From: an uncultured Bacteroidota bacterium
GTDB lineage: Bacteria; Bacteroidota; Bacteroidia; 2-12-FULL-35-15
Assembly (NCBI GenBank): GCA_903847205.1
Contig: CAINDA010000064.1
Span: 248,001 to 312,000 of the forward strand
Direction: 5' to 3'
DNA length: 64,000 bases
Positions 1-64,000 of the stretch are shown here, in pieces (the first letter of the stretch is position 1; each line of letters starts with the position of its first letter). The position numbers and the translations under genes are program-made. The notes beneath the pieces are model-generated. The model made no database searches and had not been told where the DNA came from. It saw nothing but the letters and a program-made list of their open reading frames with translations.

Positions 1-698
1 GCTGATTTACATACATGTTTTCAAGCTGAGGTAAAAAATTACTAAGCACATGGTTGAATTTTGCTCTTACAGCCTTTACTCCAAAACGCAGTGATGATGC
101 ACTTTTTGGAAGGATGTAAGTTTCAATCCATTTAGATGCTCCTGCAGCCATTGCTCCTTTATCATCAAATAATTCATTTATCAGTCCTATTGATTTTGCT
201 TCATCTGCTGAAATTGTTTTTCCGGTAATGAGAAGCTCTTCAGCCTTTGCCAATCCGATTTTTTCGGGAAGAAGTATAGAAGCAGGGGGAGGAAAAACAC
301 CAAGCGAAATCTCAGGCTGCCCTAGCTTAGCGGTTTTATCGGCAAACATAATATTGCACATCAATGCAAGTTCAAGCCCGCCGCCAAGGCACTGCCCGCT
401 GATTATAGCAGCAGTTGGTATAGCTAAATCGCGAAGAGAATAAAAAAGCTGGTGGAAACCGCGGAGCATAGCTGCTGCAAATTCTTTCTGATGTTCTTCC
501 ACACTTGCTCCGAAAGAAAAATGTTTACCGGCTCCTTCAAAAGTGATTAGTTTTAACTGCGGGGCATTTTTAAAATCATTCAGAAGTTTTTGCAATTCCT
601 CCATCATGATACTGTCGAGAACATTGCCTTTGCCGTCATCAAGAATTATTCTGGCAACGGATCCTTCGTATTGATATTCAATTTTTATTTTTTGCATT
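1..698 (-). CDS. dch: cyclohexa-1,5-diene-1-carbonyl-CoA hydratase (partial)
   Basis: Reads leftwards from an ATG at 698 and runs off the window edge; 232 codons are visible, so only about 25 C-terminal residues of a usual ~255-residue enzyme are missing. It is a crotonase-fold protein: HFSFGASVEEH (59-69) and GQCLGGGLELA (101-111) form the oxyanion-hole regions, followed by LGQPEISLGVFPPPAS (125-140). These segments resemble the Dch branch of the family, which hydrates the cyclic diene made by benzoyl-CoA reductase to 6-hydroxycyclohex-1-ene-1-carbonyl-CoA. It is the last visible gene of the leftward operon, after oah and had, whose products catalyse the next two steps; that context supports Dch over a generic enoyl-CoA hydratase. 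Confidence 0.85.
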
Positions 699-734
699 TT
701 GTTTATTTATTTTAGAACCGGCAACTTTGAATTT

Positions 735-767
735 AGACCTGACAGGTTTTGAAAACCTGTCAGGTCT
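735..767. repeat. perfect 33-nt palindrome, GACAGGTTTT-type hairpin
   Basis: Two perfectly complementary 16-nt arms (735-750 and 752-767) flank a single base at 751. It lies between oah and dch. The 10-nt inner arm GACAGGTTTT and its complement recur in a second palindrome at 36962-36994 whose outer stem differs but is also fully paired. It may act as an intercistronic hairpin or attenuator, or be a small mobile repeat; the sequence does not decide between these. Confidence 0.8.
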
Positions 768-773
768 GGATTA

Positions 774-1868
774 TTAAACTTTTTGATATTGAGGTGAAAT
801 AATTCTGTGTAAATCTTCATTCCATTCATGGCCTTCAGCAAGAAGCTGGCGGAGTTTAATGAAATCTGCTTCACGGTTGTCTTTAGGGCCGTCATTGAAT
901 GCCCTGAAACCAGCTTTCGCTTCAGTCATCATGTTTAGCGCAAGCCATTCACGGCTGCTTTCTTTGTTTTTATCCCAATGTTCCAATTTTTTCTTGCGGA
1001 CTTCACTCAAGGTTTTAGCAGTGCAGTTAGGGAAGGTGTGTAATAATTTTGCGATAAGCTTGTTAACAGCGTCATCCAGCATGGATAAATCAACAATACC
1101 CTTTGCCATTATTTCTTTTCCTTTCTTCAGCTCCTCCCCAGTTTTCATGGTTCCGAAAACAAGTTTTCCGAATTCATCTGTGTGCTTATCTATCACTACC
1201 AGCGGGTTTGGAACAAATTTGCCATCTACTTTTAATGCTGGAACAATATCTGTAATCATGCCGAAGTTGTATGCCTGATGGGCTGTCCAAGGCTCGCAGA
1301 GCGTTAGTGACATCATTGCCCTTTCAATCCCCACGTACAAATGAAGAAAGTCTGTTGCACCGCCTATTGCAGCGCTTCCATGTTTTGGCCCTGCCTGTCC
1401 GAAACGGGCCAAATCCTGCGCTATGGTGAAATCACAGGCCATTCCTATTTCTTGTCCGCCGCCGATGCGCATACCATTTACACGGCAGATAACAGGCTTC
1501 TCGCATTTTAAAATTGCACTAACCATATCATTGAAGAGGCGCATGTACTGCGAATATTCCTGGGGGTTCCCTGAATAATATTCGGCATACTCTTTTGTAT
1601 TGCCGCCTGTGCAGAATGCTTTATCGCCGACAGCCGTAAACACAACTGCGACCACGCTTCTATCGTTTGAAGCTTCGCCGAAAGCGAGAATGATTTCTTT
1701 TACCGCAGCTGTGGTATAGGAATTAAACTGTTTGGGATTATTGAGAATAATCCATGCGTTGTATAAATCTTTTACCGGTTTTCCGTCATAATTTATACAT
1801 GGACGTTTTTCAAAAATAATTTCTTTGAAATCGTGTTGAACGATGTTGTGATTTTTCAATTTTTCCAT
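774..1868 (-). CDS. oah: 6-oxocyclohex-1-ene-1-carbonyl-CoA hydrolase
   Basis: 364 residues, the usual size for the ring-opening hydrolase of the benzoyl-CoA pathway (Oah in Thauera, BamA in Geobacter and Syntrophus; unrelated to the outer-membrane BamA). The enzyme hydrates and then hydrolytically cleaves the C-C bond of the cyclic beta-oxoacyl-CoA to give 3-hydroxypimeloyl-CoA. The crotonase fold is clear: CTGGNTKEYAEYYSGNPQEY (86-105), then NGMRIGGGQEIGMACDF (131-147) and FGQAGPKHGSAAIGGATDF (156-174). These segments are highly characteristic of this subfamily, longer and distinct from ordinary enoyl-CoA hydratases. It sits between the outer-membrane protein gene (26 nt gap) and dch. This is the strongest single marker of anaerobic ring degradation in the window. 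Confidence 0.95.
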   Translation of the reverse strand: MEKLKNHNIVQHDFKEIIFEKRPCINYDGKPVKDLYNAWIILNNPKQFNSYTTAAVKEIILAFGEASNDRSVVAVVFTAVGDKAFCTGGNTKEYAEYYSGNPQEYSQYMRLFNDMVSAILKCEKPVICRVNGMRIGGGQEIGMACDFTIAQDLARFGQAGPKHGSAAIGGATDFLHLYVGIERAMMSLTLCEPWTAHQAYNFGMITDIVPALKVDGKFVPNPLVVIDKHTDEFGKLVFGTMKTGEELKKGKEIMAKGIVDLSMLDDAVNKLIAKLLHTFPNCTAKTLSEVRKKKLEHWDKNKESSREWLALNMMTEAKAGFRAFNDGPKDNREADFIKLRQLLAEGHEWNEDLHRIISPQYQKV

Positions 1869-1894
1869 TTTCTAAATTTTTATTGTTTAATTTT

Positions 1895-2872
1895 CTATTG
1901 GGCAATATTACGTCCTTGCCGGCCGATTGAATGAGTATATCCAACCTGAAAATAAGGTTCGATAAAATTAAAATGCTGGCTTGCTTTACCGCCATTAACA
2001 GTTGTATTAATGTCGGGTAAATTCATATATCCTGCTTTAATTTTACCTTGTATAAAAAAATGTTTAAAGAAATCAAACTGCAGCCCTATACTTGCAGAAC
2101 AGCTGTATCCGGCAAGATGATAGGCTTTTTTTCCGGTCTGCATATCATGTTTTGGCGGCTGCCCCAGAATATCGGTATCAGAATCTGGGATTATCATGCC
2201 TAAACCAACAGCACCTAATGCAGAGAAGGCATGTTTACAGTTTTTAGAACACCATAATTGTTCAATACGGCCAATTTCGCCGGTAAAATCATTTAAGCCG
2301 TCGCAGTGTTCAAATTCAGAGACAAAACCTGTTGGCAGTGCGCCTACAGATGCAGGCAGATAAACGGCACTTTCAACATTTTCGCCAACCAGTACTTCGG
2401 CATTATTATACGTGCCGTCATTTACGCCTGTTTTTATTTTACCGGTTAAAAGAGTTACCTGTTTATCCATATTATATTTCATGTGATCATGACCTATTGT
2501 GATAAAAGTTTTATCATTAAGGTAATAACCAATACGCCAGTTGAACTGCGGAATGGTAAACATGGTGGGTTTAATGTAAGTTAAAAAATCATGGCCGCCG
2601 TGTTCGTCCCGGGCAGTTACGTTGCTGATAGAAAAATCGTATCCTGTGCCGGTTAAATGAATATCGCTATTGCTAAAAAATGCTCTGTTGTAACCCCAAG
2701 AGCAGAAAAACTGGCCTTTTCGTTTAAAAAGCGGCCTTGTTTCGAAAGTAACGATTACAGAATTTTTGGAAACTGCTGCAGATGTGCCGATACTGTCTTT
2801 TTTAACTTGTGCTGTTCCATAAAAAGAAACAAGCAATACCGGCAGGCTTAAAAATAATGTTTTAATTTTCAT
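1895..2872 (-). CDS. predicted outer-membrane beta-barrel protein
   Basis: 325 residues beginning with a clear signal peptide (MKIKTLFLSLPVLLVSFYGTAQ). The mature part is rich in alternating hydrophobic and aromatic strands and ends in a strand-like GYTHSIG segment, as expected of a barrel. I do not recognise a named family. It lies inside the aromatic operon, 6 nt after had and 26 nt before oah, so co-transcription is likely. A role in uptake or export of an aromatic substrate is possible but is only inferred from position; it could equally be an envelope structural protein. Confidence 0.6.
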   Translation of the reverse strand: MKIKTLFLSLPVLLVSFYGTAQVKKDSIGTSAAVSKNSVIVTFETRPLFKRKGQFFCSWGYNRAFFSNSDIHLTGTGYDFSISNVTARDEHGGHDFLTYIKPTMFTIPQFNWRIGYYLNDKTFITIGHDHMKYNMDKQVTLLTGKIKTGVNDGTYNNAEVLVGENVESAVYLPASVGALPTGFVSEFEHCDGLNDFTGEIGRIEQLWCSKNCKHAFSALGAVGLGMIIPDSDTDILGQPPKHDMQTGKKAYHLAGYSCSASIGLQFDFFKHFFIQGKIKAGYMNLPDINTTVNGGKASQHFNFIEPYFQVGYTHSIGRQGRNIAQ

Positions 2873-2878
2873 TGAATT

Positions 2879-3994
2879 TTATTTAAAATCAGGAACGAGA
2901 ACAGACCGTTTAGTGTATTTGTGTTCCAGTGTATTTTTGAATACTTCGTTTATTTTCGACATAGGAAATGTCTGCACAAACTGAGAAATTTCCAATTTCC
3001 CTTTCTCAATTAAATCAAGAACTTTAGGATAAAGCTCTGCACGGCATCCCCATGTGCCAATCAACTTTGCATCGAAAGCCATTAAATTACTAAGCCGAAC
3101 TTCCACTTTATCCATTGTGAACCCGACGATAGAAAGTGTTGAAGCGAAAGTGATGAGGCTGAATGCGAGATCCTGCCCGGCTTTTGTTCCGGTTATTTCA
3201 AAAATTTTCCAGCCGATCTTTGGTGCTTTTATTTCTTTGGCAAGCTCTTTTACTCTTTCTTTTATTGTTTTTGCATCAAGCCCTTTGATATTCAATACAG
3301 CATCCACGCCGTTTGTTTTTGCAATATTCAGTTTCTCATCGCTGATGTCGAGTGCAATTACCTTTGCCCCAAAAATTTTCGCGATAAGAGCGCCGTATAT
3401 ACCAACACCGCCTACGCCGATAACAATTGCCAGATCACCAAATTCCAACTCCGATTTTTCTACCACCTGGTAAGGAGTAGATATTGCATCGGCTATTACA
3501 GCAAGCTGTTCAAGCGAATACTTTTTCAGAATGTTTTCAGAAACCGGACACAAAAATTTTGAAGGAACTTTAACGTGTGAAGCAAATCCTCCATGAAAAT
3601 CATTGCCGGGCATCAGCTGACTCCGGCAGATGTTGCTTCTTCCTTTTTTACACAACTCGCATTCTCCGCAAGGAAGCACGGCAGGTATAATTACTTTTTT
3701 GTTCAGCCAATTTTTATCTCCTGCAACCACAGTGCCGCTAATTTCATGGCCGAGTGTAAGGGGTAAAGCATGTTTTGTCTGCACGCCCGAATGCCAGAAA
3801 CTCAAATCGGTATGGCATACACCGCATCCTGCCACTTTCACAAGGACTTCATCCTTGTTCAATTCGGGAAAACTACTTTCTATCAAGCGGAAATCCTTAT
3901 TAAGCTCCGCCATCTGCCACTGATACATCAGTCCATTCTCAATATCTTTCGAAGAGGACAAAACTGTATTGGATTTACTATTTGTTTTTTCCAT
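2879..3994 (-). CDS. had: 6-hydroxycyclohex-1-ene-1-carbonyl-CoA dehydrogenase
   Basis: 371-residue zinc-dependent medium-chain dehydrogenase. Catalytic zinc region GCGVCHTD (56-63, with Cys60) and GHE (82-84); structural zinc cysteines 109, 112, 115 and 123; Rossmann motif GVGGVG (193-198). The family oxidises the hydroxyl of the Dch product with NAD to the 6-oxo compound used by Oah. The generic fold would also fit other alcohol dehydrogenases, but the length (Thauera Had is of similar size), the GLMYQWQM start segment and the dch/oah neighbourhood point to Had. Its start follows the stop of the winged-helix gene by one base, so the two are probably translationally coupled. Confidence 0.85.
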   Translation of the reverse strand: MEKTNSKSNTVLSSSKDIENGLMYQWQMAELNKDFRLIESSFPELNKDEVLVKVAGCGVCHTDLSFWHSGVQTKHALPLTLGHEISGTVVAGDKNWLNKKVIIPAVLPCGECELCKKGRSNICRSQLMPGNDFHGGFASHVKVPSKFLCPVSENILKKYSLEQLAVIADAISTPYQVVEKSELEFGDLAIVIGVGGVGIYGALIAKIFGAKVIALDISDEKLNIAKTNGVDAVLNIKGLDAKTIKERVKELAKEIKAPKIGWKIFEITGTKAGQDLAFSLITFASTLSIVGFTMDKVEVRLSNLMAFDAKLIGTWGCRAELYPKVLDLIEKGKLEISQFVQTFPMSKINEVFKNTLEHKYTKRSVLVPDFK

Positions 3995-3995
3995 A

Positions 3996-4175
3996 TTATT
4001 TTTTTATTTCGTAATAACATCTTTTTGGAGAAATGATTTTTCCATTTTGCTGTAATTCTTTTAGTGTTTTGTCCACTGCTGTTTTGTTTATTCCGGAGAG
4101 CTCAGCGATTTCACCGCCTTTGAGAGGCTTGCCGGCTTTGCTCATTGCTTTAATGATTACTTCTGAATTTTCCAT
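3996..4175 (-). CDS. 59-residue winged-helix DNA-binding protein
   Basis: The start at 4175 (ATG) is chosen over an in-frame start at 4256 because the longer version would overlap the thiolase gene. The product MENSEVIIKAMSKAGKPLKG... is almost only a winged helix: helix-turn-helix around GGEIAELSGINKTAVDKTLK followed by a two-stranded wing (NGKIISPKRCYYEIKK). There is no effector domain. It sits between the thiolase (17 nt) and had (1 nt) in the aromatic operon. It could be a local regulator or a DNA-binding accessory; no specific family is recognised. Confidence 0.65.
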   Translation of the reverse strand: MENSEVIIKAMSKAGKPLKGGEIAELSGINKTAVDKTLKELQQNGKIISPKRCYYEIKK

Positions 4176-4191
4176 TCGTAATTTTGTTAAA

Positions 4192-5454
4192 TTATAAATT
4201 TGTGTTTTCAAATAAAATAGCCGTTCCTTGTCCGCCTCCGATACAGGCTGAGGCAATGCCGTATTTTACTTTTCTGCGAATCATTTCTTTTGAAATTGTA
4301 AGAGATAATCTTCCTCCTGTAGCAGCAAGCGGATGCCCCATTGCTATTGCTCCGCCGTTTACATTCAGCCGGTTTCTATCAATGTTCAGCTCACGTTCGC
4401 AGCCGATAACCTGAGCTGAAAATGCTTCGTTAATTTCAATCAGCCCGATGTCATTAATTTTCAATCCTGTCATTTCCAACAGCAGCCGGATTGCAGGTAC
4501 AGGCCCAAGTCCCATCACTTTTGGATCAATACCGCAGCTTGCGCCGGCAATAATTTTTGAAAGAGGTTTAAGATTTTTTGACTGCACAGTATTTTTATGA
4601 GTTGCAACAAGTGCTGCTGCGCCATCCACAATACCGCTGCAGTTACCGGCAGTAAGAACTCCGTCTTTGCTGAAAACGTTCGGAAGTTTTGCGAGCGATT
4701 CCATTGTTGCAGGACGTGCATGCTCATCAGCCGCAAAATCTTTTACTCCTTTGGGAAGAAAAACTTTTCGGGATTTAAGCCCTTCAGATTCAAAAACAGT
4801 TGAATTTATTGGAGTGATCTCTTCTTTGAAAACCCCGTTTTCAATGGCTTGCAGAGTTCTGTCGAAAGAAAGTTTTGCAAACTCATCGCATTCTGCGCGT
4901 GTAATTTTATGTTTTACAGCAATGTTTTCTGCAGTGAATCCCATAGGATAACCGGCCGCGGTATCATCGAGCGCTTCCCATAACATGTCTTTAAAAACAG
5001 GCCGTCCGAGAGGAAAACCCATTCTGTTTCCGAATGAAACTACCGGCGAGAGAGACATGTTTTCTGTGCCTGCGCAAAGAACAGTTTCTGCTTTGCCGAG
5101 GGTAATTTGTTCAGAAGCCGTGATAAGAGTTTCGAATCCGGAACCGCAGATACGCTGTACCATCAATGAAGGAACTTCAACCGGAACACCAGAAAACAGG
5201 CTGATATGGCGGGGCAGGAAATAGGCATCGCCGGCGCTTTGTCCTATATTCGCAATAATTACCTGGTCAATTTCATTGGCATTTACACCGCTTTTTTCAA
5301 GCGCTGCACGGCTTGCAAAAATGCCTAAATCTGTGGGCGAAACCTGTGATAGCGTTCCACAGTATTTTCCGAATGGAGTGCGTGCACCGTTTACTAAATA
5401 GATATCATCGAAAATAATTCCGATTCCTTTTTCTTTGCTGTGAAAGCCTTTCAT
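4192..5454 (-). CDS. thiolase (acyl-CoA acetyltransferase)
   Basis: 420 residues from the ATG at 5454; a TTG further upstream at 5487 is open but less likely. Motifs of degradative thiolases are present: the acyl-accepting Cys103 in QRICGSGFE, the NVNGGAIAMGHPLAATGGR segment with its catalytic His, and SACIGGGQG with the second Cys near the C-terminus. It cleaves a 3-oxoacyl-CoA with CoA. In this operon the natural substrate would be 3-oxopimeloyl-CoA formed after Oah, giving glutaryl-CoA and acetyl-CoA; that assignment is from context. Acetoacetyl-CoA thiolase activity cannot be excluded. Confidence 0.85.
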   Translation of the reverse strand: MKGFHSKEKGIGIIFDDIYLVNGARTPFGKYCGTLSQVSPTDLGIFASRAALEKSGVNANEIDQVIIANIGQSAGDAYFLPRHISLFSGVPVEVPSLMVQRICGSGFETLITASEQITLGKAETVLCAGTENMSLSPVVSFGNRMGFPLGRPVFKDMLWEALDDTAAGYPMGFTAENIAVKHKITRAECDEFAKLSFDRTLQAIENGVFKEEITPINSTVFESEGLKSRKVFLPKGVKDFAADEHARPATMESLAKLPNVFSKDGVLTAGNCSGIVDGAAALVATHKNTVQSKNLKPLSKIIAGASCGIDPKVMGLGPVPAIRLLLEMTGLKINDIGLIEINEAFSAQVIGCERELNIDRNRLNVNGGAIAMGHPLAATGGRLSLTISKEMIRRKVKYGIASACIGGGQGTAILFENTNL

Positions 5455-5548
5455 AATTTTCAATTTAATAATTTGATAATTCGGCAATATGATAATTAAA
5501 CAGACTTCCTTTCATTCTGCATAAGGCAGGGATTCAAATGGGTTTTAT

Positions 5549-7381
5549 TTAATGATGCACTGCCGCAAATTTTTCCTGTGTGTCCGTTTTTGCTGCTTCG
5601 TCTTTTGCATATAATGCTGCGCCGAATGAAACAACAAACTGTGATTTTTCTACAACTCCGACTTCTTTTTTGTAACGCTCCTGCAACAATGTTTTTAAAA
5701 CCGGGTGATGTGCGATAACCCCGCCAATCAAGTAAATCGGTGAATTCGAATCAACCCGGAGTTTCATTATTCTGTTTACAATGGATATATAAATTCCTTT
5801 TGCAATATCCTCAATCGGCAGTCCTTCAAACATCCAGCTCATGATTTCTGTTTTTGCAAACACGGTGCAGAAGCTGTTGAGTTCTTTGGTGAATGTTGAT
5901 TTACCGGCGAGATCGCTCATATCGGCAATAGGAATGTCGGCTCGTTCTGCTACTTCTGTGATAAAAGAACCTGTTCCGGAAGCGCATTTATCATTGAGAT
6001 AAAAATTTTCAATGTTATTGTTTGCACTGCATTTGATCACTTTAATGTCTTCGCCGCCTATGTCGATAATATTTTTAGCTCCTGAGAAACTGTTGGAAAC
6101 ACCCAGTGCTGCGCAGTTTAATTCTGTTTTTACTATGTCCGCATCAACAAAATGTTTTCTGCCGTATCCTGTTGCACAGATGCGGGAAATCGAATATTCC
6201 TTTTTCAATGCTTCAATCACGTGGCGCACTGAAATTTTATCGCGGTTCAGCGTTTTAAGCGCAGTTTGAAAAACAATTTTTTCGTTCTGGTCAATCACTG
6301 TAAATTTTGTGTAAGCAGAACCCAAATCAACTCCCGCATAATACTTGAGTGATTTGGCGTTTCCGTTTTTTGAGATCATTTCTTTCCCAATCACATTTTG
6401 CAAAACCGCCTTTTTTGCAGTCTGCACAGAAGAAGCAAAATTTTTATTTGTTATAGCCTTCACCATGTTAGTGAAGGTGAGGTTGAGAGATGTGCGGATG
6501 TAATGCTTTCGTCCGTACTCTACAATTTTACCATTGAGGTAATCAATTTCGGTAGGGCGGTTATTCAGTAAATCTACCGCCAATGAAGGAAAGTGATTTC
6601 CTGCTTTACCGAGATAACGAAGAGCTGTGCGGATGAAATCATCGTCAAATTTTATTTTTTCAGCAGCTGCCACTTCTAATGCTTCTTCAATAATCTGTTC
6701 AACAAGTTCAACTGTATCAGAGTTGCTCATTGCTTCGGACATTGTCATTCTGCCAACACCGCACAATGAACTCAAAGCGGCATTCAGAATAGTTTTTTCC
6801 CAAGCGCGTTTGATTAATTCGAAAGATGTAATTGGTTTTGTATCCAGTGAAACTGAATTTAACAAAGCGCAGATTTCATCCGCTTCGGTTCTTCTTGAAT
6901 CATCAATTGAAGCAAGGTAATTCGGCGGAGTAAAAAAAGTTACTTTAGTTGTATTCGGCGCAGTAAGATTACCTGCAAAATTAATGACCATGCGGAATGT
7001 TCTGCTTTCGCCGATTACTTTTGAAACCATCTGCTCCACATCAATTCCGTTCATTGCACATATAACTCCGGGCGAATTACTTAACTTCTCAATCTCTTTC
7101 ATAGCCGAAGGAAGGTGAGTAGTTTTCAAACACACAAGAAGAAGATCTGGTACGAAATTTTCGAAATCAGCGATGGAGCTGAATACATTTTTGAAGGACG
7201 CTTTCTTGCTGATCACGCCATCAAGAGTAACACCGTTTGATTTAATCAGGCTGCTTTTTATTTTGTCAAGGTCGCAGACAGCAACCTCCAAACCGGCTTC
7301 CTGCAGGTGAACAGCAAGGATCATACCCACGGGCCCTATTCCAATAACTCCTATTCTCTTTTTTTGCAAACTTGTATTCAT
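5549..7381 (-). CDS. fusion: ketopantoate-reductase-like domain + BcrA/BcrD-type activator ATPase
   Basis: 610 residues with two domains. Residues 8 to about 310 look like the 2-dehydropantoate 2-reductase (ApbA/PanE) family: NAD(P) motif GIGPVG (14-19), KRAWEKTILNAALS (191-204, with the conserved Lys196) and RPTEIDYLNG (275-284, with Glu278). Residues about 346-600 are an ASKHA-fold activator of 2-hydroxyacyl-CoA dehydratase/benzoyl-CoA reductase type: YAGVDLGSAYTKF, IDIGGEDIK, NDKCASGTGSF (Cys466), SFCTVFAKTE (Cys505) and LIGGV. The two Cys fit the [4Fe-4S] bridging the activator dimer. No frameshift separates the halves. The N-terminal domain may act on a CoA thioester rather than ketopantoate; the C-terminal half could energise the extra BcrB-like protein at 8025. 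Confidence 0.8.
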   Translation of the reverse strand: MNTSLQKKRIGVIGIGPVGMILAVHLQEAGLEVAVCDLDKIKSSLIKSNGVTLDGVISKKASFKNVFSSIADFENFVPDLLLVCLKTTHLPSAMKEIEKLSNSPGVICAMNGIDVEQMVSKVIGESRTFRMVINFAGNLTAPNTTKVTFFTPPNYLASIDDSRRTEADEICALLNSVSLDTKPITSFELIKRAWEKTILNAALSSLCGVGRMTMSEAMSNSDTVELVEQIIEEALEVAAAEKIKFDDDFIRTALRYLGKAGNHFPSLAVDLLNNRPTEIDYLNGKIVEYGRKHYIRTSLNLTFTNMVKAITNKNFASSVQTAKKAVLQNVIGKEMISKNGNAKSLKYYAGVDLGSAYTKFTVIDQNEKIVFQTALKTLNRDKISVRHVIEALKKEYSISRICATGYGRKHFVDADIVKTELNCAALGVSNSFSGAKNIIDIGGEDIKVIKCSANNNIENFYLNDKCASGTGSFITEVAERADIPIADMSDLAGKSTFTKELNSFCTVFAKTEIMSWMFEGLPIEDIAKGIYISIVNRIMKLRVDSNSPIYLIGGVIAHHPVLKTLLQERYKKEVGVVEKSQFVVSFGAALYAKDEAAKTDTQEKFAAVHH

Positions 7382-7438
7382 TATAAATTTTCTTTTAAAC
7401 TCTTCGTTTGTTCAATGGAAATTTTGTGTAAGGCCTGC

Positions 7439-7903
7439 TTAAACATTCTTTATAAAATAAATCTCTTCATCGGCAGGGACATTGATGCCGTGTTTTTCAT
7501 GAAGCAGTGTTTTATATTTTTCAATAACCGCTGAGGGCGAAACAACTGCGCTGCCGGCAGATGGACCAGGATTGATTATAGCCGCTGATTTTAATTTTGA
7601 TGTTCCGTTTTCTATTTTATCATTCACAAGTTTCAAACAGCCTTTAAGACATCTGCCAAGCTCATCAAGACTACGAGGACAAAAGCAGCCTTCATCAGGA
7701 GTTAATTTATAATCGGGATGTTCAAGCAATTGATTATTCGGAAAAATTAAGGCAATAGAATTTTCTTTTTCATCCTCGCTTATAACAACGTATTTAACGT
7801 AATGGCAAGTTTCACCAATAAGTTTTCCTAAATCAGAAGAATTAATTTTTTCTCCTGTGGACAGTTTAAATATCCGGTCTGAAAAGGGTTTGTCTTCTTT
7901 CAT
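7439..7903 (-). CDS. conserved-context hypothetical protein, 154 aa
   Basis: 154 residues, ATG start at 7903. No signal peptide, membrane segment or family is recognised. It has mixed charged composition and two cysteine-containing patches (GETCHYVKYV; EGCFCPRSLDELGRCLKGC) with the second patch holding four Cys within about 18 residues, which could bind metal or a cluster. It lies between the activator fusion (57 nt) and the BcrB-like gene (121 nt), on the same strand, so it is presumably part of the aromatic operon. The function is unknown. Confidence 0.55.
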   Translation of the reverse strand: MKEDKPFSDRIFKLSTGEKINSSDLGKLIGETCHYVKYVVISEDEKENSIALIFPNNQLLEHPDYKLTPDEGCFCPRSLDELGRCLKGCLKLVNDKIENGTSKLKSAAIINPGPSAGSAVVSPSAVIEKYKTLLHEKHGINVPADEEIYFIKNV

Positions 7904-8024
7904 AGTTTTTTTGTTGTTTCGGATTAATACAGCAATTAATTTTTATCCCCCTGCAACACACATTTCCTCGCGCCCCTCTTAGCTTTCACACATGCCGGCT
8001 CACAAGGGGGATTTGTCGCGGTCA

Positions 8025-9245
8025 TTATCTTGTTACTGCTTTTGCACTTTCTATCTGTTCGAGGAATGTTTCAATTTTTGTTGTGCTTTGGCCTTCTGAA
8101 TAAAATCTCAAATCACAGAGATCCCCTTCAATCACTAAAGTCGGGATGCCGAGTTTTTCTGATATTCTTTGCGGCATTCCGAAACGTGAATTGGAATTAT
8201 TGGCGCATGTTTTTGCGTCATGAAAAATCATTCCGTCGATGCGGAAATCTTTTACAAGTTTTGCTAAAATTTTTTCTTTTGCATCTTCACTTCTGTTAAT
8301 AAAAATTTCGGTGTATGCTTTTGCAGAAGATTCAAAAGGTTTTTTTTCATCAAAGGCGTCAAATACCCAGCTGTTACAGTATGTTGAAGCAACTACAGCG
8401 GCTTTGTTTTCAAGAAACAATTCAGACATTGGTCTTAATTTCCCCCAGATAGGCATGCCGTCCCAATAAATCCGGCAACGTTCTTCTTCAATAAATCCGA
8501 TTTTTTTAGAAACATTTTCCTGCAGTTCTTTTAATAGTGCAGTATAATAATCTTTTGCAATTTGTGTTCCGCGCAAAACCACTATCGGCCCCATGTGTAT
8601 TGTTGCATCAAAAAAGCTTATCGGTGATGGAGAGTTGGTTGCTGTCCACAACACCTGTTTCCAAAGAGCTGTAGCATCTTTGCTCAATTTTAATGTTTCG
8701 CGGAAACGGTCAATGTCAAATTTTTCACCGCTGGCTTTTTCGCAAGCAGGAATCATTGCTTTAAACTGTGCACTTACATCATTGATATGCGCTTCAGTTA
8801 CCTCATCCAAGTGGCGGGGCGGGGTAATGCCGACTATAGGGCAATTCATGTCCTTCGCAAAATAATTCATCCAGTCCTGCACTTCCCTGCACTGATTGGT
8901 GTTGTAGACAATCAAATCAGGTTTCGGAGGGCCGTTCAAACCATAATGCTGCTGAAGGGGAGTTTCTTTTTTTAAATACGAACCAATATCTGCAGTGAGG
9001 TATGAACAAATATCATTGTTGTATCCAAGCTTTGTGCTCTCTGGAATAAAGTCGCCGGCAGTGCGCGTAGCTCCGAGCAGTGCTCCATGATTTTCAGGGA
9101 AGTGCACTTCAAAGCCGAAGGAGCGCAGCAACTCAGCAGGGCCGACACTTGTACACCATGCAATTTTTTTTGTTGTGTCTTTAAATCCAAGAAAATAATT
9201 CGTCATTATTTCCTTTAGTAATTTTGCTGATTGAATTTTATACAT
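8025..9245 (-). CDS. extra BcrB/HgdB-like dehydratase-family subunit
   Basis: 406 residues of the 2-hydroxyacyl-CoA dehydratase / benzoyl-CoA reductase catalytic-subunit family. Three cysteines sit in the same places as in the BcrB of this window: NDICSYL (Cys80) against EDVCTYV, NTNQCREV (Cys119) against SYTGCFTF, and DAKTCANN (Cys347) against SIKSCNSF; these are the likely [4Fe-4S] ligands. YWDGMPIWGKLR (260-271) resembles the mid-region of HgdB-type subunits. It is not needed for a standard four-subunit reductase, since bcrB and bcrC are encoded at 23.6-26.2 kb. It may pair with the fused activator at 5549, or replace a BcrB subunit under other conditions. A stand-alone hydroxyacyl-CoA dehydratase normally needs two such subunits; only one is here. 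Confidence 0.8.
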   Translation of the reverse strand: MYKIQSAKLLKEIMTNYFLGFKDTTKKIAWCTSVGPAELLRSFGFEVHFPENHGALLGATRTAGDFIPESTKLGYNNDICSYLTADIGSYLKKETPLQQHYGLNGPPKPDLIVYNTNQCREVQDWMNYFAKDMNCPIVGITPPRHLDEVTEAHINDVSAQFKAMIPACEKASGEKFDIDRFRETLKLSKDATALWKQVLWTATNSPSPISFFDATIHMGPIVVLRGTQIAKDYYTALLKELQENVSKKIGFIEEERCRIYWDGMPIWGKLRPMSELFLENKAAVVASTYCNSWVFDAFDEKKPFESSAKAYTEIFINRSEDAKEKILAKLVKDFRIDGMIFHDAKTCANNSNSRFGMPQRISEKLGIPTLVIEGDLCDLRFYSEGQSTTKIETFLEQIESAKAVTR

Positions 9246-9334
9246 TTTTTTAAGTTTGTAAATTAAACAATTTGAAAATTTGAAAATTGATAAGTGTATC
9301 TTTTTTTTGAATTACCAATCGACACATTATCAAA

Positions 9335-11530
9335 TTATATTTTTATCCTTGCGTCAACTACAAATGCTTTGTCCTCAAAGGCCATGATGGGGTTTAAATC
9401 CATTTCTTGTATTTCAGGGAAGTCTGTGACAAGCTGAGACAAACGCTGAATAATTTCAATTACACTTTGTTTGTGAATTCCTTTTTCACCGCGTACGCCG
9501 TCTAATAATTTTGATGCTTTGATTGATGATAACATTTCTTCCGCCTCTACTTCTGTTACAGGCGCAATTTTGAAAACAACATCTTTTAAAACTTCCACAT
9601 AAATCCCTCCGATACCAAACATGATAAGCGGTTCAAGGTCACGCTGTGCGCTGATGCCTGCTATCAGCTCTCTGCCGCCGGGAAGAAATTTCTGCACAAA
9701 AAATTTAAGATCTTCTGCATCAAATTTTTTCTTCATGTTCTCAACAACAGAGCGTACTTCATCAGAATTTTTCAGATTCACAGCAACACCGCCTAAGTCG
9801 CTTTTATGAACCAATGATGCTGCATCAGCTTTTATCACAACCGGGTATCCTATTTCGTTAGCCGCTTTAATTGTTTTTTCAACATCATCCGCAAGGCGCC
9901 AATCAGCAACGGGGATGCCGTATGCAGCAAGCAATGAATAAACTTTGTCGGAGGTAAGAAAATGAGGATTCAGGATTTGGGATTCAGGATTTGGGATTTG
10001 CGTTGAGTTTTTTTTAATTCCTAAATCCTTATTCCTAAATCCTGAATTTAATATTTCAGCTGCTTTTGATTTATTTATATCCGCAAAAATTTTTGCTTCG
10101 CCGATATTTCTTGAACGAACTTTGTGATATTTATACAATGCGCCAAGCGCCTTAGCTGCTGTTGTTGGGAAACTGTAGCAGGGAACGCCTCCGTCTTTTA
10201 AAATTTTTGCAGTTACTTTAAAACGGTCAATCGACATGTTGGTCATGAAATTGCAGACGATTGGTTTGCGTTTCATTTTGTTTACCTCCACAATATTTCT
10301 TGCAACATCATCGGTATCGGTAAAAGGGGCTGAAACAAAATTGATGAAGATGGAATCAATAGTATCTTCTTCCATCAAAACATCCAGTGCACTGCGGAAA
10401 TGCTTTCCACCGCCGGTTGCAACCACATCAATAGGGTTTCCGATTGTTGCTTCTGGAAGCTGTGTTTCTTTTAAAATAGTTACGGCTCTTTCTGAAAGCG
10501 GAGGCAGCACTAAGCCGGCACTCACTAATTCGTCAGTTGCTATAACCGCAGGCCCGCCTGTGTTTGTGATGATGCCGACACGGTTTCCTTTCGGAATAGG
10601 CTGTGTTGCGAATGCCATTGCAGCCTGGCACATTTCTTCTTCGTTATTAAAAGCGAGTACTCCTGTTTTTTCGAAAATTAATTCTGTTGCAATATCCACT
10701 CCGGCAAGAGAGCCTGTGTGAGAAGCGGCTGCTTTTGCACCTGCTTCTGTACGGCCTGATTTCATAGCAAGAATGGGCTTTTTCCTTGAAACCGATTTAG
10801 CAGTTTCCATAAACTCTCTTGGATTTTTAAATCCTTCGGTATATAAAATAATGGCTTTTGTTCCTTCGTCTTCTCCGTAATATTTGAGCACATCCGAAAT
10901 AGAAATATCGCAGGCATTGCCGTTGGAAGCATACATGCGCATTCCGATTTCGAGATCAAATAAACTCTGCATGATGAACGCCCCCACTCCTCCGCTTAAT
11001 GCTGCGATAGAAATGGCGCCCGGTTCAGGAAATGTAAAAGTGAAATCGCAGTATGCTTTGAATGCAGGATCGGTATTTATTATACCCTGGCAGTTTGGTC
11101 CGAAGATGCGTACACCATACTCTTTTGCTTTTGCAAGAAATGCTTTTTGCAGCGCGATACCTTCCTCTCCCATTTCACTAAACCCCGCAGAATTAATGAT
11201 AACAGACTTAATTCCCTTTTTGCCGCAGTCTTCAATTATCTGCGGAACAAATTTGTTGGGAATAATTACGTGGGCCAAATCAATATTATCAGGAACATCA
11301 AAAATTGAAGTATATGCCTTAATCCCTCTAATTTCTGGCTCTTTCGGGTTAATCGGATAAATTTTTCCAGTGTAGCCGTAATGAACCAGATTTTTAATAA
11401 TAACATTTCCGATTGAAAGTTCTTTGGAAGATGCGCCGATTATGGCAATAGATTTGGGTTTAAAAAGTGAATCCAATTCATGCACTGCATTTATGGACTC
11501 CTTTTTTATTTTTGTTTCTGCTGTATTCAT
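9335..11530 (-). CDS. ADP-forming acyl-CoA synthetase, fused alpha-beta
   Basis: 731 residues with the NDP-forming acyl-CoA synthetase layout: CoA-binding domain (about 20-150, SIAIIGASS near 27-35), ligase-CoA domains (150-470) with the phosphorylated His271 in SHTGSLAG (270-277), and a C-terminal ATP-grasp domain (about 525-731, YPVVIKAD, GGVAVNL, FGIGGIYVEVL). The enzyme interconverts acyl-CoA, ADP and phosphate with acid, ATP and CoA. In this operon it could make ATP from acetyl-CoA, or activate an aromatic or dicarboxylic acid; direction and substrate cannot be read from sequence. The linker before the ATP-grasp domain (495-524) is encoded by an inverted repeat that looks inserted. Confidence 0.85.
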   Translation of the reverse strand: MNTAETKIKKESINAVHELDSLFKPKSIAIIGASSKELSIGNVIIKNLVHYGYTGKIYPINPKEPEIRGIKAYTSIFDVPDNIDLAHVIIPNKFVPQIIEDCGKKGIKSVIINSAGFSEMGEEGIALQKAFLAKAKEYGVRIFGPNCQGIINTDPAFKAYCDFTFTFPEPGAISIAALSGGVGAFIMQSLFDLEIGMRMYASNGNACDISISDVLKYYGEDEGTKAIILYTEGFKNPREFMETAKSVSRKKPILAMKSGRTEAGAKAAASHTGSLAGVDIATELIFEKTGVLAFNNEEEMCQAAMAFATQPIPKGNRVGIITNTGGPAVIATDELVSAGLVLPPLSERAVTILKETQLPEATIGNPIDVVATGGGKHFRSALDVLMEEDTIDSIFINFVSAPFTDTDDVARNIVEVNKMKRKPIVCNFMTNMSIDRFKVTAKILKDGGVPCYSFPTTAAKALGALYKYHKVRSRNIGEAKIFADINKSKAAEILNSGFRNKDLGIKKNSTQIPNPESQILNPHFLTSDKVYSLLAAYGIPVADWRLADDVEKTIKAANEIGYPVVIKADAASLVHKSDLGGVAVNLKNSDEVRSVVENMKKKFDAEDLKFFVQKFLPGGRELIAGISAQRDLEPLIMFGIGGIYVEVLKDVVFKIAPVTEVEAEEMLSSIKASKLLDGVRGEKGIHKQSVIEIIQRLSQLVTDFPEIQEMDLNPIMAFEDKAFVVDARIKI
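9967..10049. repeat. imperfect inverted repeat inserted in frame in the synthetase gene
   Basis: The left arm 9967-9999 carries two copies of ATTCAGGATTTGGG; the right arm 10016-10049 is its imperfect reverse complement, again with two copies of the CCTAAATCCT-type core. The arms are about 33 nt with a loop of about 16 nt. It encodes residues about 495-524, a Asn/Pro-rich linker between the ligase-CoA and ATP-grasp domains. The reading frame is kept. The sequence type (repeats of AGGATTTRGGRATT) looks like an intergenic repeat element rather than ordinary coding sequence. Confidence 0.7.
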
Positions 11531-11577
11531 TTTTTTAATTTGGAAATTTGAAAATCACAAGCTGGTTTTCAAATTGG

Positions 11578-12417
11578 TTACACAGCTACTGCCTGCTTTT
11601 CTTTCAATTTAATATGGCGGAATCCTCCCCAAAGCGCAGCGCCGATGGCTCCTGAATAAATTGCATCGGGATGTGTTTTGATAATATATTTTTTTCCTGT
11701 TTCCTCCAGCTGTTCTTCAATTGCCTGAATCATGCCTTTGTTAAGCGACATGCCGCCTGTAATAACAATAGGCGATTCTCCTTTGAGAGAACTTAAAAGT
11801 TTAATAATTCTTCCTGCAATGGAAAGGTGAATGCCTTTAATGATGTTAGGCGTAGAAACCCCTCTGGATACCATGTTGATGACATCCGTTTCGGCAAGCA
11901 CAGCGCAGATGCCAGAAGAAATTTCAGGAATATCAGCCTGCATTGACACATCGCCCACTTCTTCAATTGACAATCCGAGATACCGCGAAATGTTTTCAAC
12001 AAACTGCCCGGAACCTGATGCACATTGACCTGTCATTTTATAATCAACAACCCGCGCATCTTCGGCAATTTTTACAGCACGCACATACAAAGCTCCCATG
12101 TCAACAACTGTTTTTGCGTCAGGGAAAAAGAAGTTAGCCCCTTTTGCATGAGTAGTCATTCCATAGAAATGCCCGCGTTTGCGTTTTACTAAATCGCCTT
12201 CGCCTGTAGAAGCAAGGTAGGCTATGTCTTCATACTTCAGGTTATTTTTCAGAAGCATTGTTTGTATCATTTCATCCGCAACAAGAGTGGGGTTGCGTTT
12301 CCGAATCTTTTCAGTGTGCTTATCAATAATTTTCGGATTATTAGAATAGTCAACCAGAATTAACTTAATAAAGTTGCTTCCTACATCGATACCCATTGTA
12401 TAAAAGTTTTTTTCCAT
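11578..12417 (-). CDS. bcrD: benzoyl-CoA reductase, small ATPase subunit
   Basis: 279 residues, matching the ~282-residue BcrD of Thauera. ASKHA ATPase motifs: MGIDVGSNFIKLILVD (8-23), VVDMGALYVRAVKI (104-117), GQCASGSGQF (130-139, Cys132), SSGICAVLAETD (168-179, Cys171) and ITGGMSLNKG. The variant MGALYVR in place of the usual IGGQDTK motif is, as I recall it, a feature of BcrD/BadG-like subunits rather than HgdC-type activators. With BcrA it forms the ATP-hydrolysing module that drives electron transfer, sharing a [4Fe-4S] between two Cys of each subunit. It is the first gene of the leftward operon and lies about 10 kb from bcrCBA, an unusual separation. Confidence 0.85.
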   Translation of the reverse strand: MEKNFYTMGIDVGSNFIKLILVDYSNNPKIIDKHTEKIRKRNPTLVADEMIQTMLLKNNLKYEDIAYLASTGEGDLVKRKRGHFYGMTTHAKGANFFFPDAKTVVDMGALYVRAVKIAEDARVVDYKMTGQCASGSGQFVENISRYLGLSIEEVGDVSMQADIPEISSGICAVLAETDVINMVSRGVSTPNIIKGIHLSIAGRIIKLLSSLKGESPIVITGGMSLNKGMIQAIEEQLEETGKKYIIKTHPDAIYSGAIGAALWGGFRHIKLKEKQAVAV

Positions 12418-12770
12418 TTTTATTTTAATAAGAGTTTATATTATTTGACGATTTTTTTCTTTAATAAATTATGTTTTTGAACTAATTTTTAGAAAACATT
12501 TAAAAACAAACTGTGTGTTTTTCTTTTTTCTTAAAAAAAAAGAAACAAAATTCAAGAACAAACGATTCCTCCCCTGCAGGCGACACGGCATCGCGTTTGT
12601 TCAAACCTCACGCGCGTTTTCATAATTGAATTTTTGGCACAAAAAAAACAAGCCTGCTTCGATTCTCTTTTTACTGTTCATTTATTTTGAAAAACGTTAT
12701 TTAATATAATTTCAAAATACACTGTGAAACATTCACTGCCATAAAGGAACATTCAATTAAATTAATATTC

Positions 12771-12786
12771 TATGACGTGAATCATA
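12771..12786. promoter_or_regulatory. CRP/FNR-like palindrome, copy 1
   Basis: TATGA-CGTGAA-TCATA is a perfect 5+6+5 inverted repeat. It shares its half sites and the following AATTT with the copy in the bcrC/mocA divergent region at 26228. The layout is that of CRP/FNR-family operators (TGTGA-N6-TCACA; TTGAT-N4-ATCAA contains TGAT-N4-ATCA). It lies 354 nt from the bcrD start and 237 nt from the response-regulator start. Confidence 0.5.
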
Positions 12787-12938
12787 ATTTTCAGCCGGGG
12801 AAAAATGGGAACCCCTTAGAACCTTCATAAAGGGGATGCTTTGCTTCCATTGATGGCGCAGGCTTTGGCTTATTCACGTATTCCTTTATGCTCACTCAAT
12901 GATAAAAGAAGCTTTAGCCGAATGGCCCGTAAGAATAG

Positions 12939-12954
12939 TATGATTATTCTCATA
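12939..12954. promoter_or_regulatory. CRP/FNR-like palindrome, copy 2
   Basis: TATGA-TTATTC-TCATA is a second perfect 5+6+5 palindrome, 69 nt upstream of the response-regulator ATG (13023) and 152 nt after the first copy. Two copies in the same control region make chance less likely. Confidence 0.45.
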
Positions 12955-13022
12955 TTTTCCCTGAATATCAACCTCTATCTTCGCTGAACCTCCTTATTTC
13001 ATTACATAAAATGGAGGCATTC

Positions 13023-13673
13023 ATGGGAAAAATAAAAATACTTATCGCCGATAACAGTTATCTTATCCGCAGAGGGCTGAGCTCCCTTATAAACCAGACA
13101 AGTGATTTTTCATTTGTTGGTGAAGCTGCAAAAGCCGATGATCTCAGCGAGAAACTTCTTCTCTGCAATCCGGATGTATTAATAATTGATTATGCTTCGC
13201 GTTTTTTCTGCATTGATGATATTTCTATTATCCAGCAGTATTTTCCGGAAGTAAAAATTCTTGCAATAACTTATCCGCAGTCGAAACAGGTAATTTCAAA
13301 AGCTATCGGATACGGCGTTACAAGCCACTTATTGAAAGACTGCGACGAAGATGAAATAATTGAGGCTATTTATTCTACTTCAAAAGGAGAGAAATTTATG
13401 TGCGGAAAAATTGTTGAGCAATTATTGGAAGAGGACAAAATAAGTTCATCAAAGTATTCATGCGACGGTGTTAAACTTTCGGATCGAGAAATTCAGATTC
13501 TGCAGTTGATCTCAGAAGGGCTCGCAAATAAACAAATAGCCGATAAACTTTTTATAAGTATCCATACAGTCACCACTCACCGCAAACATATTATGAGTAA
13601 ACTCAAAATAAATAATACGGCTTCGCTGGTGATGTATGCATTGCAGGAAAAGCTTGTTGCTGCAGAAAGTTAG
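13023..13673 (+). CDS. NarL/FixJ-type response regulator
   Basis: 216 residues from the ATG at 13023; an in-frame ATG four codons earlier is less likely because GGAGG (13014-13018) then sits just before 13023 and response regulators normally begin directly with the first strand. The receiver domain (KIKILIADNSYLIRRGL) has the phosphoacceptor Asp in LIIDY and the conserved Lys in HLLKD; one member of the acidic pair is Asn (ADN in place of DD). The LuxR-type helix-turn-helix is at the C-terminus (LSDREIQILQLISEGLANKQ, then SIHTVTTHRKHIMSKL). It is transcribed away from the bcrD operon across a shared control region, so it may regulate that operon; the cognate kinase could be the one at 31597, but nothing proves the pairing. 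Confidence 0.85.
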   Translation: MGKIKILIADNSYLIRRGLSSLINQTSDFSFVGEAAKADDLSEKLLLCNPDVLIIDYASRFFCIDDISIIQQYFPEVKILAITYPQSKQVISKAIGYGVTSHLLKDCDEDEIIEAIYSTSKGEKFMCGKIVEQLLEEDKISSSKYSCDGVKLSDREIQILQLISEGLANKQIADKLFISIHTVTTHRKHIMSKLKINNTASLVMYALQEKLVAAES

Positions 13674-13721
13674 GTTTTCGCTTATTTTTTCTCGCAAAGA
13701 CGCAAAGGCGCAAAGTTTAAT

Positions 13722-16178
13722 CTACTGTTTAATCAATCGCTGATTTAAGGTTTGGCTTCCGTCATTCACCCTGATAACATAAATGCCATTTGGCTGATGG
13801 CTCAAATCAATTTGGCTTAAACTGTTATTGGTTTTAGTATTTAGTATTAATTCACCAAGCAGGTTATATACTTTAATATTTATTTCAGAGCCTTTCATTC
13901 CTTCCGGTAATTTCACGTAATAGCTGCCCTTGCCGGGGTTGGGATAGACATACAATGTACCTGCCAGTTTGTTTTCATTTATAGAAGCCGTCGAAGTAAA
14001 TTCATTCGTTGCGGTATTTGTAGCAACAGGAGCATTATAATCGAAATAAATATTTGCAGTGTTTTTTATCAGCGTGCCAAGCGGCAGATTTGCTTTCGGT
14101 TTTATACGGTACTGAATAAAACCAATAGAGCCCGTTGGATTACTGAGGCTGTCGGGCAGCATAATGTTTGGAAAACGAACAGTTAGCACTGAGCCTTGAA
14201 GCGAAACGGTATTGCGATGGCTGTAACTTATCACTTGAAATGTTTCTAAATCTAAATTACTATTCAGCGTATCAACCAAGCGAATGTTGGCTGCTGACGC
14301 ACTTCCCGTGTTTTGAAAGTGGATGGTGTATGTTAACCAATCGTGATAACCGGGGATTACATTTACTGGATATACTTCTTTCAGATTTGGGTCATGTGAA
14401 TTCACAACCGGATAACAAAACTGACGGACATTGTTGCTTGGGTTGTTATCACCGTTAGTTGGTGTAACTGCAATAGAAACGCAGATAAAATCCCCAGCCT
14501 GTGCTGAAGTATCAGTAGTGAATAATAAACCAAATGCCTGAGAATTATTTACAGTGCCAAAATCTGCAATGGTGTATGTATAAACATTTCCAGACACCGC
14601 AGGTGTAAGCGCCCCTGGAACAATGCCGTTGTATGTAACAGGGCCGATTACCGAAACCTGCACCTGCCCGCTTATTCCTGAGGCGCAGTTAAGATGATAC
14701 CAATGACTTATATCGCCGGCTGTGATATTAAGACTATGCTGCTGCCCCGGAAAAACCCATCCATTTTGAACTGCAGACTGCACACCCACATCGAAACCTG
14801 CTTTGCAGCCAACTGCAAAATTTACATTCCCTGCCAATGGGCTTCCGCCTGTTAAAGTAACTATAGAATCAACACCCGGATAAGCACACTGAATAACAAA
14901 ATTCATTCCGGCAGTATCAATTTTTACTATGTAAGTTCCAACCGTATCCGGGAAATCATATATTCCGTTAACTGCCGAATACGTCTGCCCCAGCAGGTTA
15001 TTGCTTGTGCTGTATAATTTTAACGGAATATTTACCAGGCTTAAATCACCGGTATTTTTTATGCAGTCAGCATTGCTATCTTTAAATGCAAACCCTGTAA
15101 TTCCGGCAGAACCGGCACAGCCATGTATATTATTTACTGTGTCGCCGGCAGTGCAGAGCGGGTAAGCCAAGGTTCCTGCTTTCATTGCAGGAACATAGTT
15201 TGGCAGACATGTGAAAGGGTTTCCCGAAATAGAAAAGTATAAAGTATCAACAAGTGCATTTGGAAATACCGGGAAGCAGGAAATAGAATTGCCGCTGCAA
15301 TCGAACCTTTGAAGCTGGTTAGGTAAAGGCGGAAGACTGGTTAACAGATTACCGCTGCAGCCCATAATCAGAACAGATGCTGGTAATGCAGGAAGACTCG
15401 TTAATTGATTTGTATTGCAGTATAACTGCGAAAGTGAATTTGGCAGCGCAGGAAGACTGCCTAACATATTACCGCTGCTATATAAATAAGTAAGATTAGC
15501 CGGCAGTGCAGGAAGGCTGTTGAGCTGATTGTTGTCGCAATATAAACTTATGAGGCTGTTTGGCAATGCCGGCAGGCTTGTTAAGTGATTGCCGTCGCAA
15601 AGCAATGTAACAAAAGAAGATGGTAAAGCCGGAAGACTTGTTAAGAGGTTACCCGAACAATACAATTCGACAAGCGAAGCCGGTAAAGCCGGAAGACTCG
15701 TTAACTGATCAAAATTACAATTTATATAGGCGAGTGAATTAGGCAGTGCCGGAAGGGTTGTCAGCGGGTTGTTATAGCATTTTAAAACAGTGAGCGCATT
15801 TGGAAGTGCCGGAAGACTAGTTAAAGAATTTAAACCGCAGATTAAGGTATCAAGCGATGCCGGCAAGCGAGGCAGGCTTGTTAAATTATTGGGGTTGGGT
15901 ACAGAATAGCCATTACCGCAGTCTAAAGTTATAAGCGAATGGAAATATTGAATCCCTGTTAAATCAAGAATAGAATCGTTTTCAACATTTATTGAAGTGC
16001 GGGTTGTAACTCCTGAGTTGGCTGTATCCATCATGCTGCCAGTCATCGCGCCAGGTATGTGTGCAGTAAGCCATGCAGCAAAGTGGGCATCGGGAATGGT
16101 TACAGTGGTTTGCGCTTTTAAAGAGAAGCTTACAGCAGCAAGCAGACAGATAAGTGTAACTTTTATTTTCATAGGCAA
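13722..16178 (-). CDS. secreted leucine-rich-repeat protein with T9SS sorting domain
   Basis: 818 residues with a signal peptide (MPMKIKVTLICLLAAVSFSLKA). About residues 85-330 hold some twelve short leucine-rich repeats of 20-21 residues built on LTSLPALP...L..LYCSGN. A carboxypeptidase-like/SdrD-B-like domain follows (GITGFAFKDSN...GIYDFPDTVGTYIVKID), then a DUF11-like adhesin region (HDPNLKEVYP...LTYTIHFQNTGSA), and a C-terminal type IX secretion sorting domain (YVYPNPGKGSYYVKLP ... GIYVIRVNDGSQTLNQRLIKQ). It should be exported across the outer membrane and either anchored or released. The last 43 codons are duplicated upstream at 16300-16452. Adhesion or surface binding is the usual guess for this architecture. 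Confidence 0.85.
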   Translation of the reverse strand: MPMKIKVTLICLLAAVSFSLKAQTTVTIPDAHFAAWLTAHIPGAMTGSMMDTANSGVTTRTSINVENDSILDLTGIQYFHSLITLDCGNGYSVPNPNNLTSLPRLPASLDTLICGLNSLTSLPALPNALTVLKCYNNPLTTLPALPNSLAYINCNFDQLTSLPALPASLVELYCSGNLLTSLPALPSSFVTLLCDGNHLTSLPALPNSLISLYCDNNQLNSLPALPANLTYLYSSGNMLGSLPALPNSLSQLYCNTNQLTSLPALPASVLIMGCSGNLLTSLPPLPNQLQRFDCSGNSISCFPVFPNALVDTLYFSISGNPFTCLPNYVPAMKAGTLAYPLCTAGDTVNNIHGCAGSAGITGFAFKDSNADCIKNTGDLSLVNIPLKLYSTSNNLLGQTYSAVNGIYDFPDTVGTYIVKIDTAGMNFVIQCAYPGVDSIVTLTGGSPLAGNVNFAVGCKAGFDVGVQSAVQNGWVFPGQQHSLNITAGDISHWYHLNCASGISGQVQVSVIGPVTYNGIVPGALTPAVSGNVYTYTIADFGTVNNSQAFGLLFTTDTSAQAGDFICVSIAVTPTNGDNNPSNNVRQFCYPVVNSHDPNLKEVYPVNVIPGYHDWLTYTIHFQNTGSASAANIRLVDTLNSNLDLETFQVISYSHRNTVSLQGSVLTVRFPNIMLPDSLSNPTGSIGFIQYRIKPKANLPLGTLIKNTANIYFDYNAPVATNTATNEFTSTASINENKLAGTLYVYPNPGKGSYYVKLPEGMKGSEINIKVYNLLGELILNTKTNNSLSQIDLSHQPNGIYVIRVNDGSQTLNQRLIKQ

Positions 16179-16299
16179 TGTTTGAAATAGAGTTTTAAAA
16201 ATTCGGCTTCAAATTACGAAAGAAAATTATATCCGCCGCAATTTTTTTATTGATTATGGGAGATTTTGCCACCTAGGACGCAAATGCGCTAAGTTTAAT

Positions 16300-16452
16300 C
16301 TACTGTTTAATCAATCGCTGATTTAAGGTTTGGCTTTTATCATTTGCTCTGATAATATAAATACCGTTTGGCTGTTTGCTCAAATCAATTTGACTTAGGA
16401 TGTTATTGGTTTTAGTATTCAGTACTAGTTCTCTCATTTGCGTAAAATTCAT
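16300..16452 (-). pseudogene. orphan duplicate of the T9SS C-terminal tail
   Basis: On the minus strand this 50-codon open frame (ATG at 16452) reads MNFTQMRELVLNTKTNN... to ...QTLNQRLIKQ and stop. From ELVLNTKTNN onwards it matches the last 43 residues of the upstream-facing LRR protein with only a handful of changes. The match continues at DNA level past the stop codon into the GCGC(A/T)AAG-type flank (compare 13700-13721 with 16279-16299). It is best read as a remnant of a duplicated or deleted T9SS gene. A tail cassette kept for recombination is an alternative. Confidence 0.75.
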
Positions 16453-16638
16453 TTTAAAGTTTATATTGGCATTCTTAGTGTTTTCCTATTCTATAGGCAT
16501 TTTGAAAAAATTATAATAGCTAAACGCCATGTAATGTTAACTTTCAAAGAATCATGAAAACTATTAATGATATTTTTTAGAGAGGATTTTTTTTAGCTTA
16601 ACTTCGCTTTCTCAGGTATAACTTATAATTAAGCAATC

Positions 16639-18792
16639 ATGAAAAAAAATCTACTATCCGGCTTTCTTTTTTTAATTACCAGCTTCTATTGTAAAGCTCA
16701 ACAGCCCCCTTTGAGCCCCATGCCTGATCTTACCTACAATAGCAATACGTCCGAGAGGTGTAAGCTGATGGTAATTAAAGATTCAATAATTTATGCGCGG
16801 CGTGCCGGCGGACTGGAAGAGTTGAATATTAACAACCATGAAACAAAATACCATTGGGCTGGTTATTATGTTTTAGAAAGTATTGTAGCTGACACGGGCA
16901 ATACTTACGTTTATATGAGTGGTAATTCCAGATATATAGGAAGGTATAATCACAATACCAATAAGTATGAAAACATTTCCAACGGCAATCTTCAAAACAA
17001 ACAATTGGGTGATATTGATGTGGCGTCAAATGGAAAAGTTTGGGTTACAACAACAAATACTTTCAAGAATGTTGCAATTTATGATGGGAGCAATTGGATA
17101 TTATACCCTAATCCGGCAAATATTTATTGGGGGTTTGGAAAAATAAAAGTGATAAATGACTCTTCTGCATATTTACTCTATGCTTCACAAATTTACAAAT
17201 TCCATAATGGAATTTATGATTCCGTTTACACGCTTCCTTCAAGCGGTGCTTATTTCTCTGACTGGGATGTGGATGCCGGGGGCGGGTTATGGATTGCCGC
17301 CACGAATAAATTAATTCACCTTCAAAACAGCAATGCTTTTATTTATGATGCCTCAAATACTCCTATAGGAACAGATCAATTTCTAAATGTAAAGGTCGGA
17401 GCTAATGGTCATGTGTGGACTGCAGGGAATAAAAACAAGCTGCTGGAATTTGATGGAACCGCATGGCAGGCAAGAGCGTTGCCTGGCTTTGACAATTCAA
17501 TTGAAAATTTTTTCCTTGATAAATTGAGCAACCCTAAGGTGATGTCCACTACCTCTAACGGCATTCATCACTTATTATTATACAACGGCAGCAATTGGTC
17601 AACCATCCCATTTCCTTTCATGCCATTCAAACAGGCAAAAGAAATGGGTGCAGCATCCAATACATATAGCGGGGCTTTACTTTTTGCGACAAACGAAGGT
17701 CTTTTTACTGTTACTCAAAATTTTTCTTTAAGCGGTTTTTCTGATACCACAACTGTTCCTCATGCCGATGACGTTACCTGCTTTACTGATAATGACCCCA
17801 ATTATACTCCAGCTTTCGGTTCTCATGAGGGAGTTTGTTCCTTACCCGGGTTCGACAATTCACAACTTCCTAGTAAAAACGTAAACCACATTTGCTTTTA
17901 CAATGGGACTTATTACATTGGCACCGACAGCGGCCTTGTAACATACAACGGCATTTTTTATAACAATATCAATACTTCCAATTCACCGCTTCCATCAAAT
18001 AAAATCACTTATGTTACTGTAAATAATAGTTATTGCGGAAACTACAATGTTCTCTATGTCGGTACCGATAATGGATTGGCCGTTTATCAGAATGCACAAT
18101 GGACTGTTTATAGCACTGGCAATATTCAAGTGAATAATTTTTATGTTACTGGAGCGGCCTCTTTCTGCGGTGATTCGGCTGTTTACATTTCAACTTTAGG
18201 TAATGGGCTTATTCAAGCATATCCTCATGGAAGTTATAATTTGTTTAATACTTCAAATGGAAAACTGCTTGATGACACATTACATTATATTAAGGATGTT
18301 CAGCTTGGTGAATGCGGCCAATTTTTAATACTTGGCACACAACATCATGGCTTAGCCAGTACCGGCTTTTATAATGCGCCTTTATCTTTTAATTACGATA
18401 CACTGGATTGGAATAGCGGACAGCCGATACATAGCAGTATGGCAATTGAAATGTTTAGCAACTCCGGCATTGGCGGGTATATCGTTTCCACTAATGCTGG
18501 ATATTATTCAATATCAATCTGCGGCGGGGTTCCTGAAAGTAAAGAAACGAAGCATCAATTGAATTGGCTTCAGCAAAATAATCAATTAATAGTTTCAGCT
18601 CCAGTAAAATTTAATGGTAAAGGAACAATTATACTCAGCAATATGCTTGGGCAAACAGTAATTGAAAGTGATTGTGATACTAGAAATGGCGCAACAAAGC
18701 TGGACATTAACAATTTGAGTTCGGGAATTTATATGATAAGATTAAATATCGGAGATGAAACCGGATTTTCTAAAGTCATTCTTTCAAGATAG
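16639..18792 (+). CDS. secreted beta-propeller protein with T9SS sorting domain
   Basis: 717 residues with a signal peptide (MKKNLLSGFLFLITSFYCKA). The body is made of repeated strands such as NGKVWVTTTNTFKNVAIYDG, GGLWIAATNKLIHL and NGHVWTAGNKNKLLEFDG, which resemble two-component-regulator propeller repeats, but there are no membrane, kinase or DNA-binding parts. The C-terminus (about 650-717, IILSNMLGQTV ... LSSGIYMIRLNIGDETGFSKVILSR) is a T9SS sorting domain. It is therefore an exported propeller, probably binding ligand or surface. It is isolated, with the pseudogene on one side and the 20-bp array on the other. Confidence 0.8.
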   Translation: MKKNLLSGFLFLITSFYCKAQQPPLSPMPDLTYNSNTSERCKLMVIKDSIIYARRAGGLEELNINNHETKYHWAGYYVLESIVADTGNTYVYMSGNSRYIGRYNHNTNKYENISNGNLQNKQLGDIDVASNGKVWVTTTNTFKNVAIYDGSNWILYPNPANIYWGFGKIKVINDSSAYLLYASQIYKFHNGIYDSVYTLPSSGAYFSDWDVDAGGGLWIAATNKLIHLQNSNAFIYDASNTPIGTDQFLNVKVGANGHVWTAGNKNKLLEFDGTAWQARALPGFDNSIENFFLDKLSNPKVMSTTSNGIHHLLLYNGSNWSTIPFPFMPFKQAKEMGAASNTYSGALLFATNEGLFTVTQNFSLSGFSDTTTVPHADDVTCFTDNDPNYTPAFGSHEGVCSLPGFDNSQLPSKNVNHICFYNGTYYIGTDSGLVTYNGIFYNNINTSNSPLPSNKITYVTVNNSYCGNYNVLYVGTDNGLAVYQNAQWTVYSTGNIQVNNFYVTGAASFCGDSAVYISTLGNGLIQAYPHGSYNLFNTSNGKLLDDTLHYIKDVQLGECGQFLILGTQHHGLASTGFYNAPLSFNYDTLDWNSGQPIHSSMAIEMFSNSGIGGYIVSTNAGYYSISICGGVPESKETKHQLNWLQQNNQLIVSAPVKFNGKGTIILSNMLGQTVIESDCDTRNGATKLDINNLSSGIYMIRLNIGDETGFSKVILSR

Positions 18793-18926
18793 TGAGAATA
18801 ACCTTTATCATGTTTAGATTTTATTAATAAAATAAATCTATTCATCAACCAGAAAGCGCAATATTGCATAACTACTTTGCAAGTCTGTTTAGCCCTAAAC
18901 AAGATTGATTAATACCAAATCAATCT

Positions 18927-19206
18927 CGATTTCCAGAAAACAAACTGAATTTCTATAAAACAAATTGAATTTCCAGTAATCAAACAGGATTTCTGGAAAA
19001 CAATCTGATTTTCCGGAAAACAATCTGATTTTCTGGAAATCAAATAGAACTTCCAGAAAACAATCTGAATTTCAAGAAAACGAACTGGATTTATGGAAAT
19101 CAATCTGATTTTCTGGAAATACAAGCCAACTTCAAGAAACCAATCTGAATTTCTGGAAAACAATCTGGATTTCCAGAAATCAATCTGAATTTCCCAAAAA
19201 TAATCT
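18927..19206. repeat. tandem array, 14 units of 20 bp
   Basis: Fourteen contiguous 20-nt units without spacers; consensus close to GAATTTCTGGAAAACAATCT. Units differ at several positions, and the core appears both as TTTCTGGAAA and as its reverse complement TTTCCAGAAA, so transcripts could pair with themselves. The period is not a multiple of three, so the open frame across it on the minus strand (18909-19163) is a by-product. It lies upstream of the FN3-type gene at 19399. A 21-bp array occupies the same position before the related gene at 48508. Confidence 0.9.
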
Positions 19207-19398
19207 GAAACAGTAATTTTATTGAAACATTCGGCTGTTCTTCTGCGTTCAAGTATTCAAGTATTAAAATTCCATTCTAATGAAGATATATTTACTCAGG
19301 TGTTTTTCCTAAAACGGACATAAACAAACTAAGCACAAAAACTTGCTTCTATAAAGCAAAGGATAAACACCGTGTGCGGAGTAAATATATTAAATCCA

Positions 19399-19998
19399 AT
19401 GATAGAAGTAAAAATTTCGCTTGCGTTTAAAAAGTTAAGCGCAGCACTTTCGGCTGTTTTCGGGCAGAGTATTTTAACTGCAATTACAGGAAACAGTAAT
19501 TTTCTTAATCCTTTCCCGGTAATTACTGATTTGCAGACAGCGGTGACTGATCTCAAAAACGCTATTGCTTTGTTTCATCCCGGAGATAAAGCAAGCGGCG
19601 AAGCTGTAAAAGCCGCTAAACGAAAGCTGAACCCTGTATTAAAAGCCCTGGCCGGCTATGTTGAGTACATAAGCGATACTAAAGTTACAATAGCGCTTTC
19701 AAGCGGTTTCAGTATAGTTCCTGCAAGACAAGGCAGAGCAAAAGGTTTCACAGCAGTACAGGGACTGCAGTCGGGAAGTGTTGAAGTAAGAACGCTTTCA
19801 GGAGCAAACTCTTATGTATGGCAGTATTACGCAGAACCTTTGAGTAATGCCGATTGGCATCAGGCTGCAGTTACCACGCGTGCAGCTTATACTATTAATG
19901 GTTTAAATCCGGGTACAAAATATTGGTTCCGGGTTGCTGCTATTACCAAAAACGGCCAGCAGCCTTGGGGTAATCCGGTGATGGTGCATGTGGTGTAA
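19399..19998 (+). CDS. small FN3-type protein of unknown function
   Basis: 199 residues from the ATG at 19399; a GTG at 19372 is in frame but adds residues unlike the rest. There is no signal peptide. Residues 1-100 look helical (TDLQTAVTDLKNAIALF...KAAKRKLNPVLKALAGYVEYIS). Then comes a VTIALSSGFSIVP segment and a fibronectin type III-like domain (SYVWQYYAEPL..., YTINGLNPGTKYWFRVAAI). The protein at 48508 has the same order of parts, including [10 protein letters not shown] and [10 protein letters not shown] recall such small FN3 proteins as frequent in Bacteroidota, but know of no assigned function. It follows the 20-bp array by 192 nt. Confidence 0.75.
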   Translation: MIEVKISLAFKKLSAALSAVFGQSILTAITGNSNFLNPFPVITDLQTAVTDLKNAIALFHPGDKASGEAVKAAKRKLNPVLKALAGYVEYISDTKVTIALSSGFSIVPARQGRAKGFTAVQGLQSGSVEVRTLSGANSYVWQYYAEPLSNADWHQAAVTTRAAYTINGLNPGTKYWFRVAAITKNGQQPWGNPVMVHVV

Positions 19999-20013
19999 TG
20001 AGTTCAGGAGCTA

Positions 20014-20140
20014 TTTCGACAAGCTCAATATTATTAGGCGGATGGTCAGTCTGAGCTTGTCGAAGACTGTTGGCAGGCTTTAAAAGCAATGCATTTGAGC
20101 AAGAAGCCATCGCACATATTTCGACAGGCTCAATATGACC
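20014..20140. repeat. inverted TTTCGACAAGCTCA-type repeats
   Basis: TTTCGACAAGCTCA (20014-20027) faces its complement TGAGCTTGTCGAA (20052-20064), and a third, slightly changed copy TTTCGACAGGCTCA begins at 20119. They lie in the gap between the convergent FN3-type gene and the acyltransferase gene. Such pairs are frequent intergenic repeats in Bacteroidota and may act as a bidirectional terminator. Confidence 0.7.
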
Positions 20141-20182
20141 AGCGCGAGAAATGAAGAAAGCTGTTTTGTATGTTAAAGAAAT

Positions 20183-20974
20183 TTAAATACTTGCAGCATG
20201 AACACTCTTAGGAAGCTTATTCATTTGTCTTACTTCTGCAGTAAGCGGCCCGCTGATAATTGCTATTACATCGTTCTGAAGCTGCTCAATATTATCTTTT
20301 GTCATCCCTTTTGTTGGTATCGGCTGGTGTATCACTACTTCAGATATACCGGGCCCATCCTGTCCCTTCCAAAATCCGCTCCGTGAAAGGATTTTCCAAT
20401 TGCTTACAAATGTAACCGGTAAAATAGGCACCTGCTTTTGAATTGCAATTGCAAAAGCTCCTGCTTTAAACGGCCCAAGTTTGGGCGCTTCTTTTGATAT
20501 AGTGCCTTCCGGAAATATCACCAAAGGATTTCCGATTTCAATTTCATGCGACATTCTTTTTAATGCTTTAAAAGTGCCGGTTCTGCTGTCTCTATCCACA
20601 AGGATGTTCATTCCGGAAGTATAGTAAATATGAAACAAAGGCCATTTTTCAATTTCCTTTTTTCCGGTAAAAACAAAGTACTGAGGGAATATTGTATAAA
20701 GACAAAAAATATCTAAATAAGAAGTGTGATTCGGGCATATAATATAGGCGCTGTTTTGCGGAATATTGGAAGCGCCTTTTACTTTCAAGAAAGCTCCTGC
20801 TAAAATCAGCAGTGCAAAACCATGTATGCGCATGGCAGTGAAAGCCTTCGGAAAACGTTTAGGATCAGCCAGCAGATAATACATTATGGGATAAGTAATA
20901 ATGAGGGACAGCGCAAAAACTATCAGGTAATATATTTTATAAATAACCCGGAACGGCGTTAGAATGTAATTCAT
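20183..20974 (-). CDS. plsC: 1-acyl-sn-glycerol-3-phosphate acyltransferase family protein
   Basis: 263 residues of the PlsC family. The catalytic NHTSYLD motif (HX4D) and the substrate-binding FPEGTISKEAP motif are both present, with one or two hydrophobic N-terminal segments (YKIYYLIVFALSLIITYPIMYY) for membrane attachment. It transfers an acyl group to lysophosphatidic acid in phospholipid synthesis. It is preceded by a second acyltransferase gene (30 nt gap) and both lie downstream of bcrA on the same strand; co-transcription is possible but a link to aromatic metabolism is not evident. Confidence 0.85.
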   Translation of the reverse strand: MNYILTPFRVIYKIYYLIVFALSLIITYPIMYYLLADPKRFPKAFTAMRIHGFALLILAGAFLKVKGASNIPQNSAYIICPNHTSYLDIFCLYTIFPQYFVFTGKKEIEKWPLFHIYYTSGMNILVDRDSRTGTFKALKRMSHEIEIGNPLVIFPEGTISKEAPKLGPFKAGAFAIAIQKQVPILPVTFVSNWKILSRSGFWKGQDGPGISEVVIHQPIPTKGMTKDNIEQLQNDVIAIISGPLTAEVRQMNKLPKSVHAASI

Positions 20975-21004
20975 GTTTTATTAATTTGTTAAATGACGAT
21001 TTGA

Positions 21005-21865
21005 TTATGCGCTAATTTTCAAATCATCAAATTGTTTCATTTTCATATCACTGTTTTCACCTTTTCCCAGATCATACACATGTTCTTTTATTTTTTCTGC
21101 CCAGCAAAGGTCAGATTGGGTTTTTGTAAAAGCCGTATAGGGTATAGGTTTTCCGATAGTGAGCTTAAAGCATTTGTCTTTCTGACGATATACTTCATCC
21201 ACCAGGTAAAACATTTCGATGTTTGCTTTAATGCCTATTTTTTTTCGCAGTGATGCCAGGTTATAAAAAAAATCGCTGTTACGCGCATCAATGTGTACAG
21301 GAATAATATTCCGTTTATATTTAACAGCTTTTGTAATGAAACTTTTTTTCCATTCCAAGTCTTTGATTTCTCCTTGCTGCCTTCGTGAAACAAGCCCGGC
21401 AGGAAAAACAATAATGCATTCATCCGATGCATAAGCCTGATCAATATGTTTTAAATTTTCTACTGCGTTTTTTGCATGCTTGTTTACAGGTATTAATAAA
21501 CTGCTCAGGTTTTCGAGATTCATAAGAATATCATTCACCATTGCTTTAATATCAGTTCTTCTTTTCCCAATCTCACTCATTACAGCAATTCCGTCAATGC
21601 CTCCCAAAGGGTGATTGCATGCGACAATACAGCCGCCATGCTCAGGAATATTTTCTAGTCCTTCTGTTACAACATTAATTTGAAAATGCTTAATCGCGTC
21701 CCTTACAAAATCATGGGCATAAACATCTTTTGTCTCCAGCAAAAATTTATTTAAGTCTTCCTGGTGAATAATGCGCTTGATATAATTCAACACAAACCCC
21801 GGAAGCATTTTTAGTAAGCGAGGATTCTTAGCCCGAATGACTTCCTCCAGATCTATTTTCTGCAT
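21005..21865 (-). CDS. lysophospholipid acyltransferase-like protein
   Basis: 286 residues. The HX4D motif is NHPLGGID and a FPAGLVSRRQQG segment replaces the FPEGT motif, as in the hemolysin/OlsA-like branch of the PlsC superfamily. Members acylate lysophospholipids or lyso-aminolipids, including the second step of ornithine or glycine lipid synthesis in Bacteroidota. No N-acyltransferase partner is seen in this window, so the substrate stays open. The gene sits 30 nt upstream of plsC in the same direction. Confidence 0.75.
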   Translation of the reverse strand: MQKIDLEEVIRAKNPRLLKMLPGFVLNYIKRIIHQEDLNKFLLETKDVYAHDFVRDAIKHFQINVVTEGLENIPEHGGCIVACNHPLGGIDGIAVMSEIGKRRTDIKAMVNDILMNLENLSSLLIPVNKHAKNAVENLKHIDQAYASDECIIVFPAGLVSRRQQGEIKDLEWKKSFITKAVKYKRNIIPVHIDARNSDFFYNLASLRKKIGIKANIEMFYLVDEVYRQKDKCFKLTIGKPIPYTAFTKTQSDLCWAEKIKEHVYDLGKGENSDMKMKQFDDLKISA

Positions 21866-21894
21866 TGGTTTTGCGTGTGAATTAAATGGGAATC

Positions 21895-22020
21895 AGAAAA
21901 GTTTGAAAGTTTGAAAGTTTAAAGTTCTGGGTATTAAAAAAAAGTTGAAAGTTTAAAGTTTGAAAGTTCAAAGTTCTGTGTACTAAAAAAACTTTAAACT
22001 TTCAAACTTTAAACTTTCAA
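21895..22020. repeat. GAAAGTTT-repeat hairpin after bcrA
   Basis: The gap after bcrA contains repeated GTTTGAAAGTTTAAAG-type motifs (21899-21925 and 21951-21975) and then their reverse complement (21990-22020), able to form a long A/T-rich hairpin. It may terminate the bcrCBA transcript or limit read-through into the acyltransferase genes. Fragments of the same motif occur at 23540-23580 upstream of bcrA. Confidence 0.6.
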
Positions 22021-22026
22021 ACTTAA

Positions 22027-23448
22027 TCATGCTATCGCTTTATTCTTGTTAGAACTTGGCAGATCAGCCTGAATATTTCTGCGGGCAAACATAGCGCCGC
22101 CGAGTGCTCCCATAAAAATGGAATCAGTATGAATGTTTATTTTTATTTTGTCGCCGTAATTTTCTCTTACAAGCTGCCCAAGATATTTTATTACTGCCGG
22201 GTTACGCGCAACACCTCCGGTAAAAGTAAACTCGTTAAATACGCCGCCTGATCGTGCAATGAGTGACATAGCACGCATGATGATGGCTTTATGAAGTCCG
22301 CCTAAAATATCTTCGCGTTTCTCACCGAGATTTGTAAGTTCGCGAAGTTCTGCTCCTGCAAAAACTGTGCAGGTAGAACAGATAGTTACTTCCTTGTCAG
22401 CTTTCATAGCCATCGGCCCAAGCTCATTTACAGATATACTCATTTCATCTGCTATGTAGCCCAAGTAACGTCCGCAGCCCGCAGCACACCTGTCGTTCAT
22501 TTGGAAACTTGTAACAAGCCCGTATTTATCAACTTGTATTGCTTTAGTATCCTGCCCGCCGATATCAAGCACTGTGCGTGTTTCAGGAAAAACTGCGTGT
22601 GCGCCGAATGCATGGCATAAAATTTCGGAGCGGATGCAGTCTTCAGGAAATGGCAAAAGAGCACGTCCGTAGCCAGTTCCGGTCATATTGGTAATATTGA
22701 ATTCCAGTTCGGCAATTTCATTAATATGTTCGCGAAGTGTCTCAGAAACGCTGTCGAAGTTGCCTTTGAGCAGATTCATTTCTGCATCAAAATTTACATT
22801 GGCTGAATCTGCAATGGTATCAGGCAGATTTTTGTATTTGTCTTTCAGCTCCTCCATTGCTTTTTGAACGAGCTCCTGAAAGTTAAACTGTACACGTTCG
22901 TTTTCAGCCGGGCTGATGCTTTTGTCCCACACAGTCATGAGAGGTTCAAAAAGCGACATGTCTAATTTATTTACTTCCTCATTATATTTTTCAGAAACAA
23001 TATCGCGGAAGAACATGTTTTTTGCTCCAAGATTATTGTAGAGATAATCACGTTTAATCACAGGCTTGAACGATCTGCGGATATTGCGCAGATGCCCGAT
23101 AATTTCTTCCTTCTTTTTTTCGTCCTGAAAAAAGGTATTGCATGTTTTCAATAACTCTTCACCTAATCTATCCAGGCGGACTTTGAATTGCTCGTATTGA
23201 AAAACACTTTCTAAATCGGTAATGTATTTTTTATATTCCGGTTTAACTTTTATTTCTTCTTCCAATTTTTTTTGAAGAACCGAAAATCTTGCATTGTAAA
23301 TAGCTTCATCTCGGGCAATATCGGCTGCAACCGAATAATTTGCACGGGTGTTAGTGATGCCTCTTCCGATGATTTCATCCTGCTCGTTGATGATTACCGC
23401 TTTTGATGTGGTGGAGCCCAGATCGACCCCGAGGTAGTATTTGTTCAT
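22027..23448 (-). CDS. bcrA: benzoyl-CoA reductase, large ATPase subunit
   Basis: 473 residues. ASKHA motifs: YYLGVDLGSTTSKAVII (4-20), VLDIGGQDTKAIQV (293-306), NDRCAAGCGRYLGYIAD (318-334), STCTVFAGAELREL (358-371) and FTGGVARNP. Cys321 and Cys360 are placed to hold the cluster shared with BcrD. The long, helical insertion at about 55-245 is typical of BcrA/BadF and absent from the HgdC activators; the protein is somewhat longer than the 438-residue Thauera BcrA. With BcrD it couples hydrolysis of two ATP to transfer of each electron pair to the BcrBC active site. It follows bcrB by 123 nt. Confidence 0.9.
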   Translation of the reverse strand: MNKYYLGVDLGSTTSKAVIINEQDEIIGRGITNTRANYSVAADIARDEAIYNARFSVLQKKLEEEIKVKPEYKKYITDLESVFQYEQFKVRLDRLGEELLKTCNTFFQDEKKKEEIIGHLRNIRRSFKPVIKRDYLYNNLGAKNMFFRDIVSEKYNEEVNKLDMSLFEPLMTVWDKSISPAENERVQFNFQELVQKAMEELKDKYKNLPDTIADSANVNFDAEMNLLKGNFDSVSETLREHINEIAELEFNITNMTGTGYGRALLPFPEDCIRSEILCHAFGAHAVFPETRTVLDIGGQDTKAIQVDKYGLVTSFQMNDRCAAGCGRYLGYIADEMSISVNELGPMAMKADKEVTICSTCTVFAGAELRELTNLGEKREDILGGLHKAIIMRAMSLIARSGGVFNEFTFTGGVARNPAVIKYLGQLVRENYGDKIKINIHTDSIFMGALGGAMFARRNIQADLPSSNKNKAIA

Positions 23449-23571
23449 TGAAATATGATTAAAGTGATTAAAAAAAGATTACACAGATTTTGCGTTTATT
23501 TCTGTGTCATTCATTATCATTCAATTATGCCTGTCATTAACTTTTAACTTAAAACTTTTAACTTTCAAACT

Positions 23572-24873
23572 TTAAACTATAATCCCCTCTTGTTTCAAAA
23601 TAATTTTTCGCTGTCCGAGCATCTGGAAGTACGATTCCAAGCGATTTTTTATGTTTGCATAAGAGAAATAACGCGGGTCAACTAAATCGCTTTCGATAAA
23701 ACCAACCGGAACTCCGGTGCGCTGTTCAATCTCGCGCATAATCATAAGCTGGCCTGCTGAAAAGGAGTTGCAGCTTTTTATCGAATTAATAAGGAAGCCG
23801 TCTGCTTTATAGTCTTTCACATATTTCTCAAGCATATCAACACGCTGCGGAAGATTCATATTGGTGTAACAGCTCATGCAGTATTTTGATAAACTTTCCA
23901 AAGGCGCCGTTGGATCATGTCTGAATCCAAAGTCATAAACACCGCCTACTTTTGTATAAGAAGACGCAACAATTACTGCTCCCATATCATAAAATATTTT
24001 CCAGAACTCGCGGAAATTTGTCCAATTAGGAGGGCCTTCCATTACCAATCGGAATTTTTGTTCTTTGATTTCTCCTTCAGGTGTTACAGGGCCCAAACCA
24101 AGTCTCATACGCTCCTGAACTTCATTCCACAACTCAGAATAATATTCAACGGCTTCCGGAGTACCTCTGAATGCGGTGAAAATAGGGCCTATATAATACA
24201 CGCCCGCAAAATATGCATCAATAGGCGAAGGAACATTTTTTGCGCTCTCCAAAATATTCACCAGCAAATCCTCTGCTTTCGCGGAGTTTTCCATCATACC
24301 CGACAAGCGTGACATATCAAACTTTTTTCCTGAAACCATTTCCATTTTTGGAATCACATCTTCCTTCAGCTGTTTCACCATATAATCAATTTGATCCTGG
24401 GTGATTTTTCCATCCTCCTGATAAGGCGTGTGAAGCATTGCTACAGGTACTCCCGGATACATGCGTTCCAGGTTTTCAAACCATTTTAAAAAAGTAAAAC
24501 AGCCGGTGTAGCTCAGTAACAGCAAATCCGGACTGGGAAGTTTTTCGCCGGTGGGCCCTATGTTGCCATTCAGCATCATACCGATATCACATTTCACATA
24601 CGTACATACATCCTCCGAATACCCAATTTTTTCGGCATCTTTGATAAAGGAGCCGGATTTTTTTCTCATACCCGATTGAAGTGCATTGATCTCCGGATAC
24701 ACCGGAAGCATATCAAACGAAAGAATTAATTCAGTGAGATTACCGGGAACAAAAGTGTAAACTACTTTTTTCCCAAGCTCTTTCGCTTTGCTTAAATCAT
24801 GAAATTGTTTTGCAAGCATGTCCTTTTGAAGAACCATGCTTTTTTCTTTTATTGCCTCAGTAGGTTGTGCCAT
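23572..24873 (-). CDS. bcrB: benzoyl-CoA reductase subunit B
   Basis: 433 residues, equal in size to Thauera BcrB (435). Characteristic segments are YTFVPGNLTELILSFDMLPV (39-58), INALQSGMRKKSG (62-74), EDVCTYVKCDIGMM (87-100) and LSYTGCFTFLKW (120-131). Cys90, Cys125 and Cys368 match the cluster-ligand positions of the family. With BcrC it forms the module that binds benzoyl-CoA and reduces the ring to cyclohexa-1,5-diene-1-carbonyl-CoA. It lies between bcrC (144 nt, containing a heptamer repeat) and bcrA in the order C-B-A, as in Thauera. Confidence 0.92.
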   Translation of the reverse strand: MAQPTEAIKEKSMVLQKDMLAKQFHDLSKAKELGKKVVYTFVPGNLTELILSFDMLPVYPEINALQSGMRKKSGSFIKDAEKIGYSEDVCTYVKCDIGMMLNGNIGPTGEKLPSPDLLLLSYTGCFTFLKWFENLERMYPGVPVAMLHTPYQEDGKITQDQIDYMVKQLKEDVIPKMEMVSGKKFDMSRLSGMMENSAKAEDLLVNILESAKNVPSPIDAYFAGVYYIGPIFTAFRGTPEAVEYYSELWNEVQERMRLGLGPVTPEGEIKEQKFRLVMEGPPNWTNFREFWKIFYDMGAVIVASSYTKVGGVYDFGFRHDPTAPLESLSKYCMSCYTNMNLPQRVDMLEKYVKDYKADGFLINSIKSCNSFSAGQLMIMREIEQRTGVPVGFIESDLVDPRYFSYANIKNRLESYFQMLGQRKIILKQEGIIV

Positions 24874-24905
24874 TTTTTATGTTTTTATATTGCTAAAGCC
24901 TGACT

Positions 24906-24954
24906 TTTGTTATTTGTTATTTGTTATTTGTTATTTGTTGTTTGTTATTTGTTG
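24906..24954. repeat. heptanucleotide repeat, 7 x TTTGTTA
   Basis: Seven contiguous 7-nt units (five perfect TTTGTTA, two TTTGTTG) in the bcrC-bcrB intercistronic gap, 33-81 nt before the bcrB ATG. The copy number may vary by slippage and alter spacing or RNA structure ahead of bcrB. Confidence 0.85.
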
Positions 24955-25017
24955 CTAAATTATTTTATTGTTAAAATTTCTAATTGCCTTTTGCCAATTG
25001 CTTGTTCCCTCTATATT

Positions 25018-26181
25018 TTACGCCCACAGTTTTATTGAATCAGAAAAAGTACCTGCTTGTTCTTTGATAACTTTTAACTGACCTGTATTTTCATGAAATT
25101 GAAAGTTGATATGAGGGATGCCTGCATCGTCGCATTCTTTCTGCATCTGCGGTCTGTCAAGCAGCGCAGGATCGCAGAAACTTGCAGCGGCAAAAATAAT
25201 TCCATCTGCATTACGCTCTTTCGCCAGCTTAACTAATCGTTTTCCTCTTGGATTTCCGACATCATAATAAGCCGATGAAAAAGTACTTTGGTTGATATAC
25301 GCATCAGTAAGAGCTGCCAGCGGCGCTTTTGATTTTGCATCAACATCCCCTTGTATCCATCTTGAACCGAGCATAAAGTCATCCTCAACTATATAGCAGC
25401 CTGCCATCTCAATTGATTTTATTAAGCCGATAGGCGGCTGTTCGCAGAAAGAACCGGTAACAACCACACGGATATTATCCATCGGTTCACCGCGCTCTTT
25501 GCTGATATGTTCCAGCACCTGTTCGAGCATTGTGTTATGCTCTTCAACAGGAATAGTAAGTCCTGCCCTAAGTACATGATATGTTTCAACTGCAGAAAAT
25601 CTCCATGGGAATTCCTGACGAATGTCATAAATAGCCTCAATTAACTTTCTGTTTTTATTATACAATTGAATTGCATTATTTAATTTTTCATCCGTTACTT
25701 TTATTTTATTCACAGCAAACATATCATCCATCACTTTTTCCATTTCCTGTGTATAGAAAATACCGCCCACCAAAGGATCAAAGTTTTGAGGGTAATCAAA
25801 ATATCTTTGGAAATTTCCTTTTTTGGAAAGTTTAAACATTCCCGAAAGATTTCTCACACAGTCGCAGATTGCAGGAAACATAAATCCGTCAAAGTCATCA
25901 AGATTTTTGTCAAGAGCCATTTCTATAATCCCGCGGGGCAGGTGGCATATATACGATTGATAGTATGCATCACCTTTAATAATTTGTTTTCTGTCGCCCA
26001 CACCCATTATTCCAACAGGCAGTCCGTTTGCTGCATGTATAATTTCGCGGGGAACATAAATAGGAAGAAAGCCGACAAGAAGTCTGTCTTTTCCTTGTGT
26101 TTTCCATTTTTTTGCGCTTGTAAAATTCAAGTCAAAAGAAAGTTCTTCACATTCTTTAAGGATGGTATCAAGAGGTTTCAT
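25018..26181 (-). CDS. bcrC: benzoyl-CoA reductase subunit C
   Basis: 387 residues from the ATG at 26181 (a TTG at 26220 is in frame but would overrun the usual length; Thauera BcrC has 386). Characteristic segments: LLVGFLPIYVPREIIHAANG (34-53), GDAYYQSYICHLPR (70-83), FPAICDCVRNLSGM (102-115), YPQNFDPLVGG and LRAGLTIPVEEH. Cys79, Cys106 and Cys336 fit the [4Fe-4S] ligands. It is the first gene of the bcrCBA operon; a CRP/FNR-like palindrome lies 47-62 nt upstream of the start, in the region shared with the divergent mocA/hcr cluster. Confidence 0.92.
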   Translation of the reverse strand: MKPLDTILKECEELSFDLNFTSAKKWKTQGKDRLLVGFLPIYVPREIIHAANGLPVGIMGVGDRKQIIKGDAYYQSYICHLPRGIIEMALDKNLDDFDGFMFPAICDCVRNLSGMFKLSKKGNFQRYFDYPQNFDPLVGGIFYTQEMEKVMDDMFAVNKIKVTDEKLNNAIQLYNKNRKLIEAIYDIRQEFPWRFSAVETYHVLRAGLTIPVEEHNTMLEQVLEHISKERGEPMDNIRVVVTGSFCEQPPIGLIKSIEMAGCYIVEDDFMLGSRWIQGDVDAKSKAPLAALTDAYINQSTFSSAYYDVGNPRGKRLVKLAKERNADGIIFAAASFCDPALLDRPQMQKECDDAGIPHINFQFHENTGQLKVIKEQAGTFSDSIKLWA

Positions 26182-26227
26182 TTCAAATTTGTTTTTAGCA
26201 AAATAACCTCTATCTATCAAGTAATAC

Positions 26228-26243
26228 TATGATTTGTATCATA
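26228..26243. promoter_or_regulatory. CRP/FNR-like palindrome, copy 3
   Basis: TATGA-TTTGTA-TCATA is a perfect 5+6+5 palindrome in the 109-bp gap between the divergent bcrC and mocA genes, 47-62 nt from either start. It contains TGAT-N4-ATCA, the core of an FNR box. The position suits control of both the bcrCBA and the 4-hydroxybenzoyl-CoA reductase transcripts. FNR-type regulators (AadR, AcpR) control anaerobic benzoate genes in Proteobacteria. Confidence 0.6.
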
Positions 26244-26290
26244 ATTTATAAATGTAATTTGGAATATTTTCGCTGTAGATATCAATCAAC

Positions 26291-26914
26291 ATGGATAGTT
26301 TAACCGGTGTACTCATTCTTGCAGGCGGTAAATCCGAACGGATGATTTTTCCGAAAGCTTATCTTTTATTTGATGGAAAAACTTTTTTAAAAAAAATTGT
26401 TGATGAATATTATGCCGCCGGTATAAAAAATATTTACGTTGTAATAAATCATGAGTTCGGAAAGGGTGAATGGGTTAAACATATAGAAGAGCTAAACTCA
26501 AGGGCAGTGATAATTAAAAACCTTAATCCCGATTTCGGAAGATTTCATTCTTTGAAACTTGGATTAAAAAACATGCAGCATTTGGAATCATGCTTTATTC
26601 AAAACATTGACAACCCTTTTGTGAGTGCAGAATTAATTGAAAGTCTGCTGGAGAAAAAAAATCCGCTTGGATATACGTCTCCTATTTACAATGGAAGAAA
26701 AGGCCACCCAATTTTAGTTTCAAAAATAATAATGCATCATCTAAATGGTCTTCCTGATGAAAATTATAATTTGAAAAATATATTGGCCCCCTTTCCGAAG
26801 AGTTTGGCTGCGGTGGATAACGGCAGTATACTGATAAATATAAATACGCCGGATGATTACACAGAACACATTATGAAAAAAGAAACTTCAACTGCCGGAG
26901 CAGAGGCGTATTGA
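26291..26914 (+). CDS. mocA: MocA-like molybdenum cofactor cytidylyltransferase
   Basis: 207 residues with the MobA/MocA nucleotidyltransferase signature LILAGGKSERM..PKA (8-23), the NIDNPFV metal-binding segment and KGHPILVSK. The family attaches CMP (MocA) or GMP (MobA) to molybdopterin. It is the first gene of the cluster that encodes a xanthine-oxidase-family molybdoenzyme, which uses the cytosine dinucleotide cofactor, so a MocA-type role is favoured. Motifs alone do not exclude a sugar nucleotidyltransferase. Confidence 0.75.
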   Translation: MDSLTGVLILAGGKSERMIFPKAYLLFDGKTFLKKIVDEYYAAGIKNIYVVINHEFGKGEWVKHIEELNSRAVIIKNLNPDFGRFHSLKLGLKNMQHLESCFIQNIDNPFVSAELIESLLEKKNPLGYTSPIYNGRKGHPILVSKIIMHHLNGLPDENYNLKNILAPFPKSLAAVDNGSILININTPDDYTEHIMKKETSTAGAEAY

Positions 26915-26943
26915 TATTAGCTGTTTAAAAAAATAAATTAATT

Positions 26944-27681
26944 ATGAGCAAAAGAATAGCTGTTGTTACGGGTGCCGCAAAAGGTATTGGTAAAGCCATT
27001 GTATCGCGGTTAGCTGCGCAAAATTATTTTGTTATCGCGGTTGATGTTGATGAGCTGAGCGGTAAAAAATTAATATCAGGATACGACAAAAACAAAGTCC
27101 GCTTTGCAAAAGCAGACATCTGCAATGAAAAAATTGTACAAAAGTTTTTTGAAAAAATAATCAAAGAATACAAACGCGTAGATGTTGTTGTAAATAACGC
27201 AGGCATTATCCGTGATAACAAAATCTGGAATATGAGCCTTGAAGATTTTGACAAAGTGATTGACGTTAATCTCCGCGGAACATGGCTTATGTGCAAGGAA
27301 GCAGCAAAAATAATGCGCGATCAGAAAAGCGGACGAATCGTGAACATAGCCTCCCGTGCATGGCTCGGCAACATCGGGCAGAGTAATTATTCTGCCTCCA
27401 AAGCAGGTATTGTAGGTCTTACACGCGTGCTTGCACTTGAACTCGGAAAATACAATGTGCTGGTAAACTGTGTAGCACCAGGCTTAATCGACACACCGCT
27501 TACACAAAAATTAGAGAAAGAAGTTTTACAGAAACTAATAGAAGCGCAGCCTACTAAAACAATGGGAAAACCTGAAGATATTGCAAATGTTGTTGCTTTT
27601 TTGGCTTCAGCAGAAACAAATTTTATAACCGGTCAGACTATTTATGTTGACGGCGGGAAGAGCATAGGAGCAGGGCTTTGA
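26944..27681 (+). CDS. short-chain dehydrogenase/reductase (FabG-like)
   Basis: 245 residues, classical SDR: cofactor motif VTGAAKGIGKA (8-18), NNAGI (82-ish), catalytic Ser, YSASKAG (Tyr and Lys) and a FITGQTIYVDGGKSIG C-terminus. It lies 29 nt after mocA and 83 nt before the hcr genes. In fatty acid synthesis such proteins reduce 3-oxoacyl-ACP; here the position suggests oxidation of 3-hydroxypimeloyl-CoA, the step between Oah and thiolase for which no other clear enzyme is present. That role is inferred only from context. Confidence 0.8.
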   Translation: MSKRIAVVTGAAKGIGKAIVSRLAAQNYFVIAVDVDELSGKKLISGYDKNKVRFAKADICNEKIVQKFFEKIIKEYKRVDVVVNNAGIIRDNKIWNMSLEDFDKVIDVNLRGTWLMCKEAAKIMRDQKSGRIVNIASRAWLGNIGQSNYSASKAGIVGLTRVLALELGKYNVLVNCVAPGLIDTPLTQKLEKEVLQKLIEAQPTKTMGKPEDIANVVAFLASAETNFITGQTIYVDGGKSIGAGL

Positions 27682-27764
27682 CCTTAAAATAAATTAGAGA
27701 GATGGAGAATTAGAGAATTAAAAATTAAACAAATCAACCATTCTCTAAATCAGCAATTTTAAAA

Positions 27765-30581
27765 ATGAAACATATCAAACTTAAGATAAACGATAAACAG
27801 CACGAGCTTTTAGTCGGTGATCACGAAATGCTTTCCAGCGTTATCCGTGAAAAAGCAGGTCTTACGGGAACTAAAATCGGATGCGAACAGGGCAGCTGCG
27901 GTGCCTGTACAGTTATGGTAAATAAAGAACCAGTCCTCAGCTGCATTACTCCGGCATTGAGATTTGACGGCGCTGAAATCACAACGATTGAAGGCGTTGC
28001 AACAAATGGTGAATTACATCTGCTGCAGGAAAAATTTGTTCAGAAAGGTGCGATACAATGCGGGTTCTGCACTCCCGGAATGGTAATTACTGCATTGGAT
28101 TTTGTAAACAAAAATCCAAATCCAAGTATTCATGAAATTAAAGATGCTTTGTCCGGCAACCTCTGCCGGTGTACTGGATACAAAAAAATTATTGAAGCAG
28201 TTGCTGAATATGCAACGGAAGTTCAAAGTTTAAAGTCGGGAGTAAAAAGTTCTGAACCTGTAAAAGTCAAGCCGCTAACTGCAAAAGGAACAGTCGGCGT
28301 TCCCCGTCCTTACATTGAAGCAGGAAAGAAGGTGCAGGGGATTGCCGATTACGCTGATGATTACAAAATGAAAGATGCACTGCATGTAAAGTTTGCCAGA
28401 AGCTTATTTGCGCATGCAAGAATATTGAGTATTGATACATCTGAAGCAATGGCTCTTGAAGGTGTGCGCTACATTGCAACCGGAAAAGAATTACCTGTCA
28501 CATTTGGGGTGCTTCCTTTATCACAGGATGAAGAAGCTATTGCTATTGATAAAACAAGATATATCGGAGAAATTGTTGCAGCTGTTGCTGCCGACACTGA
28601 AGAAATTGCAGCGCAGGCATGTAAACTCATTCATGTGAAATACCAGCGCTTAAAGGAATTCCTTACCATAGATGAATCTTTTAATGATATCGGCACTGCG
28701 GAAAAAATCCATAGCACCTCCAAATTCAATAACAACATTCATAAAAAAGCGGAACTGCGTTTTGGCGATCAGCAGCAGGGATTGAAAGATGCTGAAGTAG
28801 TTTTAAAAATGGATTTTGAAATGGCCGGTATCAATCATGGTTTTACTGAACCGCACGCCTCTACTGCATTTTGGGATGAGAATGGATTGACAATGATTTC
28901 CGCTACTCAGGTGTCACACTACCTGCATCGTGCATTGGCAAGAACAATGGAAGTTCCGCTGAGCCGGGTCCGTGTAATAAAACCGCATGTCGGCGGAGGT
29001 TTCGGAGGCAAGGGTGATCCATTTGCTCACGAAATAATTGTTGCACATATTGCCAGAAAAACAGGAAAGCCGGTAAGAGTGCGCTTGACCCGTGAAGAAG
29101 TATTTCTAAACAATCATGGCCGCCATCCGACAAAAATGACTATCCAGCTTGGCGCAGATAAAGACGGAATAATAAAAGTATTGGATGCCAAAGTCGCAAT
29201 TGACGGCGGGGCTTATGGAAGTTTCGGAATTGTTACTACGTATTACAACGGGGTGCTGCTTCAGGCTCCTTACAAATTAGATAATTTAGGTTTCATAACT
29301 TACCGCGTTTATACCAACAAACCGCAGTGCGGTGCAATGCGCGGGCATGGCGCTGTAAACACCCGCTTTGCTGTAGAATCAATGATTGATGATATTGCCC
29401 ATCAAATAAATATGGATCCGATTGAAATGCGGATGAAAAATTTTCTTGACCCCAATTCATTCACCATCGGCCAATACCGCATCACATCAAACGGAATCAG
29501 GCAGGCCATTCAAACAGTTGCCAAGCAATCGGATTGGAAGAGCAGACATGGCAAAATGCCCAAAGGGCATGGCTTTGGCGTTGCCTGCGGATTTTTTATC
29601 AGCGGCAGTGCTTTGCCGATTTGGTGGAATGAATTGCCGCAATCGGTAGTTCATTTGAAAGTTGATTTTGACGGAAGAGTACTGATTGCTTCCGGTGCCA
29701 ATGATATAGGGCAGGGCAGCGATACTATGCTTGCAATAATAGTAGCGGAGGTATTGGGCATCAGCATGGATAAAACATTTGTGATAGCAGCAGATACATT
29801 AATCACACCGGTTGACTTAGGAAGTTACTCAAGCCGTGTAACTTTTATGGCAGGGAATGCAGCAAAAGATGCTGCCGAAAATCTTAAAAAAGAAATTGAA
29901 ACAGCAGTTTCCAAAAAGAAAAATATTGCACCAGAAGAACTGATTTTTTCTGAGAACAGAGTTTTCAGCAATGATAAAACTGTTGATTTAAGCTGGGATG
30001 AAGCCATTGAGATTCTGACAGCCAATCGCGGCGCAGTGAATGTGAGCGGTAAGTATATTTCTCCAAAATTGGGAGGAGACTTCAAAGGAGCCGGTGCAGG
30101 CTTAAGTCCATCGTATTCATTCAGCTCCTGCATTTCAGAAGTGAAGGTGGATCTGGAAACAGGACATGTAAAAATTATTAATGTTTGGGGTGCACACGAC
30201 TGCGGAAAAGCATTAAATCCATTGGCAGTTGAGGGGCAGTTAGAAGGTTCATGGCACATGGGTATCGGCCAAACTATGACTGAAGATATGTCGTACTACA
30301 ACGGATTACTGCTTACTAATAATTTTCTCGATTATAAAATTCCAACAACCTTGGATACTCCGTCAATTCATACAAACATTATTGAAACGATAGATCCGGA
30401 AGGCCCATTCGGAGCTAAAGAAACAGGGGAAGGTGCGATTCATGCCGTGCTGCCTTCAATTGCAAATGCTATTTACGACGCAGTGGGAATCCGTATCACA
30501 AAACTGCCGATTAAATCAGAAGATGTATTAAAATTATTGAAAGAAAAAGAAAGTCAAACTTCTAACGCTGCAATAAAATGA
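27765..30581 (+). CDS. hcrA: 4-hydroxybenzoyl-CoA reductase, fused [2Fe-2S] and molybdopterin subunits
   Basis: 938 residues. Residues 1-155 are the HcrC-like small subunit: plant-type [2Fe-2S] Cys40, 45, 48, 60 and the second cluster Cys99, 102, 134, 136. Residues about 165-938 are the HcrA-like large subunit: GGGFGGKGDP, GGAYGSFGIVTTYYNG, TNKPQCGAMRGHGAVNTRF, and GAKETGEGAIHAVLPS with the active-site Glu near the end. In Thauera these are separate proteins of about 161 and 769 residues, so this is a fusion, as also found in single-chain aldehyde oxidoreductases. The identification as 4-hydroxybenzoyl-CoA reductase rests mainly on its HcrB partner, whose start overlaps this gene by 4 nt. The enzyme removes the para hydroxyl to give benzoyl-CoA. 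Confidence 0.85.
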   Translation: MKHIKLKINDKQHELLVGDHEMLSSVIREKAGLTGTKIGCEQGSCGACTVMVNKEPVLSCITPALRFDGAEITTIEGVATNGELHLLQEKFVQKGAIQCGFCTPGMVITALDFVNKNPNPSIHEIKDALSGNLCRCTGYKKIIEAVAEYATEVQSLKSGVKSSEPVKVKPLTAKGTVGVPRPYIEAGKKVQGIADYADDYKMKDALHVKFARSLFAHARILSIDTSEAMALEGVRYIATGKELPVTFGVLPLSQDEEAIAIDKTRYIGEIVAAVAADTEEIAAQACKLIHVKYQRLKEFLTIDESFNDIGTAEKIHSTSKFNNNIHKKAELRFGDQQQGLKDAEVVLKMDFEMAGINHGFTEPHASTAFWDENGLTMISATQVSHYLHRALARTMEVPLSRVRVIKPHVGGGFGGKGDPFAHEIIVAHIARKTGKPVRVRLTREEVFLNNHGRHPTKMTIQLGADKDGIIKVLDAKVAIDGGAYGSFGIVTTYYNGVLLQAPYKLDNLGFITYRVYTNKPQCGAMRGHGAVNTRFAVESMIDDIAHQINMDPIEMRMKNFLDPNSFTIGQYRITSNGIRQAIQTVAKQSDWKSRHGKMPKGHGFGVACGFFISGSALPIWWNELPQSVVHLKVDFDGRVLIASGANDIGQGSDTMLAIIVAEVLGISMDKTFVIAADTLITPVDLGSYSSRVTFMAGNAAKDAAENLKKEIETAVSKKKNIAPEELIFSENRVFSNDKTVDLSWDEAIEILTANRGAVNVSGKYISPKLGGDFKGAGAGLSPSYSFSSCISEVKVDLETGHVKIINVWGAHDCGKALNPLAVEGQLEGSWHMGIGQTMTEDMSYYNGLLLTNNFLDYKIPTTLDTPSIHTNIIETIDPEGPFGAKETGEGAIHAVLPSIANAIYDAVGIRITKLPIKSEDVLKLLKEKESQTSNAAIK

Positions 30582-31522
30582 TTACTGAAAAATTTTATTT
30601 AAAACCTAAGTCTGTTGACGAAGCTGTTAAATCAGCCACGCAGCACATTGATTCTTTCCGCTACCTGGCAGGAGGAACGGATGTGATTGTAAATAAATAT
30701 CAGGGTAACGAAGAAGCTGCATGCTTAATTGACATTTCAGATATCGATGATTTAAAAAATGTGACGGTCGAGGGGGAGTATCTAAAAATAGGAGCATTAA
30801 TCCGTTTGGATGATTTACAAAAACATGAAATTATTTCAAAACATTTCCCTGCGCTTATTAATATTGCTCATGAAGCAGCATCGCCGATGTTACGCAAAAC
30901 AGCTACTATCGGCGGGAATGTGTTGTGCGAAAACCGCTGTTCGTTTTATAATCAAAGTGAAAGCTGGCGCGAAGCAGTTGGATACTGTCTGAAATGCGAA
31001 GGCGCAATATGTATTGCCACAGGCGGTAAAAAAAGCTGCTTTTCCAAGTTTGTTTCCGATACAGCTCCAGTACTAATCAGCATGGATGCCAAAATTGAAA
31101 TTGCTGATACAGATGGAATAAAAACACTACCGTTGGAAAGCATTTATACCGGCGATGGAATTGCTCCGCGAAACCTCAGCAAAACTGCTATAATCAAAAA
31201 TATTATTCTTCCTTTAAACAGGAACTTCAAATGTGATTTCAGAAAATTACGCCCGCGCGAAGCTGTTGATTTTACTTCGTTAACTACCGCTGTAGCAATG
31301 GATGACAAAGGGAAAGTAAAAATAGTGCTTGGCGGCGTTGACCCAAAACCAATTGTTGTTGAAGGCACAACGGATACTGATAAAAACGAATTAATTAAAA
31401 CGGCAGTAAAAAAAGCAAGGATTGTTGATAATGATGTTTATTCCCGGGCATATAGAAAAGAGATGATAACCGTATTTCTTAACAAAAGTTTTAAAGAATT
31501 AACCAATTCAAAAATCAGATAA
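30578..31522 (+). CDS. hcrB: 4-hydroxybenzoyl-CoA reductase, FAD subunit
   Basis: 314 residues of the FAD-binding subunit family (LAGGTDVIVNKYQG, TIGGNVLCENRC). Between the two FAD-domain parts it has the insertion found only in HcrB: Cys121, Cys137, Cys145 and Cys154, with exactly the spacing reported for the extra [4Fe-4S] cluster of Thauera HcrB (122, 138, 146, 155). The segment ENRCSFYNQSESWREAVGYC also follows HcrB. This insertion separates 4-hydroxybenzoyl-CoA reductase from xanthine dehydrogenase and CO dehydrogenase medium subunits. The gene overlaps hcrA by 4 nt (ATGA), so the two are translationally coupled. Confidence 0.92.
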   Translation: MITEKFYLKPKSVDEAVKSATQHIDSFRYLAGGTDVIVNKYQGNEEAACLIDISDIDDLKNVTVEGEYLKIGALIRLDDLQKHEIISKHFPALINIAHEAASPMLRKTATIGGNVLCENRCSFYNQSESWREAVGYCLKCEGAICIATGGKKSCFSKFVSDTAPVLISMDAKIEIADTDGIKTLPLESIYTGDGIAPRNLSKTAIIKNIILPLNRNFKCDFRKLRPREAVDFTSLTTAVAMDDKGKVKIVLGGVDPKPIVVEGTTDTDKNELIKTAVKKARIVDNDVYSRAYRKEMITVFLNKSFKELTNSKIR

Positions 31523-31596
31523 TTATTAAAACCGCGGACTCATATAATACTCAAAGAATTTCAAAATTTGTTCCATTTTCGAACTACAAATTGAGC

Positions 31597-32793
31597 ATGA
31601 TATTCAACAAAAAAATATCTTCAAGCCTTATTATTGCTGCGGGGCTTTCGCTCTCTTTGCTGATTTTTGTAGTTGACATTCTCTCTCCTATCGGCATTGC
31701 TGACGGAATATGCTATACCGGCGTCATGCTTCTTTCCATGTGGACGAAGGATAAAAAATTTACTATCATGGCCGCTTCCACAGGCATTGCATTTATAATT
31801 GCTGGGTATTTTCTTTCTCCGCCTGCACCTTCCATTGCCGAAGCACATATAGCCATCACCAACAGAATGCTCTCAATTGCAGTGGTTCTTATATGCGCTT
31901 TAATGATAATTAAGTACAAAAAAGTTGTTCAGACAGCATTGGAGCAGCGGGCTGAATTACATGAGCTCACTGAAAACTTGACTATGGCAAATTCGCAGCT
32001 TGAAGAACGCGTTATGGAGCGGTCCGCAGTAATTGAGAATGCACTCAGCAAGCTGAAAAAATCAGAAGCAGAACTTCAAAAATTACTCGAGCACGAAAAA
32101 GAATTAAATGAATTAAAAACCCGTTTTGTTTCAACAGCCTCGCATGAATTCCGCACACCGCTTGCTACAATATTAACTTCACTTTCACTTATCTCGAAAT
32201 ACGGCGAGCAAAACGAAAAGGAAAAACAAAACAAGCATATAGTCAGAATCAAATCCGCAGTGATGCACCTTACGGATATTTTAAATGATATACTTTCTTT
32301 AAGCAAACTGGAGGAAGGAGCCACGCTGGTTTCCAATGAAACATTTTCAGCTCCGGAATTAGTTACAGAAGTTGTCGGCGAATTGAAATTGATCGCAAAA
32401 TTGAATCAGAAAATTATTTACAATCATGCAGGGGAAGATGAAATTACACTTGACAAAAAAAATCTGCGGCATGTTTTGGTGAACCTGATTTCAAATGCAA
32501 TAAAATTTTCTAATGAAGACGGCTCTGTGTATATCACCTCCGACGTTAAAAATTCAGTTTTCACAATTAAAGTTGAAGATTACGGCATTGGAATATCAGC
32601 TGAAGATCAAAAACATTTGTTCGAAAGATTTTTCAGGGGTACTAACGCTGAGGCAATCCCTGGAACAGGTCTCGGACTGAATATCGTTGCAAAATATGTA
32701 GAAATAATGAATGGAAAAATAGATTTTAAAAGTGAGTTAACGAAAGGGACAGCATTCAGTGTTGAATTTAATTTAAGAAATACAGAATCCTAA
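31597..32793 (+). CDS. membrane histidine kinase
   Basis: 398 residues from the ATG at 31597 (TTG at 31591 also open). About four hydrophobic segments occupy residues 5-110, followed by a coiled coil (LEQRAELHELTENLTMANSQ...). The dimerisation/phosphoacceptor motif is STASHEFRTPLATI, and the ATPase domain has NLISNAIKFSN, DYGIGIS and GTGLGLNIV. There is no receiver or periplasmic sensor of note, so sensing is probably in the membrane part. It starts 74 nt after hcrB and is followed after 17 nt by the hemerythrin gene. A partnership with the response regulator at 13023 is possible but unproven. Confidence 0.85.
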   Translation: MIFNKKISSSLIIAAGLSLSLLIFVVDILSPIGIADGICYTGVMLLSMWTKDKKFTIMAASTGIAFIIAGYFLSPPAPSIAEAHIAITNRMLSIAVVLICALMIIKYKKVVQTALEQRAELHELTENLTMANSQLEERVMERSAVIENALSKLKKSEAELQKLLEHEKELNELKTRFVSTASHEFRTPLATILTSLSLISKYGEQNEKEKQNKHIVRIKSAVMHLTDILNDILSLSKLEEGATLVSNETFSAPELVTEVVGELKLIAKLNQKIIYNHAGEDEITLDKKNLRHVLVNLISNAIKFSNEDGSVYITSDVKNSVFTIKVEDYGIGISAEDQKHLFERFFRGTNAEAIPGTGLGLNIVAKYVEIMNGKIDFKSELTKGTAFSVEFNLRNTES

Positions 32794-32810
32794 TTATAAG
32801 CAGCTGCATC

Positions 32811-33332
32811 ATGAAAAATCCAATTAAAATATTACAGGAAGAACATAAGCTTCTTCTGCAGGCGGTTGAAACCGGAAAAGAGATACAGAAGATAAGCGAT
32901 AACATTGTCTATCGTGATTTGATGCATGATTTCATCATATTCATAAGAAATTATACCGAGATCTATCATCATCCTAAAGAAGAAAATGTTTTATATCCTC
33001 TGCTCCAAAATCGGTCCAAAGCGATGAGCAGCGAATTCATTCATGAAATCTGCGACAACCACGAAGATTTCAAATCTCTGATTGCAGAAATAGAAAATCA
33101 TTATGTGATGTTTGATTACAAACAATTACGAAAATCAATAGCTGCATATTTTGATCTTTTATCAGAGCATATTAAACGTGAAAATAAAATAATTTTAAGT
33201 GCGGCTTCTGAAATTTTAACGATTAACGAAAAAGAAAATATTTACAATCAGTTTGAAACAATAGATAAAAAAAACGGCGAAAAAGAAGAGCTGACAAAGG
33301 ATTTATACAAAATGAGTTTGAAGATGGCCTGA
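32811..33332 (+). CDS. hemerythrin-like (HHE) protein
   Basis: 173 residues with the expected His/Glu pattern for a diiron four-helix bundle: EEHKLLLQ near residue 11, RNYTEIYHHPKEENVLYPLL near 40-58, CDNHEDFKSL near 79 and LLSEHIKRENKIIL near 116-129. Such proteins bind oxygen or nitric oxide or repair iron centres. It lies 17 nt after the histidine kinase and 68 nt before PFOR, an oxygen-sensitive enzyme; an oxygen-sensing or protective role is plausible from context. Confidence 0.75.
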   Translation: MKNPIKILQEEHKLLLQAVETGKEIQKISDNIVYRDLMHDFIIFIRNYTEIYHHPKEENVLYPLLQNRSKAMSSEFIHEICDNHEDFKSLIAEIENHYVMFDYKQLRKSIAAYFDLLSEHIKRENKIILSAASEILTINEKENIYNQFETIDKKNGEKEELTKDLYKMSLKMA

Positions 33333-33400
33333 TTTTATCTCGAACTTTTAATTATCAAAGCAAGCAATTTCTAAATTAACAAAATACCAAACTAAAAAAG

Positions 33401-36400
33401 ATGGCAAAGAAAATAAAAATAATGGATGGCAATGAAGCAGCTGCTTATATTGCTTACAAAACAAGCGAGGTATGCGCAATTTATCCTATCACCCCTTCTT
33501 CTGCGATGGGTGAATTTTGTGATGAGTGGTCTGCCTCAAATATTAAAAATGTATTCGGCGAAGTACCGAGAGTAATGGAAATGCAAAGTGAAGGCGGTGC
33601 TGCAGGCGCCGTGCACGGAGCATTGCAGGGCGGAACGTTAGCTTCCACTTTTACATGTTCCCAAGGCTTGCTCCTGATGATTCCCAATATGTATAAAATT
33701 GCAGGAGAATTAACTCCTACTGTTTTTCACATTGCAGCACGCACATTAGCTACGCATGCACTTTCAATTTTTGGAGACCACTCCGATGTGATGTCTGTCC
33801 GCCAAACCGGCTGGGCAATGCTTTTCGGACGCAACTCGCAGGAAGCAATGGATATGGCCTTAATCGCACAGGCTTCAACATTAAAATCGCTTCTGCCGTT
33901 TCTGAATATATTCGACGGCTTCAGAACGTCCCATGAACTAACAAAAGTAGAAGTTATACCAGATGATGTTATTGTAAAAATGATTGATGAAAACGATATT
34001 CTCGCTTTCAGAAAACGTGCAATGTCTCCTGAAAACCCTTCAATAAGGGGGACAGCACAAAATACGGACGTGTTTTTTCAGGGAAGAGAAGCTGCCAATA
34101 AATACTATACAAATGCGCCCGGTATTGTTACGGACATGATGAATAAGTTTGGAGAACTTACTGGCAGAAAATATAAATTATACGAATATTACGGACATCA
34201 AAATCCTGACAGGATTATTATTATAATGGGCTCCGGCGCTGGAGCAGTAGATGAAACAGTTAATTATTTGAATGAGAATGGAGAGCGTGTCGGCTATCTT
34301 TATGTCCGTTTATTCCGGCCTGTTGATGCAAAAGAATTTGTAAATAATATTCCGGCCTCAGTAAAAAATATCTGCGTGCTTGATCGTGTTAAAGAACCGG
34401 GATCAATCGGAGATCCTCTATATATGGATGTTGTAAATATTATTGCTGAAGAATGGCAGGGCGAATATCCTAAAGTTACTGCCGGGCGTTACGGACTTGC
34501 GTCGAAAGAATTTACACCTGCAATGGTTAAGTCAATTTTTGATGAAATGAAAAAGGACGCTCCTAAAAATCATTTTACAATCGGCATTGATGATGATGTA
34601 ACTTTCACAAGTTTAGATTATGATAAAACTTTCTCTTTAGAAAAACAGCATTTGTTCAGAGGCTTATTTTACGGGCTGGGGGCGGATGGCACAGTGAGTG
34701 CAAATAAAAATTCAATAAAAATTATCGGCGAAACAACTGATAATTATGTGCAGGGATATTTTGTTTATGACTCAAAAAAATCCGGCTCGTTAACTGTTTC
34801 CCATCTCAGGTTCGGTAAAAAGCCGATACAATCAACCTATTTGATAAGCTCCGCAAATTTCATTGCCTGCCACCAGTCTAATTTTATAAACAAATATGAT
34901 ATTTTAAAAGATGCAGAAAAGGGTGCTGTGTTTTTATTAAATACCCCTCATGATACTGCCGATGTCTGGAGTAAAATACCGCAGCGTGTGCAGGAGCAGA
35001 TTATTGAAAAAGAATTAAAATTTTATATCATCAATGCATCCAAAGTTGCGCGTGAAACCGGCATGGGATCACGCATCAACACGATTCTACAGACTTGCTT
35101 TTTTGCTATTGCCGGAATACTTTCAAGAGAAGATGCAATACAAAAAATTAAAGACGCCATCAAAAAAACGTATGCTGCAAAAGGGGACAAAGTAGTTCTT
35201 AAAAACTTTGAAGCAGTGGATAAAACTTTAGAAAATTTACAGCAGATTGATTATTCAAAATATAAAATCGGGACCATTGCAACTGAAAAAATGGTTTCGG
35301 ACAGCGCACCTGATTTTGTGAAAAATGTTTTGGCAAAAATACTTTCTTTCGAAGGAGATGAACTGCCTGTAAGCGCCTTCCCTGTTGACGGTGCTTATCC
35401 TGCGGGAACTACCCAGTATGAAAAAAGAAACATTGCCGCTAAAGCCCCGGTTTGGGATGAAGCTTTGTGTTCACAGTGCGGTAAATGTTTTTTAATCTGC
35501 CCGCACGCAGCCATCCGCTGCAAAGTGTACAGCAAAGATGAACTTGCAAATGCGCCTGCCAGCTTTAAACATACTTCTCCTATCGGAAAAGAATTTGAAA
35601 AAGAAAAAGAGGCTTATACATTGCAGGTATCAGTGGAAGACTGCACCGGATGTAATTTATGTGTTGAATATTGCCCTATTACAAGCAAAACCGATGCTTC
35701 GCACAAAGCAATAAATATGCAGGAACAGCTGCCATTGAAAACCACAGAAATAAAAAACTGGGATTTCTTTTTATCTATTCCAGAAATTGACCGCTCGCGT
35801 GTAAATAAAAATACCGTGAAAGGCACACAGTTCTTACAGCCGCTGTTTGAGTTTTCAGGAGCCTGCTCAGGATGCGGTGAAACTCCCTATGTTAAACTTT
35901 TATCACAGCTCTATGGCGACAGGATGGTAGTTGCTAATGCAACAGGCTGCTCTTCCATTTACGGCGGCAATCTGCCTACTACTCCATGGACTACCAATAA
36001 GGAAGGAAGCGGGCCTGCCTGGGCGAATTCATTGTTCGAAGACAATGCTGAATTTGGTCTTGGAATAAAAATGGCCTTCGATAAAAAAATAGAAATTGCA
36101 AAAACAATCTTAGAAAACACTAAAGATATTATCGGCGAAAGTTTAGTAAATGAATTATTAAATGCCGACCAAAGCACTGAAGCCGGTATACGTAAACAAC
36201 GCGAAAATGTGAAAGAGCTCCGAAGCCGAATCAAATCAATAAACAGCTTTGAAATGAAGCAGCTGAATATTATTGCGGATCATCTGGTAAAAAAATCGCA
36301 TTGGATTATCGGGGGTGACGGTTGGGCGTATGACATTGGTTTTGGAGGTTTAGACCACGTACTTTCAACTGGAGAGAAAGTAAATATTATTGTGCTTGAT

Positions 36401-36928
36401 ACCGAAGTTTATTCGAATACCGGGGGCCAGAAATCAAAGTCAACACCTATCGGCGCAAGCGCTAAATTCTCAGTGAACGGAAAAGAGAATACAAAAAAAG
36501 ATTTAGCACTGCAGGCGATAGCGCATGGTTCAGCCTATGTTGCCCAGATAGCAATGGGTGCGAATGATGCACATGCGATTAAAACTATTCAAGAAGCAGA
36601 AGCATTTCCGGGTACATCAATTGTGATTGCATACAGCCACTGCATTGCTCACGGCTACGATATGTCGCAGGGAGCAGATCAGCAGGAGAACGCTGTAAAA
36701 TCAGGCTATTGGCCATTGTTCCGCTACAACCCTTTAAAACCAAGAGGAGAACGTTTTTCGCTTGACAGCAAAGAGCCGACATTGGCATTGAAAGAATTTT
36801 TATACAACGAAACCCGCTTCAGCACGCTTGTCCGCCAAAACGCCGAACACGCTGCAGAACTGCTTGTAAGAGCAGAAAGCGGTATAGCCAACCGTTGGGA
36901 AAGATTGCTTGCATTGAAATCTTTGTAA
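33401..36928 (+). CDS. nifJ: pyruvate:ferredoxin (flavodoxin) oxidoreductase
   Basis: 1175 residues, the single-chain homodimeric PFOR. N-terminal pyruvate-binding domain (YPITPSSAMGEF), CoA-binding and central domains, two [4Fe-4S] motifs (CSQCGKCFLICP and CTGCNLCVEYCP), a proximal cluster/TPP region (SGACSGCGETPYVKLLSQL, GDGWAYDIGFGGLDH, DTEVYSNTGGQKSKS). It oxidises pyruvate to acetyl-CoA and reduces ferredoxin, the low-potential donor that class I benzoyl-CoA reductase needs. It is the last gene of the hcr-side cluster. It could also serve general fermentation; nothing ties it exclusively to the aromatic pathway. Confidence 0.95.
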   Translation: MAKKIKIMDGNEAAAYIAYKTSEVCAIYPITPSSAMGEFCDEWSASNIKNVFGEVPRVMEMQSEGGAAGAVHGALQGGTLASTFTCSQGLLLMIPNMYKIAGELTPTVFHIAARTLATHALSIFGDHSDVMSVRQTGWAMLFGRNSQEAMDMALIAQASTLKSLLPFLNIFDGFRTSHELTKVEVIPDDVIVKMIDENDILAFRKRAMSPENPSIRGTAQNTDVFFQGREAANKYYTNAPGIVTDMMNKFGELTGRKYKLYEYYGHQNPDRIIIIMGSGAGAVDETVNYLNENGERVGYLYVRLFRPVDAKEFVNNIPASVKNICVLDRVKEPGSIGDPLYMDVVNIIAEEWQGEYPKVTAGRYGLASKEFTPAMVKSIFDEMKKDAPKNHFTIGIDDDVTFTSLDYDKTFSLEKQHLFRGLFYGLGADGTVSANKNSIKIIGETTDNYVQGYFVYDSKKSGSLTVSHLRFGKKPIQSTYLISSANFIACHQSNFINKYDILKDAEKGAVFLLNTPHDTADVWSKIPQRVQEQIIEKELKFYIINASKVARETGMGSRINTILQTCFFAIAGILSREDAIQKIKDAIKKTYAAKGDKVVLKNFEAVDKTLENLQQIDYSKYKIGTIATEKMVSDSAPDFVKNVLAKILSFEGDELPVSAFPVDGAYPAGTTQYEKRNIAAKAPVWDEALCSQCGKCFLICPHAAIRCKVYSKDELANAPASFKHTSPIGKEFEKEKEAYTLQVSVEDCTGCNLCVEYCPITSKTDASHKAINMQEQLPLKTTEIKNWDFFLSIPEIDRSRVNKNTVKGTQFLQPLFEFSGACSGCGETPYVKLLSQLYGDRMVVANATGCSSIYGGNLPTTPWTTNKEGSGPAWANSLFEDNAEFGLGIKMAFDKKIEIAKTILENTKDIIGESLVNELLNADQSTEAGIRKQRENVKELRSRIKSINSFEMKQLNIIADHLVKKSHWIIGGDGWAYDIGFGGLDHVLSTGEKVNIIVLDTEVYSNTGGQKSKSTPIGASAKFSVNGKENTKKDLALQAIAHGSAYVAQIAMGANDAHAIKTIQEAEAFPGTSIVIAYSHCIAHGYDMSQGADQQENAVKSGYWPLFRYNPLKPRGERFSLDSKEPTLALKEFLYNETRFSTLVRQNAEHAAELLVRAESGIANRWERLLALKSL

Positions 36929-36961
36929 GAACTTTCAATTTTCATAAAATTAAAATTATTC

Positions 36962-36994
36962 AAACGTGACAGGTTTTAAAAACCTGTCACGTTT
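36962..36994. repeat. perfect 33-nt palindrome, second GACAGGTTTT-type copy
   Basis: Two 16-nt arms (36962-36977 and 36979-36994) around one base. The inner 10 nt equal those of the palindrome at 735-767; the outer six differ (AAACGT against AGACCT) but pair perfectly in both. It lies 33 nt after nifJ and could serve as its terminator. Confidence 0.85.
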
Positions 36995-37054
36995 ATTATT
37001 GATATTGCCCATCTGGAGAACCATCCTGAATTTAAAAAAATCAAAAAATATAAC

Positions 37055-37062
37055 TACCTTTA
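37055..37062 (+). promoter_or_regulatory. possible Bacteroidota -7 element
   Basis: TACCTTTA is one change from the TAnnTTTG consensus, 24 nt before the helicase start codon. No clear -33 element is seen. Confidence 0.3.
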
Positions 37063-37085
37063 CGTAAATAAATAAATTTACACAT

Positions 37086-38306
37086 TTGAAATTCAAAGAT
37101 TTTAATTTTGAGAGCAGCCTGCAGGAAGGGCTCGATTCTATGGGGTTTGAAACTCCTACTCCAATACAAGAACAAGCAATACCAATCATTCAGAGCGGCA
37201 AAGATTTAATCGGATGCGCACAAACCGGTACAGGCAAAACGGCAGCTTTCCTGCTGCCCATATTAAATAAACTCAGCGGGCTCCCAGCTGAAACAACCGA
37301 TACATTAATTATTGTTCCTACACGCGAGCTGGCATTACAGATAGATCAGGCATTGCAGGGTTTTTCTTATTTTACTTCTGTGAGCTCACTGGCCATTTAT
37401 GGCGGTAGCGACGGGAGCGTTTTTGAACGCGAAAGACGCGCCTTATCAGAAGGAGCAAATATTATTATTGCAACACCCGGCCGCTTGATGGCGCACCTGA
37501 ATATGGGTTATGTAAAGCTTGACAGCTTAAAACATTTAATATTAGACGAAGCCGACAGGATGCTTGATATGGGTTTTGTTGACGACATCTTAAAGATAAC
37601 CTCATACCTTCCAAAAGTGAGGCAGACGCTGATGTTTTCGGCCACTATGCCGCCTAAAATCCGGACACTTGCATCTAAACTTTTAGTTGAGCCGGAACAC
37701 ATAAGCATTGCCGTTTCAAAACCGGCAGCAGGAGTTGTGCAGGGAGCTTACTTAGTTTACGATGCACAAAAAAACAAATTGATAAAATCATTGCTCGAAG
37801 GAAAAGACTTGAGCAGTGTTATCATTTTTGTTTCAACAAAAATAAAGGTAAAAGAGCTGGAGCGCGATTTACAAAAAGCAGGTTTAAAAGCAAAAGCAAT
37901 CCATTCTGATTTAGAACAGCTCGAACGCGAAGAAGTGCTTCGTAATTTCCGCAGCAAAAAACTTCAGATTTTGGTTGCTACCGATATTCTTTCACGCGGA
38001 ATTGATATTGAAGATATCGGATTGGTTATTAATTATGATGTACCCGGTGATGCTGAAGACTATATTCACCGTATCGGCCGTACAGCACGCGCTGCAGCCA
38101 CAGGTGTTGCATTAACTTTTATTAATGAATACGATCAGCAGAAATTTTTACAGATTGAAACAATGCTTGGCAGCGAAGTAAAAAAACTTGCATTGCCCGA
38201 AAGTCTTGGTACCGGCCCTGATTATGCTCCCGGGGTAAAAATAAAAAGACCTTTTGTTAAGAAAAAAAATAATTTTTCTAAAGACCGCAGACCTGCAAGA
38301 AAGTAA
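37086..38306 (+). CDS. DEAD-box ATP-dependent RNA helicase (RhlE-like)
   Basis: 406 residues starting at a TTG: the next Met is inside the Q-motif region, and homologues start at this point with a KFKDF-type sequence. Motifs: Q motif TPTPIQEQAIP, I AQTGTGKT, II LDEADRMLDMG, III SATMP, and VI HRIGRTAR, with a short basic C-terminal tail (KRPFVKKKNNFSKDRRPARK). It unwinds RNA in ribosome assembly or mRNA decay. It stands alone, convergent with the amidase gene. Confidence 0.92.
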   Translation: MKFKDFNFESSLQEGLDSMGFETPTPIQEQAIPIIQSGKDLIGCAQTGTGKTAAFLLPILNKLSGLPAETTDTLIIVPTRELALQIDQALQGFSYFTSVSSLAIYGGSDGSVFERERRALSEGANIIIATPGRLMAHLNMGYVKLDSLKHLILDEADRMLDMGFVDDILKITSYLPKVRQTLMFSATMPPKIRTLASKLLVEPEHISIAVSKPAAGVVQGAYLVYDAQKNKLIKSLLEGKDLSSVIIFVSTKIKVKELERDLQKAGLKAKAIHSDLEQLEREEVLRNFRSKKLQILVATDILSRGIDIEDIGLVINYDVPGDAEDYIHRIGRTARAAATGVALTFINEYDQQKFLQIETMLGSEVKKLALPESLGTGPDYAPGVKIKRPFVKKKNNFSKDRRPARK

Positions 38307-38316
38307 TATGTTTAAA

Positions 38317-38360
38317 AATATGCTGCTCTGTATAATTTTGATTTTACAGAACAGCATATT
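38317..38360. terminator. bidirectional hairpin terminator
   Basis: Arms 38317-38332 and 38345-38360 pair over 16 positions with one mismatch, between the convergent helicase and amidase genes. Confidence 0.75.
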
Positions 38361-38363
38361 CAA

Positions 38364-39689
38364 TTACTTACCTTTCACATAATTCAAAACCCCCTGAAAA
38401 TAGGCTTCCGCAACTTGCTGCACCCTTTCATTTTTTGTTTTATCACATTCTTTATTCAGCATCACACACTCACTAAAATTATCCTGGTATAATGTTTCGC
38501 CATAAACCAGGGGCCCCAGAATGTACCTTGTTAACTGAAGGTTTCTGCAGTAAACGCCGTTTTCATCAGTTGGGAGACATCCGCTGATTAAATATTTTGC
38601 ATCTTTTATTGAAGCAGTTTTAACATTCAAATTTTTCTCAAAACTCTTTACCATAGCCGAACTCAATGCAATTGATTTTTCCAGGTCATCACTGATAAGC
38701 AGTCTTAAAAACTCAAATCTTTTTTTAGGCGTTGATAAATCATTTCTCATAAAAGCGCCGGCAACAAAGGTCATGTTAAAATTTTTGTCTGCCGGCTTTC
38801 TCCATCCTGTATTGGTTTCATCAACATTGTAATGAATAATGATAGTGAAATCCGGTTTGTATTTATTAATAATTTCGGCACGCTTTTCTAATTCCGAATC
38901 CTTAAAGATGGTGCCGAACTTATCTCTGTTATTTGCTTTTGAACTGAGGTAAAATTGCTTTTGCTTAAGCGTCAGCTTCCCTGCTTTGTACAAGCTGTCA
39001 ACAGCAGTTTTATAATTTGTTTTCATCCAATCTTCAAAGGTCACTCCAAAAGCCGTGATGCCATTGACTGGCCGTGTCATAATAACTTCGGCTCCTTCAG
39101 TTTCTAATTTATCTTTTAACAATTTTGCAGTAGCAAAAGTCAATGTCCCTTCAGCAATTGCAATCGAATCTTTTAAACCATGAACACTGTCGCATTTAAA
39201 TTTTAAGCATTTTTTTTCAACTAGTCCCATCTCAAAATCACCGGCAGTGTGCCCTGCATCTAGCGCAATTTTAAAACCTGTAAGTTTCTTTATGCCCGGC
39301 GAATAAATTTGATCAGCCATTGAAGGAACATTTTTAACAGGCGGGAGAGATAAGGCTGTTTTATCATAATCGCCCTTTTTATATATTTCAAAAACCTGCG
39401 CTGCAGGCAGGTTCTTCAAGAGTAATTTAAAATCATCAATTTTATCCAAGCTGATATGAAATTCATTATCTCCTTTTAATTTAGTCTGAGGGGATTCGTA
39501 TATGCTTATTCCATTGGTATTAACAGAGTACATAGGCTGCAATGCCTTTTCTTTATCAAGATATTTTTCTGCTCTAAGAGTATATTGTTTCACTTTAAAT
39601 GCCATTGCAGAATCCTGAGAAAAACAGTTTACAGCTGTATATAAAAGCAGGAGAACTGTGAAAATATTGTTTTTAAAAAATGCTGCCAT
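38364..39689 (-). CDS. N-acetylmuramoyl-L-alanine amidase (Amidase_3)
   Basis: 441 residues from the ATG at 39689, chosen because it gives a clean signal peptide (MAAFFKNNIFTVLLLLYTAV...). A TTG at 39764 is open but would put 25 polar residues in front. The zinc-site regions are KIALDAGHTAG, a Glu in the EMGLVEKK segment, and TIIIHYNVDETN. The spacing is larger than in short amidases, with insertions after the first motif, and the N-terminal ~120 residues are of no recognised family. It should act on periplasmic peptidoglycan. Confidence 0.75.
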   Translation of the reverse strand: MAAFFKNNIFTVLLLLYTAVNCFSQDSAMAFKVKQYTLRAEKYLDKEKALQPMYSVNTNGISIYESPQTKLKGDNEFHISLDKIDDFKLLLKNLPAAQVFEIYKKGDYDKTALSLPPVKNVPSMADQIYSPGIKKLTGFKIALDAGHTAGDFEMGLVEKKCLKFKCDSVHGLKDSIAIAEGTLTFATAKLLKDKLETEGAEVIMTRPVNGITAFGVTFEDWMKTNYKTAVDSLYKAGKLTLKQKQFYLSSKANNRDKFGTIFKDSELEKRAEIINKYKPDFTIIIHYNVDETNTGWRKPADKNFNMTFVAGAFMRNDLSTPKKRFEFLRLLISDDLEKSIALSSAMVKSFEKNLNVKTASIKDAKYLISGCLPTDENGVYCRNLQLTRYILGPLVYGETLYQDNFSECVMLNKECDKTKNERVQQVAEAYFQGVLNYVKGK

Positions 39690-39815
39690 AAAATTTTTTA
39701 GCTGCCGGATTGAGCTTATTTTGTTAAAAATTAATTCACTTTTTACTGAGGTAAATATACGCAAATGCTTATTGCGCTTTATTTATCGTTAATTTTGTTT
39801 ACTCATATTTTTACA

Positions 39816-40220
39816 ATGAATGTCAGGGGAATAAATTTTGATTCGGAGTTCAGCTTTAAAACCAGTCGCAGCGGAGGTGCAGGCGGGCAAAACGTAAACA
39901 AGGTTTCCACAAAAGTAGAACTTGATTTTGATGTAGTAAATTCTGTTTTACTTACCGAAGAACAAAAAGCGGTTCTGCTCAAAAAATTAGAAAACAGAAT
40001 AACTAAAGAAGGTGTTTTACAGATTATTGTTCAGGCGGAGCGCTCGCAGCTGGGCAATAAAGAAATTGCTGTTAAAAAATTTTATGATCTGCTAAACAAA
40101 AGTTTTATTGAAAAGAAAAAACGCAGAGCAACAAAACCTTCCAAAGGATCTAAAGAAAAAAGATTGAAATCAAAAAAAATAAATTCGCAAATAAAAAAAT
40201 CCCGCAAGGGCGATTATTGA
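39816..40220 (+). CDS. arfB: alternative ribosome-rescue factor (ArfB-like peptidyl-tRNA hydrolase)
   Basis: 134 residues from the ATG at 39816; an upstream in-frame start at 39765 would add a hydrophobic stretch not found in the family. The GGQ motif is in SGGAGGQNVNKVSTKVEL (19-36) and the tail is highly basic (KKKRRATKPSKGSKEKR...), as needed to enter the mRNA channel of stalled ribosomes. It hydrolyses peptidyl-tRNA on non-stop ribosomes. Confidence 0.9.
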   Translation: MNVRGINFDSEFSFKTSRSGGAGGQNVNKVSTKVELDFDVVNSVLLTEEQKAVLLKKLENRITKEGVLQIIVQAERSQLGNKEIAVKKFYDLLNKSFIEKKKRRATKPSKGSKEKRLKSKKINSQIKKSRKGDY

Positions 40221-41138
40221 TTTTCATCCCAAACAATCCGCTTACATGCAGGCATCTATATCCCCAATAGCCCGCCTGACAAGTCCCAGTAAACAAATTT
40301 ATTCTCTGGTCTTTCATTTTTTTTAAAATTTCGCCTCTCGCAAGCCTGTTGTTTATCCGGGAGTTCAATTTCCAAAAAAATCTTCTTGTTTTTCACTTCA
40401 GATTCTTTTTCTCTTAACTCATTTATTTTTTTATGATTCATTTTGATTTTTTTATGAATGAATTAAATTTTTATTAAATGGTAAACGACAGGCGTTGCCG
40501 AAAAGTATAGTCACAGCAACAGAACTGTGTTAAAAATTGTTAACACAAAACGCCCTGTCAGCAGAGAACAGGAAATTTTCTTGAAAAACATTTGTAAAAA
40601 CTCATTTGTTATGAATAAAATTTCAGTTGGAATAAAAAGAAAAAACAGAAAAACATCAAGCAGTATCTTTGCTTCTTCCTGCCTTTTCCAAAAGAACAAT
40701 TGATTTATATTTTGAAATTGACCGTCCAAATTTTTATTATTTCAATGGTTGCCGTTTCATTATAAAAACAAAAATTAAACAAATTTATTATCATTAAATC
40801 ACCACTGTTATCAAACGCCCCGATTGCAAAACGGAGTAAACTTTCGTAACTATTAAATAAAAAAAACACCCCCGCATTATCAAAAATAAATGAACTCATT
40901 AAAGGCTTTTAATTTTTAATATCAGAGCCCTTTTTTCTATTTAAACAAATTCTCTTACAATAAATTTCAATAATATTTCACATCGTTTATAAAATCTGAT
41001 AACTAAAACATGACGAAAGGTGAATGTTGAAAACAGTGCTGAAAAGTTGAAAATTTAGACGATGAAAATCCATTTTTCATCTCTTACTTTGCAACTCCAA
41101 TTTATTCTCCAAAACAAAAAATTCAAAAATATTTTCAA
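40221..41138. other. 918-bp gap without a convincing gene
   Basis: Between arfB and nrdJ. A 61-codon frame on the minus strand (40256-40441, charged, lysine-rich) has nothing to support it. A cluster of complementary segments at 40487-40559 is listed separately. No cobalamin-riboswitch signature could be found before the B12-dependent reductase. The rest is A/T-rich. Confidence 0.5.
40487..40559. ncRNA. possible structured RNA element
   Basis: A closing stem GACAGGCGTT (40487-40496) with AACGCCCTGTC (40549-40559) gives ten pairs with one bulge. Inside it are an 8-pair hairpin TGTGTTAA (40526-40533) with TTAACACA (40540-40547), and a smaller GTTGC/GCAAC pairing that competes with the closing stem. 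It lies 580 nt before nrdJ. Strand and family are unknown. Confidence 0.35.
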
Positions 41139-43715
41139 ATGATAACCTTAGAAATGCCCAAAAAAACAACAGTAAAAAAAAGCAGCCCTGCCGTTTATTC
41201 TTATGATGAAGTACTTAGCAAAAGTATCGCATATTTCGACGGCGATGAACTTGCAGCTTCTACATGGATGAATAAATATGCCATGAAAGATGAAAACAAA
41301 AATTTTCTGGAACTTACCCCGGACGATATGCATTTACGCATGGCAAAACAATTTGCCCGCATCGAAAAAGATTACAAAACAAAAGCACACCTCAACGGAA
41401 GTTTCAAATTACTTTCCAAGTATGGTCAGGAAAGAGATGTGCTTGATGAGAAAAAAATCTTTAATTATTTCCAGCATTTTAAATACATCATTCCGCAGGG
41501 CAGCGTAATGTCCTCTCTGGGTAATCCTCACATTATCGCATCACTTTCTAACTGCATAGTGCTTCCCGAAATTTATGATTCGTACGGCGGCATATTTTAT
41601 ACCGACCAGCAGTTAGCGCAGCTTTTCAAAAGAAGATGCGGAGTAGGTATAGATATTTCTACATTGCGTCCTGCCGGCTTATCTGTTTCCAATGCAGCCG
41701 GAACAACAACAGGAGCAGTATCTTTCATGGAACGCTTCTCTAACACTACACGTGAAGTTGCTCAAAATGGCAGAAGAGGAGCCTTAATGATAACCATTGA
41801 TATTGCACATCCCGATGTAGAGCAGTTCATTACAGTTAAACAAGATCTTTCTAAAATTACCGGAGCAAATATTTCTATCCGTTTGTCGGATGAGTTTATG
41901 ACCGCAGTATCTAAAGATACCGATTACACCCTGCGCTGGCCGATTGATTCAGCTAAACCGAAATTTACAAAAGTTGTTAAAGCATCTGAATTATGGAACA
42001 CTATTGTAAAATGCGCTCATAACACGGCAGAGCCCGGTTTGATATTCTGGGACAGACAGCATTATTATTCCACCTCATCGGTATATCCCGGATTTAAAAA
42101 TGTTTCCACCAATCCATGTTCTGAAATTGCAATGCAGGGAGGCGACAGCTGCAGACTGATTGCGCTTAATTTATTTAATTTTATTGACAAACCTTTTACT
42201 CCTGAAGCTAAATTCAAATACAAAGAATTTAAGGAAACAACCTATGAATCACAGCGTTTGATGGACGACCTGGTTGATCTCGAACTGGAAGCGATCGACA
42301 AAATATTAGGAAAAATAGCAAGCGATCCTGAACCGAATTATATTAAAGAAGTGGAAGTAAATACATGGAAACTGCTTTACAATGCCGGTAAAAAGGGCAG
42401 AAGAACAGGTTTAGGTTTTACCGCTCTGGGCGATATGCTTGCGGGACTTGGTTTAAAATTCGACTCCGCTGAAGCTATTGCTGAAGTTGAAAAAATAATG
42501 AAAGCTAAATGTGAAGCCGAATTCGACAGCTCTATTGACATGTCGCTTGAACGCGGTAAGTTCGCTGATTTTGATCCTAAAATCGAAAACACATCTGAAT
42601 ATATTCAGATGTTAAAAAAAGAATTACCGCATGTTTATACACGGATGATGAAACTGGGCAGAAGAAATATTTCTATCAGCACAGTTGCTCCTACAGGCAC
42701 ATTAAGCATGCTTGCGCAGTCATCTTCCGGCATTGAACCTGTGTTCATGCTATCCTACAAACGCAGAAGAAAAGTAAATTTGCAGGATAAAAACCAGCGT
42801 GTTGATTTTGTTGATCCAATGGGCGATTCATGGCAGGAGTTTACAGTGTACCATCATAAATTAAAACAATGGATGGAAATAACCGGTGAAACCGACATCT
42901 CAAAAAGCCCTTACAACGGCTCAACTGCGCCGGAAATTGATTGGGAAAAACGAATTGAACTGCAGTCCGTTGTTCAAAAATACACTACCCACTCTATCAG
43001 TTCAACAATTAACCTGCCTAACGATGTATCGGTTGATAAAGTCGGCCAGATCTATCTGGAAGCATGGAAAAGCGGACTAAAAGGGATTACCGTTTACCGC
43101 GATGGATCAAGAACAGGTGTACTTGTTTCTACCGAAAAGAAAACTGAACCAAACGATATCAGAGAAACACAGCCTCCAAAACGTCCTAAAACATTAGAAG
43201 CGGAAGTGGTTCGTTTTATGAACCATGATGAAAAGTGGATTGCCGTTGTGGGAATATTAAAAGGAAAACCTTACGAAGTTTTCACCGGCCGTGCCGAAGA
43301 TTCATTAAGCATTCCTAAATGGGTTGAAAAAGGCTGGGTAATTAAAAATTCAGGTGAAGATTCCAGTAAACGTTATGATTTTCAGTTCAAAGATAAAGAA
43401 GGCTACAAGGTTACAATTGAAGGACTTTCCAGATCGTTCAACAAAGAATACTGGAATTATGCAAAATTGATTTCGGGTGTTCTTCGCCACGGAATGCCGC
43501 TGCCTCATGTAGTTTCCCTTATCGGAGATCTTAACCTTTACAGTGATAACATTAACACTTGGAAAACAGGTGTTGAACGCGCGCTCAAAAAATATATTCC
43601 TGACGGAACTCAGGCTGTGGATCACAAATGCACAGAATGCGGTGCCCCCGACGGTTTGATTTACGAAGAGGGCTGCATCAAATGTAAAAACTGCGGAAAC
43701 TCTAAGTGCGGTTAA
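41139..43715 (+). CDS. nrdJ: adenosylcobalamin-dependent ribonucleotide reductase (class II)
   Basis: 858 residues; ATG at 41139, with a second in-frame ATG at 41154 also possible. Signature segments: SNCIVLPEIYDSYGGIFYTD, RRCGVGIDISTLRP, NPCSEIAMQGGDSCRL, APTGTLSMLAQSSSGIEPVF, and a C-terminal zinc-ribbon CTECGAPDG...CIKCKNCG. It reduces ribonucleotides to deoxyribonucleotides with adenosylcobalamin as radical source, independent of oxygen, fitting an anaerobic or microaerobic life. It has a long leader region and its own terminator. Confidence 0.92.
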   Translation: MITLEMPKKTTVKKSSPAVYSYDEVLSKSIAYFDGDELAASTWMNKYAMKDENKNFLELTPDDMHLRMAKQFARIEKDYKTKAHLNGSFKLLSKYGQERDVLDEKKIFNYFQHFKYIIPQGSVMSSLGNPHIIASLSNCIVLPEIYDSYGGIFYTDQQLAQLFKRRCGVGIDISTLRPAGLSVSNAAGTTTGAVSFMERFSNTTREVAQNGRRGALMITIDIAHPDVEQFITVKQDLSKITGANISIRLSDEFMTAVSKDTDYTLRWPIDSAKPKFTKVVKASELWNTIVKCAHNTAEPGLIFWDRQHYYSTSSVYPGFKNVSTNPCSEIAMQGGDSCRLIALNLFNFIDKPFTPEAKFKYKEFKETTYESQRLMDDLVDLELEAIDKILGKIASDPEPNYIKEVEVNTWKLLYNAGKKGRRTGLGFTALGDMLAGLGLKFDSAEAIAEVEKIMKAKCEAEFDSSIDMSLERGKFADFDPKIENTSEYIQMLKKELPHVYTRMMKLGRRNISISTVAPTGTLSMLAQSSSGIEPVFMLSYKRRRKVNLQDKNQRVDFVDPMGDSWQEFTVYHHKLKQWMEITGETDISKSPYNGSTAPEIDWEKRIELQSVVQKYTTHSISSTINLPNDVSVDKVGQIYLEAWKSGLKGITVYRDGSRTGVLVSTEKKTEPNDIRETQPPKRPKTLEAEVVRFMNHDEKWIAVVGILKGKPYEVFTGRAEDSLSIPKWVEKGWVIKNSGEDSSKRYDFQFKDKEGYKVTIEGLSRSFNKEYWNYAKLISGVLRHGMPLPHVVSLIGDLNLYSDNINTWKTGVERALKKYIPDGTQAVDHKCTECGAPDGLIYEEGCIKCKNCGNSKCG

Positions 43716-43764
43716 TACCCTATTAAACCTGCCTTTCGGCATGAATTGAGAATCTTGAATTTCA

Positions 43765-43820
43765 CCTCCTTTTACAGATTAAAAAACACTTTTTATTCTG
43801 TAAAAGGAGGTTTTCTTTTT
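43765..43820 (+). terminator. intrinsic terminator of nrdJ
   Basis: CCTCCTTTTACAG (43765-43777) pairs with CTGTAAAAGGAGG (43798-43810) over 13 bp, followed by TTTTCTTTTT. Confidence 0.85.
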
Positions 43821-43869
43821 ATTTATTTGCACACACGCCTATAATCTTTGCTCCTTTGGCTCAGCAGAA

Positions 43870-43885
43870 CATGACATATATCATA
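43870..43885. promoter_or_regulatory. CRP/FNR-like palindrome, copy 4
   Basis: CATGA-CATATA-TCATA differs in one outer base from the palindromes at 12771, 12939 and 26228. It lies about 90 nt before the start of the unknown gene at 43976, a usual distance for an activator site. Confidence 0.4.
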
Positions 43886-43975
43886 GTTTGCTGCGGCCAT
43901 CACCTTTAAATTCGTACTCTAATATCGGGGAACCAGCAATTATTTTTTAAATCCTCCCCTTTAAAAATCCCGTTA

Positions 43976-45790
43976 ATGAATAAAAAATCTGAACATACTT
44001 TTCATATTCCAGTTATGGGATTAGGATATACAATCGACACTCCTGTTAAAGTGGCTCGGTTCGGTATATCATCTGTGGTTTCAATTATACAAGATATATT
44101 GGTGGAGCAGATGCGCGAGTTTTACTGTAAGCAGGAAGGCGAAGAATACATTCATATTCCAATGAGTGATGTTGATCACAGGGCAAAGCGGGTTACAGCT
44201 TACCTTAATTTACTGCAGCGTATTGTGGATAAACAGATAGCTGAAATGAAAAAAGAGCCATTTGAAGAAGGGAAAGATATAGTAAAATATTTCAGACTGC
44301 TTCCCGACAGCTCCCCTGTTAAACAATACTACATTGAAATGACAAAGCTGAGCGGAGCTTCCAAAGAATTCTGCCAGCAGCAATTACGAAATAAAATTAC
44401 TGCAGGAGCCATTGATGTAAACATCATGACTAAATTAGACAATCTGAATTATTCTGAGAACAATGAGCTGCTTCCGGTTGAATATTCAGATGCGCTGGCC
44501 GCTTTCAGTGGCTTTGCCAACAGTACGCTTTCCTCATCAATTGTTTTTTCAGCCGGCTTAAACCCGCGTTTATTTGCCTATCTCGAAAACTTCAAAGATT
44601 TTTTTCCAGATAAAAACGGAAATATAAAAAAGAAAGTTATCCTGAAAGTGAGCGACTATAGATCGGCATTGATCCAAGGAAAATTCCTTGCAAAAAAAGG
44701 TTTATGGATTTCTGAATTTCGTATTGAGTCGGGCTTAAATTGCGGCGGACATGCATTCCCTACTGAAGGCTATCTGCTTGGGCCGATTTTAGAAGAATTC
44801 AAAAATAAAAAACAGGAACTCAATGCAGAACTTCTTGCAATGTGCAACCGTGTGCTCGAAGAAAAAAATTATCCGGCACTGCCTCCTTCATTAGAAATAG
44901 GCATTACCGTTCAGGGGGGGATAGGAACTGCGAAAGAAGATATGTTTTTAAGAGAATATTACAACGTTGATGGAACTGGCTGGGGAAGCCCGTTTCTGCT
45001 GGTTCCGGAAGCAACTAATGTTGATGATAATACACTGCGCCAGCTTGCTGAAGCAAAAAAAGAGGATTACTTTTTGAGTCATGCTTCACCGCTTGGCATC
45101 CCTTTCAATAATTTCAGAAGAAGCACTTCGGAAGAGCAGCGGTTAAAACGTATTGAGAAAAAAAGGCCAGGCAGCCCCTGCTATAAAAACTACCTGGCGT
45201 TCAACACAGAATTTTCTTCAAAGCCTATCTGTGTTTCATCACGAGAATATCAGAATCTGAAATTGAAAGAATTAGCAACACTGAATTTAAGCGCTGAAAA
45301 ATTCGAAGAACAATTTAATGAGATTACAGCCAAAGACTGTTTGTGCGAAGGGCTTTCTACCACTGTGCTTTTAAAAAATAATATCCCGGTACATCACCAC
45401 CTTGAGGCTGTAGCAATCTGCCCTGGACCTAATCTTGCGTATTTTTCAAAAACTTTTTCATTGGAAGAAATGGTCGATCATATCTACGGCCGGTTAAATG
45501 CGCTCAATTTACAGTACCGCTCGCACATGTTTATCAATGAGCTCAAAATGTATATTGACTATTTAAAAGAAGAAGTGCAGAAAAATATAAATGCGTTGAC
45601 TGAAAAGCAGACAAAATATTTTGCAAACTTTAAATCTAATCTTTTGCAGGGAATAGAATATTATAAAGAGCTTATTCCAAAAATGGTAAATGAAGCAGAA
45701 GATTTAAAAAACAGGATGGGCGAAGAGATTGAAATGATGAAAAACAACCTGATTGATTTTTATTTTTCTGAAGAAGTAAAAGCAATATAA
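43976..45790 (+). CDS. conserved-looking large protein, possibly nitronate-monooxygenase-like
   Basis: 604 residues without signal peptide or membrane segments. Some stretches recall FMN-binding TIM barrels of the nitronate monooxygenase group: MGLGYTIDTPVKVARFGISS near the N-terminus, RIESGLNCGGHAFPTEGYLL (similar to an EGxxAGGH phosphate loop) and ITVQGGIGTAKEDMFLREYY (similar to a GGIGT loop), then WGSPFLLVPEATNVDD. The C-terminal ~100 residues form a likely coiled coil (DYLKEEVQKNINALTEKQTK...). Cysteines at GSPCYKNYL, KDCLCEG and AICPGPN are clustered in the last third. The substrate is unknown and the fold assignment is tentative. It is a single gene with a CRP/FNR-like site before it and a terminator after it. 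Confidence 0.5.
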   Translation: MNKKSEHTFHIPVMGLGYTIDTPVKVARFGISSVVSIIQDILVEQMREFYCKQEGEEYIHIPMSDVDHRAKRVTAYLNLLQRIVDKQIAEMKKEPFEEGKDIVKYFRLLPDSSPVKQYYIEMTKLSGASKEFCQQQLRNKITAGAIDVNIMTKLDNLNYSENNELLPVEYSDALAAFSGFANSTLSSSIVFSAGLNPRLFAYLENFKDFFPDKNGNIKKKVILKVSDYRSALIQGKFLAKKGLWISEFRIESGLNCGGHAFPTEGYLLGPILEEFKNKKQELNAELLAMCNRVLEEKNYPALPPSLEIGITVQGGIGTAKEDMFLREYYNVDGTGWGSPFLLVPEATNVDDNTLRQLAEAKKEDYFLSHASPLGIPFNNFRRSTSEEQRLKRIEKKRPGSPCYKNYLAFNTEFSSKPICVSSREYQNLKLKELATLNLSAEKFEEQFNEITAKDCLCEGLSTTVLLKNNIPVHHHLEAVAICPGPNLAYFSKTFSLEEMVDHIYGRLNALNLQYRSHMFINELKMYIDYLKEEVQKNINALTEKQTKYFANFKSNLLQGIEYYKELIPKMVNEAEDLKNRMGEEIEMMKNNLIDFYFSEEVKAI

Positions 45791-45811
45791 AAATAAAAAA
45801 ATTCCAAATTA

Positions 45812-45859
45812 AAATCCCTAAATTCTAAACGATATAAACACGTTAGAATTTAGGGATTT
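45812..45859. terminator. bidirectional hairpin terminator
   Basis: Arms of 17 nt (45812-45828 and 45843-45859) pair perfectly between the convergent genes at 43976 and hemN. The AAATCCCTAAATTCTAA arm resembles the repeat inserted in the synthetase gene at 9967-10049. Confidence 0.8.
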
Positions 45860-45877
45860 GAATTTAAAATTTCTGGC

Positions 45878-47236
45878 TCACATAGCCGAACTAAAAATCT
45901 GCGACTGAGGTATATTCCTCCAAAGCCTTGCATCAAAAGCCATGCAGATGTTCCTCAAAAAAGCAACCCCTTCTTTTGTCACTTTTAAATGGTAAGGCGA
46001 TATAATTATTAATTTATCTTTTTCCATTTCCTTTAAGCGGTCAATGGCACTGTATAATTCCTTACACTGCTGGTCTTCATTAGTCCAATCAGTTTCAAAA
46101 CGGCACATAATATTGAGTATGTGTTTTCTTAATATTAAATCTTCTTCATTTAATAGGTGTCCTTTAAAAACGGGAAATATTCCATCCTCAACTAATTTCT
46201 CATAGTCCTCAACTTTTTTCACATTCTGCATATAGCTGTACCAGGTATCACTGATTGAGGAAACGCCAAGGCTAACCATCAGCTGGGTATAATTATGTGT
46301 ATAGCCCATAAAATTTCTATGCAGCTTTCCTGATAAAGAGGCCTGATATAACGTATCGGTTTTTAAAGAAAAGTGGTCCATGCCTATTTCCACGTATCCT
46401 GCTGTTTTAAACATATCTCTCCCGGTTTCATACAATTCACGCTTTTCGACATCAACAGGCAGATCAAGTTCTGTGAATTTTCTCTGTCCGGGCTTTACCC
46501 AGGGCACATGGGCGTAACTGTAAAAAGCAATCCTTTCTGGTTTTAATATTTTTACTTTGTTTATGGTATCAATCACACTTGCTTTTGTCTGCAGAGGCAG
46601 TCCGTAAATCAAATCGAAATTTATAGAAGTATATCCTATTCGTCTTGCTTCGCCGACAATACTTTCAACCTGTTCGTATGTTTGAATTCTGTTGATAATG
46701 TGCTGCACCTTTGGATCGAAATCCTGTATGCCGAAGCTTACACGCCTGAATCCAAGATCATACAATGTTTTCAAATGACTGCTTTCGGTGTTGCCGGGAT
46801 GCGCTTCAAAGCTGAATTCAGCATCTTCACAGACTACTGAGTCGGAAAGAATACCTTCTATCAGAAGTTTCAAATGTTCTGAACTAAAGAAGGTTGGAGT
46901 TCCTCCTCCTAAATGGATTTCTTTAATTCTCGGCTTATCCCCAAAAACAGTCTTGTACATGGTCCATTCTTTAAGAACAGATTTTATATACGGCAGCTCA
47001 ACCCCGTGATTCACCGTAATACGGGTATTACATGCGCAATAGGTACACAGGCGCTCGCAAAAAGGAAGATGGATATAAATGCTCATGCCGTCTTTCTGAT
47101 TGCTGTTATCAAATGAAAACTTTACCGACTTAAGCCATTGATCAATGGTCGGAGGTACCGCATCCCAATAAGGAACTGTGGGGTAACTTGTGTACCGCGG
47201 TGCTGCTACATTATATTTGCTGATTAAATTTGCCAA
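45878..47236 (-). CDS. hemN: oxygen-independent coproporphyrinogen III oxidase
   Basis: 452 residues, radical SAM. The cluster motif is C60-x3-C64-x2-C67 followed by Cys69 (HLPFCERLCTYCACN), with almost the same numbering as E. coli HemN. VEIGMDHFSLKTD and MGYTHNYTQLMVSLGVSSIS are HemN-specific and separate it from HemW. It makes protoporphyrinogen IX without oxygen. The order hemN then queD reads from opposite sides of no large gap: queD is 79 nt upstream on the same strand. Confidence 0.93.
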   Translation of the reverse strand: MANLISKYNVAAPRYTSYPTVPYWDAVPPTIDQWLKSVKFSFDNSNQKDGMSIYIHLPFCERLCTYCACNTRITVNHGVELPYIKSVLKEWTMYKTVFGDKPRIKEIHLGGGTPTFFSSEHLKLLIEGILSDSVVCEDAEFSFEAHPGNTESSHLKTLYDLGFRRVSFGIQDFDPKVQHIINRIQTYEQVESIVGEARRIGYTSINFDLIYGLPLQTKASVIDTINKVKILKPERIAFYSYAHVPWVKPGQRKFTELDLPVDVEKRELYETGRDMFKTAGYVEIGMDHFSLKTDTLYQASLSGKLHRNFMGYTHNYTQLMVSLGVSSISDTWYSYMQNVKKVEDYEKLVEDGIFPVFKGHLLNEEDLILRKHILNIMCRFETDWTNEDQQCKELYSAIDRLKEMEKDKLIIISPYHLKVTKEGVAFLRNICMAFDARLWRNIPQSQIFSSAM

Positions 47237-47314
47237 GGTGATTTTTTGTTGTTTGTTGCTTTATTGTTGAATTGTTTTATTGTTGAATTGTTTTATTGCT
47301 TCATTGCCCATTGC

Positions 47315-47767
47315 TTACTGCATATTATCTGCCGCATACCATTCCGCGCATGAAGTAGATGTTTCACTTAAGCATAAGTGATGAAGCCTCATGTTTTCGG
47401 GCAGTTCGGGCTTTATTTTATTTACAAAGTCAACCAGCAGATTTTCGCAGGTTGGCTGGTAGTTAACAAGAATTACTTTTTCGAAAATATTTTCTTTTTC
47501 TACAAATTTCTTGTGAGGAGAACCGCCGTTAAGAACTAAGGTGTGATCAAATTCATCAATAATTTTGGATTTCACAATCTCTTTTAAATATGTAAAATCA
47601 AGCACCATACCGTTTTTAGGATGATTTGTCTGGTGATTTATCTCCCCTATTATACAAACCGATAAGCGGTATGAATGACCGTGAATATTTTTACAAGGGC
47701 CATCATATCCGTAAAGTGCATGAGCCATCTCGAAACGAAACTCCTTTGTAACTCTAATTTTACTCAT
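47315..47767 (-). CDS. queD: 6-carboxytetrahydropterin synthase
   Basis: 150 residues. Zinc ligands His16, His29 and His31 (FEMAHALYG; NIHGHSYRL), catalytic Cys25 in DGPCKN, and the C-terminal ETSTSCAEW segment with its conserved Glu. It turns dihydroneopterin triphosphate into 6-carboxytetrahydropterin in queuosine/7-deazaguanine synthesis. It probably shares a transcript with hemN downstream. An 18-nt repeat (TTTATTGTTGAATTGTTT type, about 47262-47298) lies in the gap. Confidence 0.9.
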   Translation of the reverse strand: MSKIRVTKEFRFEMAHALYGYDGPCKNIHGHSYRLSVCIIGEINHQTNHPKNGMVLDFTYLKEIVKSKIIDEFDHTLVLNGGSPHKKFVEKENIFEKVILVNYQPTCENLLVDFVNKIKPELPENMRLHHLCLSETSTSCAEWYAADNMQ

Positions 47768-48021
47768 ATATTATTTAATGATGGTTCATTCTATTGAACA
47801 AAGGAAAGGAATTAAATCTTATTTGATGCTGATTTTTGTCAGTAATAGTGATTGTTTGAATTATGACCATGGCTGGTTTTACTTGTAATATTTTGAGACT
47901 TATACATTATTTCAACTAAAGCCCACTTCCGTTTTCTCAAGTTTATGCAGATGATTCTGCATATATCAATCCGCTTCCGGCTTATATCGCTTTACGCTCA
48001 TTTAGTATCATACCGGATAAA

Positions 48022-48441
48022 ATCAATACAAGTTCAGACAAAACCAATATCACTTTACTTCAGACTTGTATTAGTTTGGACAAAACCAATATCACTCCGC
48101 GCCAAACTTGTATCAGTTTATACAAAACCAATACAAGTCCATACAAAACCAGTATCAATCTGCGCCCGACTTGTACTGGTTTCGTTTGGACTTGTATCAG
48201 TCTGCCGCAAACATGTATTAAAAAGCATCAAAATCTGCCAATTTTTTTCAAAACCTGTATTGGTTTGCACCAAACTTGTATTGATTTGGCTCCGACTTGT
48301 ATTGGTTTGCCGCAGACTTGTATTAAAAAGCATCGAAACCTGCCAGATTTTTTCAAAACCAGTATTGGTTTGTTCACAGCTTGTATTGGTTTTGTGCGGA
48401 CTTGTATTGGTTTGCACCGGACTTGTATTTTCCGACTCCAG
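48022..48441. repeat. tandem array, about 20 units of 21 bp
   Basis: Contiguous 21-nt units with starts at 48022+21n, most of form ACTTGTATTGGTTTGNNCCGG; a weaker extension reaches back to about 47960. Some units instead carry the reverse complement (AAACCAATACAAGT) in the same phase. A 105-nt (5-unit) higher-order duplication is seen, with the odd TGTATTAAAAAGCATC unit at 48214 and again at 48319. Because 21 is a multiple of three, several frames are open on both strands, but none is a credible protein. The array ends 67 nt before the FN3-related gene at 48508. Confidence 0.9.
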
Positions 48442-48507
48442 CTAAACAATAAAACAATTCAACAATTATCAATTATCAAAATCAATTAACTTTAAAAAAT
48501 TAAAAAA

Positions 48508-49200
48508 ATGATAAACCTTATTCACTGCGCTTTAACGTACCATTCACATGGCGATGATGCCCTCACCACTTTTTCAATCGGCGTTAAAAAACTGATGTTC
48601 GAAAACGCTGCTTTATTTACAGCCCGCCCGATAAGCGATGCCGATTTAGGAACTTTAATAGAAAATCACAGCAATACTTATGTGGCCTATAAAATGGGGG
48701 GCGTAAATCAGCAGCCTGCCTATAATACGGCTCATTTAGCGCTTATAACAGGGCTTGATTCTATTGCCGATTTTATTAACGGTTTGGTAAAAAACAATCA
48801 AACTCAGGCAAATGTTATTATTGTTTCGGGCGGTTTTGTGCCTACCAAAGCAGGCAGCACATCCGTACCTGTGCCTGCTATTCCCACTAACAATACTCTT
48901 GACAGGGGAGATATTCAGGAGCATGGAGTAATTAATACAACTACGCCTGCCGTGCCCGGAGCTACTTTTTATGGCTGCGTTGCATCTGAAAATGCTCCTT
49001 TAGATCCCAACAGTTTTATCAATGGGCAGCTAATTATTAATGCGGCTAACCCAAATAAAGTGCGCATGGATGTAAATAAAAGCCGTAAAAAAACATTTAC
49101 TGCACTTACTTCGGGGGTAAATTATTATTTTCAATTTTATGCCGGAAATGCTAATGGAATAAGTGCTTTAAGCACTGCTATAAATATTTCGGCGGTTTAA
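48508..49200 (+). CDS. small FN3-related protein of unknown function
   Basis: 230 residues, no signal peptide. It has the same plan as the protein at 19399: a helical first part ([16 protein letters not shown]...[21 protein letters not shown]), a [11 protein letters not shown] strand segment, then an FN3-like or related beta domain ending in [21 protein letters not shown]. Between these is an insertion of about 45 residues ([18 protein letters not shown]...). It follows the 21-bp array and is followed by a terminator, so it forms a single-gene transcript. No function is known to me; the shared layout with the other copy suggests a repeat-array/protein module. Confidence 0.7.
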
Positions 49201-49204
49201 ATTT

Positions 49205-49240
49205 AAATCCCGGCAGTTTTTTAATCTGCCGGGATTTTTT
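49205..49240 (+). terminator. intrinsic terminator
   Basis: AAATCCCGGCAG (49205-49216) pairs with CTGCCGGGATTT (49226-49237) and runs into a T tract, directly after the FN3-related gene. Confidence 0.9.
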
Positions 49241-49304
49241 TTTATTACGGAATGGGCCTGAAATCCGAAAAAAAGAAGGCGGAAATTTAATACAAGTAAA
49301 AAAT

Positions 49305-52300
49305 ATGAAAGCAAAACTATTACGTTTCAAAAAACTTCCAAAATTCCTGTTTGTCGGAACATTACTCACTTTTGCAAGCAGCGTTTATGCCCAAACAGAT
49401 ACAACATGGCACCCAGGTGTTGCGGTAGGCAGCATCTACACCAATAATAGTGTTCAAATTGGGAATGGACTGGCAGTAGCAGGCAATTTGAATACCGATA
49501 CGTTAAAGGCGAAAAGAGTTGTTGCCGATACTATGAAAATAACAAGGATAATGCCTTTGGACGGTGATAGCATTATTTCTTTTGGGAGACATACCGCAAA
49601 TTTAAATATTAATCAAAATAATTTATGGTGGAATACAACTTCAGGACCTGTGGGTTTCTCAATTGGTAATGGTAATTCTACTACTCCCTGTAAAGCACTC
49701 GGATTAAATTCAATTGCATTTGGATTTGGAGCAAACACTACTGTTAATGGACAATATTCAACAGCATTGGGTTATGCATCAACAGCTTCAGGAGATCGTT
49801 CAATGGCATTGGGAAGAGGTACAATTGCCAGTGGAGCTAATTCAACAGCACTGGGAGATCTAGCATCCTCATCTGGTCAGCTTTCAATGGCATTTGGACT
49901 AAGTGCTGCCGCTAGTGGAAGTTATTCAATGGCATTGGGTGCTCATGCATCCGCTGCTAATAATAGTGCAGCAGCATTGGGATACGGGGCTGTGTCATCA
50001 GGTATTGGTTCAATGGCATTGGGATATAGTTCAACTGCTTCTTCGCAATATTCAAGTGCATTCGGATATAATGTAACTGCTAATGGAACCAACTCGGTGG
50101 CTTTGGGAAATAACACGGTTGCTGCGGGGGATAATTCAATTGCTTTGGGAAATAGTACAACTACCAATGGAACAAATTCAATGGCACTCGGAAACAGCCT
50201 TACTACAAGCGCAGCAAGTGCTTTTGTTATTGGTTCGGGCATAACTTCCAGTACAGCCAATTCATTAACAGTAGGCTTTGGCAGTCCAACTTTATTTGTA
50301 CAGAGCTCCCCTCTTAGAGTTGGTATTGCTACAATAACCCCGCAGCAAACCCTTGATGTAAACGGAACAGCAAACGTACGAACGGTTGCACAAAACAATG
50401 CGCTCACTCAAGTACTTGTACGCGACCCAAGCAATTTAGGCTTGATACAATATAGGGATGCCGCCACACTAACTGGTTTAACTGGTGCCACAGGTGCAGT
50501 TGGCGCAACAGGCAGCGGAAGCACAGGCGCAACGGGAAGTATCGGTGCAACAGGGATAGTCGGGGCGACAGGCGCAATTGGTGCTACAGGCAGCGGAAGC
50601 ACAGGCGCAACGGGAAGTATCGGTGCAACAGGTATAGTAGGGGCTACAGGCGCAATTGGTGCCACTGGTAGCGGAAGCACAGGCGCAACGGGAAGTATAG
50701 GAGCAACTGGTGCTGATTTAAATACTCATTGGACAATAACAGGGAATGCAAGTACAAATCCACCTACCAATTTTTTAGGGACAACCGATGCAAAAGATTT
50801 AGTCTTCAAAACAAATGCTGCAGAATGGATGAGAATTTTATCGACCGGCAATGTAGGTATTGGAACAGCAGCTCCTAATGCTCAACTTGAAGTAATGGCT
50901 GGTTCAGCTGGCAGAATTTTATTTACCGACAATACCGCTTCTGCTCAAAACGTAGATTCACCAACTCTTACTTTTACAGGAATGGCTACAGCTCCAAATT
51001 CCGGTTGGAATATTCAAGCCCGAGTAACTGGTGCATATTCGCAGCGAGATTTAATTTTTAGCGGGCATTATGGGTCAGATTATTTTACTCAATTGGAAAG
51101 AATGCGTATAAATTATTTTGGGGAAGTAGGCATTGGTACAGCAAGCCCAAGTGCTTTTCTGCATATTTACCCAACGGTTATCTTAACTCCCGATGCCTGT
51201 AGTTTTAAAAGCAGTATTAATTTTAATGGCACAACAATGAACAACTGGTATGGATGCTATGTTGTCACCCCTTCAGGAAGCGGCGCAATTACACATAAAT
51301 ACGCATTAGTAACAGAAGCAAATGCCGGCAATGTAGGTATTGGGACAACAGCCCCCAGTCAAAAATTAGATGTGAATGGAAATGTGAATGTAACAGGAAA
51401 TTTCTTTGCTACTGGTACTGTTGATAATACTTTGCACTCATTTGGTCCGTCAGACAGTAAATTAAAGCAAAACGTTAATTATACATATAATGGTATGGAT
51501 ATTTTAAGACAATTAAAACCAATAACCTTTAATTTTAAAACTACTCAATACCCTCGATTAAACCTCCCTGAAGGATTACAATATGGGGTAATTGCACAAG
51601 AATTTGGGCAGGTGCTGCCTAATCTTTTTAAAAGTGATTCTTTACCACCTGTCTTAGATTCTGTTGGTAATGTTGTTTATCCTGGCATAGAATTTAAACT
51701 TGTAAGTTATGAGGGATTAGTTCCTATTTTATTAAAAGGAATAAAAGAACTGGATTCTATTTCAACTAAAAATAGTCAGGAGCAACAGCAAAAAATTGAT
51801 AGTTTAATCACCAATGCAAGCAAACAGGATTCTATCAATACATCATTGCAAAATCAGTTAAATCAAATGGTAACAAAAGATACTTTGTTACAAAACCAGT
51901 TGAACCAATTGATGACAATAATAACTAATTGTTGTAACCGTTCTCAATCAATGATGGATATCAGTAATAATGGTAATACTAAATCCATGAGTATTGGTAC
52001 TATTCCACAAGGTGAAACAACGCAAATAGATGTAAAACTCAATGATATTCAAAGTGTCATTTTAGAACAGAATGTCCCAAATCCTTTTCAAGAAGAAACT
52101 ACTATTAATTATACTTTGCCTGATAATACAGCGAAAGCACAAATGCTGTTTTACAATTCACAAGGAAAACTAATCCAATCAGTAGATTTGGTTCAAAAAG
52201 GAAAAGGACAGTTAAATGTTTTTGCAAGTGATTTGTCCAATGGCATTTACACTTATACACTTGTAGTGGACGGAAAAATAATTGATAGTAAGAAAATGAT

Positions 52301-52313
52301 ACGAAATAAGTAA
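49305..52313 (+). CDS. chimeric surface protein: YadA-like head, collagen-like repeats, S74 chaperone domain, T9SS tail
   Basis: 1002 residues. After a signal sequence ([18 protein letters not shown]) come many 14-residue head repeats of trimeric adhesins ([28 protein letters not shown]; about 125-330). Collagen-like G-A-T repeats follow (about 390-475). Then a beta-rich tail-fibre-like part with two GNVGIGT motifs, an intramolecular chaperone (peptidase S74) domain starting at SDSKLKQNV (Ser716, Lys721) and running through [11 protein letters not shown], a coiled coil, and a T9SS sorting domain ([16 protein letters not shown]...[14 protein letters not shown]). In tail fibres and similar proteins the S74 domain cleaves itself off at the Ser; here that would also release the T9SS tail. 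Confidence 0.85.
50490..50706 (+). repeat. 78-bp coding repeats (collagen-like region)
   Basis: The GGCAGCGGAAGCACAGGCGC block occurs at 50511, 50589 and 50667, a 78-nt (26-residue) period. The GSGST element shifts the Gly-X-X register once per unit, so the triple-helix register is interrupted in each copy. The near identity of the units marks recent expansion. Confidence 0.85.
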
Positions 52314-52327
52314 AATAGTTTTATTGT

Positions 52328-52359
52328 AAATCCCAGCAGTTACATAGCTGCTGGGATTT
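52328..52359 (+). terminator. intrinsic terminator
   Basis: AAATCCCAGCAG (52328-52339) pairs with CTGCTGGGATTT (52348-52359), followed by TATTT; after the chimeric surface protein gene. Confidence 0.85.
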
Positions 52360-52388
52360 TATTTAAAATTAGTTACCTTTATTGGACA

Positions 52389-53840
52389 ATGAAAAGAACT
52401 TTAAATATTTTAATTATAATTATTCCTTTGTTTTGTAATGCACAAAAACAAGGTAATGTATGGTATTTTGGGGACAATGCGGGACTAGATTTTAATAGCG
52501 GTGCCCCGATTGCTCTGACCAATGGGCAGACATCTACATCTGCTCCTGACCCCTATGATATTGAAGGAACATCTGTAATCTCTGATAGTTCAGGAGCTCT
52601 ATTGTTTTATACTAATGGAATGAAAATATGGAATAAAAATAATCAGGTTATGCCAAACGGAAATGGCTTACTTGGAAATTTTTCATCTACCCAAGCCGCA
52701 TTGATTGTTCCTCAACCAGGAAGCAGTCGGTATTTTTATGTGTTCACTACCGATGATTTTTTCTACGATAGCTTACGATATGGTTTCAGATATTCAATAG
52801 TTGATATTTGTCTTAACAATGGCTTGGGTGATGTAATTTCCAATCAGAAAAATATAAAATTGCTTGATACTGTTTCTGAAAAGGTAACTGCAATACGACA
52901 TTCTAACAACATTGATTATTGGGTAATTGTTCATAAATTTTATTCCGATGCTTTTTATGCTTATCATTTGTCTTCTACTGGAATAACAGATACAGTAATT
53001 TCACACGTGGGTTCAAGGCATCCTGTTATTACGGCATTCCAAGGATATGGCGGTGGCGCAATTGGTTCTCTAAAAGCTTCTCCAAATGGTCAGAAGATTG
53101 CAATTGTAAATGGTAATACATATCCATCTGTTGCTGAATACTTTGATTTTGATAAAAGTACTGGGATTATAAGTAATAGCGTAAATATTCAAACAGATAC
53201 CGTTTGTAATTATTATGGAGTTTCGTTCTCACCTGATAATTCAAAACTTTATATTGCAAGTAATTTAAACGGTTATAATATCTATCAATACGATTTAAGT
53301 GCTGGTGGAGGTAATCCAAATTCCGTAAAAGCGTCAAGGACAGTTATTACTCCACACACTAATAACTATTTTGCATTGCAATTAGCAACTAATGGAAAAA
53401 TATATGTTACACGAAGCAATCCCAGCCCATATCTTGGTGTGATTAATTTTCCAAATAATTTTGGATTAGGTTGTAATTATGTAGATTCTGCTGTTTATCT
53501 AAATGGGAAAACTGCAAGTTTCGGACTTCCAAATTTTATTGATTCTTACAGTTATGCAAATACAACCTACAATTGTGCAACTGGCATCAATGAACCTGAT
53601 AATAAAAATTTATCAATAAAAATTTATCCCAATCCTGCTCAACAATCATTTACTATTGAACTTCCTCAACAACAAAATTTTAATTTACTTGTATATGATG
53701 TAACTGGTAAAAAAGTATTTCAAAGAACAAATGCCACAGGTACTGTAATTATTGATTGCAGCGGCTTCACATCGGGTATTTATTTTGTTCAGGCTGTAAA
53801 TGAAAAAAATATTTTATCCTGTAAATTAATTAAACAGTAA
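52389..53840 (+). CDS. secreted beta-propeller protein with T9SS sorting domain
   Basis: 483 residues with a signal peptide (MKRTLNILIIIIPLFCNA). The QGNVWYFGDNAGLDFNSGAP start and the following EGTSVISDSSGALLFYTNG and SPDNSKLYIASNLNGYNIYQ repeats are the WD40-like propeller seen at the start of many Bacteroidota surface proteins. The C-terminus (KIYPNPAQQSFTIELPQQ ... FTSGIYFVQAVNEKN) is a T9SS sorting domain. Here the propeller is joined directly to the sorting tail, without PKD or adhesin domains. A TACCTTTA element at 52374-52381 may be its -7 box. The function is unknown. Confidence 0.85.
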   Translation: MKRTLNILIIIIPLFCNAQKQGNVWYFGDNAGLDFNSGAPIALTNGQTSTSAPDPYDIEGTSVISDSSGALLFYTNGMKIWNKNNQVMPNGNGLLGNFSSTQAALIVPQPGSSRYFYVFTTDDFFYDSLRYGFRYSIVDICLNNGLGDVISNQKNIKLLDTVSEKVTAIRHSNNIDYWVIVHKFYSDAFYAYHLSSTGITDTVISHVGSRHPVITAFQGYGGGAIGSLKASPNGQKIAIVNGNTYPSVAEYFDFDKSTGIISNSVNIQTDTVCNYYGVSFSPDNSKLYIASNLNGYNIYQYDLSAGGGNPNSVKASRTVITPHTNNYFALQLATNGKIYVTRSNPSPYLGVINFPNNFGLGCNYVDSAVYLNGKTASFGLPNFIDSYSYANTTYNCATGINEPDNKNLSIKIYPNPAQQSFTIELPQQQNFNLLVYDVTGKKVFQRTNATGTVIIDCSGFTSGIYFVQAVNEKNILSCKLIKQ

Positions 53841-53973
53841 AATCAAAAGTTTCCATCGGGTGAACGCTTTTCAACAATTCTTTCTTTCATCGAATTTTTT
53901 TTCGCACCTTTTTTATAGCTATAAAAGCAACAGCCATAGGATGAACGAAAATTAAACTTTATAAAACATTAAA

Positions 53974-54780
53974 TTATAATAAGGGAGGTGAAGATCCGAT
54001 GAATTTTATTACGCATTCAAAAAACTCTTTTGGCTTTTCAGCATGAACCCAATGCCCGGCGCCGGGTATAGTTTCTAAAATACTGTTCGGAAAAATATCA
54101 TGAATTAAATTTATGTCTGAATCTAAAATATAATTTGAGGCTCCTCCCCTGATAAAAAGAGCAGGGACATTGCAGGTACTTCCATCGGGCGCGGCTTCGC
54201 CGACATTTTCAATCTGTTCCGAAATTGTTTCTAAATTAAATCTCCAGTCAAGTTTATCTTCTTTTTCATGCGAAACACCAGGGGTTTCTTTCCAATAGAT
54301 ATTTTTTAAAAGAAACTGCCTGGTTCCGAAATCCGCAATATTTTTTTCTAAAACAGCCTCAGCCTCTTTCCGGGTTTTTATTACATTGAAATCAACCGAA
54401 TTTAAAGCCGTTAAAACATCCTGATTATGGGGTGGATAATATTTTGGTCCGATATCAGCAACAATTAATTTATCCAACAGTTCCGGATGCTGCAATGCAA
54501 ACATCATTGCCACTTTGCCTCCCATTGAGTGGCCCAATAAAACTATATGATGCAATCCATTATCGTTTATCAATTCCAGAATATCATCACTCATTGCCTG
54601 GTAATTCCAAATTGCAGAGTGCGGTGAAAGCCCATGATTCCGCTGATCAACAGTGTAAACTTCAAAACCGCTTTCAGCAAACCGCTTGGCAAGCGTGTTC
54701 CAATTGTCGCTCTGCCCGAACAAGCCGTGAAGAATAATCAAGGGCTGTCCCTTTCCGAATTTTCTATAAAATAATTTCAT
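53974..54780 (-). CDS. alpha/beta hydrolase (YbfF-like esterase)
   Basis: 268 residues from the ATG at 54780 (a GTG at 54792 is also open). The oxyanion loop is LIILHGLFGQSDNW, the nucleophile elbow GHSMGGKVAM, and the catalytic His is in PGAGHWVHAEKP. It resembles the YbfF family of short-chain acyl (thio)esterases. The natural substrate is not known. It is read leftwards, separated from pdxJ by 114 nt. Confidence 0.85.
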   Translation of the reverse strand: MKLFYRKFGKGQPLIILHGLFGQSDNWNTLAKRFAESGFEVYTVDQRNHGLSPHSAIWNYQAMSDDILELINDNGLHHIVLLGHSMGGKVAMMFALQHPELLDKLIVADIGPKYYPPHNQDVLTALNSVDFNVIKTRKEAEAVLEKNIADFGTRQFLLKNIYWKETPGVSHEKEDKLDWRFNLETISEQIENVGEAAPDGSTCNVPALFIRGGASNYILDSDINLIHDIFPNSILETIPGAGHWVHAEKPKEFFECVIKFIGSSPPLL

Positions 54781-54894
54781 AAACAAAGTCACTCCATTCG
54801 GCTCAGCACTGGTCCGCAGAAGAGGCAGTAAATAAGCACGGTTAATTAATGTTATTGTACATTACAATTTTCATTCTCTCTCTCAAGCGAAGAA

Positions 54895-55626
54895 TTAAGC
54901 ATTGAAGCTCTTAAGCTTTCTCAAATACAGCTGTATTGTGTTTTCCAAACCAAAATACAAGGCATCTGAAATTAAAGCATGGCCGATAGAAACTTCAAGC
55001 AGCCCTTCCACATGCTGAGCAAAATAATTGAGATTCTCCAAACTTAAATCATGCCCGGCATTTATTCCTAAACCTAATTCTTGAGCCCGCTTTGCCCCTA
55101 TCGCAAAAGGCCTGACAGCAGCTGCCGGGTTTTCAGGAAATTGTTTTGCGTAATCTTCGGTATATAATTCAATGCGGTCAGTACCTGTTTCTTTGGCTCC
55201 TTCAATCATTTTTAAATCAGCATCAACAAAAATTGATGTGCGGATTCCTGCATCTTTAAAAAGAGAAATAATATCTTTTAAATAATCTTTATGTACTGCT
55301 GTGTCCCATCCATGATCAGAAGTAAGCTGGCCTGTAACATCCGGCACAAGCGTTACCTGGGTTGGTTTTACTTCCAATACCAAATCCAGAAATTGCTGCT
55401 CGCGCGGATTTCCTTCAATATTAAATTCAGTAGTAAGTATCGGTTTTAATTCTCTTACATCTTTATAGCGGATATGTCTCTCATCGGGGCGGGGATGAAC
55501 AGTGATTCCCTGAGCGCCGTATCTTTCGCAGTCAGCAGCAACTTTTAATAAATCAGGGGTTTTGCCTCCTCTGGAATTGCGGAGTGTGGCAATTTTATTA
55601 ATATTTACACTTAGCTTGGCTGTCAT
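54895..55626 (-). CDS. pdxJ: pyridoxine 5'-phosphate synthase
   Basis: 243 residues. The N-terminal [17 protein letters not shown] and [18 protein letters not shown] segments, the Glu in FNIEGNP and [13 protein letters not shown] are PdxJ hallmarks. It condenses deoxyxylulose phosphate with 3-amino-2-oxopropyl phosphate to pyridoxine phosphate. It is divergent from the CBS-domain gene and begins the conserved block running to murI. Confidence 0.95.
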
Positions 55627-55793
55627 TTTAATTTAAAAATTATAATAATCTATGTGAAAAGATAAAAAAACAACTTTGAATGAAAGCTCTGCCCGCTGAC
55701 ATTTATCGTTCTTTCAGTTGTTTCGAATGTGAAAATAGTCCACAAAAATACAAAGCTAAAAAATAGAATGCTGCTTGTATAAAAAGAAGGTGT

Positions 55794-55801
55794 TATATTT
55801 G
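55794..55801 (+). promoter_or_regulatory. candidate Bacteroidota promoter (-7 element)
   Basis: TATATTTG fits TAnnTTTG exactly, with TTG at 55775-55777 about 16 nt upstream as a -33 element. It would give a leader of about 120 nt for the CBS-domain gene. Confidence 0.45.
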
Positions 55802-55927
55802 CTGTATTATTTTTAATTTGAAGCTGCAATCCTCAGGGTTGAAAAATAAATTTTCATGGTTTATGAAATATGTTTCAAAATTTATTGTTTAATGTGAAAT
55901 AGAAATTGTGAGTTTAGATTTAAAAAT

Positions 55928-56590
55928 ATGTTAGCAAAAGACCTTATAACAGACGAAGTACCTCCTCTTAAAACATCTGATACCGGACTAATGGCAATTA
56001 ACTGGATGGATGAATTTAAAGTGTCTCATCTGCCGATTGTAAATAACCACGAATATCTCGGACTAATTTCAGATACTGACATTTTGGATTTAAACATTAC
56101 CGATGACGAACTCGGAAAAAACAAATTGTCGCTGATCCGCCCGTTTGTTTTCGAAAACCAGCATGTGTATGAAGTCATTAAAATGATTTCGAACATGAAG
56201 CTGACCGTGCTGCCGGTACTGGACGAAAACCAGCATTACGCCGGGCTGATTCCTCTGACTGCCTTATTGCAGCAGTTTGCAACACTTGCCGCAACACGTG
56301 AACCCGGGGGTATAATTATTCTTGAAATGAATCTTCATGATTATTCCTTATCACAGATTGCGCAGATCATTGAAGGGAACGACGGAAAAATATTAAGCTG
56401 TTATCTGAACGCTCTTGCTGATTCTACCAAAATTGAGGTAACCCTGAAAATCAATAAAGAAGACATTTCAGGGATACTTCAGACATTTGAACGATACAAC
56501 TATACTGTTAAAGCATCGTTCCATCAAAGCGAATTTTCTGATGATATGAAAAACCGTTTTGATTCTTTTATGAATTATATAAATATTTAA
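55928..56590 (+). CDS. CBS-domain pair protein
   Basis: 220 residues. Two CBS domains (about 1-125: VSHLPIVNNHEYLGLISDTD; LTVLPVLDENQHYAGLIPLT) are followed by an ACT-like region (REPGGIIILEMNLHDYSLSQ to the end). CBS pairs bind adenosyl nucleotides. It is found next to nadK in many Bacteroidota; the exact role is not known to me. Confidence 0.8.
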   Translation: MLAKDLITDEVPPLKTSDTGLMAINWMDEFKVSHLPIVNNHEYLGLISDTDILDLNITDDELGKNKLSLIRPFVFENQHVYEVIKMISNMKLTVLPVLDENQHYAGLIPLTALLQQFATLAATREPGGIIILEMNLHDYSLSQIAQIIEGNDGKILSCYLNALADSTKIEVTLKINKEDISGILQTFERYNYTVKASFHQSEFSDDMKNRFDSFMNYINI

Positions 56591-56651
56591 AAACATACTG
56601 CGTATTACATTCGTTTTTAAAAATTTGTATTCACTGTAAATACCAGTTTAA

Positions 56652-57530
56652 ATGATAGCAGCAATTTACGGCCGTCCTACTCTAGATAATACCACGGAGC
56701 ATATCCAGCAGCTGTTTCACAAATTAAATGAATGCAAAGTAGAACCGCTTATTTTTGAGCCGTTTTACAAATTCATCACCCCGAAAATACAACTCAGCGG
56801 AACCGTTAAAACATTTAATTCGCATTCGGATTTAGCCGGAAATGCAGACTGCCTGCTGAGTCTTGGCGGCGACGGTACTTTTTTAGAAACATTAACTTAC
56901 ATCCGCAATTCAAATATCCCTGTATTAGGCATAAACACGGGCCGTTTAGGCTTTTTAGCAAACGTTGCCAAAACCGAAATCAACAGTGCAGTTGATGCAC
57001 TGGTAAATAATAAATTCAGTATTGAAAAACGCTCGCTGATAAGTGTCACAGCTCCCAATAATTTGTTCGGCGAAGTAAACTATGGTTTAAATGAACTTAC
57101 TGTTTTTAAAAAGGACAGCACTTCCATGATTACGATACATACCGCTATTAACGGCGAGTATCTGAACTCTTACTTTGGCGACGGTTTGATAATTGCCACG
57201 CCCACCGGCTCAACGGCATATTCACTGAGCTGCGGAGGCCCTTTGGTAATGCCCGGTTCACAGAATTTTGTTATTACACCAATAGCTCCCCACAATTTAA
57301 ATGTTCGCCCTCTTGTAATTTCAGATAATAATGTTATTAAACTCAAGGTTGAAGGGCGCAGCAGCCAGTACCTTGCATCGCTTGATTCACGTAATGAAAT
57401 AATTGACTCCTCCGTTGAACTCACTCTCAGAAAAGCCGATTTCCAACTTCTTCTCATCAAATTAGAAAATCAGAATTTTTTCAATACTATCAGAAACAAA
57501 TTGTTATGGGGTTTAGATAAGCGTAATTAA
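56652..57530 (+). CDS. nadK: NAD kinase
   Basis: 292 residues with the GGDGT motif (72-76), NTGRLGFLA and TPTGSTAYSLSCGGPLVMP. It phosphorylates NAD to NADP. It follows the CBS gene by 61 nt and precedes the DUF6089-like gene, the usual order in the phylum. Confidence 0.95.
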   Translation: MIAAIYGRPTLDNTTEHIQQLFHKLNECKVEPLIFEPFYKFITPKIQLSGTVKTFNSHSDLAGNADCLLSLGGDGTFLETLTYIRNSNIPVLGINTGRLGFLANVAKTEINSAVDALVNNKFSIEKRSLISVTAPNNLFGEVNYGLNELTVFKKDSTSMITIHTAINGEYLNSYFGDGLIIATPTGSTAYSLSCGGPLVMPGSQNFVITPIAPHNLNVRPLVISDNNVIKLKVEGRSSQYLASLDSRNEIIDSSVELTLRKADFQLLLIKLENQNFFNTIRNKLLWGLDKRN

Positions 57531-57565
57531 CTAATTTTAACACCTTTCCATAAGCAAAATTCCGT

Positions 57566-57573
57566 TATATTTG
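57566..57573 (+). promoter_or_regulatory. candidate -7 element
   Basis: TATATTTG matches TAnnTTTG, 87 nt before the start of the gene at 57660; the same octamer occurs at 55794. Confidence 0.4.
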
Positions 57574-57659
57574 CCTTCCATTGCCAAAAAACGCTGCGTG
57601 CAGCACCCGTTTAAAGAAGCCCTGGCACAATAAAAAAAACAAATAAAAGTTCTCTAGGT

Positions 57660-58502
57660 TTGAAAAAGCATTTTTTCATATTAGCTGTTATACTTCTTTC
57701 TGCACTTACAGGACTTGCACAGCGCAAAAAGAAAAGCGCCGAATACGGCCTGTTTCTAGGCGGTTCGTATTATATCGGTGACTTAAATCCTCTTGGACAT
57801 TTTAATCAATTTACAAAACCCGCCGGCGGTGCCGTTTTTCGTTATAACTTTAATCCACGGCTGGCTGCCCGCGGCAATCTTTTCTTTGGCGCCATTGAAG
57901 GGCACGACTCCTTTTCCAACTCCCCTTCTCAGCAGCAGCGAAATTTAAATTTTAAGTCTAATATCTCAGAACTGTCGGCACAGCTTGAATTTAACTTTCT
58001 GGACTATGAAATCGGCAATGACAAACGGGAATTTACTCCCTATATTTTTGGAGGGTTTGCAGGTTTTAAATTTAACCCGCAGGGAGAAATCAATGACAGC
58101 TGGGTTGACCTTCAGCCTCTCGGCACTGAAGGACAAGGCCTTCCGGGCGGTGCAGCAAAAAAAAAATACAAACTCACACAGATTTCTCTTCCTTTCGGAA
58201 TCGGCATCAAAGCCAATTTGGCCAAACACATTGGTATTTCAGTTGAATGGGGGATGCGTAAAACATTTACCGATTATTTAGACGATGTAAGCACCAAATA
58301 TTACGACCCGGCTAAACTTGCTGCTAAACACGGTGTAATTGCAGCTCAATTAGCAGACCCGAGTATTGGAACAGATCCCAACTTCAGCAATGTAGGGAAA
58401 CAGCGGGGAAACCCTTTAACCAATGATTGGTATGCGTTTGCCGGAATTGTTTTAACAATAAAATTGAAAGAGAAAATACCAAGATGTCCGGGAGTATATT
58501 AA
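57660..58502 (+). CDS. outer-membrane beta-barrel protein (DUF6089-like)
   Basis: 280 residues from a TTG; no ATG precedes it in frame and the first residues form a good signal peptide (KKHFFILAVILLSALTGLAQ). The sequence SAEYGLFLGGSYYIGDLNP and WGMRKTFTDYLDDVSTKYYD are typical of the DUF6089 family encoded beside uppS and bamA in Bacteroidota. The barrel may take part in envelope assembly, judged only from this constant neighbourhood. Confidence 0.75.
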   Translation: MKKHFFILAVILLSALTGLAQRKKKSAEYGLFLGGSYYIGDLNPLGHFNQFTKPAGGAVFRYNFNPRLAARGNLFFGAIEGHDSFSNSPSQQQRNLNFKSNISELSAQLEFNFLDYEIGNDKREFTPYIFGGFAGFKFNPQGEINDSWVDLQPLGTEGQGLPGGAAKKKYKLTQISLPFGIGIKANLAKHIGISVEWGMRKTFTDYLDDVSTKYYDPAKLAAKHGVIAAQLADPSIGTDPNFSNVGKQRGNPLTNDWYAFAGIVLTIKLKEKIPRCPGVY

Positions 58503-58555
58503 ATCCCTCAAATTTGTAAATTCGCCGAAATTCGTAATCCGATTAAAAGATTGTA

Positions 58556-59296
58556 ATGAGTTTAAAAGAAAAAATCAACACTTCAAAATTACCGCAGCAC
58601 ATTGCAATAATAATGGATGGCAATGGAAGATGGGCTAAACAGCATGGGGAAGAGCGGATTTTTGGTCATGAAAACGGAGTGAAATCTGTTCGTGAAACGG
58701 TTGAAACTGCTGCTGAAATCGGAATAAAATATCTCACACTTTACGCTTTCTCAACTGAAAACTGGAACCGCCCGCAGGAAGAGGTTATTGCTCTTATGCA
58801 GCTGTTGGTTTATACCATCAATGCCGAAACAGAAACACTTAACAAAAACAGTATCCGTTTAGAAGCCATTGGCGACTTAAGCAGCCTGCCTGAAGATTGT
58901 TATAATGAACTGCAGGAGGCCATTGAAAATACTAAAACTAATTCGCGCATGACGCTTGTGCTTGCTCTAAGCTACAGCTCCCGCTGGGAAATAGTTAATG
59001 CAGTAAAAAAAATTGCTCAGAAAATTGAAAACAAAACACTCACCTCTTCTGAAATAAATGAAGACACCATCAGTCAGCATTTATGCACTTCGAAAATACC
59101 TGATCCGGAACTGATGATCCGCACAAGCGGCGAACACAGGATAAGCAATTTTTTATTATGGCAGCTGGCTTATTCAGAGCTCTATTTTACAGATAAATTT
59201 TGGCCTGATTTCGGGAAAGAAGATTTATACCAGGCAATACTTGATTACCAAAACCGTGAACGCAGATTTGGAAAAACAAGCGAGCAATTAGTTTAA
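58556..59296 (+). CDS. uppS: undecaprenyl diphosphate synthase
   Basis: 246 residues with IAIIMDGNGRWAKQHG (16-31, catalytic Asp21), TLYAFSTENWNRP, and the C-terminal DPELMIRTSGEHRISNFLLW region. It makes the C55 isoprenoid carrier for peptidoglycan and O-antigen synthesis. Confidence 0.95.
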   Translation: MSLKEKINTSKLPQHIAIIMDGNGRWAKQHGEERIFGHENGVKSVRETVETAAEIGIKYLTLYAFSTENWNRPQEEVIALMQLLVYTINAETETLNKNSIRLEAIGDLSSLPEDCYNELQEAIENTKTNSRMTLVLALSYSSRWEIVNAVKKIAQKIENKTLTSSEINEDTISQHLCTSKIPDPELMIRTSGEHRISNFLLWQLAYSELYFTDKFWPDFGKEDLYQAILDYQNRERRFGKTSEQLV

Positions 59297-59298
59297 CA

Positions 59299-59333
59299 GG
59301 CAATGGACAATGGGCAATGGGCAATGGGCAATG
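59299..59333. repeat. heptanucleotide repeat, 5 x GGCAATG
   Basis: Five units (one GACAATG) directly after uppS, followed by related GAGCAAT copies. A simple repeat that may vary in length. Confidence 0.8.
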
Positions 59334-59408
59334 GAGCAATGAGCAATTTGGCAATATAGAACTAACAACATTCAACTAATAACAAACAGGTCATAATTCG
59401 CAGTATAC

Positions 59409-61961
59409 ATGTACAAAAAAATAATATTTCTGTTTTACTTTTCATTAGCCGCTCTTGCATTAAACGCGCAGATTAAGCTTGGAGGCTCAGATACCCTCAT
59501 GGATTTTTCAACTCCGAAACAGTATGAAATAGGCGGTATTACTGTAACGGGCGCAGACCACCTGGATCGCAATGTTTTAACATTGCTTTCGGGATTAAGT
59601 GTCGGCGATAAAGTTCAGGTTCCGGGTGACAAATTTTCTACCGCAATTGAAAACCTATGGAAACAAGGGCTTTTCGAAGATGTCAAAATTACTGCGCTAA
59701 AAATCCAGGGCTCTGTTATTTTTATAAACATTGATGTACAGGAGCGTCCTAGGCTGTCAAAATTTTCTCTCAAAGGGATGACAAAGGGCGAAGCGGATGA
59801 TGTGCGGGAAAAAATAAAATTAATAAAAGGTAAAGTGCTTACCGATGGATTGATTTCATCTACTTCTGAGAAAGTGAAAGCTTTTTTTGTGAACAAAGGT
59901 TTCCTTGATACAAAAGTTGATGTTAAGCAGCAAAAGGATGAAAAGTTAGAGAACAGCGTAATCCTTACTATTACTGTAACTAAAGGAGACAAAATACGAA
60001 TTCAGGACATTAATATTACCGGCAACGCTTCTATTGAAACATGGAAACTTCGCAGAACATTCAAAGAAACCAAACGGCGCCGCTGGTGGAACCCCTTTAA
60101 TTCCGCCAAGTTTGATGAAGAAAATTATGTGAAAGACAAAAAAGCTTTTATTGCAAAATATAATGAAAAGGGATTCCGCGATGCAAAAATTGTAAGGGAT
60201 ACCATGTACAGGTCCGGTATTAACAGGGTAAGTATTGATTTAGCTGTTAATGAAGGCCACAGGTATTATTTCCGCAATATCAACTGGATAGGCAACAGCA
60301 AATACTCAACCAAAGAACTGAACAATGTTTTCGGTATTAAAAGGGGAGAAATATACGATCAGTCGCAGCTGGATGCCAAACTCTTCATGAACCCCAACGG
60401 TAATGATATAAGCTCATTGTACATGGATGACGGCTATTTATTTTTTAACGTAAGTCCCGTTGAAATAATGGCATCCAATGATTCCATTGATCTTGAGATG
60501 CGCATTTTCGAGGGCAAGCAGGCCATCGTGAATAAAGTAACAGTTGTAGGAAACGCCAAAACCAACGACCACGTTATTCTTCGTGAGATCCGCACCAAGC
60601 CGGGACAGCTGTTCCGCCGGTCGGATATTATCCGCACCCAGCGCGAGTTATCTCAGTTAGGTTATTTCGACCCTGAAAAAATGAACGTTGTACCAACCCC
60701 AAACCCTGCAACAGGAACAGTTGATATTGAATATACTGTTGAAGAAAAACCTTCAGACCAGATTGAACTTTCCGGAGGCTACGGCGGAGGAAGGGTTGTA
60801 GGAACTTTAGGTGTTACATTTAATAATTTTTCTGCGAGAAATTTTTTCAAAAAAGAAGCCTGGCGTCCGCTTCCTTCGGGTGACGGGCAGCGCTTAAGTG
60901 TGCGCGGGCAGACGAACGGCTATTTTTTTCAGTCATACAATATTTCATTTACCGAACCCTGGTTAGGCGGCAAAAAACCTAATTCATTAAGTGTTACAGC
61001 ATATTATTCTCTTCAGAATTTAACCGGTGTGCCCAGAACAATCACTTCAAATGGCGAGCGGATTACAAACCCTGCCCTGCAGGAGCTTGACATCCTCGGG
61101 CTTTCCACTGGTTTGGGAAAACGCCTCACATGGCCGGATGATTATTTCACTTTGTATCAGGAAGTAAATTATCAATACTATACCCTGCATAATTTTAACT
61201 CCATGTTCACTTTCACCAACGGGCATTCCAATAATATTTATTACAAAGCATCTTTACAGCGAAACTCCATCGACAAACCGATTTTTTCAACAAGCGGTTC
61301 ACAGATTGCTTTAACAGGGCAATTCACGCCTCCGTATTCACTTCTTAACAATAAAGACTACACCGACCCGACAATGACAGCCCAAGAGCGCTTCAGGTTT
61401 GTAGAATACCAAAAATATAAATTTACTGCAACTCACTATATTCCTATTACCAATAAACGCGGGCCGGAAGGAAAAGATGCGAGAAATTTAATTCTCAAAA
61501 CATCGGCTGGCTTTGGCTTCATGGCGCCTTATAAAAGTGCCGTCGGCCAGGCGCCTTTTGAACGGTTTTATCTCGGCGGAAGCGGGTTAACAGGTTATGC
61601 GCTTGACGGCAGAGAAATCATCGCTTTAAGAGGTTATGATGACCAGTCCTTATCACCAAGAACCGGGGCTACGTTCATAACAAAATATTCTATGGAATTA
61701 CGTTTCCCGGTAACACTTAATCCTTCAGCAACCATCTTTGTTCTTGGTTTTGCCGAGGCAGGCAATTCATGGGTAAATGTAAGAGACTTTAACCCGTTTA
61801 ATGTTTACCGCTCAACAGGTTTAGGCGTGAGGGTATTTTTGCCGATGTTCGGATTGCTTGGGTTTGATTATGGATGGAGATTGGATAATGTGCCGTCGAA
61901 CTTAGGGATGCAGAAAGGGCAGTTCCATTTTACAATCGGAGCAGCAATCGGGGAATTATAA
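59409..61961 (+). CDS. bamA: outer-membrane protein assembly factor BamA
   Basis: 850 residues with signal peptide (MYKKIIFLFYFSLAALALNA), POTRA domains through about residue 440 (GGITVTGADHLDRN, IRIQDINITGNASIE, YFRNINWIGNSKYS, IVNKVTVVGNAKTNDHVILR) and a 16-strand barrel with the lid-loop motif (LRGYDD) and a C-terminal strand QFHFTIGAAIGEL. It inserts barrel proteins into the outer membrane. The two Skp-like genes follow. Confidence 0.95.
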   Translation: MYKKIIFLFYFSLAALALNAQIKLGGSDTLMDFSTPKQYEIGGITVTGADHLDRNVLTLLSGLSVGDKVQVPGDKFSTAIENLWKQGLFEDVKITALKIQGSVIFINIDVQERPRLSKFSLKGMTKGEADDVREKIKLIKGKVLTDGLISSTSEKVKAFFVNKGFLDTKVDVKQQKDEKLENSVILTITVTKGDKIRIQDINITGNASIETWKLRRTFKETKRRRWWNPFNSAKFDEENYVKDKKAFIAKYNEKGFRDAKIVRDTMYRSGINRVSIDLAVNEGHRYYFRNINWIGNSKYSTKELNNVFGIKRGEIYDQSQLDAKLFMNPNGNDISSLYMDDGYLFFNVSPVEIMASNDSIDLEMRIFEGKQAIVNKVTVVGNAKTNDHVILREIRTKPGQLFRRSDIIRTQRELSQLGYFDPEKMNVVPTPNPATGTVDIEYTVEEKPSDQIELSGGYGGGRVVGTLGVTFNNFSARNFFKKEAWRPLPSGDGQRLSVRGQTNGYFFQSYNISFTEPWLGGKKPNSLSVTAYYSLQNLTGVPRTITSNGERITNPALQELDILGLSTGLGKRLTWPDDYFTLYQEVNYQYYTLHNFNSMFTFTNGHSNNIYYKASLQRNSIDKPIFSTSGSQIALTGQFTPPYSLLNNKDYTDPTMTAQERFRFVEYQKYKFTATHYIPITNKRGPEGKDARNLILKTSAGFGFMAPYKSAVGQAPFERFYLGGSGLTGYALDGREIIALRGYDDQSLSPRTGATFITKYSMELRFPVTLNPSATIFVLGFAEAGNSWVNVRDFNPFNVYRSTGLGVRVFLPMFGLLGFDYGWRLDNVPSNLGMQKGQFHFTIGAAIGEL

Positions 61962-62208
61962 TATTTTTTCTGATGCCGATCTATAAATGAGATTCTTTTA
62001 ATAAGGAAAATTCTGTTTTTTTGAAATAAAAAGAGCTCTGTTATTTAAAATTCAGAATTAGCAGCTGAGTTATAATAAATTATTAAATTCGCTCCGTTAT
62101 TTAAAAAAAGGCGGCATGGAGTTTGAATCGCCGGACGAAACAATTTGTTTTTGATTCATTTACAGATTGGAATTAACCCTTTAATTAAATAATTTAAAAT
62201 TAGAAAAA

Positions 62209-62772
62209 ATGAAAAAAATAATTTTAATAATCGGCATTGTATTAGCAGTAAATTTTGCTGCATCCGCACAAAAATTTGCTTATGTTGATTCAGAATATAT
62301 TTTAGGCCAGATTCCCGAATACAAAACCGCTCAGGCAGAACTTGATAAAATATCTGTCGGCTGGCAGAAAGAAATTGAAGCAAAATATGCTGAGATTGAT
62401 AAAATGTACAAAGCGTATCAGGCTGAGCAGATTTTGCTTACCGAGGATATGAAAAAGAAACGTGAAGGTGATATTGTTGCAAAAGAAAAAGAAGCAAAAG
62501 AGCTGCAGAAACAGCGTTTTGGCGTTGACGGTGAATTATTCAAAAAACGTCAGGAGTTAGTAAAACCAATCCAGGATAAAGTTTATACTGCTGTTAAATC
62601 GATAGCTGAAAAAGGAACCTACTCCATCATGTTTGATAAATCAAGTGATCTTACAATGCTTTATGTCAGCCCAAAACTTGATAAGAGCGATGCTGTTTTG
62701 GAGTTGATGGGTTACAAAGTTGAAAACAAACCTACAAAAGCAGGTACAGGAACGGCAGTAAAAAAACAATAA
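62209..62772 (+). CDS. Skp/OmpH-like periplasmic chaperone 1
   Basis: 187 residues, signal peptide (MKKIILIIGIVLAVNFAASA) followed by KFAYVDSEYILGQIPEYKTAQ and a long charged helix hairpin, the OmpH/Skp plan. It should carry unfolded outer-membrane proteins to BamA. It is paralogous to the next gene. Confidence 0.9.
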   Translation: MKKIILIIGIVLAVNFAASAQKFAYVDSEYILGQIPEYKTAQAELDKISVGWQKEIEAKYAEIDKMYKAYQAEQILLTEDMKKKREGDIVAKEKEAKELQKQRFGVDGELFKKRQELVKPIQDKVYTAVKSIAEKGTYSIMFDKSSDLTMLYVSPKLDKSDAVLELMGYKVENKPTKAGTGTAVKKQ

Positions 62773-62821
62773 AATAATTAAATAATAATAATTAAATAAT
62801 AAATAACCAAAACCAAATACT

Positions 62822-63376
62822 ATGAAGAATACTTTAAAACTGGCTGTTGCCGGAATTGTAATAACAGCTTGTTCGTTTACTGCAAGTGCACAAAAAATTG
62901 CACATGTTAATTTAGATTCATTAATAAGCCTGATGCCTGAATCAAAAGCTGCACAGCAGTCTGTTCAAAATTACGCCAAACAATTAGAAGAGCAGGTGAA
63001 AGCGATGCAGGCTGAATTGCAGACTAAATACGCAGAATTTCAGGAAAAATCAAAAGATTTAGCTGAAGTAGTGCGTGCTTCAAAAGAAAAAGAATTGAAT
63101 GATTTAAATACACGCATCCAGGAGTTCCAACAGCAGGCTCAGACAGATTATCAAAAGAAAACTGCTGAGCTTTCAAAACCTGTTTATGAAAAAGCAAAAA
63201 GAGCAATTGATGCAGTTGCAAAAGAAAACGGTTATAGATACGCACTTGATACAAGCAACGGAATGGTGCTTTACAGCGAGCCTGCAGATGATATCATTGC
63301 ATTAGTGATTAAAAAATTAGGTATTACAAATCCTGTTGCTCCAACTTCACCAGTTGCTCCAGGTCCTAAAAAATAA
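62822..63376 (+). CDS. Skp/OmpH-like periplasmic chaperone 2
   Basis: 184 residues with signal peptide (MKNTLKLAVAGIVITACSFT), KIAHVNLDSLISLMPESKAA and a coiled-coil hairpin; a short Pro/Val tail ends it. It follows the first copy by 49 nt and has its own terminator. Confidence 0.9.
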   Translation: MKNTLKLAVAGIVITACSFTASAQKIAHVNLDSLISLMPESKAAQQSVQNYAKQLEEQVKAMQAELQTKYAEFQEKSKDLAEVVRASKEKELNDLNTRIQEFQQQAQTDYQKKTAELSKPVYEKAKRAIDAVAKENGYRYALDTSNGMVLYSEPADDIIALVIKKLGITNPVAPTSPVAPGPKK

Positions 63377-63397
63377 TATTATTAAACCAGAAATTTC

Positions 63398-63437
63398 AAA
63401 AGCCTCGCCACGAATATTCGGGGCGGGGCTTTTTATT
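63398..63437 (+). terminator. intrinsic terminator
   Basis: AAAAGCCTCGCC (63398-63409) pairs with GGCGGGGCTTTT (63422-63433) and continues into a T-rich tract. Confidence 0.85.
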
Positions 63438-63460
63438 TATAAGCATTTAAATTTAATGGA

Positions 63461-64000
63461 ATGCAGAATATTAAAAAAAAACCAATAGGAGTATTTGATT
63501 CCGGTTACGGCGGACTTACCGTTTTAAAAGAAATTGTAAAAAAGCTGCCGGAATATGATTTCATTTATTTAGGTGATAATGCCCGCGCGCCTTATGGCAC
63601 ACGGTCGTTTGAAACAGTGTATGAATACACGCTTGAATGCGTTGAGCAGCTGTTTTCAATGGGATGCGAATTAGTTGTATTAGCCTGCAACACCGCTTCT
63701 GCAAAAGCATTACGCAATATACAGCAGAAAGATCTGCCCCGCATTGCCCCTGAAAAAAGGGTGTTAGGAGTAATCCGCCCGACAGCAGAAATAGTCGGAA
63801 AACATACTAAAACAGGACATGTCGGTGTTTTAGGAACAACCGGAACAGTCACATCAAATTCTTACCCGATTGAAATTGAAAAACTTTATCCGGCTTTAAT
63901 TGTAAATCAGGAAGCCTGCCCCATGTGGGTGCCCTTGGTTGAAAACAATGAATTTGAAAATGAAGGGGCCGATTTTTTTATAGAAAAAAATATAAATTCC
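63461..64000 (+). CDS. murI: glutamate racemase (partial)
   Basis: 180 codons visible from the ATG at 63461; the C-terminal third is outside the window. Motifs: GVFDSGYGGLTVL (10-22, Asp13 and Ser14), YLGDNARAPYG (36-46) and VVLACNTASA (72-81, catalytic Cys76). It supplies D-glutamate for peptidoglycan. The second catalytic Cys would lie beyond the window. Confidence 0.93.
   Translation, partial: MQNIKKKPIGVFDSGYGGLTVLKEIVKKLPEYDFIYLGDNARAPYGTRSFETVYEYTLECVEQLFSMGCELVVLACNTASAKALRNIQQKDLPRIAPEKRVLGVIRPTAEIVGKHTKTGHVGVLGTTGTVTSNSYPIEIEKLYPALIVNQEACPMWVPLVENNEFENEGADFFIEKNINS

Follow-up and report, generated by a model that had tools for sequence, protein, structure and literature searches.

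Genes of a small FN3 protein family in a group of Bacteroidota are accompanied by tandem arrays whose 20-21-bp period is kept while the unit sequence changes from locus to locus. Association with the genes, constant period, self-complementarity, unit sharing in trans and co-occurrence of arrays and family by genome are established here. We read array and FN3 gene as a cognate protein-DNA pair that acts in cis and at distant loci, a reading to which we assign a probability of about 0.4. The array and gene observed in the window, the whole 64,000-nucleotide stretch that was analysed, are one case of a genome-wide pattern.

Two array-FN3 loci in the window

The features of both loci are collected in Table 1. 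Tandem Repeats Finder resolved the first array as period 20 with 14.6 copies at 72% match, and also as period 40 with 6.6 copies. It ends 189 nt before the start of the 199-aa gene; with an alternative GTG start at 19372 the product would be 208 aa long. On visual inspection the 199-aa protein has no evident signal peptide. Residues 161-194 of P0001 match Pfam fn3 (PF00041; E 1.2e-7, 32.2 bits against a cut-off of 25), and its predicted model, of modest quality (mean pLDDT 55.6), has helices at residues 15-31, 41-57 and 64-92 and strands from residue 128. In this modest-pLDDT model, residues 102-199 form a beta-sandwich (VIA Z 10.4, rmsd 2.2 over 83 residues, 6tpv_A), and the structural matches over these residues are FN3 domains from receptors and muscle proteins. 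For the N-terminal helices, searched as part of the whole P0001 model, the fold comparison listed no specific match. Repeat finding, gene coordinates, Pfam and the model thus confirm the 20-bp array ahead of a helical plus FN3-like protein of the initial annotation.

A 21-bp array had also been described before a protein of the same plan at 48508. Array and protein are both real, but the array extends beyond a single 21-bp run. P0002 alone matches Pfam fn3 at E 0.034 with 14.8 bits, under the curated cut-off of 25; the family profile A2, built without P0002, recovered it with 47 bits (E 1.7e-16, the two window proteins being the search set). Unlike most of the family, it is not basic (pI 6.6). 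Six window neighbours of the two loci encode T9SS-sorted proteins, acyltransferases, a radical SAM protein and a PTPS (QueD-like) protein.

The window holds other repeats as well. A 78-bp repeat at 50490-50707 encodes a collagen-like stretch in a 1002-aa T9SS-sorted protein with YadA head and S74 peptidase. Repeats of 7, 14 or 15 bp, mostly intergenic, lie at 9965-10043, 21898-22024, 23539-23582, 24906-24953 and 59299-59355; they are of another kind than the 21-bp arrays and recall the heptamer repeats of PMC4679880.

Table 1. Positions of the arrays, leader elements and FN3-family genes in the window.
Feature	Position	Strand	Method
Spacer-free array, about 14 units of 20 bp, near-palindromic core TTTCYRGAAA	18917..19209	+	Tandem Repeats Finder
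Leader ORF MKIYLLRCFS, similar in four paralogues (L001-L004)	19280..19312	+	
Conserved leader, nested inverted repeats 19286-19297/19379-19390 and 19299-19305/19365-19371	19286..19390	+	Fold, alignment
FN3-family protein P0001, 199 aa, helical N-terminus and C-terminal FN3, predicted pI 9.8	19399..19998	+	
Second array, periods 21/42/105	48031..48429	+	Tandem Repeats Finder
Second FN3-family protein P0002, 230 aa	48508..49200	+	

A leader lies between the first array and its gene, with a whole-leader fold z of only -1.26. Among the loci compared, the leader with MKIYLLRCFS or a variant and the pairing segments is restricted to the L001-L004 clade, of which L004 has the shared leader but no array. 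Other clades seemingly have short leader motifs of their own, judged by eye. A similar leader ORF (MIINL...CSG) precedes the start by about 128 nt in L015, L035 and L036, a second clade. At L152 (-393 to -287 relative to the start) and L157 (-323 to -217), a 107-nt stretch between array and gene is 95% identical, although the genes are only 76% identical. Rfam gave no match at the gathering threshold for 12 loci. Since the leader is common to L001-L004, array-less L004 included, and leader motifs occur elsewhere, gene control may act at the level of translation too, apart from the array.

Extent and properties of the protein family

A profile from 18 paralogues of the window genome found 27 small FN3 family loci there, 22 intact and 5 broken or split; the same search also returned large multi-FN3 proteins. 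At E 1e-3, with matches partly to generic FN3, 39 of 59 genomes were positive (the window genome, 35 of its genus and others of the class). In an even draw across the phylum with eight candidates scored per genome, 8 of 395 genomes, one of them the window genome, matched at E 1e-12; in two of the eight the match covered the FN3 half only. The family set, taken from the best-scoring matches listed, comprises 131 unique ORFs, 107 of them full-length. These 107 proteins have a median pI of 9.33, and 77 lie above 8.5; a crude pI control was also basic (median 8.34, 48% above 8.5). Pfam fn3 matched 15 of the 17 members of profile A2 at E <= 0.1, and only FN3-type families matched well in Pfam, the N-terminal helices being barely covered by the fold comparison.

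At L063, L066, L067 and L108, two family genes stand in tandem behind one array. Carriage by phages or plasmids was rejected, as two family proteins had no match in phage and plasmid collections and two scans of viral contigs gave none.

Arrays of constant period accompany the family genes

We scored arrays whose period is near a multiple of 20.9, those with score or span below 60 being excluded. Among 106 full-length family genes with at least 300 nt upstream (22 genomes; one gene with a shorter flank excluded), 70 had an array of this 20-21-bp class within 700 nt upstream, 8 had one downstream only and 28 had neither; in the 40 control blocks, 20 of 515 other genes had an upstream array. This supports the earlier suggestion of the array as a functional part of the locus. 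Whether homologues lack upstream arrays had been named as its test: 70 of the 106 have one and 8 more only a downstream one, but 28 show no clear array within 700 nt.

The placement differs between genomes and clades. In the window genome 15 of 22 genes have the array upstream, 5 downstream and 2 neither; the counts are 2 of 8 upstream and 2 downstream in G050, 0 of 2 in G053 and 0 of 1 in G006. The L045, L046 and L048 clade carries it downstream in all three members. Four of six members from beyond the window's genus and close draw (L089-L093, L097) have an upstream array, L092 and L093 showing none of the 20-21-bp class within 700 nt.

The 28 array-less genes include four second genes of tandem pairs and two with an array 700-1214 nt upstream. 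A faint periodicity persists where no array was detected: with the four second genes of tandem pairs and genes with less than 600 nt excluded, the best lag between 14 and 35 was 21 for 13 of 24 such genes, against 49 of 518 controls.

The control blocks, 800 kb in all, contained 29 arrays of the 20-21-bp class, 3 of them beside two family genes, against 14 of all other periods. None of 31 arrays lay inside a gene when ORFs largely made of array were discounted, and 18 of 48 non-family gaps of at least 400 nt held one. Among gaps of at least 300 nt, arrays occupied 3 of 8 convergent gaps versus 15 of 69 others; arrays are not depleted from convergent gaps and are therefore not simply promoters, which weakens a promoter-only model. 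Contig ends fall inside arrays at L017:1-447, L325:1-162 and L054:2149-2395, so assemblies break there and arrays are probably undercounted.

Unit sequence changes while period and symmetry are kept

Over all family genes the best lag was 21 in 71 of 103 and 20 in 6 of 103. A period of 20-21 bp, equal to two turns of B-DNA, is kept whatever the unit sequence, including periods that are not multiples of three. The units themselves are unrelated between most loci, with period and placement conserved, and the repeated pairing of unrelated repeats with related proteins pointed out in the initial annotation is thereby borne out across the family. A single common binding motif was rejected, since in most array pairs the similarity does not exceed that of the reversed control.

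Unit likeness and protein identity were compared pair by pair, for few pairs. Same-genome pairs with 82% (L041/L042), 74% and 70% protein identity have unrelated arrays, and pairs at 89% (one genome) and 80% (two genomes) have common units. Where the arrays are unrelated, the pairs can still be aligned over the gene and parts of the flanks. Because these genes have already diverged (76-82% DNA identity), neutral drift may suffice for the change of units, and we do not claim accelerated change. L041 and L042, 82% identical, have unrelated units, so any specificity must change with few residues.

Both window arrays gave strong predicted RNA folding, with z of -5.2 and -5.9 against dinucleotide shuffles and sense-strand z of -2.4 and -3.9 against permuted unit columns. 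Across 65 arrays, self-complementarity against column-permuted arrays had a mean z of -1.38 (sense strand) and -1.31 (antisense strand); the top 5% was reached by 29 arrays on the sense and by 24 on the antisense strand, and the sense strand was the more stable in 33. Sixteen non-family arrays (L199 and L202 excluded) were similarly self-complementary. Dyad symmetry of the unit had a mean z of 0.64 (p 9e-5, n=64). Equal self-complementarity on both strands agrees with a dyad site in DNA and does not point to RNA in particular. Of the initial proposal of near-palindromic cores and extensive RNA folding, self-complementarity beyond chance therefore stands, but RNA is not favoured over DNA symmetry, given the equal strands and the 8 of 106 genes whose array lies downstream only.

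The same data bear on a module at the RNA level, in which the array would be transcribed with the gene and the FN3 protein would bind the repeat RNA or be held by it, on the pattern of type III toxin-antitoxin systems. The arrays are mostly upstream, with a median distance of about 180 nt from array end to start codon. This would suit such a module, as would the folding of the window arrays, and the A-over-T sense-strand bias is positive in 48 of 72 upstream arrays (a count with no background control). We consider this module unlikely, in view of the equal strands, the downstream-only arrays and the same-unit arrays that exist without an FN3 gene. A simple scan of 18780-20180, limited to the window locus, also found no sense-strand terminator-like site around the array, and the repeats measure 20-21 nt versus 34-36 nt for the ToxIN examples of PMC5086642.

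Some arrays share units with distant arrays

We searched 20 mid-array pieces of the window genome against the whole genome; the other five of the 25 assembled came from four broken loci and a duplicate. Ten of the 20 FN3-linked arrays share a unit with an array elsewhere, and ten have no partner array. Eight partner arrays (of L001, L018, L032, L035, L042, L044, L046 and L054) have no family gene according to the profile search, and the partner of L031 lies at a broken family gene. The tenth belongs to the second window array (L027), whose unit weakly resembles (50 bits) the DNA upstream of a sister gene that contains an in-frame stop (G000:C64:56925). The first window array has one clear relative, an unlinked array at G000:C35:66067-66300 with a common unit (75% identity over 234 bp). 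L045 also matched at C65:141164 (E 8e-5), a place where no array was found, and this match is left out of the ten. Reversed queries gave 0 hits of 40 bits in 784 kb containing these arrays.

In the second genome, G027, eight pieces were searched and low-complexity L159 was excluded; 6 of the 7 counted pieces had same-unit matches elsewhere (no reversed control), L130 at 58 bits only, and L066 and L108 match each other and C41.

A gene start follows the array at a distance of 90-350 nt in 10 of the 11 partner loci fetched. Genes near the window-genome partner arrays are varied (DUF5677, NOV_C, MarR, a FadL-type porin, a T9SS-sorted protein), one such array sits between convergent genes, and no common function was seen among the genes at the fetched window-genome loci. 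At L182:7488-7772 an array stands before an AAA_21 ATPase and RloB pair resembling a defence system.

Stand-alone arrays follow the family by genome

In 1.86 Mb sampled in blocks, arrays more than 1.2 kb from family genes were taken as stand-alone. The 14 family-positive genomes had 27 in 1.17 Mb and the 16 family-negative genomes 2 in 0.69 Mb (binomial p 3.5e-4, relatedness not corrected), where family-negative means a best match no better than about E 1e-7, generic FN3 hits allowed. Both arrays of the negative genomes are doubtful (one 37/180 compound, one near a contig end), yet they were counted. Seven of the 14 positive genomes had no stand-alone array in the sample. Genomes with few listed copies (G006, G008, G016, G030, G040, G053) had 1 in 313 kb. 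Because G034 and G044, with more copies, had 0 in 40 kb each, a dose relation between family copies and stand-alone arrays is only suggested. On this point the initial annotation has to be corrected: arrays also occur apart from FN3 genes, nearly always in genomes with the family, and some of these share units with FN3-linked ones.

Stand-alone arrays as relics of lost FN3 genes were rejected: no FN3 remnant lay within 1.5 kb by tblastn or profile, and the hits in 4 of 31 array flanks were all known intact family members. In G027 a 440-bp array with flanks occurs in two copies at 94% identity (L191:2475-2914, L129:194-633), one about 840 nt before an FN3 gene and the other without one, possibly a moving unit.

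This duplication would fit a mobile or ectopically copied minisatellite, whose arrays spread by themselves with FN3 genes as hitch-hikers or tolerant neighbours; so would the MITE with a 23-nt tandem repeat known in Porphyromonas (PMC4596501). Yet the element has two copies only and no terminal inverted repeats by eye, most array pairs have no common unit, and the constant period and the 78 of 106 association would go unexplained, so that we hold this origin to be improbable.

A further alternative is that two-turn repeats are curved or specially wound DNA for a common nucleoid protein, with FN3 genes merely its most frequent clients. It would explain a period kept while the sequence is free, and arrays that adjoin unrelated genes and occupy convergent gaps, but it predicts neither unit sharing between distant arrays nor the near-absence of arrays from family-negative genomes, and we judge it quite improbable. 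That the arrays encode seven-residue repeat proteins is hardly credible: although 21 bp is seven codons and 66 upstream arrays have 65 sense open frames against 45.4 (sd 4.7) in column-permuted arrays, an excess left unexplained, antisense frames also number 65 (60.4 expected), 8 downstream arrays have 4 against 5.8 expected, codon positions show no sense-strand bias (0.152, 0.144, 0.144), a period of 20 or 41 does not preserve the reading frame, and in the window array no sense frame is open.

A proposed model of cognate protein-DNA pairs

We favour cognate pairs of array and FN3 protein because of the association, the lag of 21, the constant period, self-complementarity, unit sharing in trans, co-occurrence by genome, the basic pI and the position of partner arrays before gene starts. 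From these we infer binding, cooperativity, regulation or bridging, and insulation. Each unit would be a partly dyad-symmetric putative binding site, and the two-turn spacing would place bound proteins along the same side of the helix. The FN3 protein, small and mostly basic, might bind its own array cooperatively and so autoregulate its gene, and might also bind one to three unlinked same-unit arrays, regulating or bridging those places. Divergence of units between paralogues would keep the pairs insulated.

Several facts count against cognate pairs. FN3 is not a usual DNA-binding fold, and the FN3 domains matched by structure belong to receptors and muscle proteins. Moreover, half of the 20 searched arrays have no partner, close paralogues have unrelated units, the pI control is basic and P0002 is not, convergent gaps are not depleted, and 7 of 14 positive genomes lack stand-alone arrays.

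Extended to the genome, some 20-25 FN3 paralogues could each read their own array of 21-bp period and link to distant same-unit loci, giving a unit-coded regulation or chromosome bridging in which repeat length, not sequence, is conserved; such a network is possible though doubtful. As the protein family and candidate target loci are already listed, direct testing by binding and occupancy assays is possible.

Comparison with known systems

Plasmid centromeres and iterons (ParR/parC, iteron/Rep) consist of tandem sites in helical phase beside the gene of a small binding protein. The FN3 loci resemble them in such sites next to a small-protein gene, binding being putative here. They differ in lying on chromosomal contigs, in tens of paralogues per genome, in the FN3 fold and in partner arrays in trans, and no motor or replication gene (ParM/ParA or Rep) is found among the six window neighbours of the two window copies.

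Type III toxin-antitoxin systems (ToxIN, AbiQ; PMC5086642) likewise have a tandem array upstream of a small-protein gene, with repeat length kept and sequence varied. By comparison, FN3 arrays have 20-21-bp instead of 34-36-nt units, often more copies and sometimes a downstream position; the protein is FN3 plus helices with no sequence sign of a relative of the ToxN endoribonuclease toxin, same-unit arrays recur elsewhere without the gene, and no counterpart of the Rho-independent terminator that separates repeats and gene in type III loci was found at the window locus.

BrickBuilt, a MITE of Porphyromonas gingivalis, is described in PMC4596501 with a 23-nt tandem repeat, leader, tail, terminal inverted repeats and 19 copies. 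It shares with our arrays being a Bacteroidota repeat element with a short tandem repeat; the units of FN3 arrays, in contrast, vary by locus and are linked to a protein family. TAACTGA heptamers are intergenic direct repeats, suggested as regulatory sites, in genomes that include five Bacteroidetes, and lie mostly near start codons in the main genome studied (PMC4679880). They have one fixed 7-bp sequence, and no linked paralogue family is named in the passages that describe them, unlike the varied FN3-linked units.

A full-text literature search, with most subscription journals outside its coverage, found no description of such arrays. The constant period, the free unit sequence and the return of units at distant genes suggest that this group of Bacteroidota has a so far undescribed network of proteins and DNA arrays. 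If true, bacteria would have a class of DNA element that is set by its helical period and joined to a protein family. A fold met chiefly in extracellular and muscle proteins would then have a DNA-related function inside the cell, and a single genome would offer a natural set of many protein-DNA pairs.
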